Source: Planctomycetota bacterium (lineage in GTDB: Bacteria > Planctomycetota > Planctomycetia > Pirellulales > UBA1268). Taken from it: 64,000 bases of DNA. The translations under genes and the position numbers were made by a program. The notes beneath the pieces were generated by a model, which worked only from the letters and a program-made list of their open reading frames with translations, did no database searches and was not told the DNA's origin. The DNA is taken from contig VGZO01000009.1 in assembly GCA_016872555.1 (NCBI GenBank), positions 1 through 64,000 of the forward strand, given 5' to 3'. Shown here piece after piece: positions 1-64,000 of the stretch (positions within the stretch are counted from its first letter, which is position 1; each line of letters starts with the position of its first letter).

Positions 1-214
1 CCGGGAAAGCCCGCCGCACGATGCGGCGCCCGTCGACCGTGGGAACCCTCGGCGTTCCCACCGGTCGACCGGAGGTGACAAAGGCCATGGAGGGCTTTGT
101 CACCGGGAAAGCCCGCCGCACGATGCGGCGCCCGTCGACCGTGGGAACCCTCGGCGTTCCCACCGGTCGACCGGAGGTGACAAAGGCCATGGAGGGCTTT
201 GTCACCGGGAAAGC
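1..214. repeat. 102-bp tandem repeat of hairpins (2.1 copies)
   Basis: A unit starting CCGGGAAAGC recurs at 1, 103 and 205, so the period is exactly 102 bp; the third copy breaks off after ten bases. Each unit holds three inverted repeats: a GCCGCA/TGCGGC stem, a longer GTCGACC...GGTCGAC stem with GGGAAC/GTTCCC inside, and a 25-bp imperfect palindrome with GACAAAG/CTTTGTC arms (77-101 and 179-203). The 25-bp core returns in reverse complement at 44309-44333 in another tandem array. The array ends about 50 bp before pyrB. No T-tract follows the hairpins, so a simple intrinsic terminator is unlikely. It resembles REP/BIME-type intergenic elements in architecture only. Confidence 0.9.
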
Positions 215-261
215 TAGAATCTCCGCCGCGCCATCGCTTCCCCCCTTCGCCTTTCGTGCCG

Positions 262-1242
262 ATGCCCACCGCTCCGTTCACCACCGAAGCCCCCCCCGCG
301 TGGCGGCACCGTCACCTCCTCGACCTCGAGCGGCTCGACGCCGCCGAGATCGAACTGCTCCTCGACACCGCCGGGCGGTTCAAGGAGGCGACCGACGGCT
401 GCCGCACCAAGCTCGCAGTCCTCGGCGGCCGGACGGTCGTGAATCTGTTTTTCGAGAACTCCACCCGCACCCGCACCAGCTTCGCCCTCGCCGCCCGGCG
501 GCTAGGCGCCGACGTGGTCGACTTCTCGGCCTCGGCCAGCAGCCTCGCCAAGGGGGAGTCGTTCATCGACACGGCGAGGAACCTCGAAGCGATGGGGATC
601 GACGTCGTCGTCGTCCGCCACGCCACGCCGGGCACGCCCCACCTCCTGGCGCGGCACCTCGCCGCCGGCGTGATCAACGCCGGCGACGGTCCCCACGAGC
701 ACCCCACCCAGGGGTTGCTCGACATCTTCTCGATCCGTGAACGGCGCGGGAGCCTGGCCGGGTGCACGGTGGGCCTCGTCGGCGACATCGCCCACAGCCG
801 CACGGCGCGCTCGAACCTCCACGGGCTCCTTGCCCTCGGCGCGAAGGTGATCCTTTGCGGCCCGCCGACGCTCGTCTCGCCGCGCTGGGAGGAGCTCGGC
901 GCCGAGGTCTCGCACGACCTCGACGCGATCATCCCTCGCTGCGACGTGCTCAACCTGCTGCGGATCCAGTTCGAGCGGCAGAACACGCGACCTTTCCCGT
1001 CGGTTCGCGAATATGCCGCGCTGTACGCGATGACCGGCGAGCGCCTCCGCCGGGCCCGCCCCGAGCTGCTGATCCTCGCCCCCGGTCCGATCAATCGGGG
1101 CGTGGAGATGACCGCCGACGTCGCCGACTGCCCGCAGTCGGTGATCCTCGACCAGGTGACCAACGGCCTGGCGGTGCGGATGGCGGTGTTGTGGCTGTCG
1201 TGCAACGCCCGGCCGGCGGCCGCGGCGGGAGGGCAGGGCTGA
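262..1242 (+). CDS. pyrB: aspartate carbamoyltransferase catalytic subunit
   Basis: Catalyses carbamoyl phosphate + L-aspartate to N-carbamoyl-L-aspartate, the committed step of pyrimidine synthesis. The 326-residue protein has the carbamoyl-phosphate signature STRTRTSF at 67-74, KGES at 97-100, HPTQ at 147-150 and PGPINRG near the C-terminus, in family order and at normal length. I chose the ATG at 262; an in-frame ATG at 199 would add 21 residues encoded partly by the upstream repeat and is implausible. The stop overlaps the pyrC start (TGATG), so the two are translationally coupled. No pyrI regulatory subunit is nearby. Confidence 0.97.
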
Positions 1243-2516
1243 TGGGAACGCTCCTGGTGCGCGGCGGACGGGTGATCGATCCGGCGCAGGGGATCGACCG
1301 GGTCGACGACGTGCTGGTGCGCGACGGCGTGGTGGCGGCGATCGGCCGGGCAGCCGGGCCGACTGACGAATCGCTCGACGCCGCCGGGATGATCGTGGCA
1401 CCGGGGCTGGTCGACATGCACGTCCATCTCCGCGAGCCGGGGCGCGAGGAGGACGAGACGATCGAGACCGGCACCCGTGCCGCCCTCGCCGGCGGGTTCA
1501 CGAGCGTCGCCTGCATCCCCAACACCGAGCCGCCGATCGACACCCAGGCGGCGGTCGGCTTCATCCACCAGAAGGCCGCCCGCGCCGATGCCTGCAACGT
1601 GTTCGTCGTCGGCTGCGTGAGCCGCGACCGGGCGGGGAAGGAGTTGGCCGACATCGGCGCGCTGTTCGAAGCGGGCGCGGTGGCGTTCAGCGACGACGGG
1701 GCACCCGTCTACGACGCCGAGCTGATGCGCCGGGCACTGGAATACTGCCGGATGTTCGACGTCCCGATCCTCGCCCACGAGGAAGTCCTCGAGCTGACCC
1801 GCGGCGGCGTGATGCACGAGGGGGCGGTGTCGCTGGCGCTCGGCCTCGGCGGCTGGCCGGCGGCGGCCGAGGAGATCATGATCGGCCGCGACATCGCCCT
1901 GGCCGCGTTCACCGGCGGGCGGCTGCACGTGATGCACGTCACGACCGCCGGCGGCGTGGCGCAGGTCCGCGAGGCGAAGGCGCGCGGGATCCGCGTCACG
2001 GCGGAGGCCTGCCCGCACCACTTCACGCTCACCGACGAGGCGCTGCGCTCGTTCGACGCCAACTGCAAGATGAGCCCGCCGCTGCGCACGGCCGCCGACG
2101 TCGAGGCGATCATCGCCGGACTCGCCGACGGGACGATCGACTGCATCGCCACCGACCATGCCCCGCACGCCCGCGAGAAGAAGATGCTCGAGCTCGACCG
2201 GGCGCCGTTCGGAATCCTCGGCCTCGAGACCGCCGTCGGGCTGGCGGTGACGCGGCTGGTGGCGACGGGGCGGCTCGACTGGCCGCGGCTCGTCGACGCC
2301 CTCAGCACCGCTCCGGCGCGGATCCTCGGCGTGCCACGCGGCACGCTCCGCCCCGGTGCCGTGGCCGACATCACCGTCATCGATCCCGACGTCACCTGGC
2401 AGGTCGACGTCGGCTCCTTCCGGTCGAAGAGCGTCAATTCGCCGTTTCACGGCTGGACGCTCCGGGGCCGGGCCGCCGCGACGATCGTCGCCGGGCGCGT
2501 GAAGTTCCGCCGCTGA
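1242..2516 (+). CDS. pyrC: dihydroorotase, class I
   Basis: Cyclises N-carbamoyl-aspartate to dihydroorotate. It is an amidohydrolase of 424 residues with the metal-binding DMHVHLRE at 58-65 (H60, H62), D151/D152 in AFSDDGAP, H179, H232 in HVMHV and the catalytic D305 in ATDHAPH. This order and length fit the class I bacterial enzymes that work beside PyrB. Its ATG at 1242 shares a base with the pyrB stop. The NYN gene follows 19 bp downstream, so pyrB-pyrC-NYN looks like one transcript. Confidence 0.96.
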   Translation: MGTLLVRGGRVIDPAQGIDRVDDVLVRDGVVAAIGRAAGPTDESLDAAGMIVAPGLVDMHVHLREPGREEDETIETGTRAALAGGFTSVACIPNTEPPIDTQAAVGFIHQKAARADACNVFVVGCVSRDRAGKELADIGALFEAGAVAFSDDGAPVYDAELMRRALEYCRMFDVPILAHEEVLELTRGGVMHEGAVSLALGLGGWPAAAEEIMIGRDIALAAFTGGRLHVMHVTTAGGVAQVREAKARGIRVTAEACPHHFTLTDEALRSFDANCKMSPPLRTAADVEAIIAGLADGTIDCIATDHAPHAREKKMLELDRAPFGILGLETAVGLAVTRLVATGRLDWPRLVDALSTAPARILGVPRGTLRPGAVADITVIDPDVTWQVDVGSFRSKSVNSPFHGWTLRGRAAATIVAGRVKFRR

Positions 2517-2535
2517 AACAGGGGCCGGGGCGCCG

Positions 2536-3021
2536 ATGACGCTGATCATCGACGGCTACAACCTGCTCCACGCCTCGGGGGTGTTCGGGGCCGACCGCGG
2601 GCCGCGCGGATTCGAGCAGTCGCGCGTCGCGCTGCTCGATCTGCTCGCCGACTTCCTCGGCGACGACGCCGGCGACTGCCTGGTGGTGTTCGACGCGGCG
2701 CGCTCGCCCGACGGCCTCCCCGGCCGGCTCGTCCACCGTGGGATCCGCGTCTGGTTCGCACGCGAGTATCCCGATGCCGATTCGCTGATCGAGGAGTTGG
2801 TCGCCGGCGACGACGCTCCCGGCAGCCTGGTCGTCGTGTCGGGCGACCGGCGTCTCCAGGCGGCCGCGCGGCGGCGGCGGGCGACGGCGGTGGGCCCCGA
2901 TCAGTGGCTCGCCGAACGGCGCTCGAGGGCCCGCGCCGCCCGGCGCCCCGCCGAATCGAAGCCCCCTCCGCCCGAGCCCGGCGACGTGGCCGCCTGGAAG
3001 CGCTACTTCGGCCTCGACTGA
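2536..3021 (+). CDS. YacP-like NYN domain protein (PIN-fold RNase-like)
   Basis: A 161-residue protein of the NYN/YacP (DUF901) family, a PIN-like fold that in relatives binds or cleaves RNA. Visible acidic motifs are IIDGYNLLH at 4-12, VVFDAARS near 55 and VVSGDRRLQ near 100, giving the Asp residues expected of a metal site. The C-terminal 30 residues are basic and Pro-rich, then end in WKRYFGLD. It is the last gene of the pyrB-pyrC run and converges on the sigma54 activator gene with only 7 bp between stops. No catalytic role here is proven; family membership is fairly secure. Confidence 0.85.
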   Translation: MTLIIDGYNLLHASGVFGADRGPRGFEQSRVALLDLLADFLGDDAGDCLVVFDAARSPDGLPGRLVHRGIRVWFAREYPDADSLIEELVAGDDAPGSLVVVSGDRRLQAAARRRRATAVGPDQWLAERRSRARAARRPAESKPPPPEPGDVAAWKRYFGLD

Positions 3022-3028
3022 CGGGCTG

Positions 3029-5011
<1,983 letters not shown>

Positions 5012-5224
5012 GGCATCGGCCGGGAAAAGGTGTCCCCGTCACCTCCTCCCGCCCCATGATGTGCCGGGCAAGGACGGGTGGCGAGGGCGCCCGGGCGGGC
5101 AACGAAGGGCGGGAGACAAATGATTTCGCGGGGGAATCGGGTTTGCCGCGTCGAACCGGGCCAGACTAGCATGGCGGCACCGTTCAAGGGGCCGGATGCC
5201 CCTTCCGCCAGCCGGAGGCTGTCC

Positions 5225-6619
5225 ATGATGCCGCTGTCGTCGTCCCGGCCCACCACCGCCGGCGTTTCCCGCCCGCTGGCGGCCGTCGTGCTGGCGGCCC
5301 TGGCCGTTGTGCCGGGCGTCACGGCTCGCGCCCAGATGGGTGGGTTCGGCTTCGGTCAGGCGGTCGGGGGAATCTCGATCGACACCTCCGGCATCGTCCG
5401 CAACCTCGAGCCCGGCGCCATCGCCGAGCTGGCGACGAAGCGCCGCGACGCGCTGGCCAAAGCCGGTGGCCGTCCCACCGCGGCCAGCGAGCTGCGGAAG
5501 GTGTCGCTGGCCCGCGTCATCGCCGCCGTCGAAGCGGCCGCGACCGGCGGCAAGCCGCTCCCTCCCGAGGTGCTGTTCCTCGGCGGCCTCGAGCGGGTCA
5601 CGCACTTGTTCGTCGACCCCGAGGGGCACGACATCGTGCTCGCCGGCCCCGCCGACGCGGCGGTGGTCGATGCCGCCGGCAACGTCGTCGCCTCCAACAG
5701 CCGTCGGCCGCTGTTGCAGCTCGAGGACCTGGTCGTCGCGCTCCGCGCCATCGACGGCGCCCGCGACGGCGGGATGCGCTGCTCGATCGACCCCGATCCC
5801 GCCGGCGTGACGAAGGTCCAGCAGTTCCTCCGCGACCAGAAACCCGTCACCGGGCGGCCCGACACCACGCTCCGCAAAATGGAGGAGCTGCTCGGTCCGC
5901 AGCGGGTCAGCGTCGGCGGCGTGCCCGCCGACAGCCGGCTGGCCCGCGTGCTCGTCGCTGCCGACTACCGGCTCAAGCGGATCGGCATGGGCCTCGAGCC
6001 CTCGGGCGTGACCGGGCTGCCGAGCTACGTGTCGATGCTCACGACCGCGCCGGCGGGAGGCATGCTGCCGCGCTTCTGGCTCGAGGCGTCGTACGACCCG
6101 ATCGCCCGCGATCCCGACGAGCTGGCGTGGCGGATCGGCGGGCGGCGGATGACCTGCCTGACCGAAAACGACATTGTCGGCCGCGACGGCACGGTCCGCG
6201 GCGCCGGCGGCACCGACCGCCGCGCGGCGACGTGGTGCGAGGCGTTCACGAGCCACTACGACGAGCTGGCAGAGAAGCAGCCGGTGTTCGCCGAACTGGT
6301 CAACTGCGTCGATCTGGCCGTGGTCGCGGCGCTGATCCACGGCCGCCAACTCGACAAGCGCGCCGGGCTCGACCTCACCCCGCTCCTCGATCCGGCGCGC
6401 GTCAAGGTCCCCGCCTACGACGCGCCGGCGACCGTGCCGACCGTCGCCAGCGCCATCGAGCGCGGCGGCCGGTGGGTGGTGTCGGCGTCGGGGGGAGTGC
6501 AGTTCCAGCCCTGGGCATTCGCCAGCGCCACGGTCGACGAGGCCGATGCGACGCTGTCCACGGCCCGGGGCACCGCCCTGGCCGCCCGTGGCGGCGCCGG
6601 CTCCTGCTGGTGGGACTGA
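5225..6619 (+). CDS. secreted DUF1598-like planctomycete protein
   Basis: Function unknown. The 464-residue product has a signal peptide (hydrophobic run about 18-33, ending TARAQ) and a body with motifs such as LPPEVLFLGGLERV, GMRCSIDP and GLEPSGVTGLPSYVSML that I associate with DUF1598, a family seen mainly in planctomycetes; this assignment is from memory. The start is the ATG at 5225, six bases after GGAGG; another ATG follows at 5228, and earlier in-frame ATGs lack ribosome sites. It is divergent from the FHA/sigma54 activator, which makes it a candidate target, and converges on mfnE with 39 bp between. Confidence 0.8.
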   Translation: MMPLSSSRPTTAGVSRPLAAVVLAALAVVPGVTARAQMGGFGFGQAVGGISIDTSGIVRNLEPGAIAELATKRRDALAKAGGRPTAASELRKVSLARVIAAVEAAATGGKPLPPEVLFLGGLERVTHLFVDPEGHDIVLAGPADAAVVDAAGNVVASNSRRPLLQLEDLVVALRAIDGARDGGMRCSIDPDPAGVTKVQQFLRDQKPVTGRPDTTLRKMEELLGPQRVSVGGVPADSRLARVLVAADYRLKRIGMGLEPSGVTGLPSYVSMLTTAPAGGMLPRFWLEASYDPIARDPDELAWRIGGRRMTCLTENDIVGRDGTVRGAGGTDRRAATWCEAFTSHYDELAEKQPVFAELVNCVDLAVVAALIHGRQLDKRAGLDLTPLLDPARVKVPAYDAPATVPTVASAIERGGRWVVSASGGVQFQPWAFASATVDEADATLSTARGTALAARGGAGSCWWD

Positions 6620-6658
6620 CCGGCGGGGACGATCGCGCTTCGGCGGTGACCGGCCCGC

Positions 6659-7267
6659 TCAGCGTGGAGCCACCGCGTCCCGGCTCGGGCAGGCCCAGCC
6701 GATCCAGGTCAGGCCCGCGGCGGCACGCGGAAACCAGTCGTCCACCCAGCCGGCGGCAGCGGCGGCCTCGAGCGCGTCGCCTCCCACGACGGGAGGCGGG
6801 CAGCTCTTGAGCAGCAGCAGCGGCCGACCGGCGACCCGCGCCGCCAGCGCCGCGATCGAATCGCTCGTCACCTCCCAGCCGCGCGGGCCCGCCGCCCGCT
6901 CGTCGGCGAGGAACGCCGCGGCGTCGAGGACGCCCCCGCCGCGTGCCGAGGCGGTGAGCGGCAACCCGAGCTCCCCGGCCACGAGGCGCCCCGTGATACC
7001 CATCAGCGCGATCGCGAGGTCGTGAACCACCGCGCCGTCGAGCCCTCCGGCGGCGTCGACGCGCCGCAGTCCGTCGACGATCGCCCCGCCGCCGACGACG
7101 ATCAGCGGCGTGCCCGCGGCCGCCAGCGCCGCGTGGCAGGCGTGCAGCCGGGCCGGCCAGTCGGCCATCGTCAGCAGGCTGCCGCCGCACTTCACGACCG
7201 GGTCCGCCGGGATCCGCGTCGCTTCCCCGCGGAGCAGGCCGCCGTCCCATCCCGCCACGGGGTTCAT
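6659..7267 (-). CDS. mfnE: amino acid kinase-fold protein, MfnE-like furan phosphate kinase
   Basis: A 202-residue protein of the amino acid kinase fold, with the N-terminal phosphate loop VVKCGGSLL, the glycine-rich IVVGGGAIVDG, DLAIALMG and a final LLLLKSCPP strand. In methanogens MfnE phosphorylates 5-(aminomethyl)-3-furanmethanol phosphate to the diphosphate in methanofuran biosynthesis. The assignment here rests on fold plus the company of mfnF and mfnD. Its ATG overlaps the mfnF stop (ATGA). It is the last gene of the ten-gene minus-strand run. It could also serve the bacterial methylofuran variant; the exact substrate is inference. Confidence 0.8.
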   Translation of the reverse strand: MNPVAGWDGGLLRGEATRIPADPVVKCGGSLLTMADWPARLHACHAALAAAGTPLIVVGGGAIVDGLRRVDAAGGLDGAVVHDLAIALMGITGRLVAGELGLPLTASARGGGVLDAAAFLADERAAGPRGWEVTSDSIAALAARVAGRPLLLLKSCPPPVVGGDALEAAAAAGWVDDWFPRAAAGLTWIGWACPSRDAVAPR

Positions 7268-8298
7268 GGCAATTCCCCGAGCGCGACCAGCGCCAGCGCG
7301 TGGGCCGGGGCGACCCGCGCCACCGCCGGCCCGAGCCGCTCTGCCACCGACACCACCGGCACGCGCCAGCCGACGACCCCGAGCGCCCGCCGCGCCAGGC
7401 AGTCGCCATGCCCGGAGAGAACGACTGCCGCCGGGGGCGCGGGCAGTGCCGCGGCGACGCGCCGCAGCGCCCGCGCCACCGCGCGCGACTGCGCCGCGGC
7501 ACAGGCCTCGGCCAGAGCCAGCGCGTCGGCACTGGAAAACGCCTCCGGATCCTCGAGGATCATCCGCGCCAGCCTGGCGCGCGACAGGGGGCGGGTGAAC
7601 GGCCGGCCGTCGGCGGTGTCGGTGTCGGCCGGATCCTCGGCCAGACCGCCGAGGAGGAGCCAGGCATCGCGCGAGAGGGCGTAGCGCTCGGCGACGACGG
7701 GGCAGGCGATCCCGCCGCGATCGACGCGGCGGACGAGCGCCGCCACGGGCGTCCGCTCGACGCCGGTGTAGACCAGTTCGCCGGAGCGGAGCCGGCCGAC
7801 GTCGTCGGCGGCGCGCGGGGCGGGGCTGCCGGCCACGAGGGGAATGACGTCGACCGTCGTCGAGCCGACGTCGATCGACACCGCCGGGAAGGCGGGGGCT
7901 TGGGCGGCGGCGAGCCGGGCCACGGCGTGCCAATTCGCGGCGGCGACGGTCAGCGGAGCGGCACAGGCGGCTTCGGGCGCGACCAGCGCACCGTCGGTGG
8001 CGAGGATCGCGACGGGGGCGGCCACCGGCCGGGCCGCGGCGACCACGGCCGCGACGATCGCCTGCACCCCCTCGGCTCGGCTCGCGTAGCAGTCGGCAAT
8101 CTCGCCGGTCATCGTCGCCACCACCCGCCCGGGGCGGCGCTCGGTGACGAGCTCGGCGAGGCGGGGGGCGAGGCGCTGCGGCTGTCGCCAGAGGGGAAAC
8201 GGCTCGGCATGGGCATCGCCGCGCCCGTCGGCCGCTTTGAGGTTCGCTCCGCCGATGTCGAAGGCAAGAACGGCGCGGCGGTCAGCCGGAGGGCACAT
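7264..8298 (-). CDS. mfnF: H4MPT-linked C1-pathway protein, MfnF-like (ASKHA/hydantoinase fold)
   Basis: About 344 residues with the two phosphate motifs of the ASKHA/hydantoinase-oxoprolinase fold: LAFDIGGANLKAA near the N-terminus and SIDVGSTTVDVIP in the middle. This matches the family long annotated as an H4MPT-linked C1-transfer protein, whose archaeal member MfnF couples the furan diphosphate to glutamyl-tyramine. I chose the ATG at 8298, nine bases after a GGAG; ATGs at 8313 and 8343 would lengthen the overlap with mfnD, which is already 17 bp. The stop overlaps mfnE. A planctomycete using methanofuran-type cofactors would need this step. Confidence 0.84.
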   Translation of the reverse strand: MCPPADRRAVLAFDIGGANLKAADGRGDAHAEPFPLWRQPQRLAPRLAELVTERRPGRVVATMTGEIADCYASRAEGVQAIVAAVVAAARPVAAPVAILATDGALVAPEAACAAPLTVAAANWHAVARLAAAQAPAFPAVSIDVGSTTVDVIPLVAGSPAPRAADDVGRLRSGELVYTGVERTPVAALVRRVDRGGIACPVVAERYALSRDAWLLLGGLAEDPADTDTADGRPFTRPLSRARLARMILEDPEAFSSADALALAEACAAAQSRAVARALRRVAAALPAPPAAVVLSGHGDCLARRALGVVGWRVPVVSVAERLGPAVARVAPAHALALVALGELP

Positions 8299-9358
8299 CG
8301 GCGGCGGCTCCATCCGGGGTCGCGATCGCGTAGCTGCCGTCACGTTCCCGGCGACCTGGCCACCGTGCCACTTTCCCGGCGGCCGTCGCCAGCAGGGCGC
8401 CTAGCAGGCTCGCGCTCCCCGCTCGGGCCAGCCCGACGAACGACGTCGTCAGCCGGGGATTGACCTCGAGGACGCGGTCAGCGTCTCCATCGTCGCGGTG
8501 CCCGAGGATCATGTCGACTCCCACCCACCCGGCCGCCGGGGCGCTGGCGCGCTCGAGGGCGGCGATCGCCCGGCCGGCGAGGGTTGCGGCACGGTCCGCC
8601 AGCGCCGCGGGCAGGTCGCAGCGGCCGCCGAGAAACCGCCGGTCCTCCGCCGAAAACAGGTGACGCACCGGGGGGAGGATGCGGTGCCCGGCGGGACCGC
8701 ACAGCGCCGACACGCCGACCGAGACCCCGGCGGCGTGGCGTTCGAGCCGCCGCGGGCGCGGCGCGGGGAGCAGATCCGCCGGCGTGTCGAGACGCGCGAA
8801 ACCGTCGCCGCCACAGCCATCGAGCGCCTTGACGACGGCGGGCAGGGCGAATCCCGGCGGCCAGGTTTCGTCGGGCCCGAGACGCCGGCCGGCCGGCACC
8901 GGCACGCCGCCTGCCGCCAGCGCGAGGGCCGTCGCGTGTTTGTCGGCGGCGCGGGCGATGAACGCCCCCTGCGGCGCGGCGACCCGGCCCCCGGCGGCGC
9001 GGACGGCGGCGACGCGGTCGGCGAGGAGACCGTCGCTCTCCGGGGCGACGATCAGCGTCCAGTCGGCCCCGGCGCCGAGGGCGACGAGCCGGTCGAGCTC
9101 GGCACCGCGCGGCACCGGCTCGACGTGCACCGGCCCTGTCGCCGCCGAGAGCAGCGGCGGCCGGGATGCATCGAGGAGCAGCGTGAGGTCGAATTCGCCG
9201 GCGCGGAGGCCGTCGGCGACGAGGGCCGCGAGCATCGCCCGCCCTTCGGCGACGACGGCCGCCAGCGTGGCCGACGACGGCAGCGGCGCGGTCTGCGGAC
9301 CGTGGAGGCCACCGCTGCAGGCCCACTCGTGGAGCACGACGCGCACGGCGGCAGTCAA
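8282..9358 (-). CDS. mfnD: ATP-grasp ligase, MfnD-like (tyramine--glutamate ligase family)
   Basis: A 358-residue ATP-grasp protein: lysine/glycine loop VVKALDGCGGDGFARL, the metal-binding VGVDMILG and VLEVNPRLTTSFVG. In methanogens MfnD ligates glutamate to tyramine, the first amide of methanofuran. The start is a TTG at 9358 that overlaps the stop of the Rieske-SufT gene (TTGA), so translation is probably coupled; an in-frame GTG at 9346 is the alternative. It lies directly upstream of mfnF and mfnE. No tyrosine decarboxylase (MfnA) or MfnB is in the window, so the rest of the pathway must be elsewhere. Confidence 0.82.
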   Translation of the reverse strand: MTAAVRVVLHEWACSGGLHGPQTAPLPSSATLAAVVAEGRAMLAALVADGLRAGEFDLTLLLDASRPPLLSAATGPVHVEPVPRGAELDRLVALGAGADWTLIVAPESDGLLADRVAAVRAAGGRVAAPQGAFIARAADKHATALALAAGGVPVPAGRRLGPDETWPPGFALPAVVKALDGCGGDGFARLDTPADLLPAPRPRRLERHAAGVSVGVSALCGPAGHRILPPVRHLFSAEDRRFLGGRCDLPAALADRAATLAGRAIAALERASAPAAGWVGVDMILGHRDDGDADRVLEVNPRLTTSFVGLARAGSASLLGALLATAAGKVARWPGRRERDGSYAIATPDGAAADVPSG

Positions 9359-10128
9359 AAGATGCCGAGCTGGTCGCGGGCCGCGTCGGACATCCGGTCG
9401 GGGGTCCAGGGGGGATCCATCACGATCCGCACCTCGACGCCGCGGACGGCCGCGTGCCGGCCGACGGCGCGCTTGGTGTCGGCGATCAGCTGCGGACCGG
9501 CAGGGCAGGCAGGGCTCGTCATCGTCATGTCGATCGACACCTGCCGGCCCGCCGGGTCGTCGGCCGCCGCACTGACCGTGACCCCGTACACCAGCCCGAG
9601 GTCGACGATGTTGACGAACAGCTCCGGGTCCTTGACCTCGCGGAGCATCTCGCGGACCGCGTCCTCCGAGACCTCGCCGCCGCCATCGGTCGCCACGGCG
9701 TGCGGCTCGACGCCACCGGCAGGGGCGGCCCGGGGCGCGCTTGCGACCGGAGCGGGGCTGGCCGCGACGGGCGCGGTCGCGGGGCTTCCCGCCGGCGGTG
9801 GGCCGCCGCCGGGGGCCCTGCGGAGGCGGATCCAGACGCCGCCGTCGGCGACGCGCACCTCGTGGCAGCGGGTCGGCCGGACCGCCGGCATCGACAGGGC
9901 GGCTCCGGTGCGGACGTCGAACTTCGCACCGTGCCGCGGGCAGGCGACGGCGAAGCCGACCAGCGCGCCGTCGGCGAGCGTGCCGCCATCGTGGGTGCAG
10001 ACGTCGTCGATGGCGTGGAACGCGCCGCCGACGTGGAACAACGCCACCACCTCCCCCTCGACCTCGACGAGCTCGCGGCCGGGATCGGGGATCGCGGACG
10101 CGTCTGCGACCCGGGTGAAGCCTTCCAT
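9355..10128 (-). CDS. Rieske [2Fe-2S] - SufT/MIP18 fusion protein
   Basis: A 257-residue two-domain protein. Residues 1-105 are a Rieske ferredoxin with ligands C44-x-H46 and C63-x2-H66 (CTHDGG, CPRHGAKF), the standard spacing. A Pro/Ala-rich linker follows at about 106-150. Residues about 155-257 are a MIP18/SufT (DUF59) domain with KDPELFVNIVDLGLVYGV and the conserved Cys in TSPACPAGP. SufT proteins help mature Fe-S proteins; here that module carries its own electron-transfer cluster. The gene sits 69 bp after sufD and overlaps mfnD. The fusion is plainly visible; that the Rieske part feeds electrons to cluster assembly is inference. Confidence 0.9.
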   Translation of the reverse strand: MEGFTRVADASAIPDPGRELVEVEGEVVALFHVGGAFHAIDDVCTHDGGTLADGALVGFAVACPRHGAKFDVRTGAALSMPAVRPTRCHEVRVADGGVWIRLRRAPGGGPPPAGSPATAPVAASPAPVASAPRAAPAGGVEPHAVATDGGGEVSEDAVREMLREVKDPELFVNIVDLGLVYGVTVSAAADDPAGRQVSIDMTMTSPACPAGPQLIADTKRAVGRHAAVRGVEVRIVMDPPWTPDRMSDAARDQLGIF

Positions 10129-10197
10129 CGGACGGTTTCCAGCGGACGGGAGACGGAGGAGGGTTTCAGCCGGCCGGAGGCGGCACGGCCGGCACGG

Positions 10198-11565
10198 TCA
10201 GGTGATCCGGCGGATCCGGCTGCCGATCGCGCGGGCGAAGGCCTCGCGGACCGGCGGGATCGTGATCCGGTCGAAGACCTGCTGGAAGAATCCGGCGACG
10301 ACCAGCCGCGCCGCCTCGTCGGCCGCCAGGCCGCGGGCGCGGGCGTAGAAGATCTGCTCGGCATCGACCCGGCCGCTGGTCGCCCCGTGGGTGCAGCGGA
10401 CGTCGTCGGCCTCGATCTCCAGGCCCGGGATCGAGTCGGCACGGGCCTCGGTGGAGAGCATGAGGTTGTCGTTGCGCTGGTAGCCGTCGGTCTTCTGGGC
10501 GGCACGGTCGACCTTGATCATCCCACGCCACACGAGGCGCGAGCGGTCCTGGAGGGCTCCCTTGTAGAGCAGGTCGCTCCGGCAGGCCGGGGCCTGGTGG
10601 TGCTGGAGCGTGTTGTAGACCAGCTGCCGCCGCCCCTCGGTGAACATCACCCCGTTGACCTGGGCGTCGGCCCCGCGGCCGACGAGGGCGACGTCCTGGG
10701 CGACCTGCGAGAGCCGGCTGCCGAGGGCCCCGAGCGTCCACTGAAGACGGCCGCTGTGGTGGATCACCGCCCGCTGGCGGGCGAAGTGCCAGACGCCGTC
10801 GCTCCAATTCTGCAGGTTCACCATCCGCAGGAAGGCGCCGCGCCCGACGACGATCTCGGTGCCACCGCAGTGCAGGCCGCCGGCGCTGCCGGCCGGACCG
10901 CCGCCGGCGGTCTCGGTGAGGAGCGTCGCCTCGGCCCCTTCGCCGAGGACGACGAGGACGTGCGACGTGTCGACCCCCCCCGGCCCGAGTGCGGCCAGGA
11001 CGTGGAGCGGCTCGGCCACTTTCACGCCGGAGGGGACGTAGAGGATGGCGCTAGCGCGGTGGAAAGCGGCGTGGAGCGCGGTGAAGTAGTCGGCGTGGGG
11101 ATCGATGACCGTGAACCAGTGCTCGCGGAGGAGCTCACCAGAGTCGGCGAGCACGGCCTCGGCGGCGCCGAAGCGGACACCGCGCCGCGCCAGGTCGGGG
11201 TCGAGTTCGGCACGGACGACCGTGCCGTCGAGGGCCACGAACCGCCCCGCCAACACGCCGGCCACCCGGGCCCCGTCCTCCTCCTGACCGGCTCCGGCGA
11301 CGATCGCCGCGGGGAGCAGCCCGTCGGGGGCGCTGCCCCCAGCCCCGTCGCGCAGTCCCCAGGCCTGCGGACGGAACAGCCGCAGGTCGGTGCGCATCCA
11401 GTTCTCGCTGCGCCGGTCGGGCAGGGAGAGGCCGGCCAGCGCGGCGAACGCCGCCCGGCGCGTGTCGGTCGCCCAGCCGGGGAGCGGGCTGGCGGCGACG
11501 AGACGGCCGAGCGCCGCTTCGTCGAACGCCGGGGCAGGGGGGGCGGCAGGAGTCGCGGTCGTCAT
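10198..11565 (-). CDS. sufD: Fe-S cluster assembly protein SufD
   Basis: Partner of SufB in the SufBC2D scaffold that builds Fe-S clusters in the cytoplasm. The 455-residue protein has the SufB/D beta-helix core, with HHSGRLQWTLGALGS, NTLQHHQAPACRSDLLYKG and CTHGATSGRVDAEQIFYARA, the last being the conserved SufD region with its functional His. The ATG lies 3 bp after the sufB stop. Length and C-terminal motif are normal. No sufS cysteine desulfurase or sufE/U sulfur carrier follows, so sulfur must come from genes elsewhere. Confidence 0.94.
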   Translation of the reverse strand: MTTATPAAPPAPAFDEAALGRLVAASPLPGWATDTRRAAFAALAGLSLPDRRSENWMRTDLRLFRPQAWGLRDGAGGSAPDGLLPAAIVAGAGQEEDGARVAGVLAGRFVALDGTVVRAELDPDLARRGVRFGAAEAVLADSGELLREHWFTVIDPHADYFTALHAAFHRASAILYVPSGVKVAEPLHVLAALGPGGVDTSHVLVVLGEGAEATLLTETAGGGPAGSAGGLHCGGTEIVVGRGAFLRMVNLQNWSDGVWHFARQRAVIHHSGRLQWTLGALGSRLSQVAQDVALVGRGADAQVNGVMFTEGRRQLVYNTLQHHQAPACRSDLLYKGALQDRSRLVWRGMIKVDRAAQKTDGYQRNDNLMLSTEARADSIPGLEIEADDVRCTHGATSGRVDAEQIFYARARGLAADEAARLVVAGFFQQVFDRITIPPVREAFARAIGSRIRRIT

Positions 11566-11568
11566 GCG

Positions 11569-12978
11569 TCAGCCCACCGAGCCTTCCATCTGCAACTGGA
11601 TCAGTTTGTTCATCTCGACGGCGTACTCCATCGGCAGCTCCTTGACGAGCGGCTCGATGAACCCGCCGACGATCATCGTGCTCGCCTCGGCCTCGGTGAG
11701 GCCGCGGCTGGTGAGGTAGAACAGCTGCTCCTCGCCGATCTTCGAGACGCTCGCCTCGTGGCCGATCGAGACGTCCTGCTCCTCGACCTCGATGTAGGGA
11801 TAGGTGTCGCTGCGGCTCTTGTCGTCGAGGATCAGGGCGTCGCAGACCACGCTCGACCGGCTCTTCCGCGCGCCCGGCTCGACGCGCACCAGGCCGCGGT
11901 AGCTGGCCCGGCCGCCGTTCTTCGAGATGCTCTTGGAGACGATCCGGCCGCTGGTGTGGGGGGCGGCGTGGACGATCTTCGCGCCGGCGTCCTGGTGCTG
12001 CCCCGCGGAGGCGAAGGCGATCGAGAGGATCTCCCCCCGCGCGCCCGGCTCCATCAGGTAGACCGCCGGGTATTTCATCGTCAGCTGGCTGCCGAGGTTG
12101 CCGTCGATCCACTCCATCAGCGCGCCCTCGTAGGCCATGGCACGCTTGGTGACGAGGTTGTAGATGTTGTTGGCCCAGTTCTGGATCGTCGTGTAACGGC
12201 AGCGACCGTGCTTCTTGACGACGATCTCGACCACGGCCGAGTGGAGGCTCTCGGTGGAGTACATCGGGGCGGTGCAGCCCTCGACGTAGTGCACCTGCGC
12301 CCCCTCGTCGACGATGATCAGCGTCCGCTCGAACTGCCCCATGCTCTCGGCGTTGATGCGGAAGTAGGCCTGGAGCGGGAACTCGATCGACACCCCCTTG
12401 GGCACGTAGATGAACGAGCCCCCCGACCAGACGGCGGAGTTGAGGGCGGCGAACTTGTTGTCGGTCGGCGGGATGATCTTCCCGAAATACTCGCGGAGCA
12501 GGTCGGGGTGCTCGCGGACGGCGGTGTCGGTGTCGGTGAAGATCACCCCTTTCTTCGCCAGGTCCTCCTGCAGCGAGCCGTAGACGACCTCGCTCTCGAA
12601 CTGGGCCTTGACCCCGGCGAGGAACTTCCGCTCCGCCTCGGGGATCCCGAGGCGGTCGAACGTCTGCTTGATCGCGTCGGGGACCTCCTCCCACGTCTTT
12701 CCCTGCTGCTCGGCGGGCTTGAGGTAGTAGAAGATGTCCTGAAAGTCGACGCCGATCCGCCCGCCCCACGAGGGCATCGGCTTGGAGTGGAAGATCTCCA
12801 GCGACTTGAGGCGGAAGTCGCGCACCCACTCGGGCTCGCGCTTCATCTCCGAGATCTGCGCGACGATCGTGGCGTCGAGCCCGCGCCGCGCCTTGAACAC
12901 CGCCGGGGAGTCGGTGCGGAAGTCGTACTTGTTGATTTCGCCGAGGGCCACGCCCTGTCCGTCGACCGTCGTATCCAT
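11569..12978 (-). CDS. sufB: Fe-S cluster assembly protein SufB
   Basis: Main scaffold subunit of SufBC2D. About 469 residues, with the family's [31 protein letters not shown] and C-terminal [19 protein letters not shown] motifs. I chose the ATG at 12978, eight bases after AGGAG, giving MDTTVDGQG; an ATG at 13011 lacks a comparable site. It follows sufC after 56 bp and runs 3 bp into sufD. This is the best-conserved gene of the cluster. Confidence 0.96.
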
Positions 12979-13034
12979 CAGCGTCACTCCTGCCGGAACT
13001 GCACCGAACACCCGTCACCGTCGGATCGTCATCG

Positions 13035-13874
13035 TCAGACCGCTGCCTCCGCAGCCGCGCGCTCGGCGGCGGCTGCCTCCGGATATGCCGCGCGGATCCG
13101 CTCGTAACCCCGCTTGTGGAGCTCGGCGGCCAGTTCCGGCCCGCCGCTCTCGACGATCCGCCCACCGAGCATCACGTGGGTCCGGAGCGGGATGTTGTGC
13201 TCGAGGAGCTGCTCGTGGTGGGTGATGATCAGGATCCCCATCTCCGCCCCGCCGATCCGGGCGATGCTCTCGCTGGCGAGCCGGACGGCGTCGGCGTCGA
13301 GGCCGCTGTCGGTCTCGTCGAGGATCGCGAATCGCGGCCGCAGCATCGCCAGCTGGAGGATCTCGGCGCGCTTCATCTCGCCCCCCGAGAAGCCGTCGTT
13401 GACGTAGCGGCGGGCGAACTCTTGGTCGATCGACAGGTCGGCCATCTTTGCCTTGAGCTCGCCGCGGAACTCCCGCATCGGGATCAGCTCCTCCCCTTCC
13501 TTCCGCTCCGGGTTGCGGACGTTGGTGACGGCGTGGCGGAGGAAATCGGCGAGCCGCACGCCGGGGATCGCCATCGGCCGCTGGAAGGCGAGGAACACGC
13601 CGGCCCGGGCGCGCTCGTCGGGTTCCATTGCCAGCAGGTCGCGCTCGGCGCCGTCGGCGCTGACAAGCGTGATGCTCCCGGCAGTGACCTCGTAGGAGGG
13701 ATGGCCCATGATCGCGTAGCCGAGCGTGCTCTTGCCCGACCCGTTGGGCCCCATCAGCGCGTGGACCTCGCCGCGGCCGATCTCGAGATCGACGCCACGG
13801 AGGATCTCCTGCCCGTCGACGGCGACGTGCAGCCCGCGCACCACCAGCCGTTCGCCCGCCACTTCACCCGCCAT
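13035..13874 (-). CDS. sufC: Fe-S cluster assembly ATPase SufC
   Basis: ABC-type ATPase of the SufBC2D complex. 279 residues with Walker A MGPNGSGKST, signature FSGGEMKR, Walker B FAILDETDSGLD and the switch His in ILIITHHEQLL. DETDSGLD is the SufC hallmark. The start at 13874 is seven bases after AGGAG; an upstream in-frame ATG at 13961 would add 29 poorly conserved residues. The 117-bp gap to nuoB upstream is the widest space inside the Fe-S island and contains a strong inverted repeat. Confidence 0.96.
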   Translation of the reverse strand: MAGEVAGERLVVRGLHVAVDGQEILRGVDLEIGRGEVHALMGPNGSGKSTLGYAIMGHPSYEVTAGSITLVSADGAERDLLAMEPDERARAGVFLAFQRPMAIPGVRLADFLRHAVTNVRNPERKEGEELIPMREFRGELKAKMADLSIDQEFARRYVNDGFSGGEMKRAEILQLAMLRPRFAILDETDSGLDADAVRLASESIARIGGAEMGILIITHHEQLLEHNIPLRTHVMLGGRIVESGGPELAAELHKRGYERIRAAYPEAAAAERAAAEAAV

Positions 13875-13963
13875 CGACACGCTCCTGTTGCGACGCGCTA
13901 CCCGCGCCGGGAAAACCGTCACGACGCGGCCGAACGGCGCGCCGCCCACATCCATGACCACCG

Positions 13964-13984
13964 CGCCGCGACGCCGTCGCGGCG
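13964..13984. other. perfect inverted repeat after nuoB stop
   Basis: Nine-base arms CGCCGCGAC and GTCGCGGCG flank a three-base loop just downstream of the nuoB stop and about 90 bp before sufC. No T-tract follows on the minus strand, so it is not a classical terminator. It may stabilise the 3' end of a dus-sufR-nuoB message or attenuate read-through into suf. Confidence 0.5.
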
Positions 13985-13991
13985 GAGAATG

Positions 13992-14627
13992 TCAGGGCTG
14001 GACCTTCTGGTGCGAGAACACGAGCTCGCCGTCGGCGATCGGCGAGATGACGTGGCCGGAATGGTGGGGCACCGGCAGCTCGTCTTCGATCTTGCCGCCG
14101 TCGGGCCGCCGCGCGATCCGCTGGCCGAGGATCTTGTCCTGGATCCGCATCAACCCCTCGAGGAGGCTCTCGGGGCGGGGCGGGCAGCCGGGGACGTAGA
14201 CGTCGACCGGGACCACCAGATCGACACCCTTGACTACGTGATAGCCCCACTTGAAGTACGGGCCACCCCCGGTGGTGCAAGCACCCATCGCGATCACGTA
14301 CTTGGGATCGGGCATCATGTTGTAGAGCCGCCGCACACGGCTGGCCATTTTGTAGGTCACCGTGCCGGCCACGATCATCAAATCGGCCTGCCGAGGCGTT
14401 GCCCGGAACGCCCCCGCGCCGAACCGGTCGAGGTCGTAGCGGCTCGCACCGGCGGCCATCATCTCGATGGCGCAGCACGCCAAGCCGAACGTCATCGGCC
14501 AGATGCTCGATTGCCGAGCCCAGTTGATCGCCTGCTCGACGGTGGTCAGGACGAGGTTCTCCTCGAACCGCCCCTCGATCCAGGGACGGCCGGCAGCGGG
14601 CAGCGACGGTGCGGTGGGGGGGGACAT
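13992..14627 (-). CDS. nuoB: NADH-quinone oxidoreductase subunit B
   Basis: Complex I subunit that carries cluster N2 near the quinone site. 211 residues with the ligand-bearing motifs [16 protein letters not shown] and PGCPPRPE, and the conserved [10 protein letters not shown] and KWGYHVVKG. The ATG at 14627 follows GGAG. No other nuo gene is nearby: the gene sits alone between sufR (37 bp upstream) and sufC. Its C-terminal extension (about 170-211) is longer than in enterobacterial NuoB and ends FSHQKVQP. Whether it belongs to a full complex I elsewhere in the genome cannot be seen. Confidence 0.93.
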
Positions 14628-14664
14628 GGCAACTCCGGGAAACGGGTGGACGACGCGGTGGGCC

Positions 14665-15369
14665 TCAGCCGGGGGTGGTAGCGGTGGCGTGGAGCGGTAC
14701 GAGCGTGAATCGGCAGCAGTCGCCGCCGTCGAGACGGCACTCGGAGAGGCGCACAGGTGCCCCGACCACCTCCTCGATCATCACGCGCTCGGCGGCACAG
14801 ATGCCGCGGTCGGTTTCGGCGAGCCCGGGGTACGGACAGCTGTGCGAAATGAGCGAAGACGGTCCGGGGCGGCCGTCGTCGCCGGCAGGTTCCGCGGCGC
14901 CGTCACGGAACTCGACGGCGACGCGCCGGCGCCGCAGCAGGTCGGCGGCGCTGGCGAGCCGCTCCTCGGGGGAGGTGCCCTCGACCTCGGCATCGACCAG
15001 CGACGCCAAGCCGGCACCGATCCGGCCGAGCAGGCCGCGCCGGACGGCCGGATCCGCCGTCGCCCGGACTTCGTTCCACAGAACGAGCGCCAAGTCGCGG
15101 TAGTTTTCCCCCCCGAGCCTCCGCCCCTTCTCGCTGAGGGCGAAGCTGTGGGACGGACGGCCACGCCCCCGCGCGGCCACGGCAGCGGTGCCGGTCGTCC
15201 GGGCGACGATCCCGGCCTGTTCGAGGCGGGCAAGGCGCTGCCGGATGGCCGTCGGCGTGACGAAGAGCGCCCGGGCCAGATCACCCACTCCGTGCGGCCC
15301 CGAAGCGCGGAGCACATCGAGCAACGGCGTGTCGGTCGGGCGGATGTCGTCGTCGGGAATACGGCTCAT
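14665..15369 (-). CDS. sufR: SufR-like Fe-S-sensing transcriptional repressor
   Basis: A 234-residue regulator. Residues about 15-85 form a winged helix-turn-helix ([19 protein letters not shown]) and a basic wing. The C-terminus carries cysteines spaced C-x12-C-x19-C-x6-C-C (from [10 protein letters not shown] to GGDCCRF), enough to bind a [4Fe-4S] cluster as in SufR, which represses suf genes when clusters are plentiful. The ATG overlaps the dus stop (ATGA). Gene order sufR-nuoB-sufCBD supports the assignment. A candidate promoter and palindrome lie inside the 3' end of dus. Confidence 0.88.
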
Positions 15370-16493
15370 GCAGGCAGTGTAGACCCCGCGGGATTTTCGA
15401 CAATTCCGCCTGCGGAAATTACCGCCTGATCGACACCGGCACCGGCGGCTCGATTCCGCGGCTGCCCGGAAAACCAGCCTGCCATCGCCTCGAGAAACTC
15501 GGCCGCCGTCGTCACCCGCGACACCCGGCCGCGGAACTCGCGGGCCCCGGGCAGACCCTGGGCGTACGAACAGGCGAATTTTCGCATCAGCAGCGTGCCG
15601 CGCTCGACGCCGAACCGGCGGCAGACGAGACCATAGTGGAACAGCACGATCTCGCGCTGCTCGGCGAGGCTCGGATCAGGTGGGGGTTCACGTCCGGCCA
15701 GCAGCGCCGCCACCTGCGCGAAGATCCAGGGGCGGGCGAGCGCCTCGCGGGCGATCATCACGCCGTCGACTCCGCTGCGGAGCCGCTCCACCGCGACGGC
15801 GGCGCCGGTGACGTCGCCATTGCCGATCACCGGCATCCGCCCGACGGCGCGCTTCACGGCCAGGATCGCATCCCAGTCGGCCCGGCCGGTGAAGAACTGC
15901 GCAGCCACCCGGCCATGGACCGTGAGGCCGGCAGCTCCCGCCTCCTCGACGCGCTGCGCGACCTCGACGGCGGTCCGGCAGGAGTCGGAGCAGCCGAGGC
16001 GGATCTTGGCCGTGACCGGCACGCCGTCGCAGGCCTCGACCACGCGGCGGACGATCGTGCCGACGCGCTCCGGGTCGCGGAGGAGCCACGACCCGCTGTG
16101 GGCCTTCTCGGTGACTTGGCGCACCGGGCAACCGAAGTTGAGGTCGACGACGCTGACGGCGAAGTCGCGCGCCAGGCGCCGGCCGACGGCGGCGAGGTTG
16201 TCGGGATCGTTGTCCCACATCTGCACCGCCAGCGGCCGCGGCTCGTCGCGCACGCCCCACAGCCGGTCGGGGTGCTCGCCGCGGTGGGTCTCGAGCCAGG
16301 CGGCACTCCGCGCTGCGATCATCTCCGTCGCCAACAGCCCGGCGCCGCCGAACGACCGGACGACCTGCCGGAAGGCGAAGTTGGTGTAGCCCGCCATCGG
16401 CGCCTGGAGCACCGGCGGGTCGACGACGAGCCCGCCGAGGCGCAGAGGCGCCACCGGGGCAGGGGAGGGAGGGGACGGTTCGGCGGACATCAT
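15366..16493 (-). CDS. tRNA-dihydrouridine synthase (DusB-like)
   Basis: FMN- and NADPH-dependent reductase of tRNA uridines. About 375 residues: QAPMAGYTNFAFR at the start of the TIM barrel, LNFGCPVRQVTEKAHSGSWLL with the catalytic Cys, VTAKIRLG, LTVHGR, VIGNGDV and GVMIAREALARPWIF. The start is the ATG at 16493 or 16490; codons upstream encode an Arg-rich stretch unlike the family. Its 3' end overlaps sufR by ATGA and also contains the sufR promoter/palindrome candidates. A second dus gene lies at 22381-23463. Confidence 0.92.
   Translation of the reverse strand: MMSAEPSPPSPAPVAPLRLGGLVVDPPVLQAPMAGYTNFAFRQVVRSFGGAGLLATEMIAARSAAWLETHRGEHPDRLWGVRDEPRPLAVQMWDNDPDNLAAVGRRLARDFAVSVVDLNFGCPVRQVTEKAHSGSWLLRDPERVGTIVRRVVEACDGVPVTAKIRLGCSDSCRTAVEVAQRVEEAGAAGLTVHGRVAAQFFTGRADWDAILAVKRAVGRMPVIGNGDVTGAAVAVERLRSGVDGVMIAREALARPWIFAQVAALLAGREPPPDPSLAEQREIVLFHYGLVCRRFGVERGTLLMRKFACSYAQGLPGAREFRGRVSRVTTAAEFLEAMAGWFSGQPRNRAAGAGVDQAVISAGGIVENPAGSTLPA
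15376..15403 (-). promoter_or_regulatory. candidate leaderless promoter of sufR
   Basis: On the minus strand TTGTCG (15403-15398) and TACACT (15381-15376) are 16 bp apart, each matching four of six bases of the sigma70 -35 and -10 boxes. Exactly six bases separate TACACT from the sufR ATG, so transcription would begin at the start codon. The patch is AT-rich inside the GC-rich tail of dus. Matches are moderate, so this is a hypothesis. Confidence 0.4.
15402..15420. promoter_or_regulatory. candidate SufR operator palindrome
   Basis: AATTCCGC-CT-GCGGAAATT is a near-perfect palindrome whose edge overlaps the candidate -35 box of sufR. Its position would suit autorepression. It lies within the dus coding sequence and is not a known SufR consensus that I can confirm. 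Confidence 0.35.
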
Positions 16494-16552
16494 CCCGCCA
16501 TCGTACGCCCCGGGCACCCGGTGCCGAAACCGGCGCCGGTGTGCCGGGGCGA

Positions 16553-17929
16553 TCAGTTGCCGATCGGCACGGCGGTGGGCGGGGGCACGAGGACCGGGGG
16601 CGGCGTGAGCAGCGGCGGTCCTCCGCCGGACGACACCGCACCGCCGACGAGGACCCCGCCCGGCGCGGCCGCGACCGGGTCCGGCACCCGCCACGGCAGC
16701 GGCGTGCCGATCAGCATCCGGGCGAACTGTTCCTCGGGCACCACCGTGTCGGCGACGGCCATCACGTATTCCGCGACGTCGGTGTTGTAGGTGCGGACGT
16801 CGCGGGCGAAGTCACACTCGCTCGCGGTCAGCCGCTCGTGCGCGACGAGCACCGCCTCGACCGGACACGTGCCCCGGGCATGGTCCTCCTCGGCCGCGGC
16901 GGCGGCGCGGCGGGCGCCGGCCACCGCCCGGGCGCGCGCCTCGACGGCGGCGTGGCGGGAGGGGAGCATCCGATCGATCGCCCGGACGCGGCCGGTCGTC
17001 GCCCGGGTGGCGAAGATCGTCGCGAAGTGCGTCTGGTACGGAACTGCCAGTGGCCGATCGACCGGCCACGGCGACGGTTCTCCGGCGGGCAGGCGTGACA
17101 GGTCGGCGAGCTCCTGCCGGGCGCCGGCCAACTCCGCCCGGGCGGTGTCGAGATCGGCGACGGCGGCGGAGACCGCGGCGGCGATCGTGTCGCGGTCGCG
17201 GGCATCGCCCCCCGGTGCCACCAGCCCCAGCCGCTCGACCGCGTCGACGCGGGCCCGGACGACCATCACCGCCGCCGTCGCCTTCCAGTAGGCCTGCGCG
17301 ATCCACAGGCGGCGGGCGCGATCGCCGGGGCGTTCGAGCGCCTCGATGAGGGTCAACGGCCGGCCCCAGCCGAGCTCCGGATCGTTCGGTGCCGGCTCGG
17401 CGAGCAGCCGGCCGAGCACCTCGGCCGCCGGGGGCTCGCCGCCGGTCGCCGGGGGGGCGTGGAGCGGTGCCGAGCCCAGAGGCGGTGGCGAAGGCGCGGT
17501 CGGGGAAGCGACGGCCGTCGGCAACGCGGGCCCACCCGTCGCCGGTGCGTTCGTGCCGGGAGCGACGGGTGTCAGCCGTGCCGGGGGCACCACCGGCACC
17601 AGGCCGAGCTCCTGGTCGGGGGGCGGAGCGACGAGCACGGAGATCGTGCCGTCGCTGCCGCGCGCGGCGGGGAGCTCGGCCGGCAGGGGCGGTGCCGCGG
17701 CAGCGGGCGCGCCGAACGGCGGAGGGGGAGCGAACGGCGGGGGGGGCTTGGCATCGGCCGGCGCGTCATCCTCCGGTGCCGGGGCGACGACCGGCACCAT
17801 GTCGGCCGGGGCGGATTCGTCGGCGGGTGGCTGCGCCGCACCGGGGATCGGCAGTGCCGCGGCCACTGCCGCGGCCGCGCGCAGCCAGCCGACGTGCCAG
17901 GCGCGGGACATGGGCCGATGACGGGTCAC
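16553..17929 (-). CDS. secreted Pro/Ala-rich TolC-like coiled-coil protein
   Basis: A 458-residue exported protein with a signal peptide (hydrophobic about 15-31) and a Pro/Ala-rich stretch of about 130 residues. The alpha-helical domain begins GRPLTLIEALERPGDR and contains ELAGARQELADLSRLP and RTYNTDVAEYVMAVADT. These resemble the repeated helical hairpins of TolC-family outer-membrane efflux proteins, but the match is weak and beta-barrel strands are not obvious. The C-terminus is again Pro-rich. I chose the GTG at 17929 because GGGAG precedes it; ATG 17911 has no such site. It lies downstream of the short secA. Confidence 0.7.
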   Translation of the reverse strand: MTRHRPMSRAWHVGWLRAAAAVAAALPIPGAAQPPADESAPADMVPVVAPAPEDDAPADAKPPPPFAPPPPFGAPAAAAPPLPAELPAARGSDGTISVLVAPPPDQELGLVPVVPPARLTPVAPGTNAPATGGPALPTAVASPTAPSPPPLGSAPLHAPPATGGEPPAAEVLGRLLAEPAPNDPELGWGRPLTLIEALERPGDRARRLWIAQAYWKATAAVMVVRARVDAVERLGLVAPGGDARDRDTIAAAVSAAVADLDTARAELAGARQELADLSRLPAGEPSPWPVDRPLAVPYQTHFATIFATRATTGRVRAIDRMLPSRHAAVEARARAVAGARRAAAAAEEDHARGTCPVEAVLVAHERLTASECDFARDVRTYNTDVAEYVMAVADTVVPEEQFARMLIGTPLPWRVPDPVAAAPGGVLVGGAVSSGGGPPLLTPPPVLVPPPTAVPIGN

Positions 17930-18086
17930 GGTCGCTCCCTCGACAGGCCCGGCGCCGAACCGCCGCCGGACGTGGCAACCTGCGACGGTCCCATCGGCCG
18001 GGACCCCGCGTCAACGCCAATTTCCCCGCCAGCCAACCCCGCCGGCGGCCCAGGTTGCCCCGCCTCCGCGTCGCGGGCAGGGACGG

Positions 18087-20021
18087 TCACGAGGCGGCGT
18101 CGAGGTAGGGATCCTGGCTCATCTGGATGTGGGCCTCGGCCCGCTGGCGCTCGACGTATTCGAGCACGCGCCGCTGGCGCACGTGCCGCGCCTCGACGAT
18201 CCGCTGGGCACGCTGGAACACCCGCAGCACGCCCTCGGGATCGGCGTCGAGCCGCCCACGCTGCCGGGCGACGATCCGCGCCGCCTTCTCCGGCCCGTGG
18301 GCGCCGACGAGGATCTCGTCGTCGAGGGCGACGTACTGCCGCCACGTGCCCGGGTCTCCCTGGCGGCCGGAGCGGCCGACGAGCTGGCGGTCGATCCGTT
18401 GCGAGTCGTGGAGCTCGGTGCAGATCACGTGCAGGCCGCCGAGCTCCTCGACGCCGGGGCCGAGCTTGATGTCGGTGCCGCGGCCGGCCATGTTCGTCGA
18501 CACCGTGATCTGCCCGCGCTGGCCGGCGGCGGCGACGATCTCCGCCTCGCGCTCGATGTGGCGGGCGTTGAGCACGGTGTGCTCGAGGCCGGCCGCGGTG
18601 AGGAGGCGCGAGAGTTCCTCCGACCGGTCGATCGAACGCGAGCCGATCAGCACCGGCCTCCCGGCGGCGTGGAGCTCGGCCGTCTCGGCCACGATCCGCG
18701 CGAACTTCTCCCCCTGCGTCGCGGTGACGACCGCGGGGAGCCGGCGGCGGATCGCCGGCCGGTGGGTCGGCACGAGGGCGACGGCGACGCCGTAGGTCCG
18801 GCTGATCTCGCGGCCGCTGGAGGCGATCGTCCCGGTCATCCCGCCGAGATGCGGCCAGCGCGCGAACAGGTCCTGGATCGTGATCCGGGCGGCATGTCCG
18901 GAGGGGACCGTGACCTCGACCCCCTCCTTCGCCTCGACCGCCTGGTGGAGCCCGTCGCGCCACGTCCGCCCCTCGGCGGCGCGGCCGGTGAACTCGTCGA
19001 TGATCACGATCTTGCCGTCGCGGACGACGTACTGCCGGTCGCGGATGAAGGCGACCTTCGCGCGGACCGCGCGCTCGACCGCCTCGTAGATCGCCAGCAA
19101 GCTGAGCTGGTCGAGGAGCGTCGAGCGCGGCATCGCGCGGACGCGGCTCCGCCCGGGCCCGAGCAGCTCGCAGCTCTTCTTCTGCGGGTCGAACTCGAAG
19201 TCTTCCGTGGCGTCGAGCGCCTCGGCGGCCTGGGCCGCGAACCGGAACAGCTTCTGCTGCACCGCCTGGGCCTGCCCCGGTGGCGCCGAGATGATCAGCG
19301 GCGTCCGCGCCTCGTCGATGAGGACGTTGTCGGCTTCATCGACCAGCGCGAACCAGTAGGGGCGCTGGAGGAGGCGCGGCGCGCCGGCCCCGTGGCGGCC
19401 GGTGAGCGCCGCGCCCAGGTCGCCGCGCCCCTCGGCGATCTCGCGCGCCATCAGCCGGTCCTTGAGGAAGTCGAAGCCGAACTCCTTGGCGGTGCCGTAG
19501 GTGATGTCCTCGGCGTAGGCCGACCGGCGGACGTCGAAATCCATCTGCGACTGGATGATGCCGACCGACAGCCCGAGCTTCTCGTAGACCGGGCCCATCC
19601 ATTCGGCATCGCGGCGCACGAGGTAGTCGTTGACCGTCGCCAGGTGGGCCCCCTTGCCGGCCAGCGCGTAGAGCGCCAGCGGCAGCGTCGCGACCAGGGT
19701 CTTCCCCTCGCCGGTCTGCATCTCGACGATCGCGCCACGGACCAGCGCCACCCCGGCGAGAAGCTGGACGTCGTAGTGGCGCAGGCCGATGCTCCGGCGG
19801 GCCGCCTCACGGGTCGCCGCGAAGCTCTCGACGAGCACCGCCTCGACCGGCTCGCCGGCCTTCACGCGGTAGGCCAGCGACCGCACCGTGCGGCGCAGCG
19901 CCGCATCGCTCTGCTGCTCGTAGGCCGGGGCCAGCTCCTCGATCCGCGCGACCGTCCGCCAGTCGGCGGCGCCGAGCGCCGATCGCGTCGGCAGCGCGAA
20001 GCGCGCGAGGAAGTCGAGCAT
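18087..20021 (-). CDS. short SecA paralogue (preprotein translocase ATPase)
   Basis: Motor ATPase of the Sec pathway or a paralogue with specialised substrates. 644 residues: Walker A EMQTGEGKTL, VNDYLVRRDAEWMG, ITYGTAKEFGFDFLKDRL, Walker B LVDEADNVLIDEARTPLI, a preprotein-binding insert, GGMTGT and NMAGRGTDIKLGPG. Helicase-like domains are complete, but it ends soon after QLVGRSGRQGDPG and a basic helix, so the helical scaffold is reduced and the C-terminal zinc tail is absent. Canonical SecA is about 850-1000 residues. Gaps of 115 and 157 bp separate it from the lipoprotein upstream and the TolC-like gene downstream. It is probably not the housekeeping SecA. Confidence 0.9.
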   Translation of the reverse strand: MLDFLARFALPTRSALGAADWRTVARIEELAPAYEQQSDAALRRTVRSLAYRVKAGEPVEAVLVESFAATREAARRSIGLRHYDVQLLAGVALVRGAIVEMQTGEGKTLVATLPLALYALAGKGAHLATVNDYLVRRDAEWMGPVYEKLGLSVGIIQSQMDFDVRRSAYAEDITYGTAKEFGFDFLKDRLMAREIAEGRGDLGAALTGRHGAGAPRLLQRPYWFALVDEADNVLIDEARTPLIISAPPGQAQAVQQKLFRFAAQAAEALDATEDFEFDPQKKSCELLGPGRSRVRAMPRSTLLDQLSLLAIYEAVERAVRAKVAFIRDRQYVVRDGKIVIIDEFTGRAAEGRTWRDGLHQAVEAKEGVEVTVPSGHAARITIQDLFARWPHLGGMTGTIASSGREISRTYGVAVALVPTHRPAIRRRLPAVVTATQGEKFARIVAETAELHAAGRPVLIGSRSIDRSEELSRLLTAAGLEHTVLNARHIEREAEIVAAAGQRGQITVSTNMAGRGTDIKLGPGVEELGGLHVICTELHDSQRIDRQLVGRSGRQGDPGTWRQYVALDDEILVGAHGPEKAARIVARQRGRLDADPEGVLRVFQRAQRIVEARHVRQRRVLEYVERQRAEAHIQMSQDPYLDAAS

Positions 20022-20136
20022 CGGACCGGGGCCTCTGGGGGGATGCCGCACCTGCGGCCCTGCCCACGATACCACGCTCCAGCGCCCGGGCCGTCTCCCG
20101 GCGGGGAGGCGGGGCGACCGATCGCCGCCGCGCGGC

Positions 20137-20955
20137 TCAGTAGCGGGCCGGCAGCGCCGGGGTCGTCCGCGCCGGTGGCAGCCCGCCGGGGTCGGTGAAC
20201 GGCCACCAGCTGCCGTTGACCGTCTGCTGCTGCGGCGCCTGCGGCAGGGCCTGCTGCACCTGGTTGGTCAGCGCCTGCTGCCCCTGCTGGACGTTCTGCT
20301 GGAGCTGGTTGTTGAACCCCTGCTGGTACTGGTTGGCGGTCGCCTGGAGCTGGTTGTTGAGCTGCGCCTGCTGCTGGGCGAGCGTCTGCTGCGCCTGATT
20401 GGCGAACTGCTGCGGTTGCTGCTGGAGTTGGGCCGCGTACTGCTGCGCCTGCTGGTTGAGGCCCTGGCCGTATTGGTTGGCCTGGTTGGCCAGCTGCTGG
20501 GGGTATTGCTGGATGGTGGGGGGAGCGGCGGCCTGACCCGATTGCGCCCACGTCCACGACGAATTGGGAGCGGTGGCCTGCGGAGGGGCGAGCGACGGCG
20601 CGGCGACGGTCGCAGGCGCGGCGGCGGTGGGCCAGGCCGACGTCGTCGGGCCGGGCATCACCGGCGCGGCCGGGGGATACGCGGCCCCCTGCGGCGTGGC
20701 GACGTAGCCGCCGTAGGGCGCCGGCTGGCCGGTCATGCCGGTGGCCGGCGGTGGGACCGTGGTCGGGTAGGCGCCATACACCGGGGTCGCCCCCTGCGGC
20801 GGTGTCTGGCAGCCGGCGAGGAGCGTGAGGAGGAGCGAAGCCAACGTCGCCGCCACCAGGCACAAGGCCGGCCGGTGCGCGGCGGACAGCCTTGAAACCG
20901 CAGCCGCTGCATCGCGGCCAGGCCCCGGCGTGCGACGGGAGGTGGATTGGGGCAC
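20137..20955 (-). CDS. Gln-rich lipoprotein
   Basis: A 272-residue lipoprotein with lipobox LLAGC after a hydrophobic leader (cysteine near residue 40), so it should be lipid-anchored. The middle is Pro/Ala-rich. The last 120 residues are a Gln/Asn-rich tract built from degenerate units such as QQAQQYAAQLQQQPQQ and LNNQLQATANQYQQG, likely an extended or coiled-coil structure, and the protein ends in a TVNGSWWPFTDPGG motif. The start is the GTG at 20955, six bases after GGAGAG. No function is recognised. It is upstream of secA and divergent from queG across 157 bp. Confidence 0.78.
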   Translation of the reverse strand: MPQSTSRRTPGPGRDAAAAVSRLSAAHRPALCLVAATLASLLLTLLAGCQTPPQGATPVYGAYPTTVPPPATGMTGQPAPYGGYVATPQGAAYPPAAPVMPGPTTSAWPTAAAPATVAAPSLAPPQATAPNSSWTWAQSGQAAAPPTIQQYPQQLANQANQYGQGLNQQAQQYAAQLQQQPQQFANQAQQTLAQQQAQLNNQLQATANQYQQGFNNQLQQNVQQGQQALTNQVQQALPQAPQQQTVNGSWWPFTDPGGLPPARTTPALPARY

Positions 20956-21112
20956 GACAGGCTCTCCACGGCGGTTGGGTTCTGGTGGCGCGGCGGGGAG
21001 AATAGCGATCGTCACCTGCCGGTCCAGACCAGTTCCACAGGCTGCCCGTCGGTCGCCACGCCGCGCTGCCCGCCCTGCCGCCCCGAACCCCGTTTCCCGA
21101 TCACCCCCGCCG

Positions 21113-22324
21113 ATGCAGCCTGCCTGCACCTCCACGTCCGGTGCCGCGTCGCCGCCCCCCGACCTGGTCGCGCTGCTCCGCGCCGCCGCCGCCGCCATCG
21201 GCTTTTCCCGGCTCGGGATCGCCGCCGTCGGTGACCGCGATCCACTCGTCCACGCCCGCTTCCGCGCGTGGCTCGACGCCGGCCGCGCCGGGCCGATGGC
21301 CGGCTGGCTCGAAGCCCACGAGCCACTGCGCCGCGATCCGGCCACGCTCCTCGCCGGCGTCCGCAGCGCGATCATGCTCGCCACCGACCACCCGCCGGCC
21401 GCCGCCGACCCCGCTCCCCCGGGGCGCGGGCGTGTGGCGAGCTACGCATGGGGCGACGACTACCACGACCTCCTCAGGCGCCGCGTCAACGCGTTGGGAG
21501 CCTGGCTCGAGGAGCGCCTTCCCGGCTGCCGGACGCGCGGCGTCGTCGACTCGGCGCCGTTCGCGGAGCGCGAGTTCGGCTGGCTGGCGGGGCTGGGCTG
21601 GTTTGGCAAAAACACGATGCTCATCGACCCACGGGCCGGCAGCCATTTCTTCCTCGCGGCCCTGCTCACCGACGCCGTCCTCCCGGGCGACGCCCCGATC
21701 CACGTCGACCACTGCGGGACCTGCACCGCCTGCCTCGACGCCTGCCCGACGGGGGCCCTCGTCGAACCGCGGATCCTCGACGCCGGGCTGTGTGTGAGTG
21801 CACTGTCGATCGAAGAGCGCGGGGCGGTGCCGGTGGAACTCCGGCCGGGAATGGGCGACTGGATCTTCGGTTGCGACGAGTGCCAACGCGTCTGCCCGTG
21901 GAACCGGCTCGCGCCGGGCAGCGCCGAGCCGACCTTCGCCCCGCGCGGCGGCGCGACGACGCTCGACCTCGCCGACCTCCTGGCGCTCGACGAGGAGGCG
22001 TTTCGCCGGCGCTTCCGTGGCGCGCCGCTGCTCCGCGCCAAGCGTGCCGGCCTGGCGCGCAGCGCCGCGGTGGCGCTGGGAAACCAGGCGGCCAGCGGCG
22101 ACGACGCCCACGCCCGCCGGGCGGTGGCAGCGCTCGCCGCGGCACTCGCCGATCCGGTCGCGATGGTCCGCGGCGCCGCCGCCTGGGCGCTGGGCCGTTG
22201 GCGGGCGGCGGGCGCGGCCGCGGCGGGCGGGCCCCTCGCCGCCCGCCTCGCGGTCGAGACCGACGCCGCCGTCCGCGACGAACTGTCCGCCGCCCTGGCC
22301 GACGCCGGGGACGGCCCGCCGTGA
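21113..22324 (+). CDS. queG: epoxyqueuosine reductase
   Basis: Cobalamin- and Fe-S-dependent enzyme that reduces epoxyqueuosine to queuosine in tRNA. 403 residues with catalytic D146 in VVDSAPF, GWFGKNTMLI, and two [4Fe-4S] motifs: C201-x2-C204-x2-C207-x3-C211-P, and C254-x2-C257-x3-C261-P with C227. Residues about 310-403 form HEAT-like helical repeats (AWALGRWRAAG), as in longer QueG proteins. The ATG at 21113 matches the family N-terminus although no strong ribosome site is visible. It converges on the second dus gene, another tRNA modifier, with 56 bp between. Confidence 0.94.
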   Translation: MQPACTSTSGAASPPPDLVALLRAAAAAIGFSRLGIAAVGDRDPLVHARFRAWLDAGRAGPMAGWLEAHEPLRRDPATLLAGVRSAIMLATDHPPAAADPAPPGRGRVASYAWGDDYHDLLRRRVNALGAWLEERLPGCRTRGVVDSAPFAEREFGWLAGLGWFGKNTMLIDPRAGSHFFLAALLTDAVLPGDAPIHVDHCGTCTACLDACPTGALVEPRILDAGLCVSALSIEERGAVPVELRPGMGDWIFGCDECQRVCPWNRLAPGSAEPTFAPRGGATTLDLADLLALDEEAFRRRFRGAPLLRAKRAGLARSAAVALGNQAASGDDAHARRAVAALAAALADPVAMVRGAAAWALGRWRAAGAAAAGGPLAARLAVETDAAVRDELSAALADAGDGPP

Positions 22325-22380
22325 CCGCGGCGCCGGTGCCGGCCGCTGCGACTTCGCCGGGCGATCGGCCTCCGCGGCGC

Positions 22381-23463
22381 TCAGCCCTCGGCGTCGCCGG
22401 CGGAGCAATCGACCGTCTCGTCGACGTCGGCCGAGGGATCGCGCCCCGGGCCGTCGGCGGCGTAGAAACGGTCGAGCACCCGCTGCCAATCGTCGTTCAC
22501 CTTGACGGCCACGAACGCGTCGCGGACGGCGCGCGGCTCGGGGTGGAGGCGGGCGTATTTGATGGCGAACTTGCGCATCTGCCGGCCGGCGAGCGCCTCG
22601 CCGTGGAGTTCGACCGCCAGCTCCCAATGCTCGCGGAGCATGTCGCGCTGCCGGTGGATCGTCGGCGGGGGGAGGGGAGGGCCGCCGGCCAGCAGCGCGG
22701 CGGTCTGGGCGAAGATCCACGGATTGCCGATCGCCCCCCGGGCGATGCTCACCCCGTCGACGCCGGTGCGCTCGAGCATCGCCAGGCAGGCCTCGGCCGA
22801 GAACAGGTCGCCGGAGCCGAACACCGTCCGCGCGCCGGCGTGGCGCTTGACCGCGGCGAGGAACGACCAATCGCTCGGCCCGACATATTTCTGCTGCACG
22901 GTGCGGCCATGGACCGTGATCGCCGCGACGCCGTGAGCGAACGCGCCGTCGAAGATCCGCCAGAACCGGTCGGCGCTGTCGGCCGAGTCATCGAGGCCGC
23001 GGCGCATCTTGAGCGTCACCGGCACGTGCTGCGGCACCGCGTCGCGGACGCGGGCGACGATCTCCAGTGCCGTCTCGGGCACGCCGAGGAGGTAGCCGCC
23101 GCGGCAGCGGCCCAGCACCTTCTTCACCGGGCAGCCGAAGTTGATGTCGATGACGTCGAATCCCTCCTCGACGAGCTTCAGCGCCGCCGGCGGGAACTGC
23201 TCCGGGTCGGCCCCCATCAGTTGGCCCCCGACGGGATGCTCCTCGTCGGCCACGGCGAGCCGGGCGCGGTTGCGCGGGTGGCGGCCGGCGGTGACCACGA
23301 ACTGGTCGAGGAGCACTTCGCCGAGGGCGTAGGCGGCGCCGTGACGGCGGGCGAGCACCCGCATCGCCCGGTCGCTGTACCCGGAGAGGGCCGCCTGGAT
23401 CAGCGGCGACCCGAGCCGGACGCCGCCGATCGCCGGGCCCCTGTCGGCCGTGGGAGTGGTCAC
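22381..23463 (-). CDS. tRNA-dihydrouridine synthase, second copy
   Basis: A 360-residue Dus-family flavoenzyme: LIQAALSGYSDRAMR in place of the usual APM motif, DINFGCPVKKVLGRCRGGYLL with the catalytic Cys, TLKMRRGLD, ITVHGRT, FGSGDLFS and GVSIARGAIGNPWIF. It differs clearly from the copy at 15366-16493, so it should be another specificity class rather than a recent duplicate. The start is a GTG at 23463 that overlaps the zwf stop (GTGA), tying it to the pentose-phosphate operon; zwf makes the NADPH that Dus enzymes consume. Confidence 0.9.
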   Translation of the reverse strand: MTTPTADRGPAIGGVRLGSPLIQAALSGYSDRAMRVLARRHGAAYALGEVLLDQFVVTAGRHPRNRARLAVADEEHPVGGQLMGADPEQFPPAALKLVEEGFDVIDINFGCPVKKVLGRCRGGYLLGVPETALEIVARVRDAVPQHVPVTLKMRRGLDDSADSADRFWRIFDGAFAHGVAAITVHGRTVQQKYVGPSDWSFLAAVKRHAGARTVFGSGDLFSAEACLAMLERTGVDGVSIARGAIGNPWIFAQTAALLAGGPPLPPPTIHRQRDMLREHWELAVELHGEALAGRQMRKFAIKYARLHPEPRAVRDAFVAVKVNDDWQRVLDRFYAADGPGRDPSADVDETVDCSAGDAEG

Positions 23464-24932
23464 GTCGGCACCGGGGGTCCGGTGAGCACCGGGCAGGTGT
23501 CGAACCACGTCCGTCCCTGCGCCGCCATCCAGTCGGCGCTGGCCTGCGGCCCCCAGTGGCCCGGCTCATAGCGCGCCAGCGCCGGCTGGTCGCTGCCCGC
23601 CCAGGCGCGGGCGACGGGGTCGATGATCTCCCACGACTTCTCCACCTCGTCGGCACGGGCGAACAAGCTGGCGTCGCCGGTGAGGACGTCGAGGAGGAGG
23701 GGCTCGTAGGCCTCGGGCAACCGCCCGGAAAACTCGCGCGAGTAGCTGAACTCGAGGTCGGTCAGGCGCAACTGCATCCCGGCGCCGGGGACCTTGGTGT
23801 GGAAGTGGAGCTGGATCCCCTCGGCGGGCTGGATCTGGATCACGAGCCGGTTGGCCTCACGGGCCACGCGCCGCTTCGACGACGCGAACAGTTCCAGCGG
23901 CGGCTGGCGGAACCCGATCACGATCTGCGTCGTCCGGCACGACATGCACTTGCCGCTGCGGAGGTAGAACGGCACCCCTTGCCAGCGCCAGTTGTCGACC
24001 TCGAGGCGCAGCGTTGCGAACGTCGCCGTGCGGCTGTCGACCGCCACGCCCGGCTCGGCGAGGTAGCCGGCATACTGCCCGCGGACGCCGGCGGCGGCGA
24101 CTTCGGCGGGCTCCAGCGGCCGGATCGCCTCGAGGACCTTGACCTTCTCGTTCCGGACCGCCGTCGCCTGGAAGCGGACCGGGGCTTCCATCGCCGTGAT
24201 CATGAGGAGTTGGAGGAGGTGGTTTTGGAACATGTCGCGGAGGACGCCGGCCGAGTCGTAGTAGGCCCCGCGGCGCCCCACCGGCACCTCCTCGGCGACG
24301 GTGATCTGGACGTGGTCGATGTAGCGGCGATTCCAGACCGGCTCGAAGATCGTGTTGGCGAAGCGGAGGGCGAGGATGTTCTGGACCGACTCTTTCCCCA
24401 GGTAATGGTCGATGCGGTAGACCTGGCTCTCGCTGAACACCGCGTGGAGCCGGGCATTGAGCTGCCGCGCGGTCGCCAGGTCGGTGCCGAACGGCTTCTC
24501 GACGACGATCCGCCGCGGTCCGGCCGTCTCGGCGGCCATCCCCAGGCTGCCGAGCGCCGCGACCACCGGCTCGTAAAACTGCGGCGCGGTGGCGAGGTAG
24601 TAGACGCGCGTCGCCCCTGCCGCTCCCTCGAGGCTCGCCAGCCGCTCGCCGAGCCTGGCGACGTCGTCGTGCGAGGCGATGTCGCCGGGCTGGTAGTGGA
24701 GCCGCGCGGCGAACACCGGCCAGCTCGCGGCGTCGAAGCCGTCGGCATGAACGCGTGTCGATTCGAGGAGCGCGGCCCGCCAGGCGTCGTCGGAGAACGG
24801 CGTCCGCGAGAAGCCGACGATCCGCGTCTCGGCGGGCAGGACCCCGGCGCGCGACAGGCTCCACAGCGCCGGGACGAGCTTCCGCGACGTCAGGTCGCCG
24901 GAGGCGCCGAAGATCACGATCGTGTGCGACAT
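23460..24932 (-). CDS. zwf: glucose-6-phosphate 1-dehydrogenase
   Basis: Oxidises glucose 6-phosphate to 6-phosphogluconolactone, generating NADPH. 490 residues with nucleotide-binding FGASGDLTSRKL at 8-19, EKPFGTDLATA, the active-site RIDHYLGKESVQN and YLRSGKCM. Length is normal. It lies 41 bp after the SDR gene and overlaps the second dus gene. No 6-phosphogluconolactonase (pgl) is in the cluster. Confidence 0.97.
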   Translation of the reverse strand: MSHTIVIFGASGDLTSRKLVPALWSLSRAGVLPAETRIVGFSRTPFSDDAWRAALLESTRVHADGFDAASWPVFAARLHYQPGDIASHDDVARLGERLASLEGAAGATRVYYLATAPQFYEPVVAALGSLGMAAETAGPRRIVVEKPFGTDLATARQLNARLHAVFSESQVYRIDHYLGKESVQNILALRFANTIFEPVWNRRYIDHVQITVAEEVPVGRRGAYYDSAGVLRDMFQNHLLQLLMITAMEAPVRFQATAVRNEKVKVLEAIRPLEPAEVAAAGVRGQYAGYLAEPGVAVDSRTATFATLRLEVDNWRWQGVPFYLRSGKCMSCRTTQIVIGFRQPPLELFASSKRRVAREANRLVIQIQPAEGIQLHFHTKVPGAGMQLRLTDLEFSYSREFSGRLPEAYEPLLLDVLTGDASLFARADEVEKSWEIIDPVARAWAGSDQPALARYEPGHWGPQASADWMAAQGRTWFDTCPVLTGPPVPT

Positions 24933-24973
24933 CGGCTCCCGGGGCAGCCGCCCGGTCCTGGGGGCATCGGCCG

Positions 24974-25753
24974 TCAGAATCGCATCCCGGTGAAGCCGCC
25001 GTCGACGTACAGCGCCGTGCCGGTGATGAAGCTCCCCGCCACCGGGGCGCAGAGCAGCAACGCCGCGCCGACGAGCTCCTCCGGGTTGCCGAAGCGGTTC
25101 ATCGGTGTCTGCCCCATGATCGCCGCCGTCCGCTCCGGGGAGAGGATCCGCCGGTTCTGTTCGGCGGGGAAGAACCCGGGGCAGAGGACGTTGACGCGCA
25201 CCCCGCGCGGGGCGAGCTCACGGGCGACGTTCTGCGTGTAGTTGACGACCGCCGCCTTCGACGCCGAGTAGATGAACACCTTCGACAGCGGCTTGTCGGC
25301 GGAGACGCTGCCGAGGTTGAGGATCGCCCCGCCGCCGGCGGCGGCCATCGCCGCCCCGAACACCTGGCAGCCGAGGTGGGTGCTCTTGAGGTTCGTATCG
25401 AGGACGCGGTCGTAGTCGTCGTCGGGGATCTCGAAATACGGGATCGCCGAGTTCACCCCGGCGCAGTTGACGAGGATGTCGGCCCGTCCCGTCTCGGCGA
25501 GCGTGGCGGCCAGCAGCGCCTCGACGCTCCCGCGCTCGGTCGCCTCGACGGCGACGAACGTCGCCTGCCCGCCGGCGGCGCGGATCGCGTCGACCCGGGC
25601 GGCGCCGCGGTCGGCCCCCCGACCGGCGACGACGACCAACGCCCCGGCCGAGGCCAGCCCCTCGGCCAGCGCCCCGCCGAGGACGCCGGTGCCGCCGACG
25701 ACGACCGCGGTCCGACCGGAGAGCCCGAACAGCCGCTCGAGCGCCGTGGCCAT
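24974..25753 (-). CDS. short-chain dehydrogenase/reductase
   Basis: A 259-residue NAD(P)-dependent oxidoreductase of the classical SDR family: nucleotide loop VVGGTGVLGGALA, NCAG at about 96, catalytic Ser in NLGSVSADKP and YSASKAAVV. The second half resembles sugar-acid oxidoreductases such as gluconate 5- or mannonate dehydrogenases. Its ATG directly follows the gnd stop with no gap, and zwf is next, so the substrate is probably gluconate or a related sugar acid. The specificity is inference. Confidence 0.88.
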   Translation of the reverse strand: MATALERLFGLSGRTAVVVGGTGVLGGALAEGLASAGALVVVAGRGADRGAARVDAIRAAGGQATFVAVEATERGSVEALLAATLAETGRADILVNCAGVNSAIPYFEIPDDDYDRVLDTNLKSTHLGCQVFGAAMAAAGGGAILNLGSVSADKPLSKVFIYSASKAAVVNYTQNVARELAPRGVRVNVLCPGFFPAEQNRRILSPERTAAIMGQTPMNRFGNPEELVGAALLLCAPVAGSFITGTALYVDGGFTGMRF

Positions 25754-27214
25754 CTATGCCTTCCCCCGGGCCGGCACCGGGCGCCGCAGGTCGAGCCACT
25801 CGCTGTGGAACGTCCCCGGCCGATCGGTGCGCTGGTAGGTGTGGGATCCGAAGTAGTCGCGCTGCGCCTGGAGGAGGTTGGCCGGCAGCCGGGCGCTTCG
25901 GTAGCCGTCGTAATAGGCCAGCGCCGCCATGAACGCCGGCGTCGGCACGCCGTGGGCCGCGGCGGTCGCGACGACATGCCGCCAGCCGGTCTGGGCATTC
26001 GCCAGCGCCTGCTGGAAATAGGGGGCGAGCATCAGGTTCTCGAGGTTCTTGTCGCCGCTGAACGCCTCGGCGATCCGCTCGAGGAACTGCGCCCGGATGA
26101 TGCAGCCGCCACGCCACAGCATCGCGATCGAGCGGTAGTCGAGCGGCCAGTCGTGCTCCTTGGCCGCCGCCGCGAGCTGCACGAAGCCCTGGGCGTAGCT
26201 GGCGATCTTCGAGGCATACAGGGCGTGGCGCACGTCCTCGACGAACGCCTGCGTGTCGCCGCTCCACGTGGCCGACGGTCCGACGAGCTTGGCACTCGCG
26301 CGGGTCCGCGCCTCCTTCATCGCCGACAGCGTCCGCGCGTAGACCGCCTCGGTGACCAGCGTGCTGGGAACGCCGAGGTCGAGGGCCAGCTGGCTCATCC
26401 ACTTCCCCGTGCCCTTGGCGCCGGCGGCGTCGAGGATCGAGTCGACGAGGAACTCGCCGGTTTCCGGGTCGCGGGCGGTGAAGATGTCGCGGGTGATCTC
26501 GATCAGGTAGCTGTCGAGCTCGCCGCGGTTCCAGTCGGCGAACACGGCGGCGAGCTCGTCGTTGCCGAGGCCGGCGACCTGGCGGAGGAGCCAGTAGGCC
26601 TCGCAGATCAGCTGCATGTCGCCATATTCGATCCCGTTGTGGACCATCTTGACGTAATGGCCCGCGCCGCGCGGCCCGATCCATTCGCAGCAGGGGATGT
26701 CGGCCTTGGGGCCGACCTTGGCGGCGATCGCCTGGAGGATCGGCTTCAGCGCCGGCCACGCCGCCGGCGATCCCGACGGCATCAGGCTCGGCCCCTTCAG
26801 CGCTCCCTCCTCGCCGCCGGAGACGCCCATCCCGACGTACAAAAGCCCGTTGGCCTCGACCTCCTTGGTGCGCCGTTCGGTGTCGGCGGGATAGGTATTG
26901 CCCCCGTCGATGAGGATGTCGCCCTTGGAGAGCAGCGGCGTGAGCGTGCGGATCAGGTCGTCGACCGCCGGCCCGGCCTTGACCATCATCATCACCTTCC
27001 GCGGCGGCTTGAGCGCCGCGACGAGGTCCTCGAGCGAATGGCACCCGACCACGTGGGGCTGCTTGCCCCGGCCGGCGGTAAACGCGTCGGTGACGCTCGC
27101 GGTGCGGTTGTAGACGGCGATCGGCACCCCGCGGCTGGCGACGTTGAGCGCCAGGTTTTCCCCCATCACGGCGAGGCCGATGAGACCGAAATCACACGTC
27201 GCCTGCTTGGCCAT
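25754..27214 (-). CDS. gnd: 6-phosphogluconate dehydrogenase, decarboxylating
   Basis: Converts 6-phosphogluconate to ribulose 5-phosphate with NADP reduction. 486 residues: GLIGLAVMGENLALN, IDGGNTYPADTERR, GVSGGEEGA and the active-site HYVKMVHNGIEYGDMQ, with the long C-terminal form of the family. The start at 27214 follows GGGAG by seven bases; an in-frame ATG at 27253 is less likely. It is the first gene of gnd-SDR-zwf-dus. Confidence 0.96.
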   Translation of the reverse strand: MAKQATCDFGLIGLAVMGENLALNVASRGVPIAVYNRTASVTDAFTAGRGKQPHVVGCHSLEDLVAALKPPRKVMMMVKAGPAVDDLIRTLTPLLSKGDILIDGGNTYPADTERRTKEVEANGLLYVGMGVSGGEEGALKGPSLMPSGSPAAWPALKPILQAIAAKVGPKADIPCCEWIGPRGAGHYVKMVHNGIEYGDMQLICEAYWLLRQVAGLGNDELAAVFADWNRGELDSYLIEITRDIFTARDPETGEFLVDSILDAAGAKGTGKWMSQLALDLGVPSTLVTEAVYARTLSAMKEARTRASAKLVGPSATWSGDTQAFVEDVRHALYASKIASYAQGFVQLAAAAKEHDWPLDYRSIAMLWRGGCIIRAQFLERIAEAFSGDKNLENLMLAPYFQQALANAQTGWRHVVATAAAHGVPTPAFMAALAYYDGYRSARLPANLLQAQRDYFGSHTYQRTDRPGTFHSEWLDLRRPVPARGKA

Positions 27215-27495
27215 CGAAAGGCTCCCGGTGGGGTGGCTGTCGGTCGGGGGCACGGTCCGTGGTCCCCGAGTCGGCGGCTACTCTATCGGTCCGCCCCCGG
27301 GCCTGCCAAACCGCGGCGGCGGGCCGCCGAACGGGCAGACTGAAGACCGCCGCGGGATTCTGCCGATCTTTCCGCGGGGTCCGGTGCACGCGTCACGAAG
27401 CGCCCGACCGGTTCGACCCCCGGCCGCCGTCACTGCTTGACCAGCCTTCCCGGGTTGCCGTAGCGTGAAGGGGTCAGGGAAAGCTCCCGCACACG

Positions 27496-27567
27496 GCTCC
27501 GTAGCCAAGTGGCTAAGGCAGCGGATTGCAAATCCGCCATCGTCGGTTCGACTCCGACCGGAGCCTG
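27496..27567 (+). tRNA. tRNA-Cys (GCA)
   Basis: A complete cloverleaf: acceptor GGCTCCG/CGGAGCC, short D arm, anticodon stem GCGGA/TCCGC with loop TTGCAAA giving anticodon GCA at 27529-27531, and T arm GTCGG/CCGAC around TTCGACT. Base 27567 is T, the discriminator typical of tRNA-Cys. CCA is not encoded. It lies between gnd (divergent) and the beta-strand-repeat gene (convergent). Confidence 0.96.
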
Positions 27568-27674
27568 TTCTTCTCGCCCGCCCGCTTTCCCCGGGAATCG
27601 CCGGGGAAAGCCAGGGTGGTGGGCGCCACGGGCGATGCGGAGGAGTATTCGGGCCGACCGCGACGCTTCAGGTG

Positions 27675-29153
27675 TCAGCGGCGCGGGCGGCGACGCTCGC
27701 CGAGGCCGAGAATGCCGGCGAGAAGGGCCACCACGGCTCCCGTGCTGCCCGGGTCGATTTCCGGGATCGCAATCCCCGGGCCGACCACGAGCTGCAGGCC
27801 GCCGTTCTGGAAAAAGGCCTTGCGGCCGCCACCGAGATCGAAGGCGTTGGCAAACCCGAAGTTCGTGATGTTGCCGAACGTCGAGGTCGTCATGCCGATG
27901 AGCGTGTACGTACCGTCGGCAACCCCCGTCCAATCGATCGCCGAGGCATCGGCGTTGACGAGACTGCCGACGCCGAACGTGTTCGGCAGCGTCACCGCTC
28001 CGGCGACATCGAGCGTGGCCGACGGGTTGAAGATGAACTTGGCGGAGGTGGCCAGCGAGAGGCTGCCGGCAAGCGCGCCATCGCCGCCGATCCGGCCATT
28101 GTTCGGAGCGTTCACGGTCGTCAGACCGGTGCTCGAGGTCGTGCCGTTGATCAGCAGGCCGCCGGCGTTGACGACACTCGTCCCGGAGAACGACAGATTG
28201 CCACCGAGCGTGGTCAGCCCCGACCCCTGCTTGGTCAGCGAACCGCTCCCCAGCGCGATCGAATCGACGACGGTGACGTTTCCGGCACCGTCGAACAGGA
28301 GACTGAAGTTGTTGGCCGTGATGGCGTTGCCCGCGGGGACATCGAGCGTGAGGACCGTTCCGCCGGCCGCGCCGATCGAAGCGTCGGCTGCGAGCGTGAT
28401 CGGCCCCTGCCATGTGGCGAGGCCCGTGGCCAAACGCAGCGCGCCTCCGCCGGTTCCGACCTGACCGGAGCCGGAGAGGGTGAGTGGCTCGGCGACCGTG
28501 ATGCCCGCCGCGGGCTGCACCCGCAACTGGGCTCCGGCGGCGACGACCGTTCCGTCGACCGGGCTGCCGAGGGCGTTGGCAGTCGAGATCCCGAGGATTC
28601 CCACGGTGGCGGTCGTGTTGCCGGTGTAGGTGTTGTTGCCGCCGAGGCCGACGGGACCCGCTCCGGTCTTCGTGATCCCACCGCCGCCGCTGATGACGCC
28701 ACTGAGGGCCAGCAGGCCGGAGCTGGTCGAGGCGAACGTGAGGCCACCACTCGACGCCCGGAGGTCGACGTTGACGTTGTTTTGGGTTGACGACGTATTG
28801 GCGATGTCGGTGCCCGACGACGACAACTGCAGGGCATTGCCGTCGAGCGTGAATCCACCGGCCGCCAGCGTGATGCTGTCGAAGACCGTGTTGGCGGCGA
28901 ACGTGTTGGTGCTGGTCGTCCGGACGGTGCCCTGGAAGCGCAGCGCTTCGCCGGCGACCGGAGCAGTGTCGAGAGCCCAGTTGGCGGCGCTCGTCCAGTT
29001 GCCGTCGGCAGCGCCACCGTCCCACGTCCGTGTCTGGGCGTGGGCAGCGGTCGCCACCAGGGCGGCGACCAGCACGCAGGCGAGAGGCCCCGCCGAGCGA
29101 CGAGCCGACCGGCTGCTGTGCCCCGTTCCCGACGTTCCTGCGGCGATCACCAT
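27675..29153 (-). CDS. autotransporter-type beta-strand repeat protein with PEP-CTERM-like tail
   Basis: A 492-residue exported protein with a signal peptide ending ATAAHAQ, then Gly/Thr/Asn-rich repeats typical of the autotransporter-associated beta-strand repeat (SGVISGGGGITKTGAGPVGL, GGNNTYTGNTTATVG, LTKQGSGLTTLGGNLSFSG). The body is a predicted right-handed beta-helix. The end is PEIDPGS, a hydrophobic stretch and ERRRPRR, the layout of a PEP-CTERM sorting signal with PEIDP in place of the usual PEP. No autotransporter barrel is present. The start at 29153 gives the signal peptide its proper position. Likely a surface or matrix protein. Confidence 0.85.
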   Translation of the reverse strand: MVIAAGTSGTGHSSRSARRSAGPLACVLVAALVATAAHAQTRTWDGGAADGNWTSAANWALDTAPVAGEALRFQGTVRTTSTNTFAANTVFDSITLAAGGFTLDGNALQLSSSGTDIANTSSTQNNVNVDLRASSGGLTFASTSSGLLALSGVISGGGGITKTGAGPVGLGGNNTYTGNTTATVGILGISTANALGSPVDGTVVAAGAQLRVQPAAGITVAEPLTLSGSGQVGTGGGALRLATGLATWQGPITLAADASIGAAGGTVLTLDVPAGNAITANNFSLLFDGAGNVTVVDSIALGSGSLTKQGSGLTTLGGNLSFSGTSVVNAGGLLINGTTSSTGLTTVNAPNNGRIGGDGALAGSLSLATSAKFIFNPSATLDVAGAVTLPNTFGVGSLVNADASAIDWTGVADGTYTLIGMTTSTFGNITNFGFANAFDLGGGRKAFFQNGGLQLVVGPGIAIPEIDPGSTGAVVALLAGILGLGERRRPRR

Positions 29154-29457
29154 GATGCCCCCCCGGCGACGTTGAAGACCGGCCAGCCGCGACACCCGGA
29201 GGGCTCCGGGCCCATTCGCGGTACCTGACCGATGTCTGATCGGGGCAAATCGCGCGCCGCTGGCATCGCCGTCGTCGGATCTCACGGAAACGCGGCTTGG
29301 AATCGCGATCACGCCCTCCCCGTCGCTACAAACCACTCGCGGGGACCACCGAGAGAGTAGGGCAACCAGCACCAGCGCTGGCGTGGATCGCCCCACACAG
29401 CGGCTGAGACGTCAGGGGCACCTGGCAGCAGCGGCAAAACCGCAAGCCAGCCGTCGG
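29154..29457. other. intergenic region, 304 bp, no gene seen
   Basis: Between the DUF2294 stop and the beta-strand-repeat gene start, both on the minus strand. Open frames crossing it belong to shadow frames of DUF2294. It presumably carries the promoter and leader of the surface-protein gene; I see only a short CCGAT/ATCGG stem near 29230 and nothing I can name. Confidence 0.5.
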
Positions 29458-29856
29458 TCAGGAGAGCTTCGGCTGGCGTTTCTCGCGCGCCAGGCTGAAT
29501 ACGAACACTTCCTGGTCCAATTCCGGGGCGGTGTCGTGAAACATCCCCGCCGCCGTCCGACCGAGGGCGCCTGCGAGCTCGTCGATCAACTTCGGACACG
29601 CTCCGCGCATGATGTGGTCGCGCATCTGGCGGACCATCGAGCAGCCGCTCTTCCGCTCGTCGGGAAGCGCGACGAGCCGCTCCTCGGCAGCCGTGAGCAC
29701 GCCCTCGAGGAGCACGACCAACGTGACGCCCCGCAGCGTCGCCGTCACCGAACGCGGGCCGCGTCCGATGAGGTCGCTGATGAACCGCGAGATCAGCGTG
29801 CATGTCGCCGCTTCGAGCTCACCGACCGACTTGTCCATGCCGCGCTTCGTTGCCAT
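29458..29856 (-). CDS. DUF2294 family protein
   Basis: A 132-residue protein with the DUF2294 pattern: IGRGPRSVTATLRG, VVLLEGVLTAAEERL, DHIMRGACPKLIDELAGAL and a final strand EVFVFSLAR. No enzyme motif or membrane segment is visible. Function in the family is unknown. The start at 29856 (MATKRGMDK) fits the family N-terminus; an upstream ATG at 29940 would add a stretch unlike it. Base composition around it is lower in GC than its neighbours, hinting at acquired DNA. Confidence 0.72.
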   Translation of the reverse strand: MATKRGMDKSVGELEAATCTLISRFISDLIGRGPRSVTATLRGVTLVVLLEGVLTAAEERLVALPDERKSGCSMVRQMRDHIMRGACPKLIDELAGALGRTAAGMFHDTAPELDQEVFVFSLAREKRQPKLS

Positions 29857-30293
29857 GTCGTCTGCTCCTCGATCTGGAGGACAGACAAGCCTCGTCGATC
29901 CGTTCCGATGCCTTCCCCACCCAGGGCCGACGCTTGTCATCGTTCTGCGGCAAAACGCTACTCAGCGAGGTGGACAACCAATGTCCCGATTTCTCGTCAA
30001 TGCTTACAGTACCGCAAGGCATACCACCCAAGGACCCCCTAACGGTAGCCCGACTTTTTAGGGAATCAACCAAAAACACACGAGGAAACACAAAAAACAC
30101 AAGACACCAACACCCCACCCATGAGCGGGCGATGTGCGCGGTGTGGTGGTCAGCGCACATCACCTGGGCGTGCGCTTCAGTGCCCGAATCGCGGCTCCTC
30201 GCCTCCTCGTGGCCCCCGCCGCTGGCAGATCGGCCTGATGCCATACTCTTGCCAGGTGGCGCGCGCTGCCCGATCGCCCCCCGGACCGCCCTG
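29857..30293. other. AT-richer gene-free stretch with a hairpin
   Basis: 437 bp without a convincing gene. From about 29940 to 30125 the composition drops well below the surrounding GC, with an A/C-only run of AAACACA-like words at 30070-30120. It contains a perfect nine-base stem, GATGTGCGC (30131-30139) and GCGCACATC (30153-30161), around a 13-base loop. It separates the divergent DUF2294 and nadE genes, so promoters for both may lie here. No tRNA, transposase or known RNA was recognised. Confidence 0.55.
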
Positions 30294-32285
30294 ATGCCCC
30301 GCCACGGGTTCCACCGCATCGCCGTCTGCTCTCCGCCGGTGGCGATCGCCGATCCGGCGCGCAACGCCGCCGCGCTCGTGGCCCAGCTCGACCAGACCGC
30401 CGACGCCGACGTCGTCGTCTTCCCGGAGCTGGCCCTGACCGGCTACACGTGCGGCGACCTGTTTCGCCAGCGCCGTCTCCTCGATGCCGCTACCACCGCG
30501 CTCGACACCGTGCGGCGGGCGACGGCAGGCGCGCCGCGGATCGTGTTCGTCGGCATGCCGGTGGCGGCCGGCCCGGCGCTGTTCAATTGCGCCGTCGCCC
30601 TCCAGGGGGGCGCCGTGCGGGGTGTCGTCCCGAAAACGGCGATCCCGACCTACGGCGAGTTCTACGAGTCGCGCTGGTTTCGTGGGGCAGGGCAGGGGGA
30701 CCCCGCCGAGATCGACCTGTTCGGCGAGCCGGTCCCGTTCGGCACCGACCTGCTGTTCGCGGCCGGGGCGCTGGTGATCGCCGCGGAGATCTGCGAGGAC
30801 CTCTGGCTGCCGATCCCGCCGAGCAGCCATGCCGCCCTCGCCGGCGCCACGCTGCTGGTCAATCTGTCGGCCTCCAACGAGACCGTCGCCAAGCACGACT
30901 ACCGCCGGGCGCTGGTCGCCAACCAGTCGGGCCGCTGCGTCGCCGCCTACGCCTACGCCTCCGCCGGCCCCGACGAGTCGACGACGGACCTCGTCTTCGG
31001 TGGCCATTGCCTGGTCGCCGAAAACGGCCAGGTCCTCGTCGAGAGCCCGCGCGTCGGCCTCCCCGGCACCCCCGCCCGTGGCGGCTGGCTGGCCGGGGTC
31101 GACGTCGACATCGACCGGCTCGACGGCGAACGGCGCTTCATCTCCAGCTTCGGCGAGGCGGCACGGGCCGAGCAGCGGCTCTACCGGCACGTCCAGCTCG
31201 ACGCTCCGGCCGCCGACCTCGTCGGACTGGCCCGCCACGTCGACGGCCGGCCGTTCGTGCCGCGCGAGCCGGCGACGCTCGCTGCGCGCTGCGCCGAGGT
31301 GTTCGGGATCCAGTGCGCCGGGCTCGGGCGGCGGCTCGAGCACCTCGGCTGGCCCGAGGTGGTGCTCGGCGTGTCGGGGGGGCTCGACTCGACGCTCGCG
31401 CTGTTGGTGGCGGCGAAGACGTTTGCCGCCGCGGGGCGCGACGCCGCGCGGATCCGGGGGTTTGCCCTGCCGGGGTTCGGCACGACCCCCCGCACCAGCG
31501 GCAACGCCCGGGCGCTGATGGCCGGGCTCGGTGTGACCGCCGCCGAGATCGACATCCGCCCGGTCTGCCTGGAGACGTTCAAGGCGCTCGGCCACCGGCC
31601 GTTCGGGATCGACCCCGCCGGCCTCGACGTCGCCGGGCTCGAAGCCCGGCTGGCGAAGCTGCCGGCCGCCGCCCGCCACGACCTGGTGTTCGAAAACGTC
31701 CAAGCGCGCCAGCGGACGCTGGTGCTGATGAGCCACGGATTCGTCCTCGGCACCGGCGACCTGTCGGAACTGGCCCTCGGGTGGTGCACCTACGCCGGCG
31801 ACCAGACGAGCATGTACGGCGTCAATTCATCGGTGCCCAAGACGCTCGTGCGGTTTCTCGTCGAGCACGTGGCCTCGACCGAACACGCCGGGACGGCGCT
31901 GGAGGCCGTGCTCCGCGACATCGCCGCGACGACGATCTCGCCCGAGCTCCTCCCCCCGGGGCCCGACGGCGGCATCACCCAGTCGACCGAGGAACTGCTC
32001 GGTCCCTACGAGCTCCACGACTTCTTCCTGTGGGGCTTCGTCCGCTGCGGTTTCACGCCGGAGAAGCTCCTCTTCCTCTCCGACCACGCCGCGTTCTCGC
32101 GCGACTATCCCCGCGCCGAGCGCGAGCGGACGCTGGCGACGTTCCTGCGGCGCTTCTTCAGCCAGCAGTTCAAGCGCTCGGCGCTCCCCGACGGCCCGAA
32201 GGTGGGCTCGGTGAGCCTGTCGCCACGCGGCGACTGGCGGATGCCCTCCGACGCCGACGCGGCGTCATGGCTCGGGCGCGGCTGA
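30294..32285 (+). CDS. nadE: glutamine-dependent NAD+ synthetase
   Basis: Makes NAD+ from deamido-NAD using glutamine nitrogen. 663 residues in two domains. The N-terminal nitrilase-type glutaminase has Glu in FPELALTGY, Lys in VPKTAIPTYGEFYESRWF and Cys in AEICEDLW. The C-terminal synthetase has the ATP loop GVSGGLDSTLALL, GTGDLSELALGWCTY and the usual YGVNSSVPKTL. This is the long two-domain form, as in mycobacteria. The ATG at 30294 suits the family start. Confidence 0.96.
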   Translation: MPRHGFHRIAVCSPPVAIADPARNAAALVAQLDQTADADVVVFPELALTGYTCGDLFRQRRLLDAATTALDTVRRATAGAPRIVFVGMPVAAGPALFNCAVALQGGAVRGVVPKTAIPTYGEFYESRWFRGAGQGDPAEIDLFGEPVPFGTDLLFAAGALVIAAEICEDLWLPIPPSSHAALAGATLLVNLSASNETVAKHDYRRALVANQSGRCVAAYAYASAGPDESTTDLVFGGHCLVAENGQVLVESPRVGLPGTPARGGWLAGVDVDIDRLDGERRFISSFGEAARAEQRLYRHVQLDAPAADLVGLARHVDGRPFVPREPATLAARCAEVFGIQCAGLGRRLEHLGWPEVVLGVSGGLDSTLALLVAAKTFAAAGRDAARIRGFALPGFGTTPRTSGNARALMAGLGVTAAEIDIRPVCLETFKALGHRPFGIDPAGLDVAGLEARLAKLPAAARHDLVFENVQARQRTLVLMSHGFVLGTGDLSELALGWCTYAGDQTSMYGVNSSVPKTLVRFLVEHVASTEHAGTALEAVLRDIAATTISPELLPPGPDGGITQSTEELLGPYELHDFFLWGFVRCGFTPEKLLFLSDHAAFSRDYPRAERERTLATFLRRFFSQQFKRSALPDGPKVGSVSLSPRGDWRMPSDADAASWLGRG

Positions 32286-32295
32286 GGCGCGCGGC

Positions 32296-34437
32296 TCACT
32301 CCTTCGCGAAGCCGCGCTTCCGCATCAGGGCGTCGATCCCGGCGTCGCGGCCGCGGAAGGCGCGGTAGCCGTCGGCCGGGTCGATCGTGTTGCCGACCGA
32401 GAAGACGTGGTCGCGGAGCCGCTTGGCGACGCCCTTGTCCCACGCGCCCCCCGCCTCGGTGAACGCCTCCCAGGCGTCGGCGGTGAGGGTGTCGGCCCAC
32501 AGGTAGCTGTAGTAGGCGGCGGAGTAGCCGTCGCCGCCGAAGACGTGGGCGAACTGCGGCGTCCGGTGGCGCATCACGATCTCGCGCGGCATTCCGAGGG
32601 TGGCGAGGGTCTCGCGCTCGAAGCGGTCGGGGTCGATCGGCACGTCGCCGGCAAGGTGGAGCTTCATGTCGACCAGGGCGCTGGCGAGGAACTCGACCGT
32701 CCGGAACCCCTCGTTGAAGCGCTTGGCACGCTCGATCCGCGCGACCAACTCGCGCGGGATCGGCTGACCGGTGCGGAAATGGAGCGCGTAGCGGTCGAGG
32801 ATCTCGGGGGTCGAGAGCCAGTGCTCGAGGACCTGCGAGGGGAACTCGACGTAGTCGCGCGCCACCGCCGTGCCGGCCAGCGACGGGTAGCGGACCGCCG
32901 AACAGAGCCCGTGGAGGGCGTGGCCGAATTCGTGGAACAGCGTCGTGGCGTCGTCCCAGCTGACGAGCACCGGCTCGCCCGGCTCTCCCTTCACGAAATT
33001 GCAGTTGTTGGAGACGATCGTCGTCACCGCGTTATCGAACGCCTCCTGGGCCCGGTAGGCGCTCATCCACGCCCCCGAGCGCTTCCCGGTGCGGGCGTAG
33101 GGATCGAAGTACCACAGCCCGACGTGCTCCCCCGCCGGGTCGACCACCTCCCAGACGCGGACGTCGGGGTGGTAGACCGGCACGGCGCCGGGGGCGAGCG
33201 GCTTGAACGAGAAGCCGAACAGCTCCCGGGCCATGAAGAACATCCCCTCGCGCAGCTTCTCGAGCTGCAGGTAGGGGACGATCTCGCTCTCGTCGAGGTC
33301 GTACTTCGCGGCCCGCACCTTCTCGGCGTAGTAGCGGTAGTCCCAGGGCTCGATCGTGATCCCGGCCCCCTCGCGGTCGGCCGCGGCCTGCATGTCGGCC
33401 ACCTCCTCGCGGGCCCGGACGACGGCCGGCTTCCACACCGCCTCCATCAGCTCCAGCGCCCGCTCCGGCGTCTTGGCCATCGCGTGCTCGACGCGCCAGT
33501 GGGCGTGGGTCGGATAGCCGAGGAGCTTGGCCCGACGGGCACGGAGCGCGAGGATCTCGGCGATGATGGCATTATTGTCGGTGGCGCCGCCGCCGTCGCC
33601 GCGGTCGACGAACATCCGCCACACCTTCTCGCGCAGGTCGCGGCGCGGCGAGAAGGTGAGGAACGGCTCGACGCTCGAGCGCGTGTTCTGGATCGCCCAC
33701 TGCCCCGGTTTGCCGCGTGCGGCGGCGGCGGCCGCCGCCGCCGCCTTGACATCCGCCGGCAGCCCGGCGGTGTCGGCCTCGGCGGCGAGCACGATCGCCT
33801 GGTCGGTCTCGTCGGCGAGGAGGTTTTGGGCGAAGCGCGTCGACAGCTCGGCGAGCTTCTGGTTGATCGCCGACAGCTCCCGCTTGGCGGCGGCGTCGAG
33901 CTTGGCCCCGGCACGGACGAAGTCGGTATAGGTCAGCCAGGTGAGGCGCTGCTGCTCGGGCGAGAGGCCCGAGCGCTCACGGGCCTCGTCGACCGCGGCG
34001 ATCCGCGCGAACAGCTTCTCGTCCTGGAAGATCCGGTCGGCGAACGCGGCGAGCTTCGGCGCCATGCCGCGCTCGACGGCGCGAAGGGCGTCGTCACTCA
34101 TGCAGCCGGTGAACACGCCGTACACCGCCTGGACCCGCTCCATCGGCCGGGCGGACCGTTCCAGTTCAGCGATCGTGTTTTCGAACGACGGCGGCTCGGC
34201 CGCCGCGGTGATCCTGCCGATCGCCGTGAGCTGCTCGGCCATCGCCGCCTCGAGTGCCGGGGCGAAGTCGGCGGTCCGCACCCGGTCGAACGGCGGCACC
34301 CCGCCGTACGGGCCGCTCCACGGGGCGACCAGGGGATTCGTCGACGGCGGCTGGGCGACGGCGTGCATGGGCGGGGAGCACCAGGAGAAAAGGACCAGCG
34401 CGATCACGGTCACGGTCGGAACGCGATGGAGCGGCAT
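32296..34437 (-). CDS. M3 family metallopeptidase (Dcp/oligopeptidase A-like), exported
   Basis: Zinc peptidase of 713 residues with a signal peptide (hydrophobic about 9-27), so likely periplasmic. The zinc site is HEFGH in LFHEFGHALHGL, with the downstream Glu in DYVEFPSQVLEHW. Other family stretches are WRVEHAMAKTPE, YYAEKVRAAKYDLDE and VFGGDGYSAAYYSYLWAD. M3 enzymes cleave short peptides; the exported forms include peptidyl-dipeptidase Dcp. It follows the MFS gene by 37 bp on the same strand and converges on nadE with 10 bp between, which suggests scavenging of peptides. Confidence 0.94.
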   Translation of the reverse strand: MPLHRVPTVTVIALVLFSWCSPPMHAVAQPPSTNPLVAPWSGPYGGVPPFDRVRTADFAPALEAAMAEQLTAIGRITAAAEPPSFENTIAELERSARPMERVQAVYGVFTGCMSDDALRAVERGMAPKLAAFADRIFQDEKLFARIAAVDEARERSGLSPEQQRLTWLTYTDFVRAGAKLDAAAKRELSAINQKLAELSTRFAQNLLADETDQAIVLAAEADTAGLPADVKAAAAAAAAARGKPGQWAIQNTRSSVEPFLTFSPRRDLREKVWRMFVDRGDGGGATDNNAIIAEILALRARRAKLLGYPTHAHWRVEHAMAKTPERALELMEAVWKPAVVRAREEVADMQAAADREGAGITIEPWDYRYYAEKVRAAKYDLDESEIVPYLQLEKLREGMFFMARELFGFSFKPLAPGAVPVYHPDVRVWEVVDPAGEHVGLWYFDPYARTGKRSGAWMSAYRAQEAFDNAVTTIVSNNCNFVKGEPGEPVLVSWDDATTLFHEFGHALHGLCSAVRYPSLAGTAVARDYVEFPSQVLEHWLSTPEILDRYALHFRTGQPIPRELVARIERAKRFNEGFRTVEFLASALVDMKLHLAGDVPIDPDRFERETLATLGMPREIVMRHRTPQFAHVFGGDGYSAAYYSYLWADTLTADAWEAFTEAGGAWDKGVAKRLRDHVFSVGNTIDPADGYRAFRGRDAGIDALMRKRGFAKE

Positions 34438-34474
34438 CGATCGAGGCCTCGCGGAGGGGAAACGGCCCGGTCCG

Positions 34475-35773
34475 TCAGCGGACAGCTCCGGGAGTCGATT
34501 CGTCGGGCGGTTCGGGGAGGAGCCAGGCGACGGCCGCAGCCGGCAGGAAGAGCCACGCCGCGTAGAGCAGCGCCAGGCGATGGTCGCCGACCTTGGAAAA
34601 CAGCCCGAACACGACCGTCCCCGCGGCGGCGACGAGGCGGCCGATGTTGTAGCAGAATCCGGCGCCGGTGGTCCGCAGGAGCGTCGGGAACAGCGGCGGC
34701 AGGTACATCGTGAACAGCCCGAACACCCCCTGGCAGACGCCGATCGGCCCGAGCAGCCAAAACAGCTCGCCGTGGGGCCGGGGGCTCGAGTAGGCCAGGA
34801 GCATCGCGCCGAAGTACGCCACGCACAACAGCGCGATGGCGCGGCGGTAGCCGAAAGTCCGGGCGAGCAGCGCCGCGAGGAAGTTGCCGGCGATCGAGGC
34901 GACCATCACCAGGATCATCGCCTGGCTGGCGTAGCTCGTCTTCGCCGCCTCGGTCCAGCCGGCGAGGTCGGGATGATTGCGGAGGTGCTGGAGGTACCAG
35001 TACATGAACGCCCAGTGCGCCGTCAGCGACAGGCTGCAGACGACGATCGTGAGCAGCGTCGTGCGGCGGACGGCGCCGCGGAACAGGTCGGCCACGCCGG
35101 GGGCGGTTTCCGTGGCGCTCGCCCGGGCGGCGTGCCACTCCTCCGGCTCGGGGACCGCGCGGCGGATCCAGACGACGAGGAACGCCGGCAGGACGCCGAC
35201 GAGGAACACCGTCCGCGGCGCGAACGAGGCGAGGAGGATCCCCGCCACCATCGCCAGGACGACGCCGACGTTGACCGCCGATTGGAGGACCGCCGCCAGC
35301 CACGGCCGCCAGCGGCGCGGCCAGGTTTCCGAGATCAGCGCCGCCCCGACCGCCCATTCGCCACCGATGCCCAGCGCGGCGAGGAACCGGCAGATGAGCA
35401 GCTGCCACCACGTCTGGGCGAAGAACGACAGGCCGGTGAACAGGGCATAGGTGAGGATCGTGAGGTTGAGGGCGCGGGTCCGGCCGATCCGGTCGCCGAC
35501 CCGGCCGAAGAAGCCGCCGCCGAGCGCCCAGCCGACGAGGAACCCCGCCTGGATGATCGATGCGGTCCGGCCGACCGCGACGTCGCGCTGGTCGAGGCCA
35601 CCGAGCAGCTCGGCCACGAACGGCGGCGCGACGAGCGTGTAGAGGTGCATGTCGAGGCCGTCGAACAGCCACCCCAGCCAGGCGGCGATGCCGCTCTTCC
35701 ACTGCTGGGGCGACAGGTCGGCGAGGCTCTCGGCCTCGCGCCGGGTGGACGGGGCGGCGGAGTGGTCGGCCAT
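34475..35773 (-). CDS. MFS transporter (sugar/aromatic acid:H+ symporter type)
   Basis: A 432-residue inner-membrane carrier with about twelve hydrophobic helices. Motifs: WLFDGLDMHLYTLVAPPF in helix 1, GRVGDRIGRTRALN in the 2-3 loop, and RFLAALGIGGEWAVGAALI in helix 4. These resemble AAHS- or sugar-porter-type symporters; the substrate cannot be read from sequence. I chose ATG 35773 (MADHSAAPS) over 35821. It lies 69 bp after the DUF1501 gene. Confidence 0.9.
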   Translation of the reverse strand: MADHSAAPSTRREAESLADLSPQQWKSGIAAWLGWLFDGLDMHLYTLVAPPFVAELLGGLDQRDVAVGRTASIIQAGFLVGWALGGGFFGRVGDRIGRTRALNLTILTYALFTGLSFFAQTWWQLLICRFLAALGIGGEWAVGAALISETWPRRWRPWLAAVLQSAVNVGVVLAMVAGILLASFAPRTVFLVGVLPAFLVVWIRRAVPEPEEWHAARASATETAPGVADLFRGAVRRTTLLTIVVCSLSLTAHWAFMYWYLQHLRNHPDLAGWTEAAKTSYASQAMILVMVASIAGNFLAALLARTFGYRRAIALLCVAYFGAMLLAYSSPRPHGELFWLLGPIGVCQGVFGLFTMYLPPLFPTLLRTTGAGFCYNIGRLVAAAGTVVFGLFSKVGDHRLALLYAAWLFLPAAAVAWLLPEPPDESTPGAVR

Positions 35774-35842
35774 GAGAGGATCGTCCCGGGAGTCGAGGAA
35801 GCGTCGCGACGGCGGCGGCATCCGAAGGGAACGCGGGGGCCG

Positions 35843-37276
35843 TCAGATGCCGAAGCCGGGGATCGGCCGCCCCTCGGCGAGCGGGAACGGACGCCCCGAT
35901 TCGTCGTGCCAGAGCGTGTCCGGCGCGATCCCCAGCGCGGAGTAGATCGTCGCCGCGAGGTCCTCGGGGCGCTGCGGCGCGTCGGCGGGCTCGCCGCCGA
36001 AGCGATCGGAGCGGCCGACGACCGTGCCGCCGCGCACCCCGCCGCCGGCGAGGAATACCGTCTGCACGCGCCCCCAGTGGTCGCGCCCCGGCTCGCGGGC
36101 CTGCGGAATCGTGCTGATCTTCGGCGTCCGCCCGAACTCCCCCGCCATCACGACCAACGTCTCGTCGAGGAGCCCGCGCGAGCCGAGGTCGTCGAGGAGG
36201 GTGGCGAGCGCTTGGTCGAGCGGCGGAAGGAGGAACCGCCGCAGGTTCGTCCACGCCGATTCGTGGGTGTCCCAGGTCTCGTTGTTGCCGAGGTTCACCT
36301 GGACCAGCGCCACGCCGGCCTCGACAAGCCGCGCCGCCATGAGCAGCGACCAGCCGAAGGCGTTGGCACCGTAGCGCTCGACGAGCCGCGGGTCGGCACG
36401 GGACACGTCGAAGGCACCGCCGACGGAGGGCTCGAGGAGCAGCGCCGTGGCCATGCCGCGGAACCGGTCGAACGCCCCCGCCTCGCCCCCTGCCGCCAAC
36501 GCCGCGCGCTGACGGTCGAGGGCGTCGCGGAGGGCGACGCGGTCGAGGAGGCGGCCGCCGCCGAGCGGATCGGCGAGCGACAGGCTGAGCGGCCGGAACC
36601 GCGGCGGGTCGTCGCCGATGGCGCCGTCGTGGTGGTGGAAGGTGTGGGTCGGGTAGGCGCCGTAGCTCCGGGCGTTGAACGGCGAGCACTCGAGGAACCA
36701 CGGCTCGCCACCGCTGCCGAGGAGCCCGGCGAACTGCCCGGGGATCGTCCGCCCGGTGCGGTGGACGAGTTTCTCGGGGAGGACGACCGCGCCCGGCAAC
36801 GGCCCGCGCGGCGGCAGGAGACGGTTGGCCAGCGCCGCCAGCGCCGGCCAGTCGGACTTCTTCGGACCGTTGGGGTCGAACCCCGGCGGCAGGTCGGACC
36901 GGCCGGTGAGCATGATGTGATGGGCGGCGGAATGGTCGTTGGAGCGGTGCGTGAGGCTGCGGCACAGCGCCCACGACTCGCTCCGTGCCGCCAGGAGCGG
37001 GAGGTGCTCGCCGACCAGCACGCCGGGCGTGCGCGTCGGGATCGCCGCGAACTCGCCACGGATCTCGGGGGGGGCGTCGGGCTTGGGGTCGAACGTCTCG
37101 TGTTGGGCGAGGCCGCCGGAGAGGAAGATCGAGATCACGCTCCGCCGCCGCTCGGTCGCGCCGCGGGCCCGGGCGGCCAACAGGCCGTCGAGCGACAGAC
37201 CGGCCAGGCCGATCGCGCCGGCGCGGACCGTGGTCCGCCGCGAAAACCGTGCCGGGATGCCCCCCCATCCGCCCAT
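35843..37276 (-). CDS. DUF1501 family protein with twin-arginine leader
   Basis: A 477-residue exported protein of the DUF1501 family, which shares the alkaline phosphatase/sulfatase fold and is abundant in planctomycetes. The leader SRRTTVRAGAIGLAGLSLDG is Tat-like, so it is probably exported folded. Body motifs: SIFLSGGLAQHETFDPKPDA, HRSNDHSAAHHIMLTG, WDTHESAW and MAGEFGRTPKIS with GRDHWG, the usual metal-ligand residues of the family. The start is ATG 37276; the open frame upstream is Arg-rich shadow. The substrate is unknown. Confidence 0.93.
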   Translation of the reverse strand: MGGWGGIPARFSRRTTVRAGAIGLAGLSLDGLLAARARGATERRRSVISIFLSGGLAQHETFDPKPDAPPEIRGEFAAIPTRTPGVLVGEHLPLLAARSESWALCRSLTHRSNDHSAAHHIMLTGRSDLPPGFDPNGPKKSDWPALAALANRLLPPRGPLPGAVVLPEKLVHRTGRTIPGQFAGLLGSGGEPWFLECSPFNARSYGAYPTHTFHHHDGAIGDDPPRFRPLSLSLADPLGGGRLLDRVALRDALDRQRAALAAGGEAGAFDRFRGMATALLLEPSVGGAFDVSRADPRLVERYGANAFGWSLLMAARLVEAGVALVQVNLGNNETWDTHESAWTNLRRFLLPPLDQALATLLDDLGSRGLLDETLVVMAGEFGRTPKISTIPQAREPGRDHWGRVQTVFLAGGGVRGGTVVGRSDRFGGEPADAPQRPEDLAATIYSALGIAPDTLWHDESGRPFPLAEGRPIPGFGI

Positions 37277-37389
37277 CGCACGCCCCCAGCGAGTCTCCCG
37301 AGGTCCGGAGTCTACCGTGCGTCCGAGCCGGACGACCATCGCGCCGGCGGCGATCGGGTCGCGGCACGCCGAGCGGGCATCGCCACAGC

Positions 37390-38541
37390 TCAGGCGACGT
37401 TCCCGCCGTCGTCGCCCTCGCCGGCCACCTCCCGGTCGCCGCGCTCCGGATAGGCCAGCGACGCCACGACACTCGTGCCGATCAACCCGACGATCACCGC
37501 AAGGGACAGGGCAGGGTGGATCAGGTGGCCCGCGGCATGCGGGTCCCAGCCCCCCTGGCCGGCGAGCCATTCGTTGTGGCGCGAGGCCTCGGCGATCATC
37601 TTCCCGCCGACGAAGATCAGGACGGCGGCGAGGCCATAGTTGAGGAACCGGAACAGGTCCATCACGCCGGCGAGGAGGAAATACAGCGCCCGCAGGCCGA
37701 GGATCGCGAACACGTTGGAGGTGAAGGCGATGAACCGCATGTGGGGCGTGCCCGGCGTGACCACGCCGAGGATCGCCGGCACGCTGTCGACGGCGAACAG
37801 CACGTCGGTGCTCTCGACCACCAGGAGCACGAGGAACAGCGGCGTCGCCAGCAGCTTCCCCCCTTCACGGACGAAGAATCTGTCGCCGGCCGGCTGGGTC
37901 GAGACGGGGATGAAACGCCGCACCGTGCGGACGACCCGGTTGTCGCCGGGCTCGTGCTCGTCCTTGCTCCAGGCGAGCTTGATGCCGGTGTAGACGAGGA
38001 ACGCCCCGAACAGCCACAGCACCCACTTGTAGCGCTCGACCAATTCGGCCCCGAGGAGCACGAACGACAGGCGCATCAGCACCGCCCCGAGGATCCCCCA
38101 GAACAGCACCCGGTACTGGTACTTCAGCGGCACGCCGAAGTAGCCGAACACCACCGCGAACACGAACACGTTGTCCATCGACAACGACCACTCGACGAGA
38201 TAGCCGGTGAGAAACTCGATCGCCGGCTGCCCGCCGAGCCACCACCACACCAAGACGTTGAACGACAGTGCGAGCCCCGCCCAGAAACAGGTCCAGAACG
38301 CGCTTTCGCGGAGCGACGGTTCGTGCGACTTCTTGTGGAAGACGGTGAGGTCGAGCGTGAGCAGGACCGCGACCATCACCGCGAAGGCGATCCAGTGGCC
38401 GTAGTGGATCGTGCCCGCCGCCGGAGCGACGGCGGCGAGGCAGGGCAGGGGGGCCGGGCAGGAGAGCGGGCCGAGGCCGGGGATCCAGGCGGACACGGTG
38501 ACGGTTCCCGATTTGAAGGAAGCCCGGGAGTGTAGCAGCAT
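37390..38541 (-). CDS. TerC/Alx family membrane protein
   Basis: A 383-residue polytopic membrane protein of the TerC family, linked in other bacteria to Mn2+ export or tellurite resistance. Conserved acidic helices are SMDNVFVFAVVFGYF and LLVVESTDVLFAVDSVPA, and TGIKLAW follows the third helix. The cytoplasmic loop is charged (SKDEHEPGDNRVVRT). The start is uncertain: ATG 38541 lacks a good ribosome site. It is the first of three co-oriented genes with DUF1501 and MFS; gaps are about 113 and 69 bp. Confidence 0.92.
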   Translation of the reverse strand: MLLHSRASFKSGTVTVSAWIPGLGPLSCPAPLPCLAAVAPAAGTIHYGHWIAFAVMVAVLLTLDLTVFHKKSHEPSLRESAFWTCFWAGLALSFNVLVWWWLGGQPAIEFLTGYLVEWSLSMDNVFVFAVVFGYFGVPLKYQYRVLFWGILGAVLMRLSFVLLGAELVERYKWVLWLFGAFLVYTGIKLAWSKDEHEPGDNRVVRTVRRFIPVSTQPAGDRFFVREGGKLLATPLFLVLLVVESTDVLFAVDSVPAILGVVTPGTPHMRFIAFTSNVFAILGLRALYFLLAGVMDLFRFLNYGLAAVLIFVGGKMIAEASRHNEWLAGQGGWDPHAAGHLIHPALSLAVIVGLIGTSVVASLAYPERGDREVAGEGDDGGNVA

Positions 38542-38577
38542 CGCCGCGGGACGTCCGCCGCGTCCGCCGGGACGCGA

Positions 38578-39009
38578 TCAGCCCGGGTCGGGGGAAGGGA
38601 GGGCGTTGACGAGGCTCGTCTTCATCGCCGCGAACACCGGGGCGAGGTGTTCCCAATCGCGGTCCTCGGCCTGGCAGAAGACGAGATACACCACGGTCGC
38701 GGTGCCGACGACGCGGACCTCGGCCGTGTTGGTGAGGTCGAGGTACGAGAAGTTGAAATCGAACCCCTCGAGGCGGCGCCCGGCGACCGTCTCGACGGCA
38801 CGCTCGACGTCGATGTGGGTGTATTCGCGCTTCATCTGCCGCGCCACCACCTCCGCCAGCTGCAACGGTTCACCGCCGGCGGCGTGGGCGCTGACGGTCC
38901 AGAAGCCCCCCTCGGGGGCCGTCACCGACACCAGCGCCGCACCCTCGCTGACGTCCACCTCCCAGTTGTCGGGGTAGTCGAAGGCGATCCCGGCACGGTC
39001 GAAGCGCAT
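38578..39009 (-). CDS. small DcrB/PsbP-like protein
   Basis: A 143-residue protein with a compact alpha/beta pattern: FDRAGIAFDYPDNWEVD, GGFWTVSAHA, FDFNFSYLDLTNTAEV and a final HLAPVFAAMKTSL helix. This is typical of the PsbP/DcrB (DUF1795-like) fold. There is no signal peptide, so it is probably cytoplasmic or peripheral. Function unknown. It is divergent from flhA across 221 bp and 36 bp upstream of the TerC gene. Confidence 0.72.
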   Translation of the reverse strand: MRFDRAGIAFDYPDNWEVDVSEGAALVSVTAPEGGFWTVSAHAAGGEPLQLAEVVARQMKREYTHIDVERAVETVAGRRLEGFDFNFSYLDLTNTAEVRVVGTATVVYLVFCQAEDRDWEHLAPVFAAMKTSLVNALPSPDPG

Positions 39010-39230
39010 CGGCGGAATGTCGCGAAAGGGCGAGGCGGCGAAACGTGGCCGGGGATTGTATCGGTGAACGGTCGCTCGGGGACCGCACCGCCGCCGTCCC
39101 CCCGGCGCACGGCATCCATGTCAAGGCCGACAGCCCCGTCCGATCACGCACGAAACGCCGTGGCGAGCGGGCTTTACGCTCCGCCGGTCGACCGGTAGTG
39201 TCCTCGCCCCAGCGCCGCTCCCGGAACCCG

Positions 39231-41291
39231 ATGATGGCCTCCACCACCTCCACCTGGCTCGCTCCGCGTGCCACCCGTCGGGTCGCCGGCTGGCTCGCCG
39301 ACGCGGTGGTCCCGGTGACGCTCCTGCTGGCGGTGGCGGTGGTGCTGGCGCCGGTTCCCGCGGCGTTGGTCGACCTGCTTCTGGCGGCCAACCTGACCGT
39401 CTCGGTGCTCGCCGTGCTCGGTGCCCTGGCGGCGCGGACGCCGCTGGAGATGAGCCTGTTTCCCACGTTTCTCCTCGGCTCGACGCTCGTCCGCCTGGTG
39501 CTCAACGTCGCCACCACCCGGCTGATCCTCGCCCGGGCCGCCGAAGACGGCCTCGCGGCCGGCGGGGAGGTGGTACGGGCGTTCGGGGAATTCGTCGCCG
39601 CCAACAACCTCGTCGTCGGCGCGGTGATCTTCGCGATCATCGCCATCATCCAGCTGGTGGTGATCACCGCCGGTTCGACGCGGACCAGCGAGGTCGCCGC
39701 CCGGTTCGCCCTCGACGGCCTCCCCGGCCGGCAGCAGGCGATCGACGCCGACCTCCAGGCCGGCGCGATCAGCCGCGACGACGCCCGCCGCGCGCGGAGC
39801 GATCTCCAGCGCCAGGCCGACTTCTTCGCCAGCATGGACGGCGCCAGCCGGTTCGTCCGCGGCGAGGCGGTCGCGGGGCTGGTGATCACCGCCGTCAACC
39901 TCTTGGGCGGCCTGGCGATCGGCGTCCTCCAGCGCGGGATGGCGCCGGCGCGGGCGATCGAGGTCTATTCCCGGCTCACGATCGGCGACGGCCTGGCCAG
40001 CGCTGTGCCCTCGCTGCTGGTCTCGGTGGCGACGGGGCTGTTGATCTCGCGCTCGAGCCAGTCCACCGACCTGCCGCGCGAGTTGGGCAGGCAGTTCGCC
40101 ACGCGCCCCCAGGTGCTCACCGTGACGGCGGTGTTCCTCGGGCTGCTGTCGCTGTCCGGACTGCCATTCTTTCCACTTGCGGCAATGGCGACCGTCGCCG
40201 GCCTCGCCGCGTGGCGGACCGGTCGGCACGCCTCGGCCGAGGCTCCGCCCCCCGCGGATCCGCTCCCGGCACGGCGCACGCCGGCGGAGGCGGTGCTCGC
40301 CGACGACCGGATCGCCGTGGCCCTCGGCCGCGGGCTGCTCGGGCTCGTCCACGGCGACGCGGCGCTCGTCGCCCGGACCGCATCGCTCCGCGCGCAGGTC
40401 GCCGCCGAGATCGGCCTGGTGACCCCGGCGGTCGCGTTCCGCGACGACGCCGCGCTTCCGCCACGTGGCTACCGGATCACGATCGCCGGCGACGACGTCG
40501 CCAGCGGCGAGTTTCCCGCCGCCCGGGCGTTGTGCGTGCCGCCTCCCGGCGCGGAGCCGCCCGGCGACGGGCCCGAGGGGAGCGACCCGGCCAGCGGGCG
40601 AACCGGCACGTGGCTGCCGCCGGCGCAGGCCGACATCGCCCGCCAGCGAGGGGCGACGATCCTCGAGCCCCTCGACGTCCTCGTCGCCCTCCTCGACGCC
40701 GGTATCCGCCGCCACGCCGACCGGCTGCTGTCGCGTGACGGCGTCACCCGGCTGCTCGAATCGCTCCGCGCCACGGCGCCGTCGCTGGTCGGATCGCTCC
40801 TGCCCGACGTCCTCCCCGTGGCGCGGATCCACCGCACGTTCCAGGCGCTGCTCCGCGACGGCGTGCCGCTGCGCCCGCTGGAAGAGGTTCTCGAGAACCT
40901 CGCCGACCACGCCACCACCACGACCGATCCGGTCGCGCTGGCCGAGCTCGTCCGGGCCCTGCTGGTGCGCACGCTCTGCCGGCGCTGCCGCGACAGCGCC
41001 GGCGGCCTGCCGGTCGTGCGCGTCGACGACGACGCTGCCCGCCAGCTCGCCGAGGGCCCGCGTGCCGCACCACAGGTGGTGGCGCGGATCCGCCGCGCCG
41101 TGCGCGCCCGGGCGGCCCGGGGGACGGCGCCGGTGATCGTGGTCGCGGCGCCGCTGCGGCTTCGTGTCCGCGATGCCCTCGCCGGCCTCGAACCGCCGGT
41201 GCGGGTGTTCGCCGCCGAGGAGCTCGCCGGCGAGGACCACCTCGAGGTGTTCGCGACGATCGGCTCCGCTGAGGTGGTGCGGGCAGCCTGA
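39231..41291 (+). CDS. flhA: flagellar biosynthesis protein FlhA
   Basis: Export-gate protein of the flagellar type III secretion apparatus. 686 residues: the N-terminal half has about eight membrane helices with TPLEMSLFPTFLLGSTLVRL and the FHIPEP-type cytoplasmic loop TRTSEVAARFALDGLPGRQQ. The C-terminal half is the cytoplasmic ring domain, poorly conserved apart from LEPLDVLVALLD-type strands. Two ATGs at 39231 and 39234 start the family-like N-terminus. No flhB or other export genes are adjacent; the sigma factor gene follows. Confidence 0.93.
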   Translation: MMASTTSTWLAPRATRRVAGWLADAVVPVTLLLAVAVVLAPVPAALVDLLLAANLTVSVLAVLGALAARTPLEMSLFPTFLLGSTLVRLVLNVATTRLILARAAEDGLAAGGEVVRAFGEFVAANNLVVGAVIFAIIAIIQLVVITAGSTRTSEVAARFALDGLPGRQQAIDADLQAGAISRDDARRARSDLQRQADFFASMDGASRFVRGEAVAGLVITAVNLLGGLAIGVLQRGMAPARAIEVYSRLTIGDGLASAVPSLLVSVATGLLISRSSQSTDLPRELGRQFATRPQVLTVTAVFLGLLSLSGLPFFPLAAMATVAGLAAWRTGRHASAEAPPPADPLPARRTPAEAVLADDRIAVALGRGLLGLVHGDAALVARTASLRAQVAAEIGLVTPAVAFRDDAALPPRGYRITIAGDDVASGEFPAARALCVPPPGAEPPGDGPEGSDPASGRTGTWLPPAQADIARQRGATILEPLDVLVALLDAGIRRHADRLLSRDGVTRLLESLRATAPSLVGSLLPDVLPVARIHRTFQALLRDGVPLRPLEEVLENLADHATTTTDPVALAELVRALLVRTLCRRCRDSAGGLPVVRVDDDAARQLAEGPRAAPQVVARIRRAVRARAARGTAPVIVVAAPLRLRVRDALAGLEPPVRVFAAEELAGEDHLEVFATIGSAEVVRAA

Positions 41292-41301
41292 GGCGACGCT
41301 G

Positions 41302-41326
41302 CCGGCCGGGGGAATCCCGCGGCCGG
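41302..41326. other. strong inverted repeat after flhA
   Basis: CCGGCCG and CGGCCGG arms with an inner GGG/CCC pair form a stable hairpin ten bases after the flhA stop. No T-tract follows, so intrinsic termination is doubtful. It may separate flhA from the sigma factor transcript. Confidence 0.45.
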
Positions 41327-41350
41327 ACGAACGGCTGACGGCAGGGGAAA

Positions 41351-41384
41351 AAAGTTTCAAGACGGGTCTCCCGGCCGCCGATAC
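41351..41384 (+). promoter_or_regulatory. sigma28-like -10 element upstream of fliA
   Basis: GCCGATAC at 41377-41384 matches seven of eight bases of the flagellar sigma28 -10 box GCCGATAA. An A6-GTTT tract ending at 41357 resembles TAAAGTTT but is 19 bp away, not 11. The same GGAAAAAA and GCCGAT pair recurs upstream of the FlgM-like gene. Confidence 0.4.
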
Positions 41385-41441
41385 AAGACGGTTGGACCGG
41401 AGGCGGTGAGCGAGGCAACCGGAACGCGAGGGAAGCCAAGG

Positions 41442-42263
41442 ATGGCGACGTATTCACGACGCAGCGACATGGTCACGCAGACTGGCCCCCAGCTCACGCC
41501 CGAGGAGGTGCAGGAGCTGTGGCGGCAGTTCAAGGCGGACCAGTCCAACGAGGACCTCCGCAACCGGCTGATCGAGGTCTACCTGCCGCTGGTCCGTTAC
41601 AACGGCGAGCGGATCTGGTCGCGGCTGCCCGAGGGGGTCGAGCTCGACGACCTCGTGTCGGCCGGGACGTTCGGCCTGATGGACGCCATCGACGCCTTCG
41701 ACATGGGCCGGGGCGTGAAGTTCGAGACCTACTGCGTGCCGCGGATCCGTGGCGCCATGCTCGACGAGCTGCGGACGATGGACTGGGTGCCGCGCCTCGT
41801 CCGCTCCAAGGCCAGCAAGCTCAACGAGGCGATCAAGACGCTCGAGACCAAGCTCGGACGGACGCCGTCCGACGCCGAGGTCGCCGAGCAGATGCAGCTG
41901 TCGCGGGAGGACTTCGAGAAGCTCCTCGTCGAGGCCAACGCCGCCAGTCTCGTCAGCCTCAACAAGAAATGGTGCGAAACCGACAGCTCCAAGGACGTCC
42001 GTGAGATCGACATCCTCGAGGACAAGAAGGGCGAGGACCCGACGCGCCGGATCCAGAAGGCCGACCTGATGCGGCTGGTCACCAAAGGCCTCAACCGCAA
42101 CGAACGGCTGATCATCATCCTCTACTACTACGAGGAACTGACGATGAAGGAGATCGGGGCGACCCTCGATCTCTCCGAGAGCCGCGTCAGTCAGATGCAC
42201 AGCGCGATCGTCGAACGGCTCCAAAACCAACTCGAACGGCGGCGCCCCGAATTCGCGATGTGA
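41442..42263 (+). CDS. fliA: RNA polymerase sigma factor, FliA/WhiG type
   Basis: Flagellar sigma28-family factor of 273 residues. Region 2 is GVELDDLVSAGTFGLMDAID and FDMGRGVKFETYCVPRIRGA with DELRTMDWVPR. Region 3 includes RTPSDAEVAEQM. Region 4 is LIIILYYYEELTMKEIGATL with LSESRVSQMHS. These are FliA/WhiG hallmarks. The ATG at 41442 follows GGAAG; a GTG at 41406 is possible. Position between flhA and a FlgM-like gene strongly supports a flagellar role. Confidence 0.93.
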   Translation: MATYSRRSDMVTQTGPQLTPEEVQELWRQFKADQSNEDLRNRLIEVYLPLVRYNGERIWSRLPEGVELDDLVSAGTFGLMDAIDAFDMGRGVKFETYCVPRIRGAMLDELRTMDWVPRLVRSKASKLNEAIKTLETKLGRTPSDAEVAEQMQLSREDFEKLLVEANAASLVSLNKKWCETDSSKDVREIDILEDKKGEDPTRRIQKADLMRLVTKGLNRNERLIIILYYYEELTMKEIGATLDLSESRVSQMHSAIVERLQNQLERRRPEFAM

Positions 42264-42307
42264 CCGCCCGGTGACCGGGTGGATTGGGCAAACTGGGAGG
42301 CGGTCGG

Positions 42308-42344
42308 AAAAAAACTGGTGGCGGGCCGGATCGATCGCCGATGA
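42308..42344 (+). promoter_or_regulatory. sigma28-like -10 element upstream of flgM
   Basis: GCCGATGA at 42337-42344 matches seven of eight bases of GCCGATAA. An A7 tract ends 22 bp upstream, almost the same spacing as in front of fliA. It is about 200 bp before the FlgM-like start, so a long leader would follow. Confidence 0.38.
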
Positions 42345-42542
42345 CACACTTTCCCCGGGCCGCCGCAGCCCGGGGATGAACCGGGCGTGGTGACCCACGA
42401 TCGGTGTCGCCAGTCCGGCGACGTGCGGCGACAATGGGAGGGACGGACGACCGCGAATCGCACGAACACACCGGCCCGGGGCTCCGTACGGGGGCGGGGA
42501 ACGGTGGGAATGGATTCACGGGTGTCCGCAAGGAGTGCTGAC

Positions 42543-42815
42543 ATGAACATCTTCGGAATCTCGTTCACGCAGGGTGCCGCAGCCGTCAAGGGTGTCGCCG
42601 GTGCCGAAGCGGCACAGGCCGCCGCGGGCCGCGGTGTCGGGGCGGTGCACGATTCGGTGACGCTCTCGGTCGACGGCGTCCGCGCCGCCGAGTCCGCCTC
42701 CGACATCCGCTTCGACCGGGTCGCGGCGATTCGCGCCGAGATCGCCGCGGGCGTCTACGAGACGCCGGAAAAGCTCGACGCCGCCCTCGACCGGCTGCTC
42801 GATCGGCTCGGCTGA
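42543..42815 (+). CDS. flgM: FlgM-like anti-sigma28 factor
   Basis: A 90-residue protein whose second half, DSVTLSVDG then DIRFDRVAAIRAEIAAGVYE and TPEKLDAALDRLLDRL, matches the FlgM sigma28-binding helices. The first half is low-complexity Ala/Gly, as expected for a partly disordered anti-sigma factor. A clear AGGAG lies seven bases before the ATG. It follows the fliA-type sigma gene after 279 bp. FlgM holds FliA inactive until the flagellar hook-basal body is complete and FlgM is exported. Confidence 0.8.
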   Translation: MNIFGISFTQGAAAVKGVAGAEAAQAAAGRGVGAVHDSVTLSVDGVRAAESASDIRFDRVAAIRAEIAAGVYETPEKLDAALDRLLDRLG

Positions 42816-42957
42816 GCGACTGCCGAGCCGCTCCACCCCGCCGACCACTTTCCCGGAGCGCGTGGCGTGGCGATGCGGGACTGATCGTCCCGTGTCGGGC
42901 TGACGCTACAATCCGGTGACCGCGGCCCGACCGGGCCACGGTTCACCGGAAGATGCC

Positions 42958-43461
42958 ATGGCCAGCGTCGACTTCTCGCTCGGGTCGGTCGCCGTCTCCC
43001 TGACGCCGCGCGAGCGGTTCGCAGAGTTTCTCCAGGCCCGCGGCAAGCGGATCACCCGCCAGCGGCAGGTGATCGTCGACCACGTCGCCAGCCGGCACGA
43101 GCACTTCGATGCCGAGCAGTTGCTCGCCGACCTGCGGCGGACCCCCGCCGGCGCCGGGGCGAGCCGGCCGACCGTCTACCGGACGCTCACCGAGATGGTC
43201 GAAGCCGGGCTCCTCAAGAAGATGGTCCTTGCCGGACGGAGCGTCTACGAGCACGACTACGGCTACCCGCAGCACGACCACCTCCACTGCACGTCCTGCC
43301 AGAAGCTGATCGAGTTCTCCAGTGCCGAGGTGGAGGCGATCTGCGGCGCCGTCGCGGCCCAGCACAAGTTCGTCCCGCGCGGCCACCGCCTGATCGTCAG
43401 CGGCCTGTGCGCCGACTGCCGCAGCAGCCGTAGCCGCAGCCGTCATCTGGACCGCGTCTGA
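42958..43461 (+). CDS. fur: Fur family transcriptional regulator
   Basis: A 167-residue metalloregulator: winged helix with GKRITRQRQVIVDHVASRHEH and ASRPTVYRTLTEMVEAGLLKK, metal-binding HDHLHCTSC and a C-terminal CADC that complete the structural zinc site. This fits Fur/Zur/PerR; PQHDHLHC favours Fur-type iron sensing, but the metal cannot be fixed from sequence. The ATG at 42958 gives the family N-terminus. The tail is Ser/Arg-rich. The methyltransferase gene starts 13 bp after its stop. Confidence 0.92.
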   Translation: MASVDFSLGSVAVSLTPRERFAEFLQARGKRITRQRQVIVDHVASRHEHFDAEQLLADLRRTPAGAGASRPTVYRTLTEMVEAGLLKKMVLAGRSVYEHDYGYPQHDHLHCTSCQKLIEFSSAEVEAICGAVAAQHKFVPRGHRLIVSGLCADCRSSRSRSRHLDRV

Positions 43462-43474
43462 CGGGCGACGACAC

Positions 43475-44299
43475 GTGAACAAGTACGTCCGCGCGGTGCT
43501 CCATCTGGCGCGGGCCCTCGCGACGAGCCCGGTCGAGGCGGCGACCCGAACGGTGTGGTCCCTGCCGTTCGCCTGCGCGGCCGGCCGGTTCGCCCGGCGC
43601 TACACCGACCGTGCCCCCAGCCCCCTGGCCGCGCCGAAGCCCCCGGCCGAAAACGTGCTGGCCGACTTCTTCCAGGCCCGCACGAGCGGTCGCGGCGTGT
43701 GGAAATGGGAGCACTATTTCGACGCCTACCACCGCCACCTCTCCCGGTTCGTCGGCCGCCCGGTCCACCTCCTCGAGATCGGGATCTACAGCGGCGGCAG
43801 CCTGGAGATGTGGCGTGCGTACCTCGGCGCCGACTGCCGGATCACGGGCGTCGACGTCGAACCGGCCTGCAAAGCCTACGAAGACGAGCGCACGAGCGTG
43901 CTGATCGGCGACCAGGCCGACCGGGAGTTCTGGCGCCGTGCCGCCGCGGGTCTGGGCGGGCTCGACGTGGTCGTCGACGACGGCGGCCACACCCCCGAGC
44001 AGCAGCAGGCGACGCTCGAGGAACTGCTTCCCTTGCTCCGCCCCGGCGGGGTCTTCATCTGCGAGGACGTCCACGGGACCACCAACCGCTTCGCCGCCTA
44101 CGCCGCCGGACTCGTCGACGAGCTCAACCGTGCCGACTACACCACCACGCGGCCGCCGCAGTGCGCCGTCTCGGGCTTCCAGGCGGCGATCCACTCGATC
44201 CACTTCTATCCGTTCATGGTCGTGATCGAGAAGCACGACCGCCCCCCCGAGCGGCTCGTCGCCCCGAAGCACGGCACGGAGTGGCAGCCGTTCCTCTGA
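43475..44299 (+). CDS. class I SAM-dependent methyltransferase (MycE-like)
   Basis: A 274-residue protein with a Rossmann-fold SAM site: HLLEIGIYSGGSLEMWRAY (motif I), ITGVDVEP (motif II), DVVVDDGGHTPEQQ and LLRPGGVFICEDVHG. This layout resembles the sugar O-methyltransferases of macrolide pathways such as MycE, with the DDGGH metal motif. N-terminal 50 residues are basic and hydrophobic, possibly membrane-associated. The start is a GTG at 43475, close behind fur. It is followed directly by the second hairpin repeat. Substrate unknown. Confidence 0.85.
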   Translation: MNKYVRAVLHLARALATSPVEAATRTVWSLPFACAAGRFARRYTDRAPSPLAAPKPPAENVLADFFQARTSGRGVWKWEHYFDAYHRHLSRFVGRPVHLLEIGIYSGGSLEMWRAYLGADCRITGVDVEPACKAYEDERTSVLIGDQADREFWRRAAAGLGGLDVVVDDGGHTPEQQQATLEELLPLLRPGGVFICEDVHGTTNRFAAYAAGLVDELNRADYTTTRPPQCAVSGFQAAIHSIHFYPFMVVIEKHDRPPERLVAPKHGTEWQPFL

Positions 44300-44305
44300 C
44301 TTCAC

Positions 44306-44460
44306 GTGGACAAAGCCCTCCATGGCCTTTGTCCACTTGAGCGGCCGCATCCTGCGGCCGGGTCCTGGGCCGTGGACAAAGCCCTCCATGGCCTTTGTCC
44401 ACTTGAGCGGCCGCATCCTGCGGCCGGGTCCTGGGCCGTGGACAAAGCCCTCCATGGCCC
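44306..44460. repeat. 66-bp tandem repeat of hairpins (2.3 copies)
   Basis: A unit beginning GTGGACAAAG recurs at 44306, 44372 and 44438, period 66 bp; the third copy is truncated after about 20 bases. Each full unit holds two hairpins: GTGGACAAAG/CTTTGTCCAC and CGGCCGCA/TGCGGCCG. The 25-bp core GACAAAG...CTTTGTC (44309-44333, 44375-44399) is the exact reverse complement of the core in the repeat at 1-214. It fills the gap between the methyltransferase stop and purB. Confidence 0.92.
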
Positions 44461-44503
44461 TCCCCGGCCGCGGGACGGCCGGCCGGAACAGTCCACGTGG
44501 GCG

Positions 44504-45946
44504 TCACACGCGCATGCGCGACTCGGGGGCGCTGGCCGGGCAGCCGGCGAGGGCGACCTGCACGGCGCCGGCGACGAACTCCTCGACCTGCCGGGCGGCG
44601 CGGCCGGCGAGCCCGTCGGGGTCCATCGCCGCGCGGATGTCGACACCGGCGAACAGCGGATCGGCGGCAAGCCGCTCGGGGAGGTCGTTGGCGTGCCCCT
44701 CGCGGATCCGCGCCGTGGCGGCATGGCTGTGGGTGCGGAGCGCCTCGTGGAGCGTCTGTCGGTCGCCGCCCGCGGTCGTCGCCGCCATGAGGATCTTCTC
44801 GCTGGCGAGGAACGGGAGATGGGCCTCGAGGTTGCGGCGAATGCCCCCCGGCAGCACGACCAGCCCGCCGGCGATGTTGGCGTAGATCACCAGTTGGGCA
44901 TCGGTCGCGAGGAACGCCTGGGGCAGCACGAGGCGGCGCGGCGCGGAGTCGTCGAGCGTCCGTTCGAGCCACTGTACGGCGGCGGTCTGGCTGGCGGTGG
45001 TCGCCAACCCCATCACGAACCGGGCCAGCCCGCACATCCGCTCGGCACGCATCGGATTGCGCTTGTACGGCATCGCCGACGAGCCGACCTGGTCCTTCTC
45101 GAACGGTTCCTCGAGCTCCCCCCAGGCGGCCGCCAGCCGGAGGTCGTTGCCCGCCTTGTGGGTCGATTCCGAGACCCCGGCCAGCGCGGCCACGACCTGC
45201 GAGTCGACCTTCCGCGTGTAGGTCTGCCCGGTGACCTCGTAGGAAGAGTGGAACCCGAGCTTGTGGGCCACCAATTCGTCGAGACGGCGGACGCGGGCGT
45301 GATCGCCGCCGAACAGCTCGAGGAAGCTCGCCTGCGTGCCGGTCGTGCCCTTCACGCCGCGGGCGCGGAGCAGCTTGCGGCGGTGGGTGATCTCCTCGAG
45401 GTCGAGGACGAGATCGTGGATCCACAGGCAGATCCGCTTGCCGATCGTCGTCGGCTGGGCGGGCTGGAGGTGGGTGCGGCCGAGGCACACGAGGTCCTTC
45501 GTCTCCAGCGCGCGCCGCGCCAGCCGCTCGATCACGCCGGCGAGCCGCGCCGCCACGAGGTCGAGCGATTCGCGCATCAGGATCAGGTCGACGTTGTCGG
45601 TGACGTAGGCGCTCGTCGCCCCGAGGTGGATGATCGGCCGGGCCTCCGGGGCGGCATCGGCGAAGGCGTGGAGATGGGCGAACACGTCGTGTCGCATCCG
45701 CCGCTCGTATTCCGCCGCCTTGGCGAAGTCGACCGGCTCGAGCGCGGCGCGCATCGCCGCCAGCTGGCCGGCCGAGATCGGCAGGCCGAGCTCGGCCTCG
45801 GCCTCGGCGAGGGCCAGCCACGCCCTGCGCCACGCCGTGTAGCGGTGCTCGTCGCTCCACAGCCGCGCCATCTGCGCCGAGGCGTAGCGCGCCGCCAGCG
45901 GGTTGTTCCAGACATCGTGCCGCTCGTCGTTGCCCGCCGACTCCAC
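44504..45946 (-). CDS. purB: adenylosuccinate lyase
   Basis: Cleaves SAICAR and adenylosuccinate in purine synthesis. 480 residues of the fumarase/aspartase superfamily: signature [43 protein letters not shown] and [16 protein letters not shown]. The start is the GTG at 45946, six bases after GGAGG; the frame continues upstream to 46024 without a ribosome site. It follows holA by 25 bp on the same strand. Confidence 0.95.
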
Positions 45947-45971
45947 GTCGTTCCTCCCCGGCCCGTCGCCG

Positions 45972-47117
45972 TCACCGACCACCCGTTCGTCCACCGTTGC
46001 GGCCCACCGCGCCCGACGCGCCACGTGCCGGACGGGCCGCCGCCCCCGGCGCCGGTCCCGCCAGGCGGCAGAACAGCTCCTCCAGCGCCAGCGCCGCCCG
46101 TGGGCCGCGCGCCGACGTTCCCTTGAGCCCGCGGTCGAGGTGGTGCAGCCACCCCGGCAGGGCCCGCGCCCGGCGCGCCCCGAGGTGCTCCAGCGCCCCC
46201 CGCGCCTGGGCCAGTGCCTTCGGCCACGCCGCCACGCCGGCCTGGCGCAGCGCCTCGTCGATGCCCGCAGGGCGCCCGGCCCCCGGCGGCAGCCCGAGCA
46301 GGCGGGCGGCGCTCGACAGCCGGCGGAGCACCGTCGACGCCTGCGCCGCCAGGGCGATCGGGCTCTCGCCGGCGTCGAGCAGCTCGGCGAGGCGTGCCAG
46401 CGCCGCCGGAGCGTCGCCGGCCGCCGCCGCCTCGATCATGCTCCAGGCCGTGCGGTCGCGCGGCGTGCCGGCGGCATCGTCGACGGCGTCGGGCGGGATC
46501 GGGCCGCTGCCGCCGGTGGCCGCGAGCCGGGCCAGCGCCTGGTCGATCCGTCCGAGGTCGCCGGCGAGGCGTTCGAGGAGCCGGTCGGCGGTGCCGCTGG
46601 CCAGCGCCCGGCCGTGCCGCTCCCGGGCCCACGCCCCGAGCCAGCGGGCGAGGTCGTAGCGGGCGGGGACGGAAGCGTCGACCAGCGTCTCTCGGGCCGA
46701 GGTCGCCTTGGCGAGACGGGTGTTGGCCGGCAACGAGCGGACCTCGAGGATCACCACGCCACGGCCGCCACGGTCGCGGCCGGCCAGTTCCTCCAGCCGA
46801 TCGCGGCACTGCGAGACGAACGCGTCGGCGGTGCGGACCACGGCGGCACGGGTCACCCCCGCGCCGCCGAACAGGGGCAGCGTCGCCGCCTCGTCGAAGA
46901 CGTCACGGGGATCGGCGAGCGCGGTGCCGTCGAACTCGCGCCAGGCACAGTCGTCCGGGGGCTCACCGTCGGCAGGCGTGCCGCCGGCGAACCGCCGCCG
47001 CAGCCAGCGGAGCATCTCGGCGACGAGAAACGGCTCGTCCCCGGCCAGGACGATCAACTCCGCCGTCCCGGGATCCCAGGACTCGGCCGAGCGGAGGACG
47101 TCGAGGGCGAGGGGCAC
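45972..47117 (-). CDS. holA: DNA polymerase III delta subunit
   Basis: Clamp-loader subunit that opens the sliding clamp. 381 residues: [17 protein letters not shown] near the N-terminus, [35 protein letters not shown], and the helical domain with [10 protein letters not shown] and [20 protein letters not shown] that bears the HolA pattern. The C-terminal 30 residues are low-complexity Ala/Gly/Arg. The start is GTG 47117 after GGAG. It is 25 bp upstream of purB. Confidence 0.86.
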
Positions 47118-47240
47118 GGGGTGGGCTCCACGCGGGAGCCGGGGCCCGACCGGCCGCCGCCACCGCGGCGAGATTGTACCGGGTCGGCCGGAGCCGATCC
47201 GTCGTCACCCCCGCGCTGCCCCGCCGGCCTCCGCGCGCGG

Positions 47241-48935
47241 TCACTGCGCCTGCGTGGGGGCGACGCGGATGCCGCCGAGCCGACCGACGGCGCGGGCGGT
47301 CGACGTGGCGACCACCTCGGGCGTGGTCGCCCTCCCGACGTTGCCCGCCGCATCGGTCGCCTCGGCGCGGACGTAGACCCGCGCCGGCACCACCCGATCG
47401 GGCTGCCAGGTGTAGATCCCCTGGGCATCGAGTCCCTCGGCGATCGTCGCCCACGGCCCGTCGACGGACGGCGAATAGAGGAGGCGGACGCCACCGGGCA
47501 CGAGCATCTGGTCGCGGGCCGCGTACTGGATGACCACCGCCGCCGTCCCCCCCGGGCGCACCTCTTCGACACGCGCCAGTTCGATCGCCGGGGCTTCGTC
47601 GTCGACGCCGATCCAGCCCTCGGGTGCGGCCCCGGGGCGCGGGCCATGGTCGGCCGGAGCGCCCGGCGGCACGATCTCCATCCGGAATCCGTACAGGCCG
47701 GCGCTCGGCAGCGTCACGGCGATCGGGCTGACGGCGTCGTCGTCGACCGCCGAACGCTGCCAGGTCACGCCGCCGTCGAGCGTGCTCCACAGTTCGACCT
47801 GCAGAGAACCGCCACCCGGGCGGTCGGTCTCGATCTCGTAGTCCCAGCTGAACGAGCGGCTGTTGACAATGTGCAGCGGCCGGCCACGGTACTCGCGCGG
47901 CGGCTGGACGACCCGCGCGGCCGGGGCGAGCGCGGGTGGGGCGACCGCCACCACCGCGCCGGCGCCGAGGCGCGGCCCAGGGCTGCTCGCCGGACGGACG
48001 CGCGACGGCACCGGATCGACGGCCGGCGCGGGGCCGTCGAGCGGAAACCGTGTCGCCGTTTCGGGCGACCACGCGGCGCCGCCGGCGGGTGCGGCGGAGA
48101 CGCCCACGGGGGCGGCCAGCTCGACCGGTTGCCCGACCTGGCCGGGCTCGACGGTGGCCACCGACCGGGCCGGGAGCGTCGGCACGCCCAGTTCCAGGGC
48201 AAGTGCCGCCTGATCGACCCCCGGGTCGGCGGGGAGGAGGTGGAACTCCTTCTGGGTCCGGTTGCCGCCGCCGTCGGTCACCGCGATCCGCACCGCCAGC
48301 GACTCGACCTGCTCGCCGGCCCACCACACCTGCTCACCGACGAGATGGGCGGGGGATTCCCGCGCCAGGATCCCCTCGGCGGCGATCGTCTTCCACTCCG
48401 CGTCCCCTTTGCCCCGGTAGGCCATGTCCAGTGATTCGAGGCGCAGCGAGTCGTCGGCGGCCGCGAACCGACAGATGATCTCGCCATCGGCGCCCCGCCA
48501 GACGCGCGCGGTGAGCCGCGGGCCGGCGGCATCGACCATCACGCGGATGTCCGGCCCCGGCCCGCCGCGCGGCCGGCCCTGCGCGTCGATCGCCCGGAAG
48601 CGGAACCAGTATTCCCCGTCGGTGGTCGCCCGGTACGTGATCGAGCCGGCGGAGGGCTCGGCCGATCCGACCTCCTGCCAGGTGGCCCCGAGATCGCGGG
48701 ACACCGCCAGCGTGACGCGCTGCGCCGCGCGGTCGGCCGACTGCGGCGTGGCGACCCGGAACGGGAGCGCGAACACCGTCTGTTTGGTACGCACCAACTC
48801 CGGCAGCCGGGGTGGATCGGGAAGTTCGTCGGCGACGGCGCCGGCACACAGCGCCAGCGCGGCCACCGAAGCCCGGGGAACCATCCGTGCCAGCGCTGCC
48901 GCGACGCTCGAGAGCGTGGAGAATGTCGTGGTCAT
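47241..48935 (-). CDS. secreted protein with Ig/FnIII-like sandwiches, unknown function
   Basis: A 564-residue exported protein, signal peptide about 1-35. The body alternates beta-rich segments that look like Ig/fibronectin-type domains: RVTLAVSRDLGATWQEVGS with YWFRFRAIDAQGRPRGG, later FSWDYEIETDRPGG and VELWSTLDGGVTWQR, and VRLLYSPSVDGPWATI. A Pro/Ala-rich linker separates the halves. These sentences of the protein repeat a pattern of strand pairs ending in GxTW. No catalytic motif is seen. It is upstream of holA (123 bp gap) and divergent from the SHOCT-like gene. Confidence 0.75.
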   Translation of the reverse strand: MTTTFSTLSSVAAALARMVPRASVAALALCAGAVADELPDPPRLPELVRTKQTVFALPFRVATPQSADRAAQRVTLAVSRDLGATWQEVGSAEPSAGSITYRATTDGEYWFRFRAIDAQGRPRGGPGPDIRVMVDAAGPRLTARVWRGADGEIICRFAAADDSLRLESLDMAYRGKGDAEWKTIAAEGILARESPAHLVGEQVWWAGEQVESLAVRIAVTDGGGNRTQKEFHLLPADPGVDQAALALELGVPTLPARSVATVEPGQVGQPVELAAPVGVSAAPAGGAAWSPETATRFPLDGPAPAVDPVPSRVRPASSPGPRLGAGAVVAVAPPALAPAARVVQPPREYRGRPLHIVNSRSFSWDYEIETDRPGGGSLQVELWSTLDGGVTWQRSAVDDDAVSPIAVTLPSAGLYGFRMEIVPPGAPADHGPRPGAAPEGWIGVDDEAPAIELARVEEVRPGGTAAVVIQYAARDQMLVPGGVRLLYSPSVDGPWATIAEGLDAQGIYTWQPDRVVPARVYVRAEATDAAGNVGRATTPEVVATSTARAVGRLGGIRVAPTQAQ

Positions 48936-49180
48936 GCCTGGAAGGATCGACCGTCGCGACCGGCGAAGTCAGGCAGCGGCGGCACGGCAGACAAAACCCG
49001 CCCGATTTTCCCCTCCCCCCGGGCCGGCTACGGCGAGCCCGGGCATCGCGGTGGTGGCGGGGCCTGGGGAACGGGGTCCGACCTGTCTGGACCCGGACGG
49101 CGCACCGCTGCCATACTCCGCCACGCTGCCGCGGCGGCGTGCCGGCGGTGGGCGATGCCCTGTCGGGGAGGTGGCCCGCC

Positions 49181-49471
49181 GTGCCGGCACAGAGTTGGTC
49201 GTTCCTGGTCACGGCGCTGCTCCTGGCGGCCACGATCGGCGTCGCGCTGGTCGCGATCGTGCTGGTCCGCCGCAGCTACCTCGACGGCCCGTCCGATCGT
49301 CCCGGTGGGAGCGGTGGCGACTGGTACGGCACGCTCGCCGAGTACCGGAATCTGCGGGACAAGGGTGTTCTGAGCGACGCCGAATACCGAAAAATAAGAA
49401 CGCTTGTCGAGCCGCGCCCGGCCGATCCGGCCCCTGGGCCGGATGACGTTTCCCGTGACGATCACGGGTGA
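49181..49471 (+). CDS. small membrane protein with SHOCT-like C-terminus
   Basis: A 96-residue protein with one membrane helix (about 7-29, [20 protein letters not shown]) and a C-terminal [20 protein letters not shown] segment that resembles the SHOCT motif. The start is the GTG at 49181, nine bases after GGGGAGG. clpX begins 67 bp after its stop on the same strand. Function unknown; an adaptor or membrane anchor role for a neighbouring factor is only a guess. Confidence 0.7.
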
Positions 49472-49538
49472 CGTAGCCAGGACCGCGGTCCACACCGTCA
49501 TTCGCTTCCATCCCCAGCCCCGCCGAGGTCCGCCCTCC

Positions 49539-50828
49539 ATGCCCAACGGCAAAGACGTCAACAACATCGGTCGTCGAGGCGCCGGCGGGACCACGAAGAA
49601 AAACGCCTTCTGCTCGTTCTGTCGCAAGAGCTACCGCGACGTCGGGCCGCTCGTCGAGGGCCCCGGCGACGTCTACATCTGCGGCGAGTGCATCGAACTG
49701 TGCCAGTCGATCCTCGACCAGGAGAAGCGGCGCCGCGGGACGAGCAAGCAGCTGTTTACCTCGATCCCGTCACCGCGGGCGATCGTCTCCCACCTCGACG
49801 AATACGTCATCGGCCAGGAGCACGCCAAGCGGGTCCTCGCGGTCGCCGTCCATAGCCACTACAAGCGGCTGACGCTCGGCAGCGAGCCTTCGGACGTCGA
49901 GGTCGAGAAGTCCAACATCCTCCTCCTCGGGCCGACCGGCAGCGGCAAGACGCTGCTGGCCAGGACGCTGGCGCGGATCCTCAACGTGCCGTTCGCGATC
50001 GGCGACGCGACCACGCTGACCGAGGCTGGCTACGTCGGCGAGGACGTCGAGAACCTCCTCCTCAAGCTGCTCAACGCTGCCGATTTCGACATCGAGGCGG
50101 CCCAGCGCGGCGTCTTGTACATCGACGAGATCGACAAGATCGGCAAGACCAGCCAGAACGTGTCGATCACCCGAGACGTCTCCGGCGAGGGGGTGCAGCA
50201 GGCGCTGCTCAAGATGCTCGAAGGCACCGTCGCCAACGTGCCGCCGCAGGGGGGCCGGAAGCACCCCGAGCAGCAGTACATCCAGATCGACACGTCGAAC
50301 ATCCTCTTCATCTGCGGCGGGACGTTCGTCGGCATCGACAAGATCATCGGCCGGCGCCTCGGCAAGCGGTCGATCGGGTTTTCCCAGGCGGGGGGCGTGA
50401 AGGCCGACGCGGACCTGGCCGAACTGCTCCCCCAAGTCGACTCCGACGACATTCTCGAGTTCGGGCTGATCCCGGAGCTCGTCGGCCGGCTGCCGGTGAT
50501 CTCGTCGCTCAAGCCGCTCGACGAGGCGGCGCTGGTGAAGGTCCTGCGCGAGCCGAAGAACGCGCTGGTCAAGCAGTATCAGAAGCTGTTCGGGATGGAG
50601 AACTGCACGCTCGAGTTCACCGACGAGGCGCTGGTCGTGATCGCCCGCAAGGCGATGAAGAAGGAGACCGGGGCCCGCGGCCTGCGGTCGATCATCGAGG
50701 ACGTCATGCTCGACGTGATGTTCGACCTCCCCGAGAACGCCGGGGCGGCCTACGTGATCACCGACCGTAACGTGACCGGCGCCGAGCCGGTGGTCCCGCT
50801 CCGCGAGGCGCGGCACAAGTCGGCCTGA
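49539..50828 (+). CDS. clpX: ATP-dependent Clp protease ATP-binding subunit ClpX
   Basis: AAA+ unfoldase that feeds ClpP. 429 residues: N-terminal zinc finger CSFC...CGEC, Walker A GPTGSGKT, pore loop [15 protein letters not shown], Walker [11 protein letters not shown] and the arginine region [16 protein letters not shown]. Length and domain order are canonical. The ATG at 49539 gives the usual basic N-terminus; upstream ATG-like codons at 49404 lack support. No clpP or tig is adjacent, unlike many bacteria. It converges on the aminotransferase gene with 19 bp between. Confidence 0.96.
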
Positions 50829-50847
50829 GCCGGGGCACCGGCGCCGG

Positions 50848-51993
50848 TCACCCGGCGGCGAGGCGGAGCAGGGCGGCGATCCCGCGGTCGAGCGTCGCGT
50901 CGGCGACGGTGTAGGCGATGCGGAAATGGGTGTCGGCCCGGCCGAACACCCCGCCGGGCACCACCAGCAGCTTCTCGCGTTCGACCGCGCGCTCGGCGAA
51001 CGCCCGCCCCGAGCCGCCGGGGGCTTCGGGGTAGAGGTAGAACGCCCCGCCCGGCCGGACGAAGCGGTAGTGACCGGCCAGCGCCGCCATCAGGCGGTCG
51101 CGTTTGCGCCGACACTCCCCCAGGGGCACGTCCATCGGGGCGTCGAGCGCCGCCAGCGCCGCCCACTGCCCGACCTGCGGGGCGCAGACGAAGGTGTATT
51201 GCTGGATCATCGTGCAGGTCTCGATGATCGCCCGCGGCCCGTGCACCCAGCCCACCCGCCAGCCGGTCATGGCGTGCGACTTGGAGAAGCCGTCGATCAC
51301 CACCACCCCTTCCGCGCAGGCCGCCGGCGAGTGGAACGGGCCGTCGTAGCAGTAGGAGCGGTACAGCTCGTCGCTGACCAGCGTCACCCCGCGCGACTCC
51401 GCCAGCCGGGCGAGATCGCGCACGGTGTCGGCGCCGGCGATCACGCCGGTGGGATTGGCCGGGGTGTTGAGGAGGATCGCCCGCGTCCGCGGCGAAAGCG
51501 CCGCCGCGACGCGGTCGACGTCGATCGCGAACGACGGTGCCGTCTCGATCGGCACGCAGACGCCGCCGAGGAACTCGACGAGCGGCCGGTACATCACGAA
51601 CGCCGGCTCGAAGATGATCACCTCGTCGCCGGGGTCGAGGAGCGTCATCAACACCAGGGCGAGGGCGCCGCTCGACCCGCTGGTGACGCACAGCCGGCGT
51701 TCCGGCTGCCCCGTCTGGTCGCGGACGATCCGCTCGAGCCGCTCGCGGAGCGGCCCGATCCCCTGCGTCGGCGTGTAGCCGTTGCGGCCGGCGTCGATCG
51801 CCTCCTTGGCGGCCTCGCGGGCCGCCAGGGGCATCGCGAAGTCGGGCTGGCCGATCGACAGGTTGATCGGGTCCTCGAGCTTCGCCGCGAGGTCGAAGAC
51901 CTTGCGGATGCCGGAGGAATCGAAGCGGCCCGCCCGGCGTGACACCGGGCCCCGGGGGGGGAGGGGGGAACCGGCCTCTGCGCCGTCGCTCAC
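50848..51993 (-). CDS. class I/II PLP-dependent aminotransferase
   Basis: A 381-residue fold type I aminotransferase: INLSIGQPDFAMP, TSGSSGALAL, NTPANPTGVI, SDELYRSYCYD and the PLP lysine in DGFSKSHAMTGWRVGW. It looks like the aspartate/aromatic aminotransferase subgroup I-gamma; substrate unknown. The start is a GTG at 51993, four bases after the stop of the thioredoxin gene, so the two are coupled. Confidence 0.92.
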   Translation of the reverse strand: MSDGAEAGSPLPPRGPVSRRAGRFDSSGIRKVFDLAAKLEDPINLSIGQPDFAMPLAAREAAKEAIDAGRNGYTPTQGIGPLRERLERIVRDQTGQPERRLCVTSGSSGALALVLMTLLDPGDEVIIFEPAFVMYRPLVEFLGGVCVPIETAPSFAIDVDRVAAALSPRTRAILLNTPANPTGVIAGADTVRDLARLAESRGVTLVSDELYRSYCYDGPFHSPAACAEGVVVIDGFSKSHAMTGWRVGWVHGPRAIIETCTMIQQYTFVCAPQVGQWAALAALDAPMDVPLGECRRKRDRLMAALAGHYRFVRPGGAFYLYPEAPGGSGRAFAERAVEREKLLVVPGGVFGRADTHFRIAYTVADATLDRGIAALLRLAAG

Positions 51994-51997
51994 GGGT

Positions 51998-53155
51998 TCA
52001 CTTCGCGTCCTTGAACAGCTTGTCGAGCTGGGCGCCGAGCTTTTCGCCGCGGACGTCCATCGACACCACCTTGCCGTCACGGCCGACGAGGATCACCGTC
52101 GGGATCCCGGTGATGCCGTACTTGGCCGCCAACGGATGCCCGCCGCGCTCCGCGACGCTCTGCTCGTGGAGGATGATCCAGGGGATCTTCTGATCGGCGA
52201 TGAATCCCTCGAGCGTGCCGCGATCCTCGTCGAGACTGATCCCGACGACCTCGAACCCCTTGTCGTGGTATTTCTCGTACTGCTCGAGAACGTTGGGGAT
52301 CTCGGCGATGCACGGCCCGCACCAGGTCGCCCAGAAGTCGACGAGCACGACCTTGCCGGCGAGCTGCTTCTGGTCGAACGGCGTGCCGTCCATGTTCGTG
52401 CCGCTGATCTCCATCTCGTTGCCGGGAAGGTCGAGGCGCCGGAGGGTGCCGGCGAACATCGCGCCCAGTGCCTTGGTGCGCTCGTCGTCGCTGCCCTCGA
52501 GGACCGGCGCGAGACGCCGGTAGATCGAGCGCGAGACGTCGTCTCCGCCGGGGAGCCGCTCGAGCACGGTGGCGGTCTGCATCGCGAGGTTGGCGGTGTC
52601 ACCGTCGGTGGGGTCCTCCTCGACGAGGGCCACGATCCGGTCGACGATCGGCCCGGCCTTGGTGGCATCGCCGCCGGTGAACAGGCCCTGCATGTCGGTG
52701 AGGATCGTCATCCGCCGCGCCTCGCGCGCGAGGGTCTTCGACGGCGAGTCGACGAGCGTGGCGGCGAATTTGCCGAGCCGGGGAGGCGCCGTCCTGTCGC
52801 CGAGCTGCGCGAGCATCATCAACGCCTGCATCTTCATCCGCGCCGCATCCTCGAACACCGCGTCGGCGGGCTGGACCGCCGGCAGGGCGCGCTCGGCCGC
52901 CTCGAGCGCCAGCGCCGCGCGCTTCTGGAAGAGCTTCATCATCGTGTCGCGGGGCCCCTGCGGCATCGGCTGCGAGAGCACCTGCTTGGCGAACGCGATG
53001 AGCTCCGCCGGCTCCGCCTTCTCGGGCAGCGGTGGAACCTCGGTCGCGGCGCCGGGCGCGGCGACGGGGGCGTCCTGGGCCGACAGCACGGCCGGCAGCG
53101 CCAGGGCCACGGCGCCGGCGAGGAGGAGGGGCGGAAAGCGGCGAACCATGCGCAT
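51998..53155 (-). CDS. exported TlpA-like thioredoxin protein
   Basis: A 385-residue protein with a signal peptide (hydrophobic about 8-25, ending LSAQ), an alpha-helical N-terminal region of about 200 residues of unknown role, and a C-terminal TlpA/ResA-type thioredoxin domain with the active site WATWCGPC and the cis-Pro in ITGIPTVILV. It should be a periplasmic thiol-disulfide oxidoreductase. Starts at 53155 and 53149 are both possible. It is directly upstream of the aminotransferase gene. Confidence 0.9.
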   Translation of the reverse strand: MRMVRRFPPLLLAGAVALALPAVLSAQDAPVAAPGAATEVPPLPEKAEPAELIAFAKQVLSQPMPQGPRDTMMKLFQKRAALALEAAERALPAVQPADAVFEDAARMKMQALMMLAQLGDRTAPPRLGKFAATLVDSPSKTLAREARRMTILTDMQGLFTGGDATKAGPIVDRIVALVEEDPTDGDTANLAMQTATVLERLPGGDDVSRSIYRRLAPVLEGSDDERTKALGAMFAGTLRRLDLPGNEMEISGTNMDGTPFDQKQLAGKVVLVDFWATWCGPCIAEIPNVLEQYEKYHDKGFEVVGISLDEDRGTLEGFIADQKIPWIILHEQSVAERGGHPLAAKYGITGIPTVILVGRDGKVVSMDVRGEKLGAQLDKLFKDAK

Positions 53156-53279
53156 GGGATCCTCGCGGGAACGCCGGCGCTCGGCCGGCGGGGGGCAGGT
53201 GCTGCGGCACCGCGCGCCGCGACCGCGGGATGCTACCGCCGGCCCGGCCGACGCGGCAAACGGGATTCCGCCGATCGAT

Positions 53280-54512
53280 TCAGCGGACGATCGTGCGGAA
53301 CCGGACGAAGCCGCCGGCCCCGGGGGGCAACTCGCCGCGGAGCTTCCAGGTGAGGAGCGTGCTGCCATCCTCCGCCGGCCCGGTGACGACGTCGGCGGCG
53401 AGGTTGCTGACCGCGCTGCCGGGGATCACGTCGAGTCGTGCCGGCACCGCGTCGACGAGGACGATGTCGGCGAGCGTCCGCGCGCCCGAGTTGAGCAGGT
53501 AGATCGTGAAGTCGAGCTCCTCGCCCGGCTTCACCGCGTCGCTCCCGGCGCGCTTGCAGAGCGTCAGCTCGCAGCGGCCGGGGTGTTCGAGGCGGAGCGT
53601 GGCGGTGCCGCGGTCGACGGCGATCACGTCGGTCGACTCCCCGCCGACCGTCACCTGCGCCGCCGACAGGCAGGTCCAGAAGTAGGGGACCTCGAAGCCG
53701 GTCACGGTCCGCGGGTCGACGACCTGGTCCTTCCGCTCCGGCCGGTCGATCGCCAGCTTCGCCGCCGGCCCCTCGAGCCCTTCGGCCTGTCCGGGGATCC
53801 GCGCCGTGTCGACCGCCAGCGACGGCAGGATCTCCTCCGCCGCGACCGGCGGCTGGGCACGGCGCGCCGCCTCGGGATTGAGCGGCTGCGTGATCCGGCA
53901 GACCCGCTCGCCGCGCGTGCCGGCCTCCGGGCCGGCGTCGAGCACGACGCCGTTGGGTCCGGCCGGAGCGGCGTCCTCGAACGGGCGGATCACCTCGCGG
54001 ACGCTGGCGAAACGCGGCGCGAACACGCAGGCGCAGTTGCTCGTGGTCAGGCAGGCCTGCTCCGGATCGGGCGCGTCGGCGGCGCGGAACCGCGCCACGG
54101 TGTCGCCCGAGGTGACGTTGGCCAGGCCGTCGCGGCCGAACGGCACCGCGAGCCGACCATGATCGCCGCCGTCGCAGATCGGCGGGGGCACGATGAACGG
54201 CGGGGGGGCGACGGGGAAGCAGAGAGGGGCCTCGCATCCGGCGGCACACGCCGCGGCGACGCCGCCGTGATCCGGCGCTGCCACGCCGCCGCGGCAGGTG
54301 AGGCAGTCGTCCGCCGGCAGGGCAGGGGGGAGGGGCGCGGCAGCGGTCTGGTAGGACACCGCGCGGACGTCGGCCACCGCGGGGGCGGGCGCCGCGAGCG
54401 CGACGGTCGCCGGCTCCACCGCCTGCCGGGCGACGGTCCGGCAGCCGGACAGGACGCCCACGGCGACGGCGATCCCGACCCAGCGGATCCGGCGCGCGGC
54501 GGCGTCGTTCAT
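53280..54512 (-). CDS. Cys-rich lipoprotein with DUF11-type domain
   Basis: A 410-residue lipoprotein: leader ending VGVLSGC (lipobox), then several cysteine clusters (DCLTCRGG, CAAGCEAPLC, CLTTSNCACVF), and a C-terminal DUF11-like beta domain (CKRAGSDAVKPGEELDFTIY with LLNSGARTLADIVLVDAVPA). DUF11 domains occur in bacterial surface and spore-coat or envelope proteins. The start at 54512 overlaps the stop of the gene upstream (ATGA). It is the last gene of a three-gene run. In planctomycetes cysteine-rich envelope proteins are common, but this function is inference. Confidence 0.8.
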   Translation of the reverse strand: MNDAAARRIRWVGIAVAVGVLSGCRTVARQAVEPATVALAAPAPAVADVRAVSYQTAAAPLPPALPADDCLTCRGGVAAPDHGGVAAACAAGCEAPLCFPVAPPPFIVPPPICDGGDHGRLAVPFGRDGLANVTSGDTVARFRAADAPDPEQACLTTSNCACVFAPRFASVREVIRPFEDAAPAGPNGVVLDAGPEAGTRGERVCRITQPLNPEAARRAQPPVAAEEILPSLAVDTARIPGQAEGLEGPAAKLAIDRPERKDQVVDPRTVTGFEVPYFWTCLSAAQVTVGGESTDVIAVDRGTATLRLEHPGRCELTLCKRAGSDAVKPGEELDFTIYLLNSGARTLADIVLVDAVPARLDVIPGSAVSNLAADVVTGPAEDGSTLLTWKLRGELPPGAGGFVRFRTIVR

Positions 54513-55246
54513 GGCGCTGCTCCACCGGACGGGAGACGGTTGCCGATCACGACCTCGGCGACGGGAGCGCCGAGCGTCGCGGCGACGTCGCGGGCGTCGT
54601 CGCCGGGGCGGACATCGAACCAATCGGCGGCGCCGATGTCGCGCGACTCGTTGTCGAAGGCGACATAGACCACGCGGCGGACATGGGCTCCGCCGAGGGC
54701 GGCGGCAAGGTCGCTCTCGTCGAGGACGATCTCGACCGGGAAGCGGCGATCGAGCCCCGGCGGAGTGGCCAGCCGGGCGAGGACACGGACCGACGGGTAA
54801 AGCTCCTCCCCCTCGGCCCCGGGAATGCCGGTGATCCGCAGCCGGTAGGCGGCGCCGACGACGAGCGTCGCCTTGACAGGGGCGGCCGCCAGGGCCGTCC
54901 ACCCGGCGGCGGTCTCGATCGCCACCTGCATGCCGGCCGGACCGCGGATCGACACGGTCTGGAGATGGGCCTCCGCGGGGATGTCCGGACAGGGACCGTT
55001 CTGCGTCCGCCGCGAGGCGCCAATCGCTCCCGGTGTGGCGGTCATGGTGAGCCCGCCGGTTTCAGCGCCGCAGACGCGCCGGGCGGAGCCCGACGGACCG
55101 ACGGCGATCACCAGCGTCATCACCAGCAGCCTGCGTGCGAAACGCAGCGCGGTCCCTGTCCAGACGCGTCGGCGGCCCGCTGCCGCCGACGTTTCCCGCG
55201 TTGCCGGTGATCCGAGCATCGTGCCGGTGGAGCGGGGGGTGAGCAT
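54509..55246 (-). CDS. exported protein, paralogue of the 423-aa lipoprotein
   Basis: A 245-residue protein with a hydrophobic N-terminal segment (about 35-55, then SGSARRVCGAE). Its C-terminal 150 residues align by eye with the neighbouring lipoprotein: GPAGMQV versus GPDGMQV, YRLRITGIPGAEGEELYP versus YRLKVTDIPGRPGLELYP, and FPVEIVLDESDL versus VPFQLTEEDLDQ. So the two genes probably arose by duplication. Predicted all-beta. The first ATG (55246) lacks a clear ribosome site; an internal start at residue 43 is possible. Function unknown. Confidence 0.72.
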   Translation of the reverse strand: MLTPRSTGTMLGSPATRETSAAAGRRRVWTGTALRFARRLLVMTLVIAVGPSGSARRVCGAETGGLTMTATPGAIGASRRTQNGPCPDIPAEAHLQTVSIRGPAGMQVAIETAAGWTALAAAPVKATLVVGAAYRLRITGIPGAEGEELYPSVRVLARLATPPGLDRRFPVEIVLDESDLAAALGGAHVRRVVYVAFDNESRDIGAADWFDVRPGDDARDVAATLGAPVAEVVIGNRLPSGGAAP

Positions 55247-55323
55247 GGGGAAGTTCGATCACGGAATGCGAGCGGCGTGCCGCGACGCGGCAGGGACGAA
55301 TCGACGAGGCCGTGGGCCGGGGC

Positions 55324-56595
55324 TCAGGGCAGGTACTGCTCCGGAGCCGGCGGGCACTCGCCGGCCGCTGTGTCGGCATCGGGCCCACCGTTGTCGGAGT
55401 AGCGGGTCCGCTCCTCGACCGGCTGGCGGAGCCGGATGTTGGGCACGTCCGACCGCTCGGCGATGTAGGCCCGGTGTGCCGGCTTGGGATAGCTCAGGCC
55501 GGGGTACTGCTGGACATGGAGCTTGAGCTCGCGCGTCGGCGGCGGGATGTGCATCTTCGTGTGGTTGGTGATCGTGTGCTTCTGCAGTCCGGCGGGAACC
55601 CCCAGCGGGATGTGGGCCGGGCCGGGGAGACCGATCGGCGTGCCGGTGTAGGGCAGTCCATACTGCGGCGCGGTCGCTCCGGCGACGAACGCGGGAGGGA
55701 TCCCGGCCGGCGAGCCGCCGCAGGGCATGCCGAGCGGCATCATCGCCCCCGTCGGACAGACCCCGCCGCCTCCGGCTCCGGCGCCGCCGCCACCGGCCGC
55801 ACCGCCGGCGCCACCGGCCCCGGCGATCCCGGGCCCCGAGGCCTCGAGATCCTTGTTGCCGATGCGGATGATCGCCAGGATCGACCCGCGGCGATCGGCC
55901 TCGACGATCGGGTCGCAGCCCGGGTCGAGCCGCGTGCTGACGAGGGTCTCGACGCCCGCCACGGCCAGTTCCTGGTAGTCGGGATCGGGGAGGTAGACGA
56001 CCTTCGTGACGAAGTTGCCGGTCGTCACCTGGTCGAGGTCCTCTTCGGTGAGCTGGAACGGCACCGAGTTGTGGGCAAGGAACGCGTCGGTCCGTGGCGT
56101 CACCGGAGCGACCTCGAGCGTCGGATAGAGCTCGAGCCCCGGACGACCGGGGATGTCGGTGACCTTGAGGCGGTAGATCGCCCCCTGCGTGAAGTCGTAG
56201 CGGCCCGGCGTGACCAGCGGCGTCGAGTCGAAGCCGCCGTAGGACGAGACGTCCCAGCGGACCTGCATCCCGTCGGGTCCGATGAAGCCGATCTGCGACA
56301 CCGGCAGGTTGGCGTCGGGCAGCCCGCCGCCCCCACCGCCCATGCCCGCCTCGGCCGCGGCGGCCTCCATCGCCATCTCGTAGGAGGCCGGGGCAATCAC
56401 GCCCGGTCCGGGGCCCTCGACGCCGGGACCGGGATGGTGGAGCATCGCCGCCGGCGGAAGGACGTTGGTGTGCGGCGTCGCCACCGGCCGGATCTGCGCC
56501 AGGCCGGTGAGCGGCGAATTGGCCGGGATCGTGCACCCGGTGAGCGACACCGCCAGCGACACGCCGACGAACCGGTTGAGACGTCGTTTCACCAT
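55324..56595 (-). CDS. lipoprotein with paralogous beta domain
   Basis: A 423-residue lipoprotein, lipobox SLTGC at about residue 21, so membrane-anchored. The beta domain (about 100-230) includes GFIGPDGMQVRWDVSS, YRLKVTDIPGRPGLELYP and VVYLPDPDYQELAVAG. A Gly/Ala-rich linker follows, then a Pro-rich tail with HITNHTK-like and PGLSYPKPAHRAYIAE motifs. The ATG has a strong GGAGG seven bases upstream, making this the head of the three-gene operon. No enzyme motif is seen. Confidence 0.8.
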   Translation of the reverse strand: MVKRRLNRFVGVSLAVSLTGCTIPANSPLTGLAQIRPVATPHTNVLPPAAMLHHPGPGVEGPGPGVIAPASYEMAMEAAAAEAGMGGGGGGLPDANLPVSQIGFIGPDGMQVRWDVSSYGGFDSTPLVTPGRYDFTQGAIYRLKVTDIPGRPGLELYPTLEVAPVTPRTDAFLAHNSVPFQLTEEDLDQVTTGNFVTKVVYLPDPDYQELAVAGVETLVSTRLDPGCDPIVEADRRGSILAIIRIGNKDLEASGPGIAGAGGAGGAAGGGGAGAGGGGVCPTGAMMPLGMPCGGSPAGIPPAFVAGATAPQYGLPYTGTPIGLPGPAHIPLGVPAGLQKHTITNHTKMHIPPPTRELKLHVQQYPGLSYPKPAHRAYIAERSDVPNIRLRQPVEERTRYSDNGGPDADTAAGECPPAPEQYLP

Positions 56596-56845
56596 CGGGG
56601 CACCTCCAGGTCCAGTGGTCGCAGGGGCCGTGCCGCGGAGTCCCCGGTTGGTCCGGGACCCGCGTCGGGGTCGATCTTGGGGGGCTACGCCCGTCTCCCT
56701 ACACTCACGGCACGGTCGGCGGATCCGACGGCGCGGTGGCCGCCGGAACCTGACTCTGGATTCGTCCGGCCGGCGCCGGTTTCTTTGGCAAAACCGTCAC
56801 AACCCTCCCGATCCGGCGGCTCGACACTCTCCCAGGCTTCCCCGC

Positions 56846-57895
56846 ATGCCCTTTTCCCCCCGCGAAGGCGGTGATCCGCCGCGCCCCGCCGGCCCGGCGT
56901 GCCACGGCACACGGGGGCGTGGCGTCGCGTGCCTGGTGGCGGTGGCGGCGCTGGTGGCGGGGCCGTCCCGCGCGGCCGACAGCGTCTACCGCCGGGGACC
57001 GGCGTCGGCCACGGCCGACCCGGTCGCCCCGCCCGCCGAGGCCGCCCCGGTGCCGTCCCCGATCCAGTCGTCCCCCGCCGGTGCCGAGACCCTGGCCGAC
57101 GCCGGCCAGGCGGAGCGGATCGTGGCGGCGGCGCTGGCGGGCATCGCCCGTGCGCCGAGCATTTCGCTGCGGGTGCGGCAGCTGGTCCGCGTCGGCGGCC
57201 GGGTCTTCAAGGGGGGCGGCCGCTACGTCCAGTCGGGGATCGACGAGGACCAGCGGTTCCGCTTCGAGGCCCGCCTCTCGGCCGAGAGCGAGGAGTTCGA
57301 CATCCTCGAGGTCTGCGACGGGCTCTTTCATTGGAACTCGCGGCGGCAGGGCTACATCGCGCCGACCACCGAGCGGATCGACGTCCGCAGGCTCCGCGAG
57401 AAGCTCGCTGCCCTCGGCCTCCTCCAGCGCGGCGACACCGCGGCCTACCTCGGCGGGATCCTCGAGCCGCTCGCGCAGACGCGCGAGTGGTTTCGGTTCA
57501 CGTCGGCGGTCGCGGTGGAGATCGACGGAGTGCCGGCCTGGTCGATCACCGGCGAGTGGGACCGGGAGCGGCTCGCGGCGCTCCTCCCCGATGAGGCGGA
57601 GGCGATTCGCGTTGCCGCCGCGATCGAGCCGGCGCGCCTTCCCGAAGGGCTCCCGTGGAGCGTGCGGTTCTCGATCAGCCGCAAGGAACTGTTTCCCTTT
57701 CGGATCGAATGGCTGGCGGTGCCCGGACCGCGCCCGGCCCACGGACCGCCCGAAGTGGTCGGGTTGATGGAGTTTTACGACGTGCGGATCGGCGATCCGG
57801 TCGACGCCGCGGCCTTCGTCCATCGGCCGGGCACCGAGGGCTTGATCGACATCACCGACATCGCGGTCACCTACCTCAAGCCGTTGCGGCCGTAG
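56846..57895 (+). CDS. exported LolA-like protein
   Basis: A 349-residue protein with a signal peptide (about 25-45, ending SRAAD), a Pro/Ala-rich linker, then a beta-rich domain with VRQLVRVGGRVFKGGGRY, FRFEARLSAESEEFDILEV and VPAWSITGEWDRERL. This resembles the LolA/LolB or DUF2092-type concave beta sheet that carries lipids or lipoproteins. The match is structural intuition only. It is divergent from the lipoprotein operon across 250 bp and its 3' end overlaps pdxA by 25 bp in convergent orientation. Confidence 0.7.
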   Translation: MPFSPREGGDPPRPAGPACHGTRGRGVACLVAVAALVAGPSRAADSVYRRGPASATADPVAPPAEAAPVPSPIQSSPAGAETLADAGQAERIVAAALAGIARAPSISLRVRQLVRVGGRVFKGGGRYVQSGIDEDQRFRFEARLSAESEEFDILEVCDGLFHWNSRRQGYIAPTTERIDVRRLREKLAALGLLQRGDTAAYLGGILEPLAQTREWFRFTSAVAVEIDGVPAWSITGEWDRERLAALLPDEAEAIRVAAAIEPARLPEGLPWSVRFSISRKELFPFRIEWLAVPGPRPAHGPPEVVGLMEFYDVRIGDPVDAAAFVHRPGTEGLIDITDIAVTYLKPLRP

Positions 57896-58956
57896 CGCGC
57901 TGGCGCGGACGGCTCCGCGCCGCTCCAGCCGGCATTCGCCAGGCGCACCGCGGCGTCGATCGCCGCCAGCATGCTCGCCGGATCGGCACGGCCGCGGCCG
58001 ACGATGTCGAAGGCGGTGCCGTGGGCGACGCTGGTGCGGACCAGCGGCAATCCGAGCGTGATGTTCACCGCCCGGTGCATGCCGAGCAGCTTGATGGGGA
58101 TGTGCCCCTGGTCGTGGTACAGCGCCACGACGCCGTCGAACGCACCCGCCGCCGCCCGCTGAAACAGCGTGTCGGCCGGCCAGGGCCCGGTGGCATCGAT
58201 CCCGGACTGCCGCAGCGCGGCGATCGCGGGCACCACGAGGCGCGGTTCCTCGTCGCCGAACAGTCCCCCCTCGCCAGCGTGCGGATTGAGCGCCGCGACG
58301 CCCAGCCGCGGCGGCCTGCCGAGGAGCGCTTCGAGGAGCGGGGTGAGCCGACGGCCGGCAGCGGCGATCCCCTCGGCGGAAAGCCGGTCGAGTGCCGTCC
58401 GCAGCGACTCGTGGAGCGTGGCGTGGACCACCCCCAGGCCGGCGGCGGGGTTGCCGCCGGCGTCGGGAAGCCAGAGCATCATCGACGCGGCCGCGTCGGG
58501 AAGGCCGCAGGCCCGCGCCAACCACTCCGTGTGCCCCGGGACGTCGTGCCCCGCCTCGTGGAGCGCCCCCTTGTGGAGCGGGCCGGTCACGAGGGCCTGG
58601 GCCGATCCCGCCGCGACGGTTCGCCAGGCCAGCTCGAGCGCCGCCACCGCCGCCGCGCCCCCCGCCGCCGACGCCATCCCGACGGGCACCGGCGTCGCCG
58701 GTGCCGGCGCAGCGACGACCGCCACGCGCCGTGCCGCCGACGCCCGGCAGTCGTCGGCGGCGATCACGTCGATCTCGAGCGCCGGCATCCCGGGCACGCG
58801 CGCGAGCGTCCGCGCGACGAGCTCGGGATCGGCCACCAGCCGCAGCCGGGCGGTGTCGTGGGCCGTCGTCCGTGCCCAGGCGGCCAAGGCGACTTCGGGC
58901 CCGATGCCGGCAGGGTCGCCGGCGGTGAGGAGGACGACGGGGAGGGTGGTGCTCAT
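57871..58956 (-). CDS. pdxA: 4-hydroxythreonine-4-phosphate dehydrogenase
   Basis: NAD-dependent step of the DXP-dependent pyridoxal phosphate pathway. 361 residues: LTAGDPAGIGPEVAL, VTGPLHKGAL, GHTEWLARACG, ALNPHAGEGGLFGDEE and metal site YHDQGHIPIK. The ATG at 58956 gives the family N-terminus. Its last 25 bp overlap the end of the convergent LolA-like gene, so some coding sequence is shared on opposite strands. No pdxJ is nearby. Confidence 0.95.
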   Translation of the reverse strand: MSTTLPVVLLTAGDPAGIGPEVALAAWARTTAHDTARLRLVADPELVARTLARVPGMPALEIDVIAADDCRASAARRVAVVAAPAPATPVPVGMASAAGGAAAVAALELAWRTVAAGSAQALVTGPLHKGALHEAGHDVPGHTEWLARACGLPDAAASMMLWLPDAGGNPAAGLGVVHATLHESLRTALDRLSAEGIAAAGRRLTPLLEALLGRPPRLGVAALNPHAGEGGLFGDEEPRLVVPAIAALRQSGIDATGPWPADTLFQRAAAGAFDGVVALYHDQGHIPIKLLGMHRAVNITLGLPLVRTSVAHGTAFDIVGRGRADPASMLAAIDAAVRLANAGWSGAEPSAPARYGRNGLR

Positions 58957-59070
58957 CGGGGCGCGGTGCAGGGCAGGGGAGGGGGCGGCGGGCCCGGCTC
59001 GTCTGCCGCCCGCGTCGATTGAGCCTATAACGGAACGGCGGCGACGGTGGCGTTGCGGAGGAGAACGACG

Positions 59071-59652
59071 ATGGAACGGGTCTTCGGGCAGGTGGCGACG
59101 TTCGCGGTGGCGTTGATCGTGGCGACCGCCTGCCTGGGGTTGTGGATCGGCGATCTCCACGGCCAGACCGACCCGGTGGTGATCCGCTGGGCGACGGTCC
59201 ACCGCCTGTCGGGGGTGCTCGCGGCGCTGTTGGTCGTCCTCGTCAACAGCATGGCAGTGACCTACTTCATCGGGACCGGCCGGTGGTGCCGCGAAGTCGC
59301 CGACACCTACGCCCTCGGCGCCGACTACGACCACCGCAGCCGTGCGCTGAAGCGGCGTGGCTTCCCACCGGCGCTCCTCGGCATGCTCGCCGTGGTCGGG
59401 ATCGTGGCCCTCGGCGGCGCGGCCGATCCGGCGACCGGTCGGCCCGGGACCGCGGCCTGGGTGACACCCCACCTGATCGGTTCCTTGGCGCTCGGCGGGG
59501 TAATCGCCTGGAGCTTCCTCGCCCAGATTCCCGGCATCCGGCGGCAGCACGAGCTTGTGGAGGAGGTCCTCGCCGCCGTCCGTCGGGTGCGCGTCGAACG
59601 CGGGCTGGAGGTCGACTCGGCCGCCTCCGCCGAGGGAGGCGAGATCGGCTGA
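59071..59652 (+). CDS. four-helix membrane protein, unknown function
   Basis: A 193-residue protein with four hydrophobic segments at about 6-28, 45-67, 100-118 and 132-152, and a charged C-terminal tail. A conserved-looking GTGRWCREVADTYALG loop follows helix 2 and may be cytoplasmic. The start at 59071 has an excellent GGAGGAG seven bases upstream. It is divergent from pdxA and converges on the ZIP gene. I do not recognise the family. Confidence 0.72.
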   Translation: MERVFGQVATFAVALIVATACLGLWIGDLHGQTDPVVIRWATVHRLSGVLAALLVVLVNSMAVTYFIGTGRWCREVADTYALGADYDHRSRALKRRGFPPALLGMLAVVGIVALGGAADPATGRPGTAAWVTPHLIGSLALGGVIAWSFLAQIPGIRRQHELVEEVLAAVRRVRVERGLEVDSAASAEGGEIG

Positions 59653-59728
59653 CGGCGCGGCGGCCGGTCTCCGTCACGCCGCACCGGCACCCGCGGCCCG
59701 AGCGGGCCGGCGATCGGCGACGCCGCGG

Positions 59729-60637
59729 TCAGTGATCGTGGTCGTGCGACTCGCGGGCATGCGCGTGGGCCGCATGGGCCGGCGAGGCGCGCTCGATCGC
59801 CGTGACAGCGACGGCGATCAGCAACCCGGCCGCCAGCGACGCCGTCAGTAGCAGCCGGTCGTGGCTGTGGAATTCGACCTCGGGGAGGAGATCGGCGGCG
59901 GCGATGCAGAGGAACGCCCCCGCCGCCAGCGCCAACGCCGCCCCCGTCACCCCCGCGTGGGCGCCGCCGAACAGCCGGACGCTGGCCAGGAACACGAGCG
60001 CCCCGATCGGCACCACCAGCGCGTAGCCGGCGGTGACGAGGCGCCGTGTGTTCGCGGTCGCCTTGGCCTTGAGCAACAGCGTGGTGATCACGCAGGCGTC
60101 GATCGGCTTGTGGATCGCGATCGCCAGGAAGGTGGCGAACCCGACCAGGCCCCCGTCGGTCCCGCCGGCATCGACCGCCGCCGCCAGGGCCGCGCCGTCG
60201 GCGAGGCTGTGGAGCGACAGCCCGACGAGGGCCCCGACCCAACTCCAGCGCGACGGCACGCCGCCGCTCGGGGAATGGGAGTGCGCTGCGTGGTGCTCGC
60301 ACTCGGCGTCGTGCGAACCGTCGGTGGCATGGTGGGCATGACCGTAAAACGCCCGCTCGAGGAGGAACATCGCGAGGAACCCACCCAACACCCACGGCAT
60401 CGTCGTCTCGATGTCGCCGCCGAGCAGCCCGTGGCCGTGCGGGAGGAGGTGGAGGAGGCCGACGCCGAGCATCACCCCGCCGGTCAGCGACAGCAGCACC
60501 TGCATCCGCCGGTGCCCCAGCGAGAGCAGCACCGGCGCCGCACCGCCGAGCGCTGCCGCCACCGCGATCGCGACCAGGTACGCCAGCAGCGCGGCCGGGG
60601 CTCCGGCGTCGGCGAGCAGGGCGACGGGACGAGTCAT
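59729..60637 (-). CDS. ZIP family metal transporter
   Basis: A 302-residue zinc/iron transporter with eight hydrophobic helices. The metal helices read SLHSLADGAAL (helix 4) and AIHKPIDACVITTL (helix 5); the usual Glu of HxxPEG/HKxPE-type motifs is replaced by Asp. His-rich loops (HAHHATDGSHDAECEHHAAH, HARESHDHDH) fit zinc handling. It is 76 bp from the end of the convergent four-helix gene and the DUF457 gene lies upstream on the same strand. Confidence 0.9.
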   Translation of the reverse strand: MTRPVALLADAGAPAALLAYLVAIAVAAALGGAAPVLLSLGHRRMQVLLSLTGGVMLGVGLLHLLPHGHGLLGGDIETTMPWVLGGFLAMFLLERAFYGHAHHATDGSHDAECEHHAAHSHSPSGGVPSRWSWVGALVGLSLHSLADGAALAAAVDAGGTDGGLVGFATFLAIAIHKPIDACVITTLLLKAKATANTRRLVTAGYALVVPIGALVFLASVRLFGGAHAGVTGAALALAAGAFLCIAAADLLPEVEFHSHDRLLLTASLAAGLLIAVAVTAIERASPAHAAHAHARESHDHDH

Positions 60638-60663
60638 GGCAGGATCCGCAGGCGGGTCGAGCT

Positions 60664-60686
60664 CCCCCGGCGATCATCGCCGGGGG
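60664..60686. other. perfect GC-rich palindrome between DUF457 and ZIP genes
   Basis: CCCCCGGCGAT and ATCGCCGGGGG, separated by one base, form a 23-base palindrome between the end of the DUF457 gene and the ZIP start. No T-tract follows. It could be a terminator-like stem or a regulator site for the ZIP gene. Confidence 0.45.
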
Positions 60687-60759
60687 GGCGAGGGTGGACA
60701 AGCGCCCGGGGCCGACCCCGACGGGCGGCCGCGGTGACCTGCCCCCGTTCGGCGACGGC

Positions 60760-61494
60760 TCACCGACGCAGCTGCCAGGGCTGCATCGGCACGCCCTGCA
60801 TCATCCGCGACGCCTGCTCCATCTGCTGGCGTGTGTAGCGTTTGATCTGCAGGCTGCGTTCGCTGTGCGAAGCGTCGAAGGCGGCCAGTCCGGCGAGGGC
60901 GACCAGCAGGACATAGGCGAGGAGATTCGCCCAGGCTTCCGCACCGTGAAACTTCATCGCCGTCCCGAAGCCCTTCTTGAACTTCGGTCCGAACATCCCC
61001 TGCGACACGCTCCACAGTTCGTCGATCACCAGGTGCGACAGCACGCCGAGGACGACGGCACCGGAAAGGTAGTAGCGGTGGAGCGGGTCGTCGCCACCGG
61101 CGACGAGGAACGTCAGCAACCCGGCGATCAAGGCCGCGGGGACACTGTGGAACATCCCCCGGTGGACCGCGTGGTTGGCGAGGATCCAGCCGAGCCCGAA
61201 GCGGACCGCCAGGTAGATCGCGATCCCGACCAGGACGATCCCGTCGAGTGGCAGGCCCCACTGCTGGAGACGGTGGAGCATCATCAGCGGGACGGCCGCC
61301 GCCAGGAGCGCGACCCCTTCCCGGAGCGGCTCCGATTCCCCGGAGTCGAGGTCGGGAACCATGCCGGCCGCCGTGGCGAGGGCGGCGGCGAGGCCGCATG
61401 TCACGGGGGGCAAACCGCCGGCATACCAGCCGGCGGCGCCATACACGCCTCCGACCAGCGCCGATCCGGCGATGTGCACGCGGTACCCGGGCAC
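60760..61494 (-). CDS. DUF457/YdjM-like membrane-bound metal-dependent hydrolase
   Basis: A 244-residue inner-membrane protein of the YdjM/DUF457 family: GMVPDLDSGESEPLREG near the N-terminus, LANHAVHRGMFHSVPA with the His motif, LSHLVIDELWSVSQG and a C-terminal cytoplasmic tail of Gln/Met-rich sequence. The family is annotated as metal-dependent hydrolase, though activity is poorly defined. The start is the GTG at 61494, seven bases after GGAGG; an open frame upstream to 61695 is Arg/Gly filler. A 528-bp gene-free region precedes it. Confidence 0.85.
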   Translation of the reverse strand: MPGYRVHIAGSALVGGVYGAAGWYAGGLPPVTCGLAAALATAAGMVPDLDSGESEPLREGVALLAAAVPLMMLHRLQQWGLPLDGIVLVGIAIYLAVRFGLGWILANHAVHRGMFHSVPAALIAGLLTFLVAGGDDPLHRYYLSGAVVLGVLSHLVIDELWSVSQGMFGPKFKKGFGTAMKFHGAEAWANLLAYVLLVALAGLAAFDASHSERSLQIKRYTRQQMEQASRMMQGVPMQPWQLRR

Positions 61495-62022
61495 CCGATT
61501 CCCTCCGCCCAGCGGCCACCGCCAGCCTCGATTCGGCCGCGCGGCGCAGGGGTGCTGGCCCGACCTTCCCTGGCGGACACAGTTCCCCGACTCCAGTTTC
61601 GGCAGCCCCCGAACACCGGCGTCAGCCCCTTTGACCGAGCCACCCGACATTTCCAAAAAAGGCACACTCTCCCCAAGGTCCCCACTCCACCCCAAACCCC
61701 AGCTGCATTTTCCAGCGGTGCAGAGACGAATCTCGCCGACACAAGGAATAATGACTACGCAAAATAGAAAAACCGGGGAACCTGGAGTGAAGATCGTGAT
61801 TGCGAGCGATTTCCGACCCTCCCCTGCCCCCCAGCACGTTCGGTGAGAACGCCTGAACGGTCGCCTCGAGAGGCCTCGGTGCCGTTTCAGGCCGCCGGGC
61901 AGCGATGACCGCGCCAGGGGCGTTCGGTTGGCCTACGCCCAACGACCCGCGCCCCCTACACTCCCAGCCCCTCTGGGCATGGACGGCCCCGAGCGCTGCC
62001 CGCACCGGTGGAGGAATCAGCC
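61495..62022. other. divergent intergenic region, 528 bp, no gene seen
   Basis: Lies between the divergent DUF457 and cvpA genes. From about 61630 to 61810 it is AT-richer and strand-skewed, with TTTCCAAAAAAGG and CAAGGAATAATGACTACGC-like stretches, and a small GAGA/TCTC stem near 61727. It should contain both promoters. I recognise no RNA, repeat or short gene. Confidence 0.5.
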
Positions 62023-62961
62023 GTGGAGGTCGAGGGCTACGACCTGGTGATGATCGGAATCCTCGCGGTCGCGGGGCTGCTCGGCTATTTCCGCGGCATC
62101 GTCTGGCAAGTGGCCTCGATCCTGGGGATCGTCGCCAGCGGCTTCGTCGCCCTGCGGTTCGGCGCCCAGGTGGCCCCCTGGTTCGGGCAAACCGCCCCCT
62201 GGAACCAGCTGTCGGGGATGCTCGCCCTCTACGCCGCGACGTCGGCCGGCGTGTGGATCGTGTTTCGCCTGGTTTCCAAGGCAATCAGCGCCGTCCATCT
62301 CTCGGCGTTCGACCACCAACTGGGGCTGCTGTTCGGGCTCGCCAAGGGGGCCTTGCTGTGCATCGTGATCACCTTCTTCACCGTCACGATGGCGCCGGCC
62401 TACCGGCCGCAGGTGGTGGCCAGCAAGAGCGGGCGGATCGTCGCCACCGCGATCGTCCGTGCCGACACCTACCTGCCGCGCGAGATTCACGAGAAAGTCG
62501 ATCCGTTCGTGCGCCAGTTCGAGCGTGAGTTCCTCGGGCCGAGCGCGGCCAACACGGGCCTCGCCGGGGCCGGCATGGCCGGTGTCCCCGGCGGCCCCCC
62601 GGCCGGTCCTGCGGCCTCACCGCTGGCGGCGATCTGGGAAGGGGTGTCGTCGGCGGCTGCGTGGGCCAGTGCCGGCGATGCAGGGCAGGGGGCCCAGGTC
62701 GCCGCGGGCGCGTTGCAGGCCGGGAGCTCATTCTTCGCGCCGCCGGCGGCCAATCCGCTCCGCCAGGCGACGTTCGCCGCCCCCGTCGCACCCGCTGCCG
62801 CCCCGCCACCGGCATCGGCACCGCAGCGGCCGACGACCAGCGCTTTCACCGCCGCCCCGCCCCTGGGCGCGGCGCCTCCGCCTCCGTCGTTCCGTTCCCC
62901 GTCCGACGCTCCTCCGGCCGGCTACGCGCCGGGCAGCCAGTCGCCCCTGCGCTACCGCTGA
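62023..62961 (+). CDS. CvpA family membrane protein
   Basis: A 312-residue protein whose first 160 residues hold four membrane helices of the CvpA type: ILAVAGLLGYFRGIVWQVAS, SILGIVASGFVALRFG, SGMLALYAATSAGVW and LLFGLAKGALLCIVITFF. The C-terminal half is Pro/Ala-rich and low in complexity. CvpA proteins are linked to colicin V production and envelope homeostasis. The start is a GTG at 62023, seven bases after GGAGGA; a GTG at 62008 is weaker. It converges on accA with 170 bp between. Confidence 0.85.
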   Translation: MEVEGYDLVMIGILAVAGLLGYFRGIVWQVASILGIVASGFVALRFGAQVAPWFGQTAPWNQLSGMLALYAATSAGVWIVFRLVSKAISAVHLSAFDHQLGLLFGLAKGALLCIVITFFTVTMAPAYRPQVVASKSGRIVATAIVRADTYLPREIHEKVDPFVRQFEREFLGPSAANTGLAGAGMAGVPGGPPAGPAASPLAAIWEGVSSAAAWASAGDAGQGAQVAAGALQAGSSFFAPPAANPLRQATFAAPVAPAAAPPPASAPQRPTTSAFTAAPPLGAAPPPPSFRSPSDAPPAGYAPGSQSPLRYR

Positions 62962-63131
62962 GCGCCGCCTGCGATCGCCGCGGAGCGACGCCGCTGCCGG
63001 GCGCCCGTGCCGCCGTGGGCCGGGCAGGGGATCCGGTGCGGAAAGGGCTAAAAAAAGGCCCGAAAACGCGAACCACGAACCGGACATAAGAGACATTATC
63101 GGACGTTGGGGAGGGGAGCGGAATCGGGCCT

Positions 63132-64000
63132 TCAGGCCGGTCCTGCCGTCCCCACGCCCCCTCCGGCCGCTGCCTCGTCAGCGGCGTCGATGAACCGCCC
63201 CATGCGGCGGAACTTCTCGTAGCGTTCCGCCACGAGCGTCTCGGCCGGCCGCGCGGCCAACTCGCGCAGCGTGCGCAGCAGGTAGACCTTCAGGCGGCGC
63301 GCCATCTGCCGCGGATCGCGATGCGCGCCGCCGGGAGGCTCGGGGATCACCGTGTCGATGATCCCGAAGCCGAAGAGGTCGCTCGACCGCATCCGCAGCG
63401 CCCGGGCGGCCTCGGCCTTGTGGGTGGCGCTCTTCCACAGGATCCCGGCGCAGCCCTCGGGGCTGATCACGCTGTAGTAGGCGTGCTCGAGGATCGCGAC
63501 CCGGTCGCCGACCCCGATCCCCAGCGCCCCGCCCGAGCCTCCCTCGCCGATCACCACGCAGACGATCGGCACCGGCAACGACGCCATCAGGAACATGCTC
63601 TCGGCGATCACCTGGGCCTGGCCGCGTTCCTCGGCGCCGACCCCGGGATAGGCCCCCGGCGTGTCGATCAGGGCGATCACCGGCAGGCCGAACTTGGCCG
63701 CCAGCCGCATCTTGCCCATCGCCTTGCGGTAGCCCTCGGGATGGGCGCACCCGAAATGGCAGGCCTGGCGCTCGGTGAGCGTCTTGCCCTTCTGGTGGCC
63801 GATCATCAGGACCTTGTAGCGCTCGAGCTTGGCGAAGCCGGCCACGAGGGCGGGATCGTCGCCGAACGCCTTGTCGCCGTGGAGTTCGACGAATTCGTCG
63901 CAGACGAGGTTCAGGTAGTCGCTCGTCTTCGGCCGGTCGGGGTGGCGGGCGACCTCGACGGTCTGCCAGGGGTCGAGGTTGCCGAACACCTGCCGCTGCA
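63132..64000 (-). CDS. accA: acetyl-CoA carboxylase carboxyltransferase alpha subunit, 5' end outside window
   Basis: Carboxyltransferase subunit of acetyl-CoA carboxylase, making malonyl-CoA for fatty acids. The 289 codons seen show NLDPWQTVEVARHPDRP, GHQKGKTLTERQ, FGCAHPEGYRKAMGKM, LIDTPGAYPGVGAEERGQ, GEGGSGGALGIGVGD and YYSVISPEGCAGILWK. The frame continues past the window edge (CAG CGG CAG before the GTG at 63989), and the family normally has about 30-70 more N-terminal residues. So the gene is cut by the window, not truncated in the genome. Confidence 0.95.
   Translation of the reverse strand, partial: QRQVFGNLDPWQTVEVARHPDRPKTSDYLNLVCDEFVELHGDKAFGDDPALVAGFAKLERYKVLMIGHQKGKTLTERQACHFGCAHPEGYRKAMGKMRLAAKFGLPVIALIDTPGAYPGVGAEERGQAQVIAESMFLMASLPVPIVCVVIGEGGSGGALGIGVGDRVAILEHAYYSVISPEGCAGILWKSATHKAEAARALRMRSSDLFGFGIIDTVIPEPPGGAHRDPRQMARRLKVYLLRTLRELAARPAETLVAERYEKFRRMGRFIDAADEAAAGGGVGTAGPA

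Follow-up and report, generated by a model that had tools for sequence, protein, structure and literature searches.

The two tandem arrays in the stretch of DNA analysed here (64,000 nucleotides, hereafter the window) belong, in all probability, to a family of MITE-like, non-autonomous transposable elements. The element is 119 bp long and forms three hairpins whose stems covary; its terminal inverted repeats are imperfect, and its target duplications are 4-mers of the type CTNN. It would be moved in trans by a DDE transposase, and roughly a third of its copies stand exactly at stop codons of host genes.

The arrays and their element

The window comprises positions 1-64000 of contig C9 of a 4.47-Mb draft genome in 162 contigs. 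Tandem Repeats Finder delimits a 102-bp unit repeated 2.1 times at 1-214 (array 1) and a 66-bp unit repeated 2.3 times at 44305-44459 (array 2), both at 100% match. Each array contains two complete copies of the 25-bp core GACAAAGCCCTCCATGGCCTTTGTC: at 77-101 and 179-203 (- strand) in array 1, at 44309-44333 and 44375-44399 (+ strand) in array 2. These four copies in the window are free of mismatches, and 100 shuffles gave an expectation of none. A preliminary description had reported two arrays with different units sharing this core in opposite orientation, and its positions and the exactness of the match were verified. The features are collected in the table.

Features of the window that bear on the two arrays
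Feature	Coordinates	Strand	Basis or remark
Array 1, tandem 102-bp units, 2.1 copies, element variant, left end at 213	1..213	-	clipped by contig start
Hairpin 1 (GTGACAAAG...CTTTGTCAC) with 25-bp core, array 1 unit 1	75..103	-	
Hairpin 1, array 1 unit 2	177..205	-	
CTAG, target-type 4-mer beside outer end of array 1	214..217	.	sequence
Aspartate carbamoyltransferase (pyrB), neighbour of array 1	256..1242	+	PRK00856 E 1.2e-109; PF02729/PF00185
tRNA-Cys (gca)	27495-27566		
Methyltransferase-domain protein, neighbour of array 2, stop codon = target	43475..44299	+	PF13578 E 2.5e-9
CTGA, left target 4-mer of array 2	44296..44299	+	sequence
Array 2, 66-bp units, 2.3 copies, shortened element without hairpin 2	44300..44460	+	
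Hairpin 1 (GTGGACAAAG...CTTTGTCCAC), array 2 unit 1	44306..44336	+	
Hairpin 1, array 2 unit 2	44372..44402	+	
Adenylosuccinate lyase (purB), convergent neighbour of array 2	44504..45994	-	TIGR00928 E 6.9e-115

Alignment of the genomic core sites reveals the core to be hairpin 1 of three in a 119-bp element, which reads, in order, CTGTCC GTGGACAAAGCCCTCCATGGCCTTTGTCCAC, GGCGACC-GGGAAAC-GCCGAGG-GTTTCCC-GGTCGCC, CGGCCGCATCCGGCGGCCG and ATCACTTTTTCCACGGGCTG. Its terminal inverted repeats are short as well as imperfect (CTGTCCGTGGA/TCCACGGGCTG, 9/11; CTGTCCGTGG/CCACAGTCTG in the relatives). All three hairpins are present, in variant form, in the units of array 1; those of array 2 have no hairpin 2. 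As single-stranded DNA the element folds with z = -6.2. Among 30 diverse copies, standard pairs were kept in 91.1% of cells, compared with 40-52% in slid-partner controls; changes on both sides of a pair filled 85 cells, compared with 30.2 after shuffling, and compensated pairs occurred in 3/3 helices. The stems thus covary, and the folding is therefore under selection. Rfam 15 gave no match over the element at four loci.

Both arrays had been described as breaking off mid-unit. This was seen, but it is partly an artefact, because the window starts at a contig edge (its base 1 is base 1 of the contig) and array 1 is cut there. The right end of contig C52 holds four further cores in units identical to those of array 1 at 101/102 positions, and it is likely, from this resemblance, that array 1 is longer and that the assembly was interrupted within it. 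More arrays lie at the ends of contigs C1, C58, C60 and C70, suggesting a failure of assembly within long arrays. The end of C10 and the start of C71 present a single insertion site with 147-bp and 119-bp versions of the element (L087:1507-1653 and L050:102-220), which may be two alleles or assembly variants.

The called start of pyrB lies 38 bp downstream of the CTAG beside array 1. The two genes that flank array 2 have homologues in another genus (~74% identity), and between these lies a full-length copy in the same orientation (L078:1501-1619, corresponding to window 44300-44460), with CTAG at both ends.

Distribution and mobility

Genome-wide, the 25-bp core occurs at 56 places with three or fewer mismatches, and the reversed-pattern control at none; the core is thus far from confined to the two arrays. 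At E<0.01, a covariance model of the element matches the window's genome ~120 times. Of 24 genomes from the same family, 21 have matches, one relative at least 93; the 15 genomes examined from other families of the order have none. A search with one hairpin pattern across 84,980 species returned 57 stretches, all from planctomycete assemblies. In one MAG, named Candidatus Kuenenia stuttgartiensis, the copies have longer flanks in common, GAGCCGGTG...GGGTCGGCGAACGC (L166, L173, L174, L180, L195, L205). The name of this MAG looks wrong, and its copies may belong to a larger composite repeat.

The element is mobile, and its insertion has been recent and precise, with a 4-bp target duplication. 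Among 27 full-length copies, the left and right flanking 4-mers match at 72 of 108 bases, a total that none of 20,000 shuffles reached (shuffled value 51.4), and exact 4-mer pairs number 8, compared with 1.15; the signal appears at length 4 only. The relatives show the same signal at length 4 (47, 31, 32 and 46 of 74). Targets in the window's genome follow CTNN (CTAG, CTGA, CTAC, CTAT, CTGG), and the relatives' commonest target is CTAG.

The sister genome REEB424 (hereafter G001; ~95% identical in longer alignments) supplies empty sites with exact junctions and one 4-mer each, namely CTAC (in pheH), CTAG (opposite C17) and CTGA (opposite C20:50289); for the copy on C15, the right-hand CTAC is found at the G001 empty site. 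Conversely, the window's genome is empty opposite the G001 insertions L153, L176 and L196. L191 lacks the copy on C24, the join showing an overlap of 4-5 bp, and L186 provides a further presence/absence comparison, with CTGA in the window's genome. Array 2 is itself absent from G001, where the flank is identical (150/150) up to TGAC and only 28 bp follow in the array's place. The phenylalanine 4-monooxygenase (phenylalanine hydroxylase) gene pheH on contig C40 is split by a full-length copy (L060:2559-2890) and is uninterrupted in G001.

The exact 4-mer is found in the empty alleles at several sites, not at all. At about five polymorphic sites it differs from that of the occupied allele (CTAG vs CCCG, CTAA vs CGGG, CTAG vs CTGA). 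Such differences are not predicted by simple duplication and count against our preferred explanation. At L196, L176, L153, L186 and L191 the target 4-mers diverge between alleles more than the flanks do; the occupied allele often has CTAG, and the empty one CCCG, CGGG or CTGA.

The earlier proposal of a dispersed, expanding family of hairpin repeats proved right. That of a mobile core holds as to mobility; the 25-bp core, however, is one hairpin of the 119-bp element and not the mobile unit itself.

Placement on stop codons

Gene calls for this part came from a simple codon-usage script rather than from standard annotation, and plausible genes were recovered in the window. In a third of the independent copies (33/98), one end lies exactly at a gene's stop codon. 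Of these, 26 begin right after a same-strand stop (within one base), the target being mostly CTGA or CTAG; three of the 26 were assigned by inspection, where the caller had missed the gene or the match start was offset. The other 7 run up to the stop of a convergently oriented gene. Array 2 obeys the same rule: its first base directly follows the TGA at 44297-44299 that terminates the upstream gene.

This excess was assessed within each 4-mer, a comparison that removes sequence preference. It amounts to 26 observed vs 8.3 expected at same-strand stops and 7 vs 1.7 at the other end. Occupied CTGA sites make up 15/139 at stops vs 1/272 in intergenic sequence (P = 6e-7), and occupied CTAG sites 6/9 at stops vs 8/44 (P = 0.007). 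Further, the excess recurs in G001 (7 vs 3.2 expected) and in other genera (9 vs 2.7; CTAG stops 6/10 vs 4/38, P = 0.0025).

The target duplication preserves the stop codon of the gene. We rejected the possibility that insertion creates the stop by truncating a gene: empty alleles already hold CTGA (opposite C20:50289 in G001, and in the window's genome opposite the G001 insertions L186 and L191), and therefore the stop predates the insertion.

The stop-codon excess could reflect retention rather than targeting. For this part of the explanation, we think it quite possible, if short of probable, that the element inserts at CTNN regardless of genes, and that copies at gene ends are harmless and the others are lost. 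Convergent gaps are indeed enriched (16 copies vs 9.0 expected), and several stop-codon copies are common to G001, as judged by the 123-131 bp spacing of both flanks there. Against survival, 26 copies lie at exact position 0 and only 11 at positions 1-30 (target weights 1469 and 3463). Further, the share at stop codons is flat with divergence from the consensus, at 8/26 (31%) of young, 16/45 (36%) of middle and 9/27 (33%) of old copies, and divergent, promoter-bearing gaps are hardly depleted (20 copies vs 25.2 expected). The flat age trend and the slight avoidance of divergent gaps argue against survival alone. A more doubtful proposition, which we advance only tentatively, is that the integration machinery goes beyond its 4-bp rule and actively picks the stops C-TGA and C-TAG as a safe harbour where the host gene stays intact.

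Relation to known elements

We favour a scheme in which a DDE-type transposase, acting in trans with a CTAG/YTAR-like target rule, would cut and paste the element. Insertion at C-TGA or C-TAG leaves the stop in the left target copy and starts the element at the next base; landing there would be nearly harmless to the gene and could have allowed the rise to ~120 copies. Tandem arrays would then arise locally, either from a second insertion beside the first or from slippage or unequal exchange of the hairpin-rich units; the unit in some arrays is the element plus 4 bp. YTAR targets are documented for IS5 (PMC10359306).

No transposase or complete parent element with the ends of this element was found in the sequence stretches examined, in which long elements bounded by such ends with matching 4-mers were only chance pairs or MITE ends. 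PF01609, the IS4/IS5-type transposase, is absent from the window's genome, G001 and G008, and is uncorrelated with copy number. Such absences are weak evidence, because draft assemblies and MAGs lose multicopy insertion sequences. Two element copies abut the end of one insertion sequence, with CTAG/ATAG and then TACTACTACGTTAGC (L281:400-542, at the end of C79; L091:1-130, at the start of C53). This insertion sequence is probably multicopy, because both contigs stop inside it.

Among the families tried, the sole DDE transposase domain in the window's genome is IS701-like (NF033540/PF13546), represented by one truncated and one remnant gene. IS701-type elements also have CTAG/YTAR-like targets. 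The element might accordingly be a MITE of this IS701-like element, since both adjoin CTAG; a diverged copy with different hairpin stems does lie beside the truncated IS701-like gene in C25 and in G003 (L147:1390-1700, L144:1650-1780). However, the one visible end of the IS701-like copies, the upstream one (TACTACAACGTTAGC... after CTAG), does not match the MITE ends, and G001 and G008, with >90 element copies each, have no match to PF13546. We consider this parentage unlikely. We hold it still less likely that the copies are immobile 3'-UTR hairpins or terminators of the host, kept at gene ends and multiplied by recombination. Many copies do lie directly 3' of stop codons, their structure is conserved, and the consensus resembles a terminator in having a hairpin followed by CACTTTTTCC, with one terminator-like match vs 0.3 in shuffles. 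Two thirds of the copies, however, are away from stops, some within genes (pheH) or in divergent gaps, and their presence or absence between ~95% identical genomes is precise.

The preliminary description had suggested a REP-like repeat, and REP- or BIME-like palindromes spread by a REP-associated tyrosine (HUH) transposase would also be intergenic, present in >100 copies and clustered in tandem. In the available part of the literature, GTAG-type REPs and BIMEs with their RAYT are likewise palindromic, abundant and clustered (PMC3733652, PMC2817692), the termini of GTAG-REPs are reported to give flanking ORFs TAG stop codons (PMC3733652), and hairpin 3 of our element (GCCGCATCCGGC) resembles the E. 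coli REP given in PMC2817692. The same portions present REPs as single hairpins of 20-40 bp with a GTAG head, and describe no target duplications (PMC3733652, PMC2817692). The element here, in contrast, is 119 bp long and folds into three hairpins; it makes 4-bp duplications, and its empty sites are precise. It ends in CTGTCC/CTG with variable CTNN outside, rather than in a GTAG/GTGG head beside a 20-40 bp palindrome, and has no fixed tetranucleotide head outside the stem. Nor was a RAYT found in the genus: Y1_Tnp (PF01797, Y1/HUH, REP-associated) is missing from all four genus genomes, that is, the window's own (97.9% complete) and three relatives, and across the family it is uncorrelated with copy number. 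These findings speak against a REP-like identity, which we regard as the least probable reading of all, even if REP-like effects on RNA ends are possible.

The closest likeness to our MITE-like element is MITEPsy1 of Pseudomonas syringae, an IS5-type MITE of ~100 bp that is non-coding, has terminal inverted repeats and a 4-bp CTAG or YTAA duplication, and whose mobility was demonstrated in vivo, according to the accessible part of its description (PMC3189936). MITEPsy1 differs in its unrelated ends (GGAAGGTCTGA...) and its six copies, vs ~120 here; a three-hairpin body, a stop-codon bias and arrays are not described in that part (PMC3189936). The 4-bp CTAG/YTAR duplication of IS5-type MITEs is found here too, with CTAG dominant in the relatives and a wider CTNN in the window's genome; the ends are not of IS5 type. 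Insertion sequences of the IS5 and IS701 types make similar 4-bp CTAG/YTAR-like duplications (PMC10359306 for IS5), but none of either type with matching ends was seen in the genomes examined. YPAL/RU-2, RUP, Correia/NEMIS and small mobile repeats like them are also folded, non-coding elements of 100-170 bp with target duplications and empty and filled sites; they differ in sequence, host group and target (mostly TA; 3-26 bp for YPAL) (PMC2229807). Literature searches on planctomycete MITEs and on stop-codon-targeting insertion elements, which covered open-access papers, did not turn up the present element.

The family is new and MITE-like, and what was not expected of it is a bias towards stop codons that is exact to the base. 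For most bacterial MITEs and REPs, descriptions go no further than an intergenic location; in this family, placement with respect to the gene is precise to the single base, and the duplication itself keeps the stop. The family thus offers a testable route by which a parasite may reach high copy number without harm. It is also a ready source of insertion polymorphisms and of tandem hairpin arrays, which appear to break short-read assemblies, in uncultured planctomycetes.
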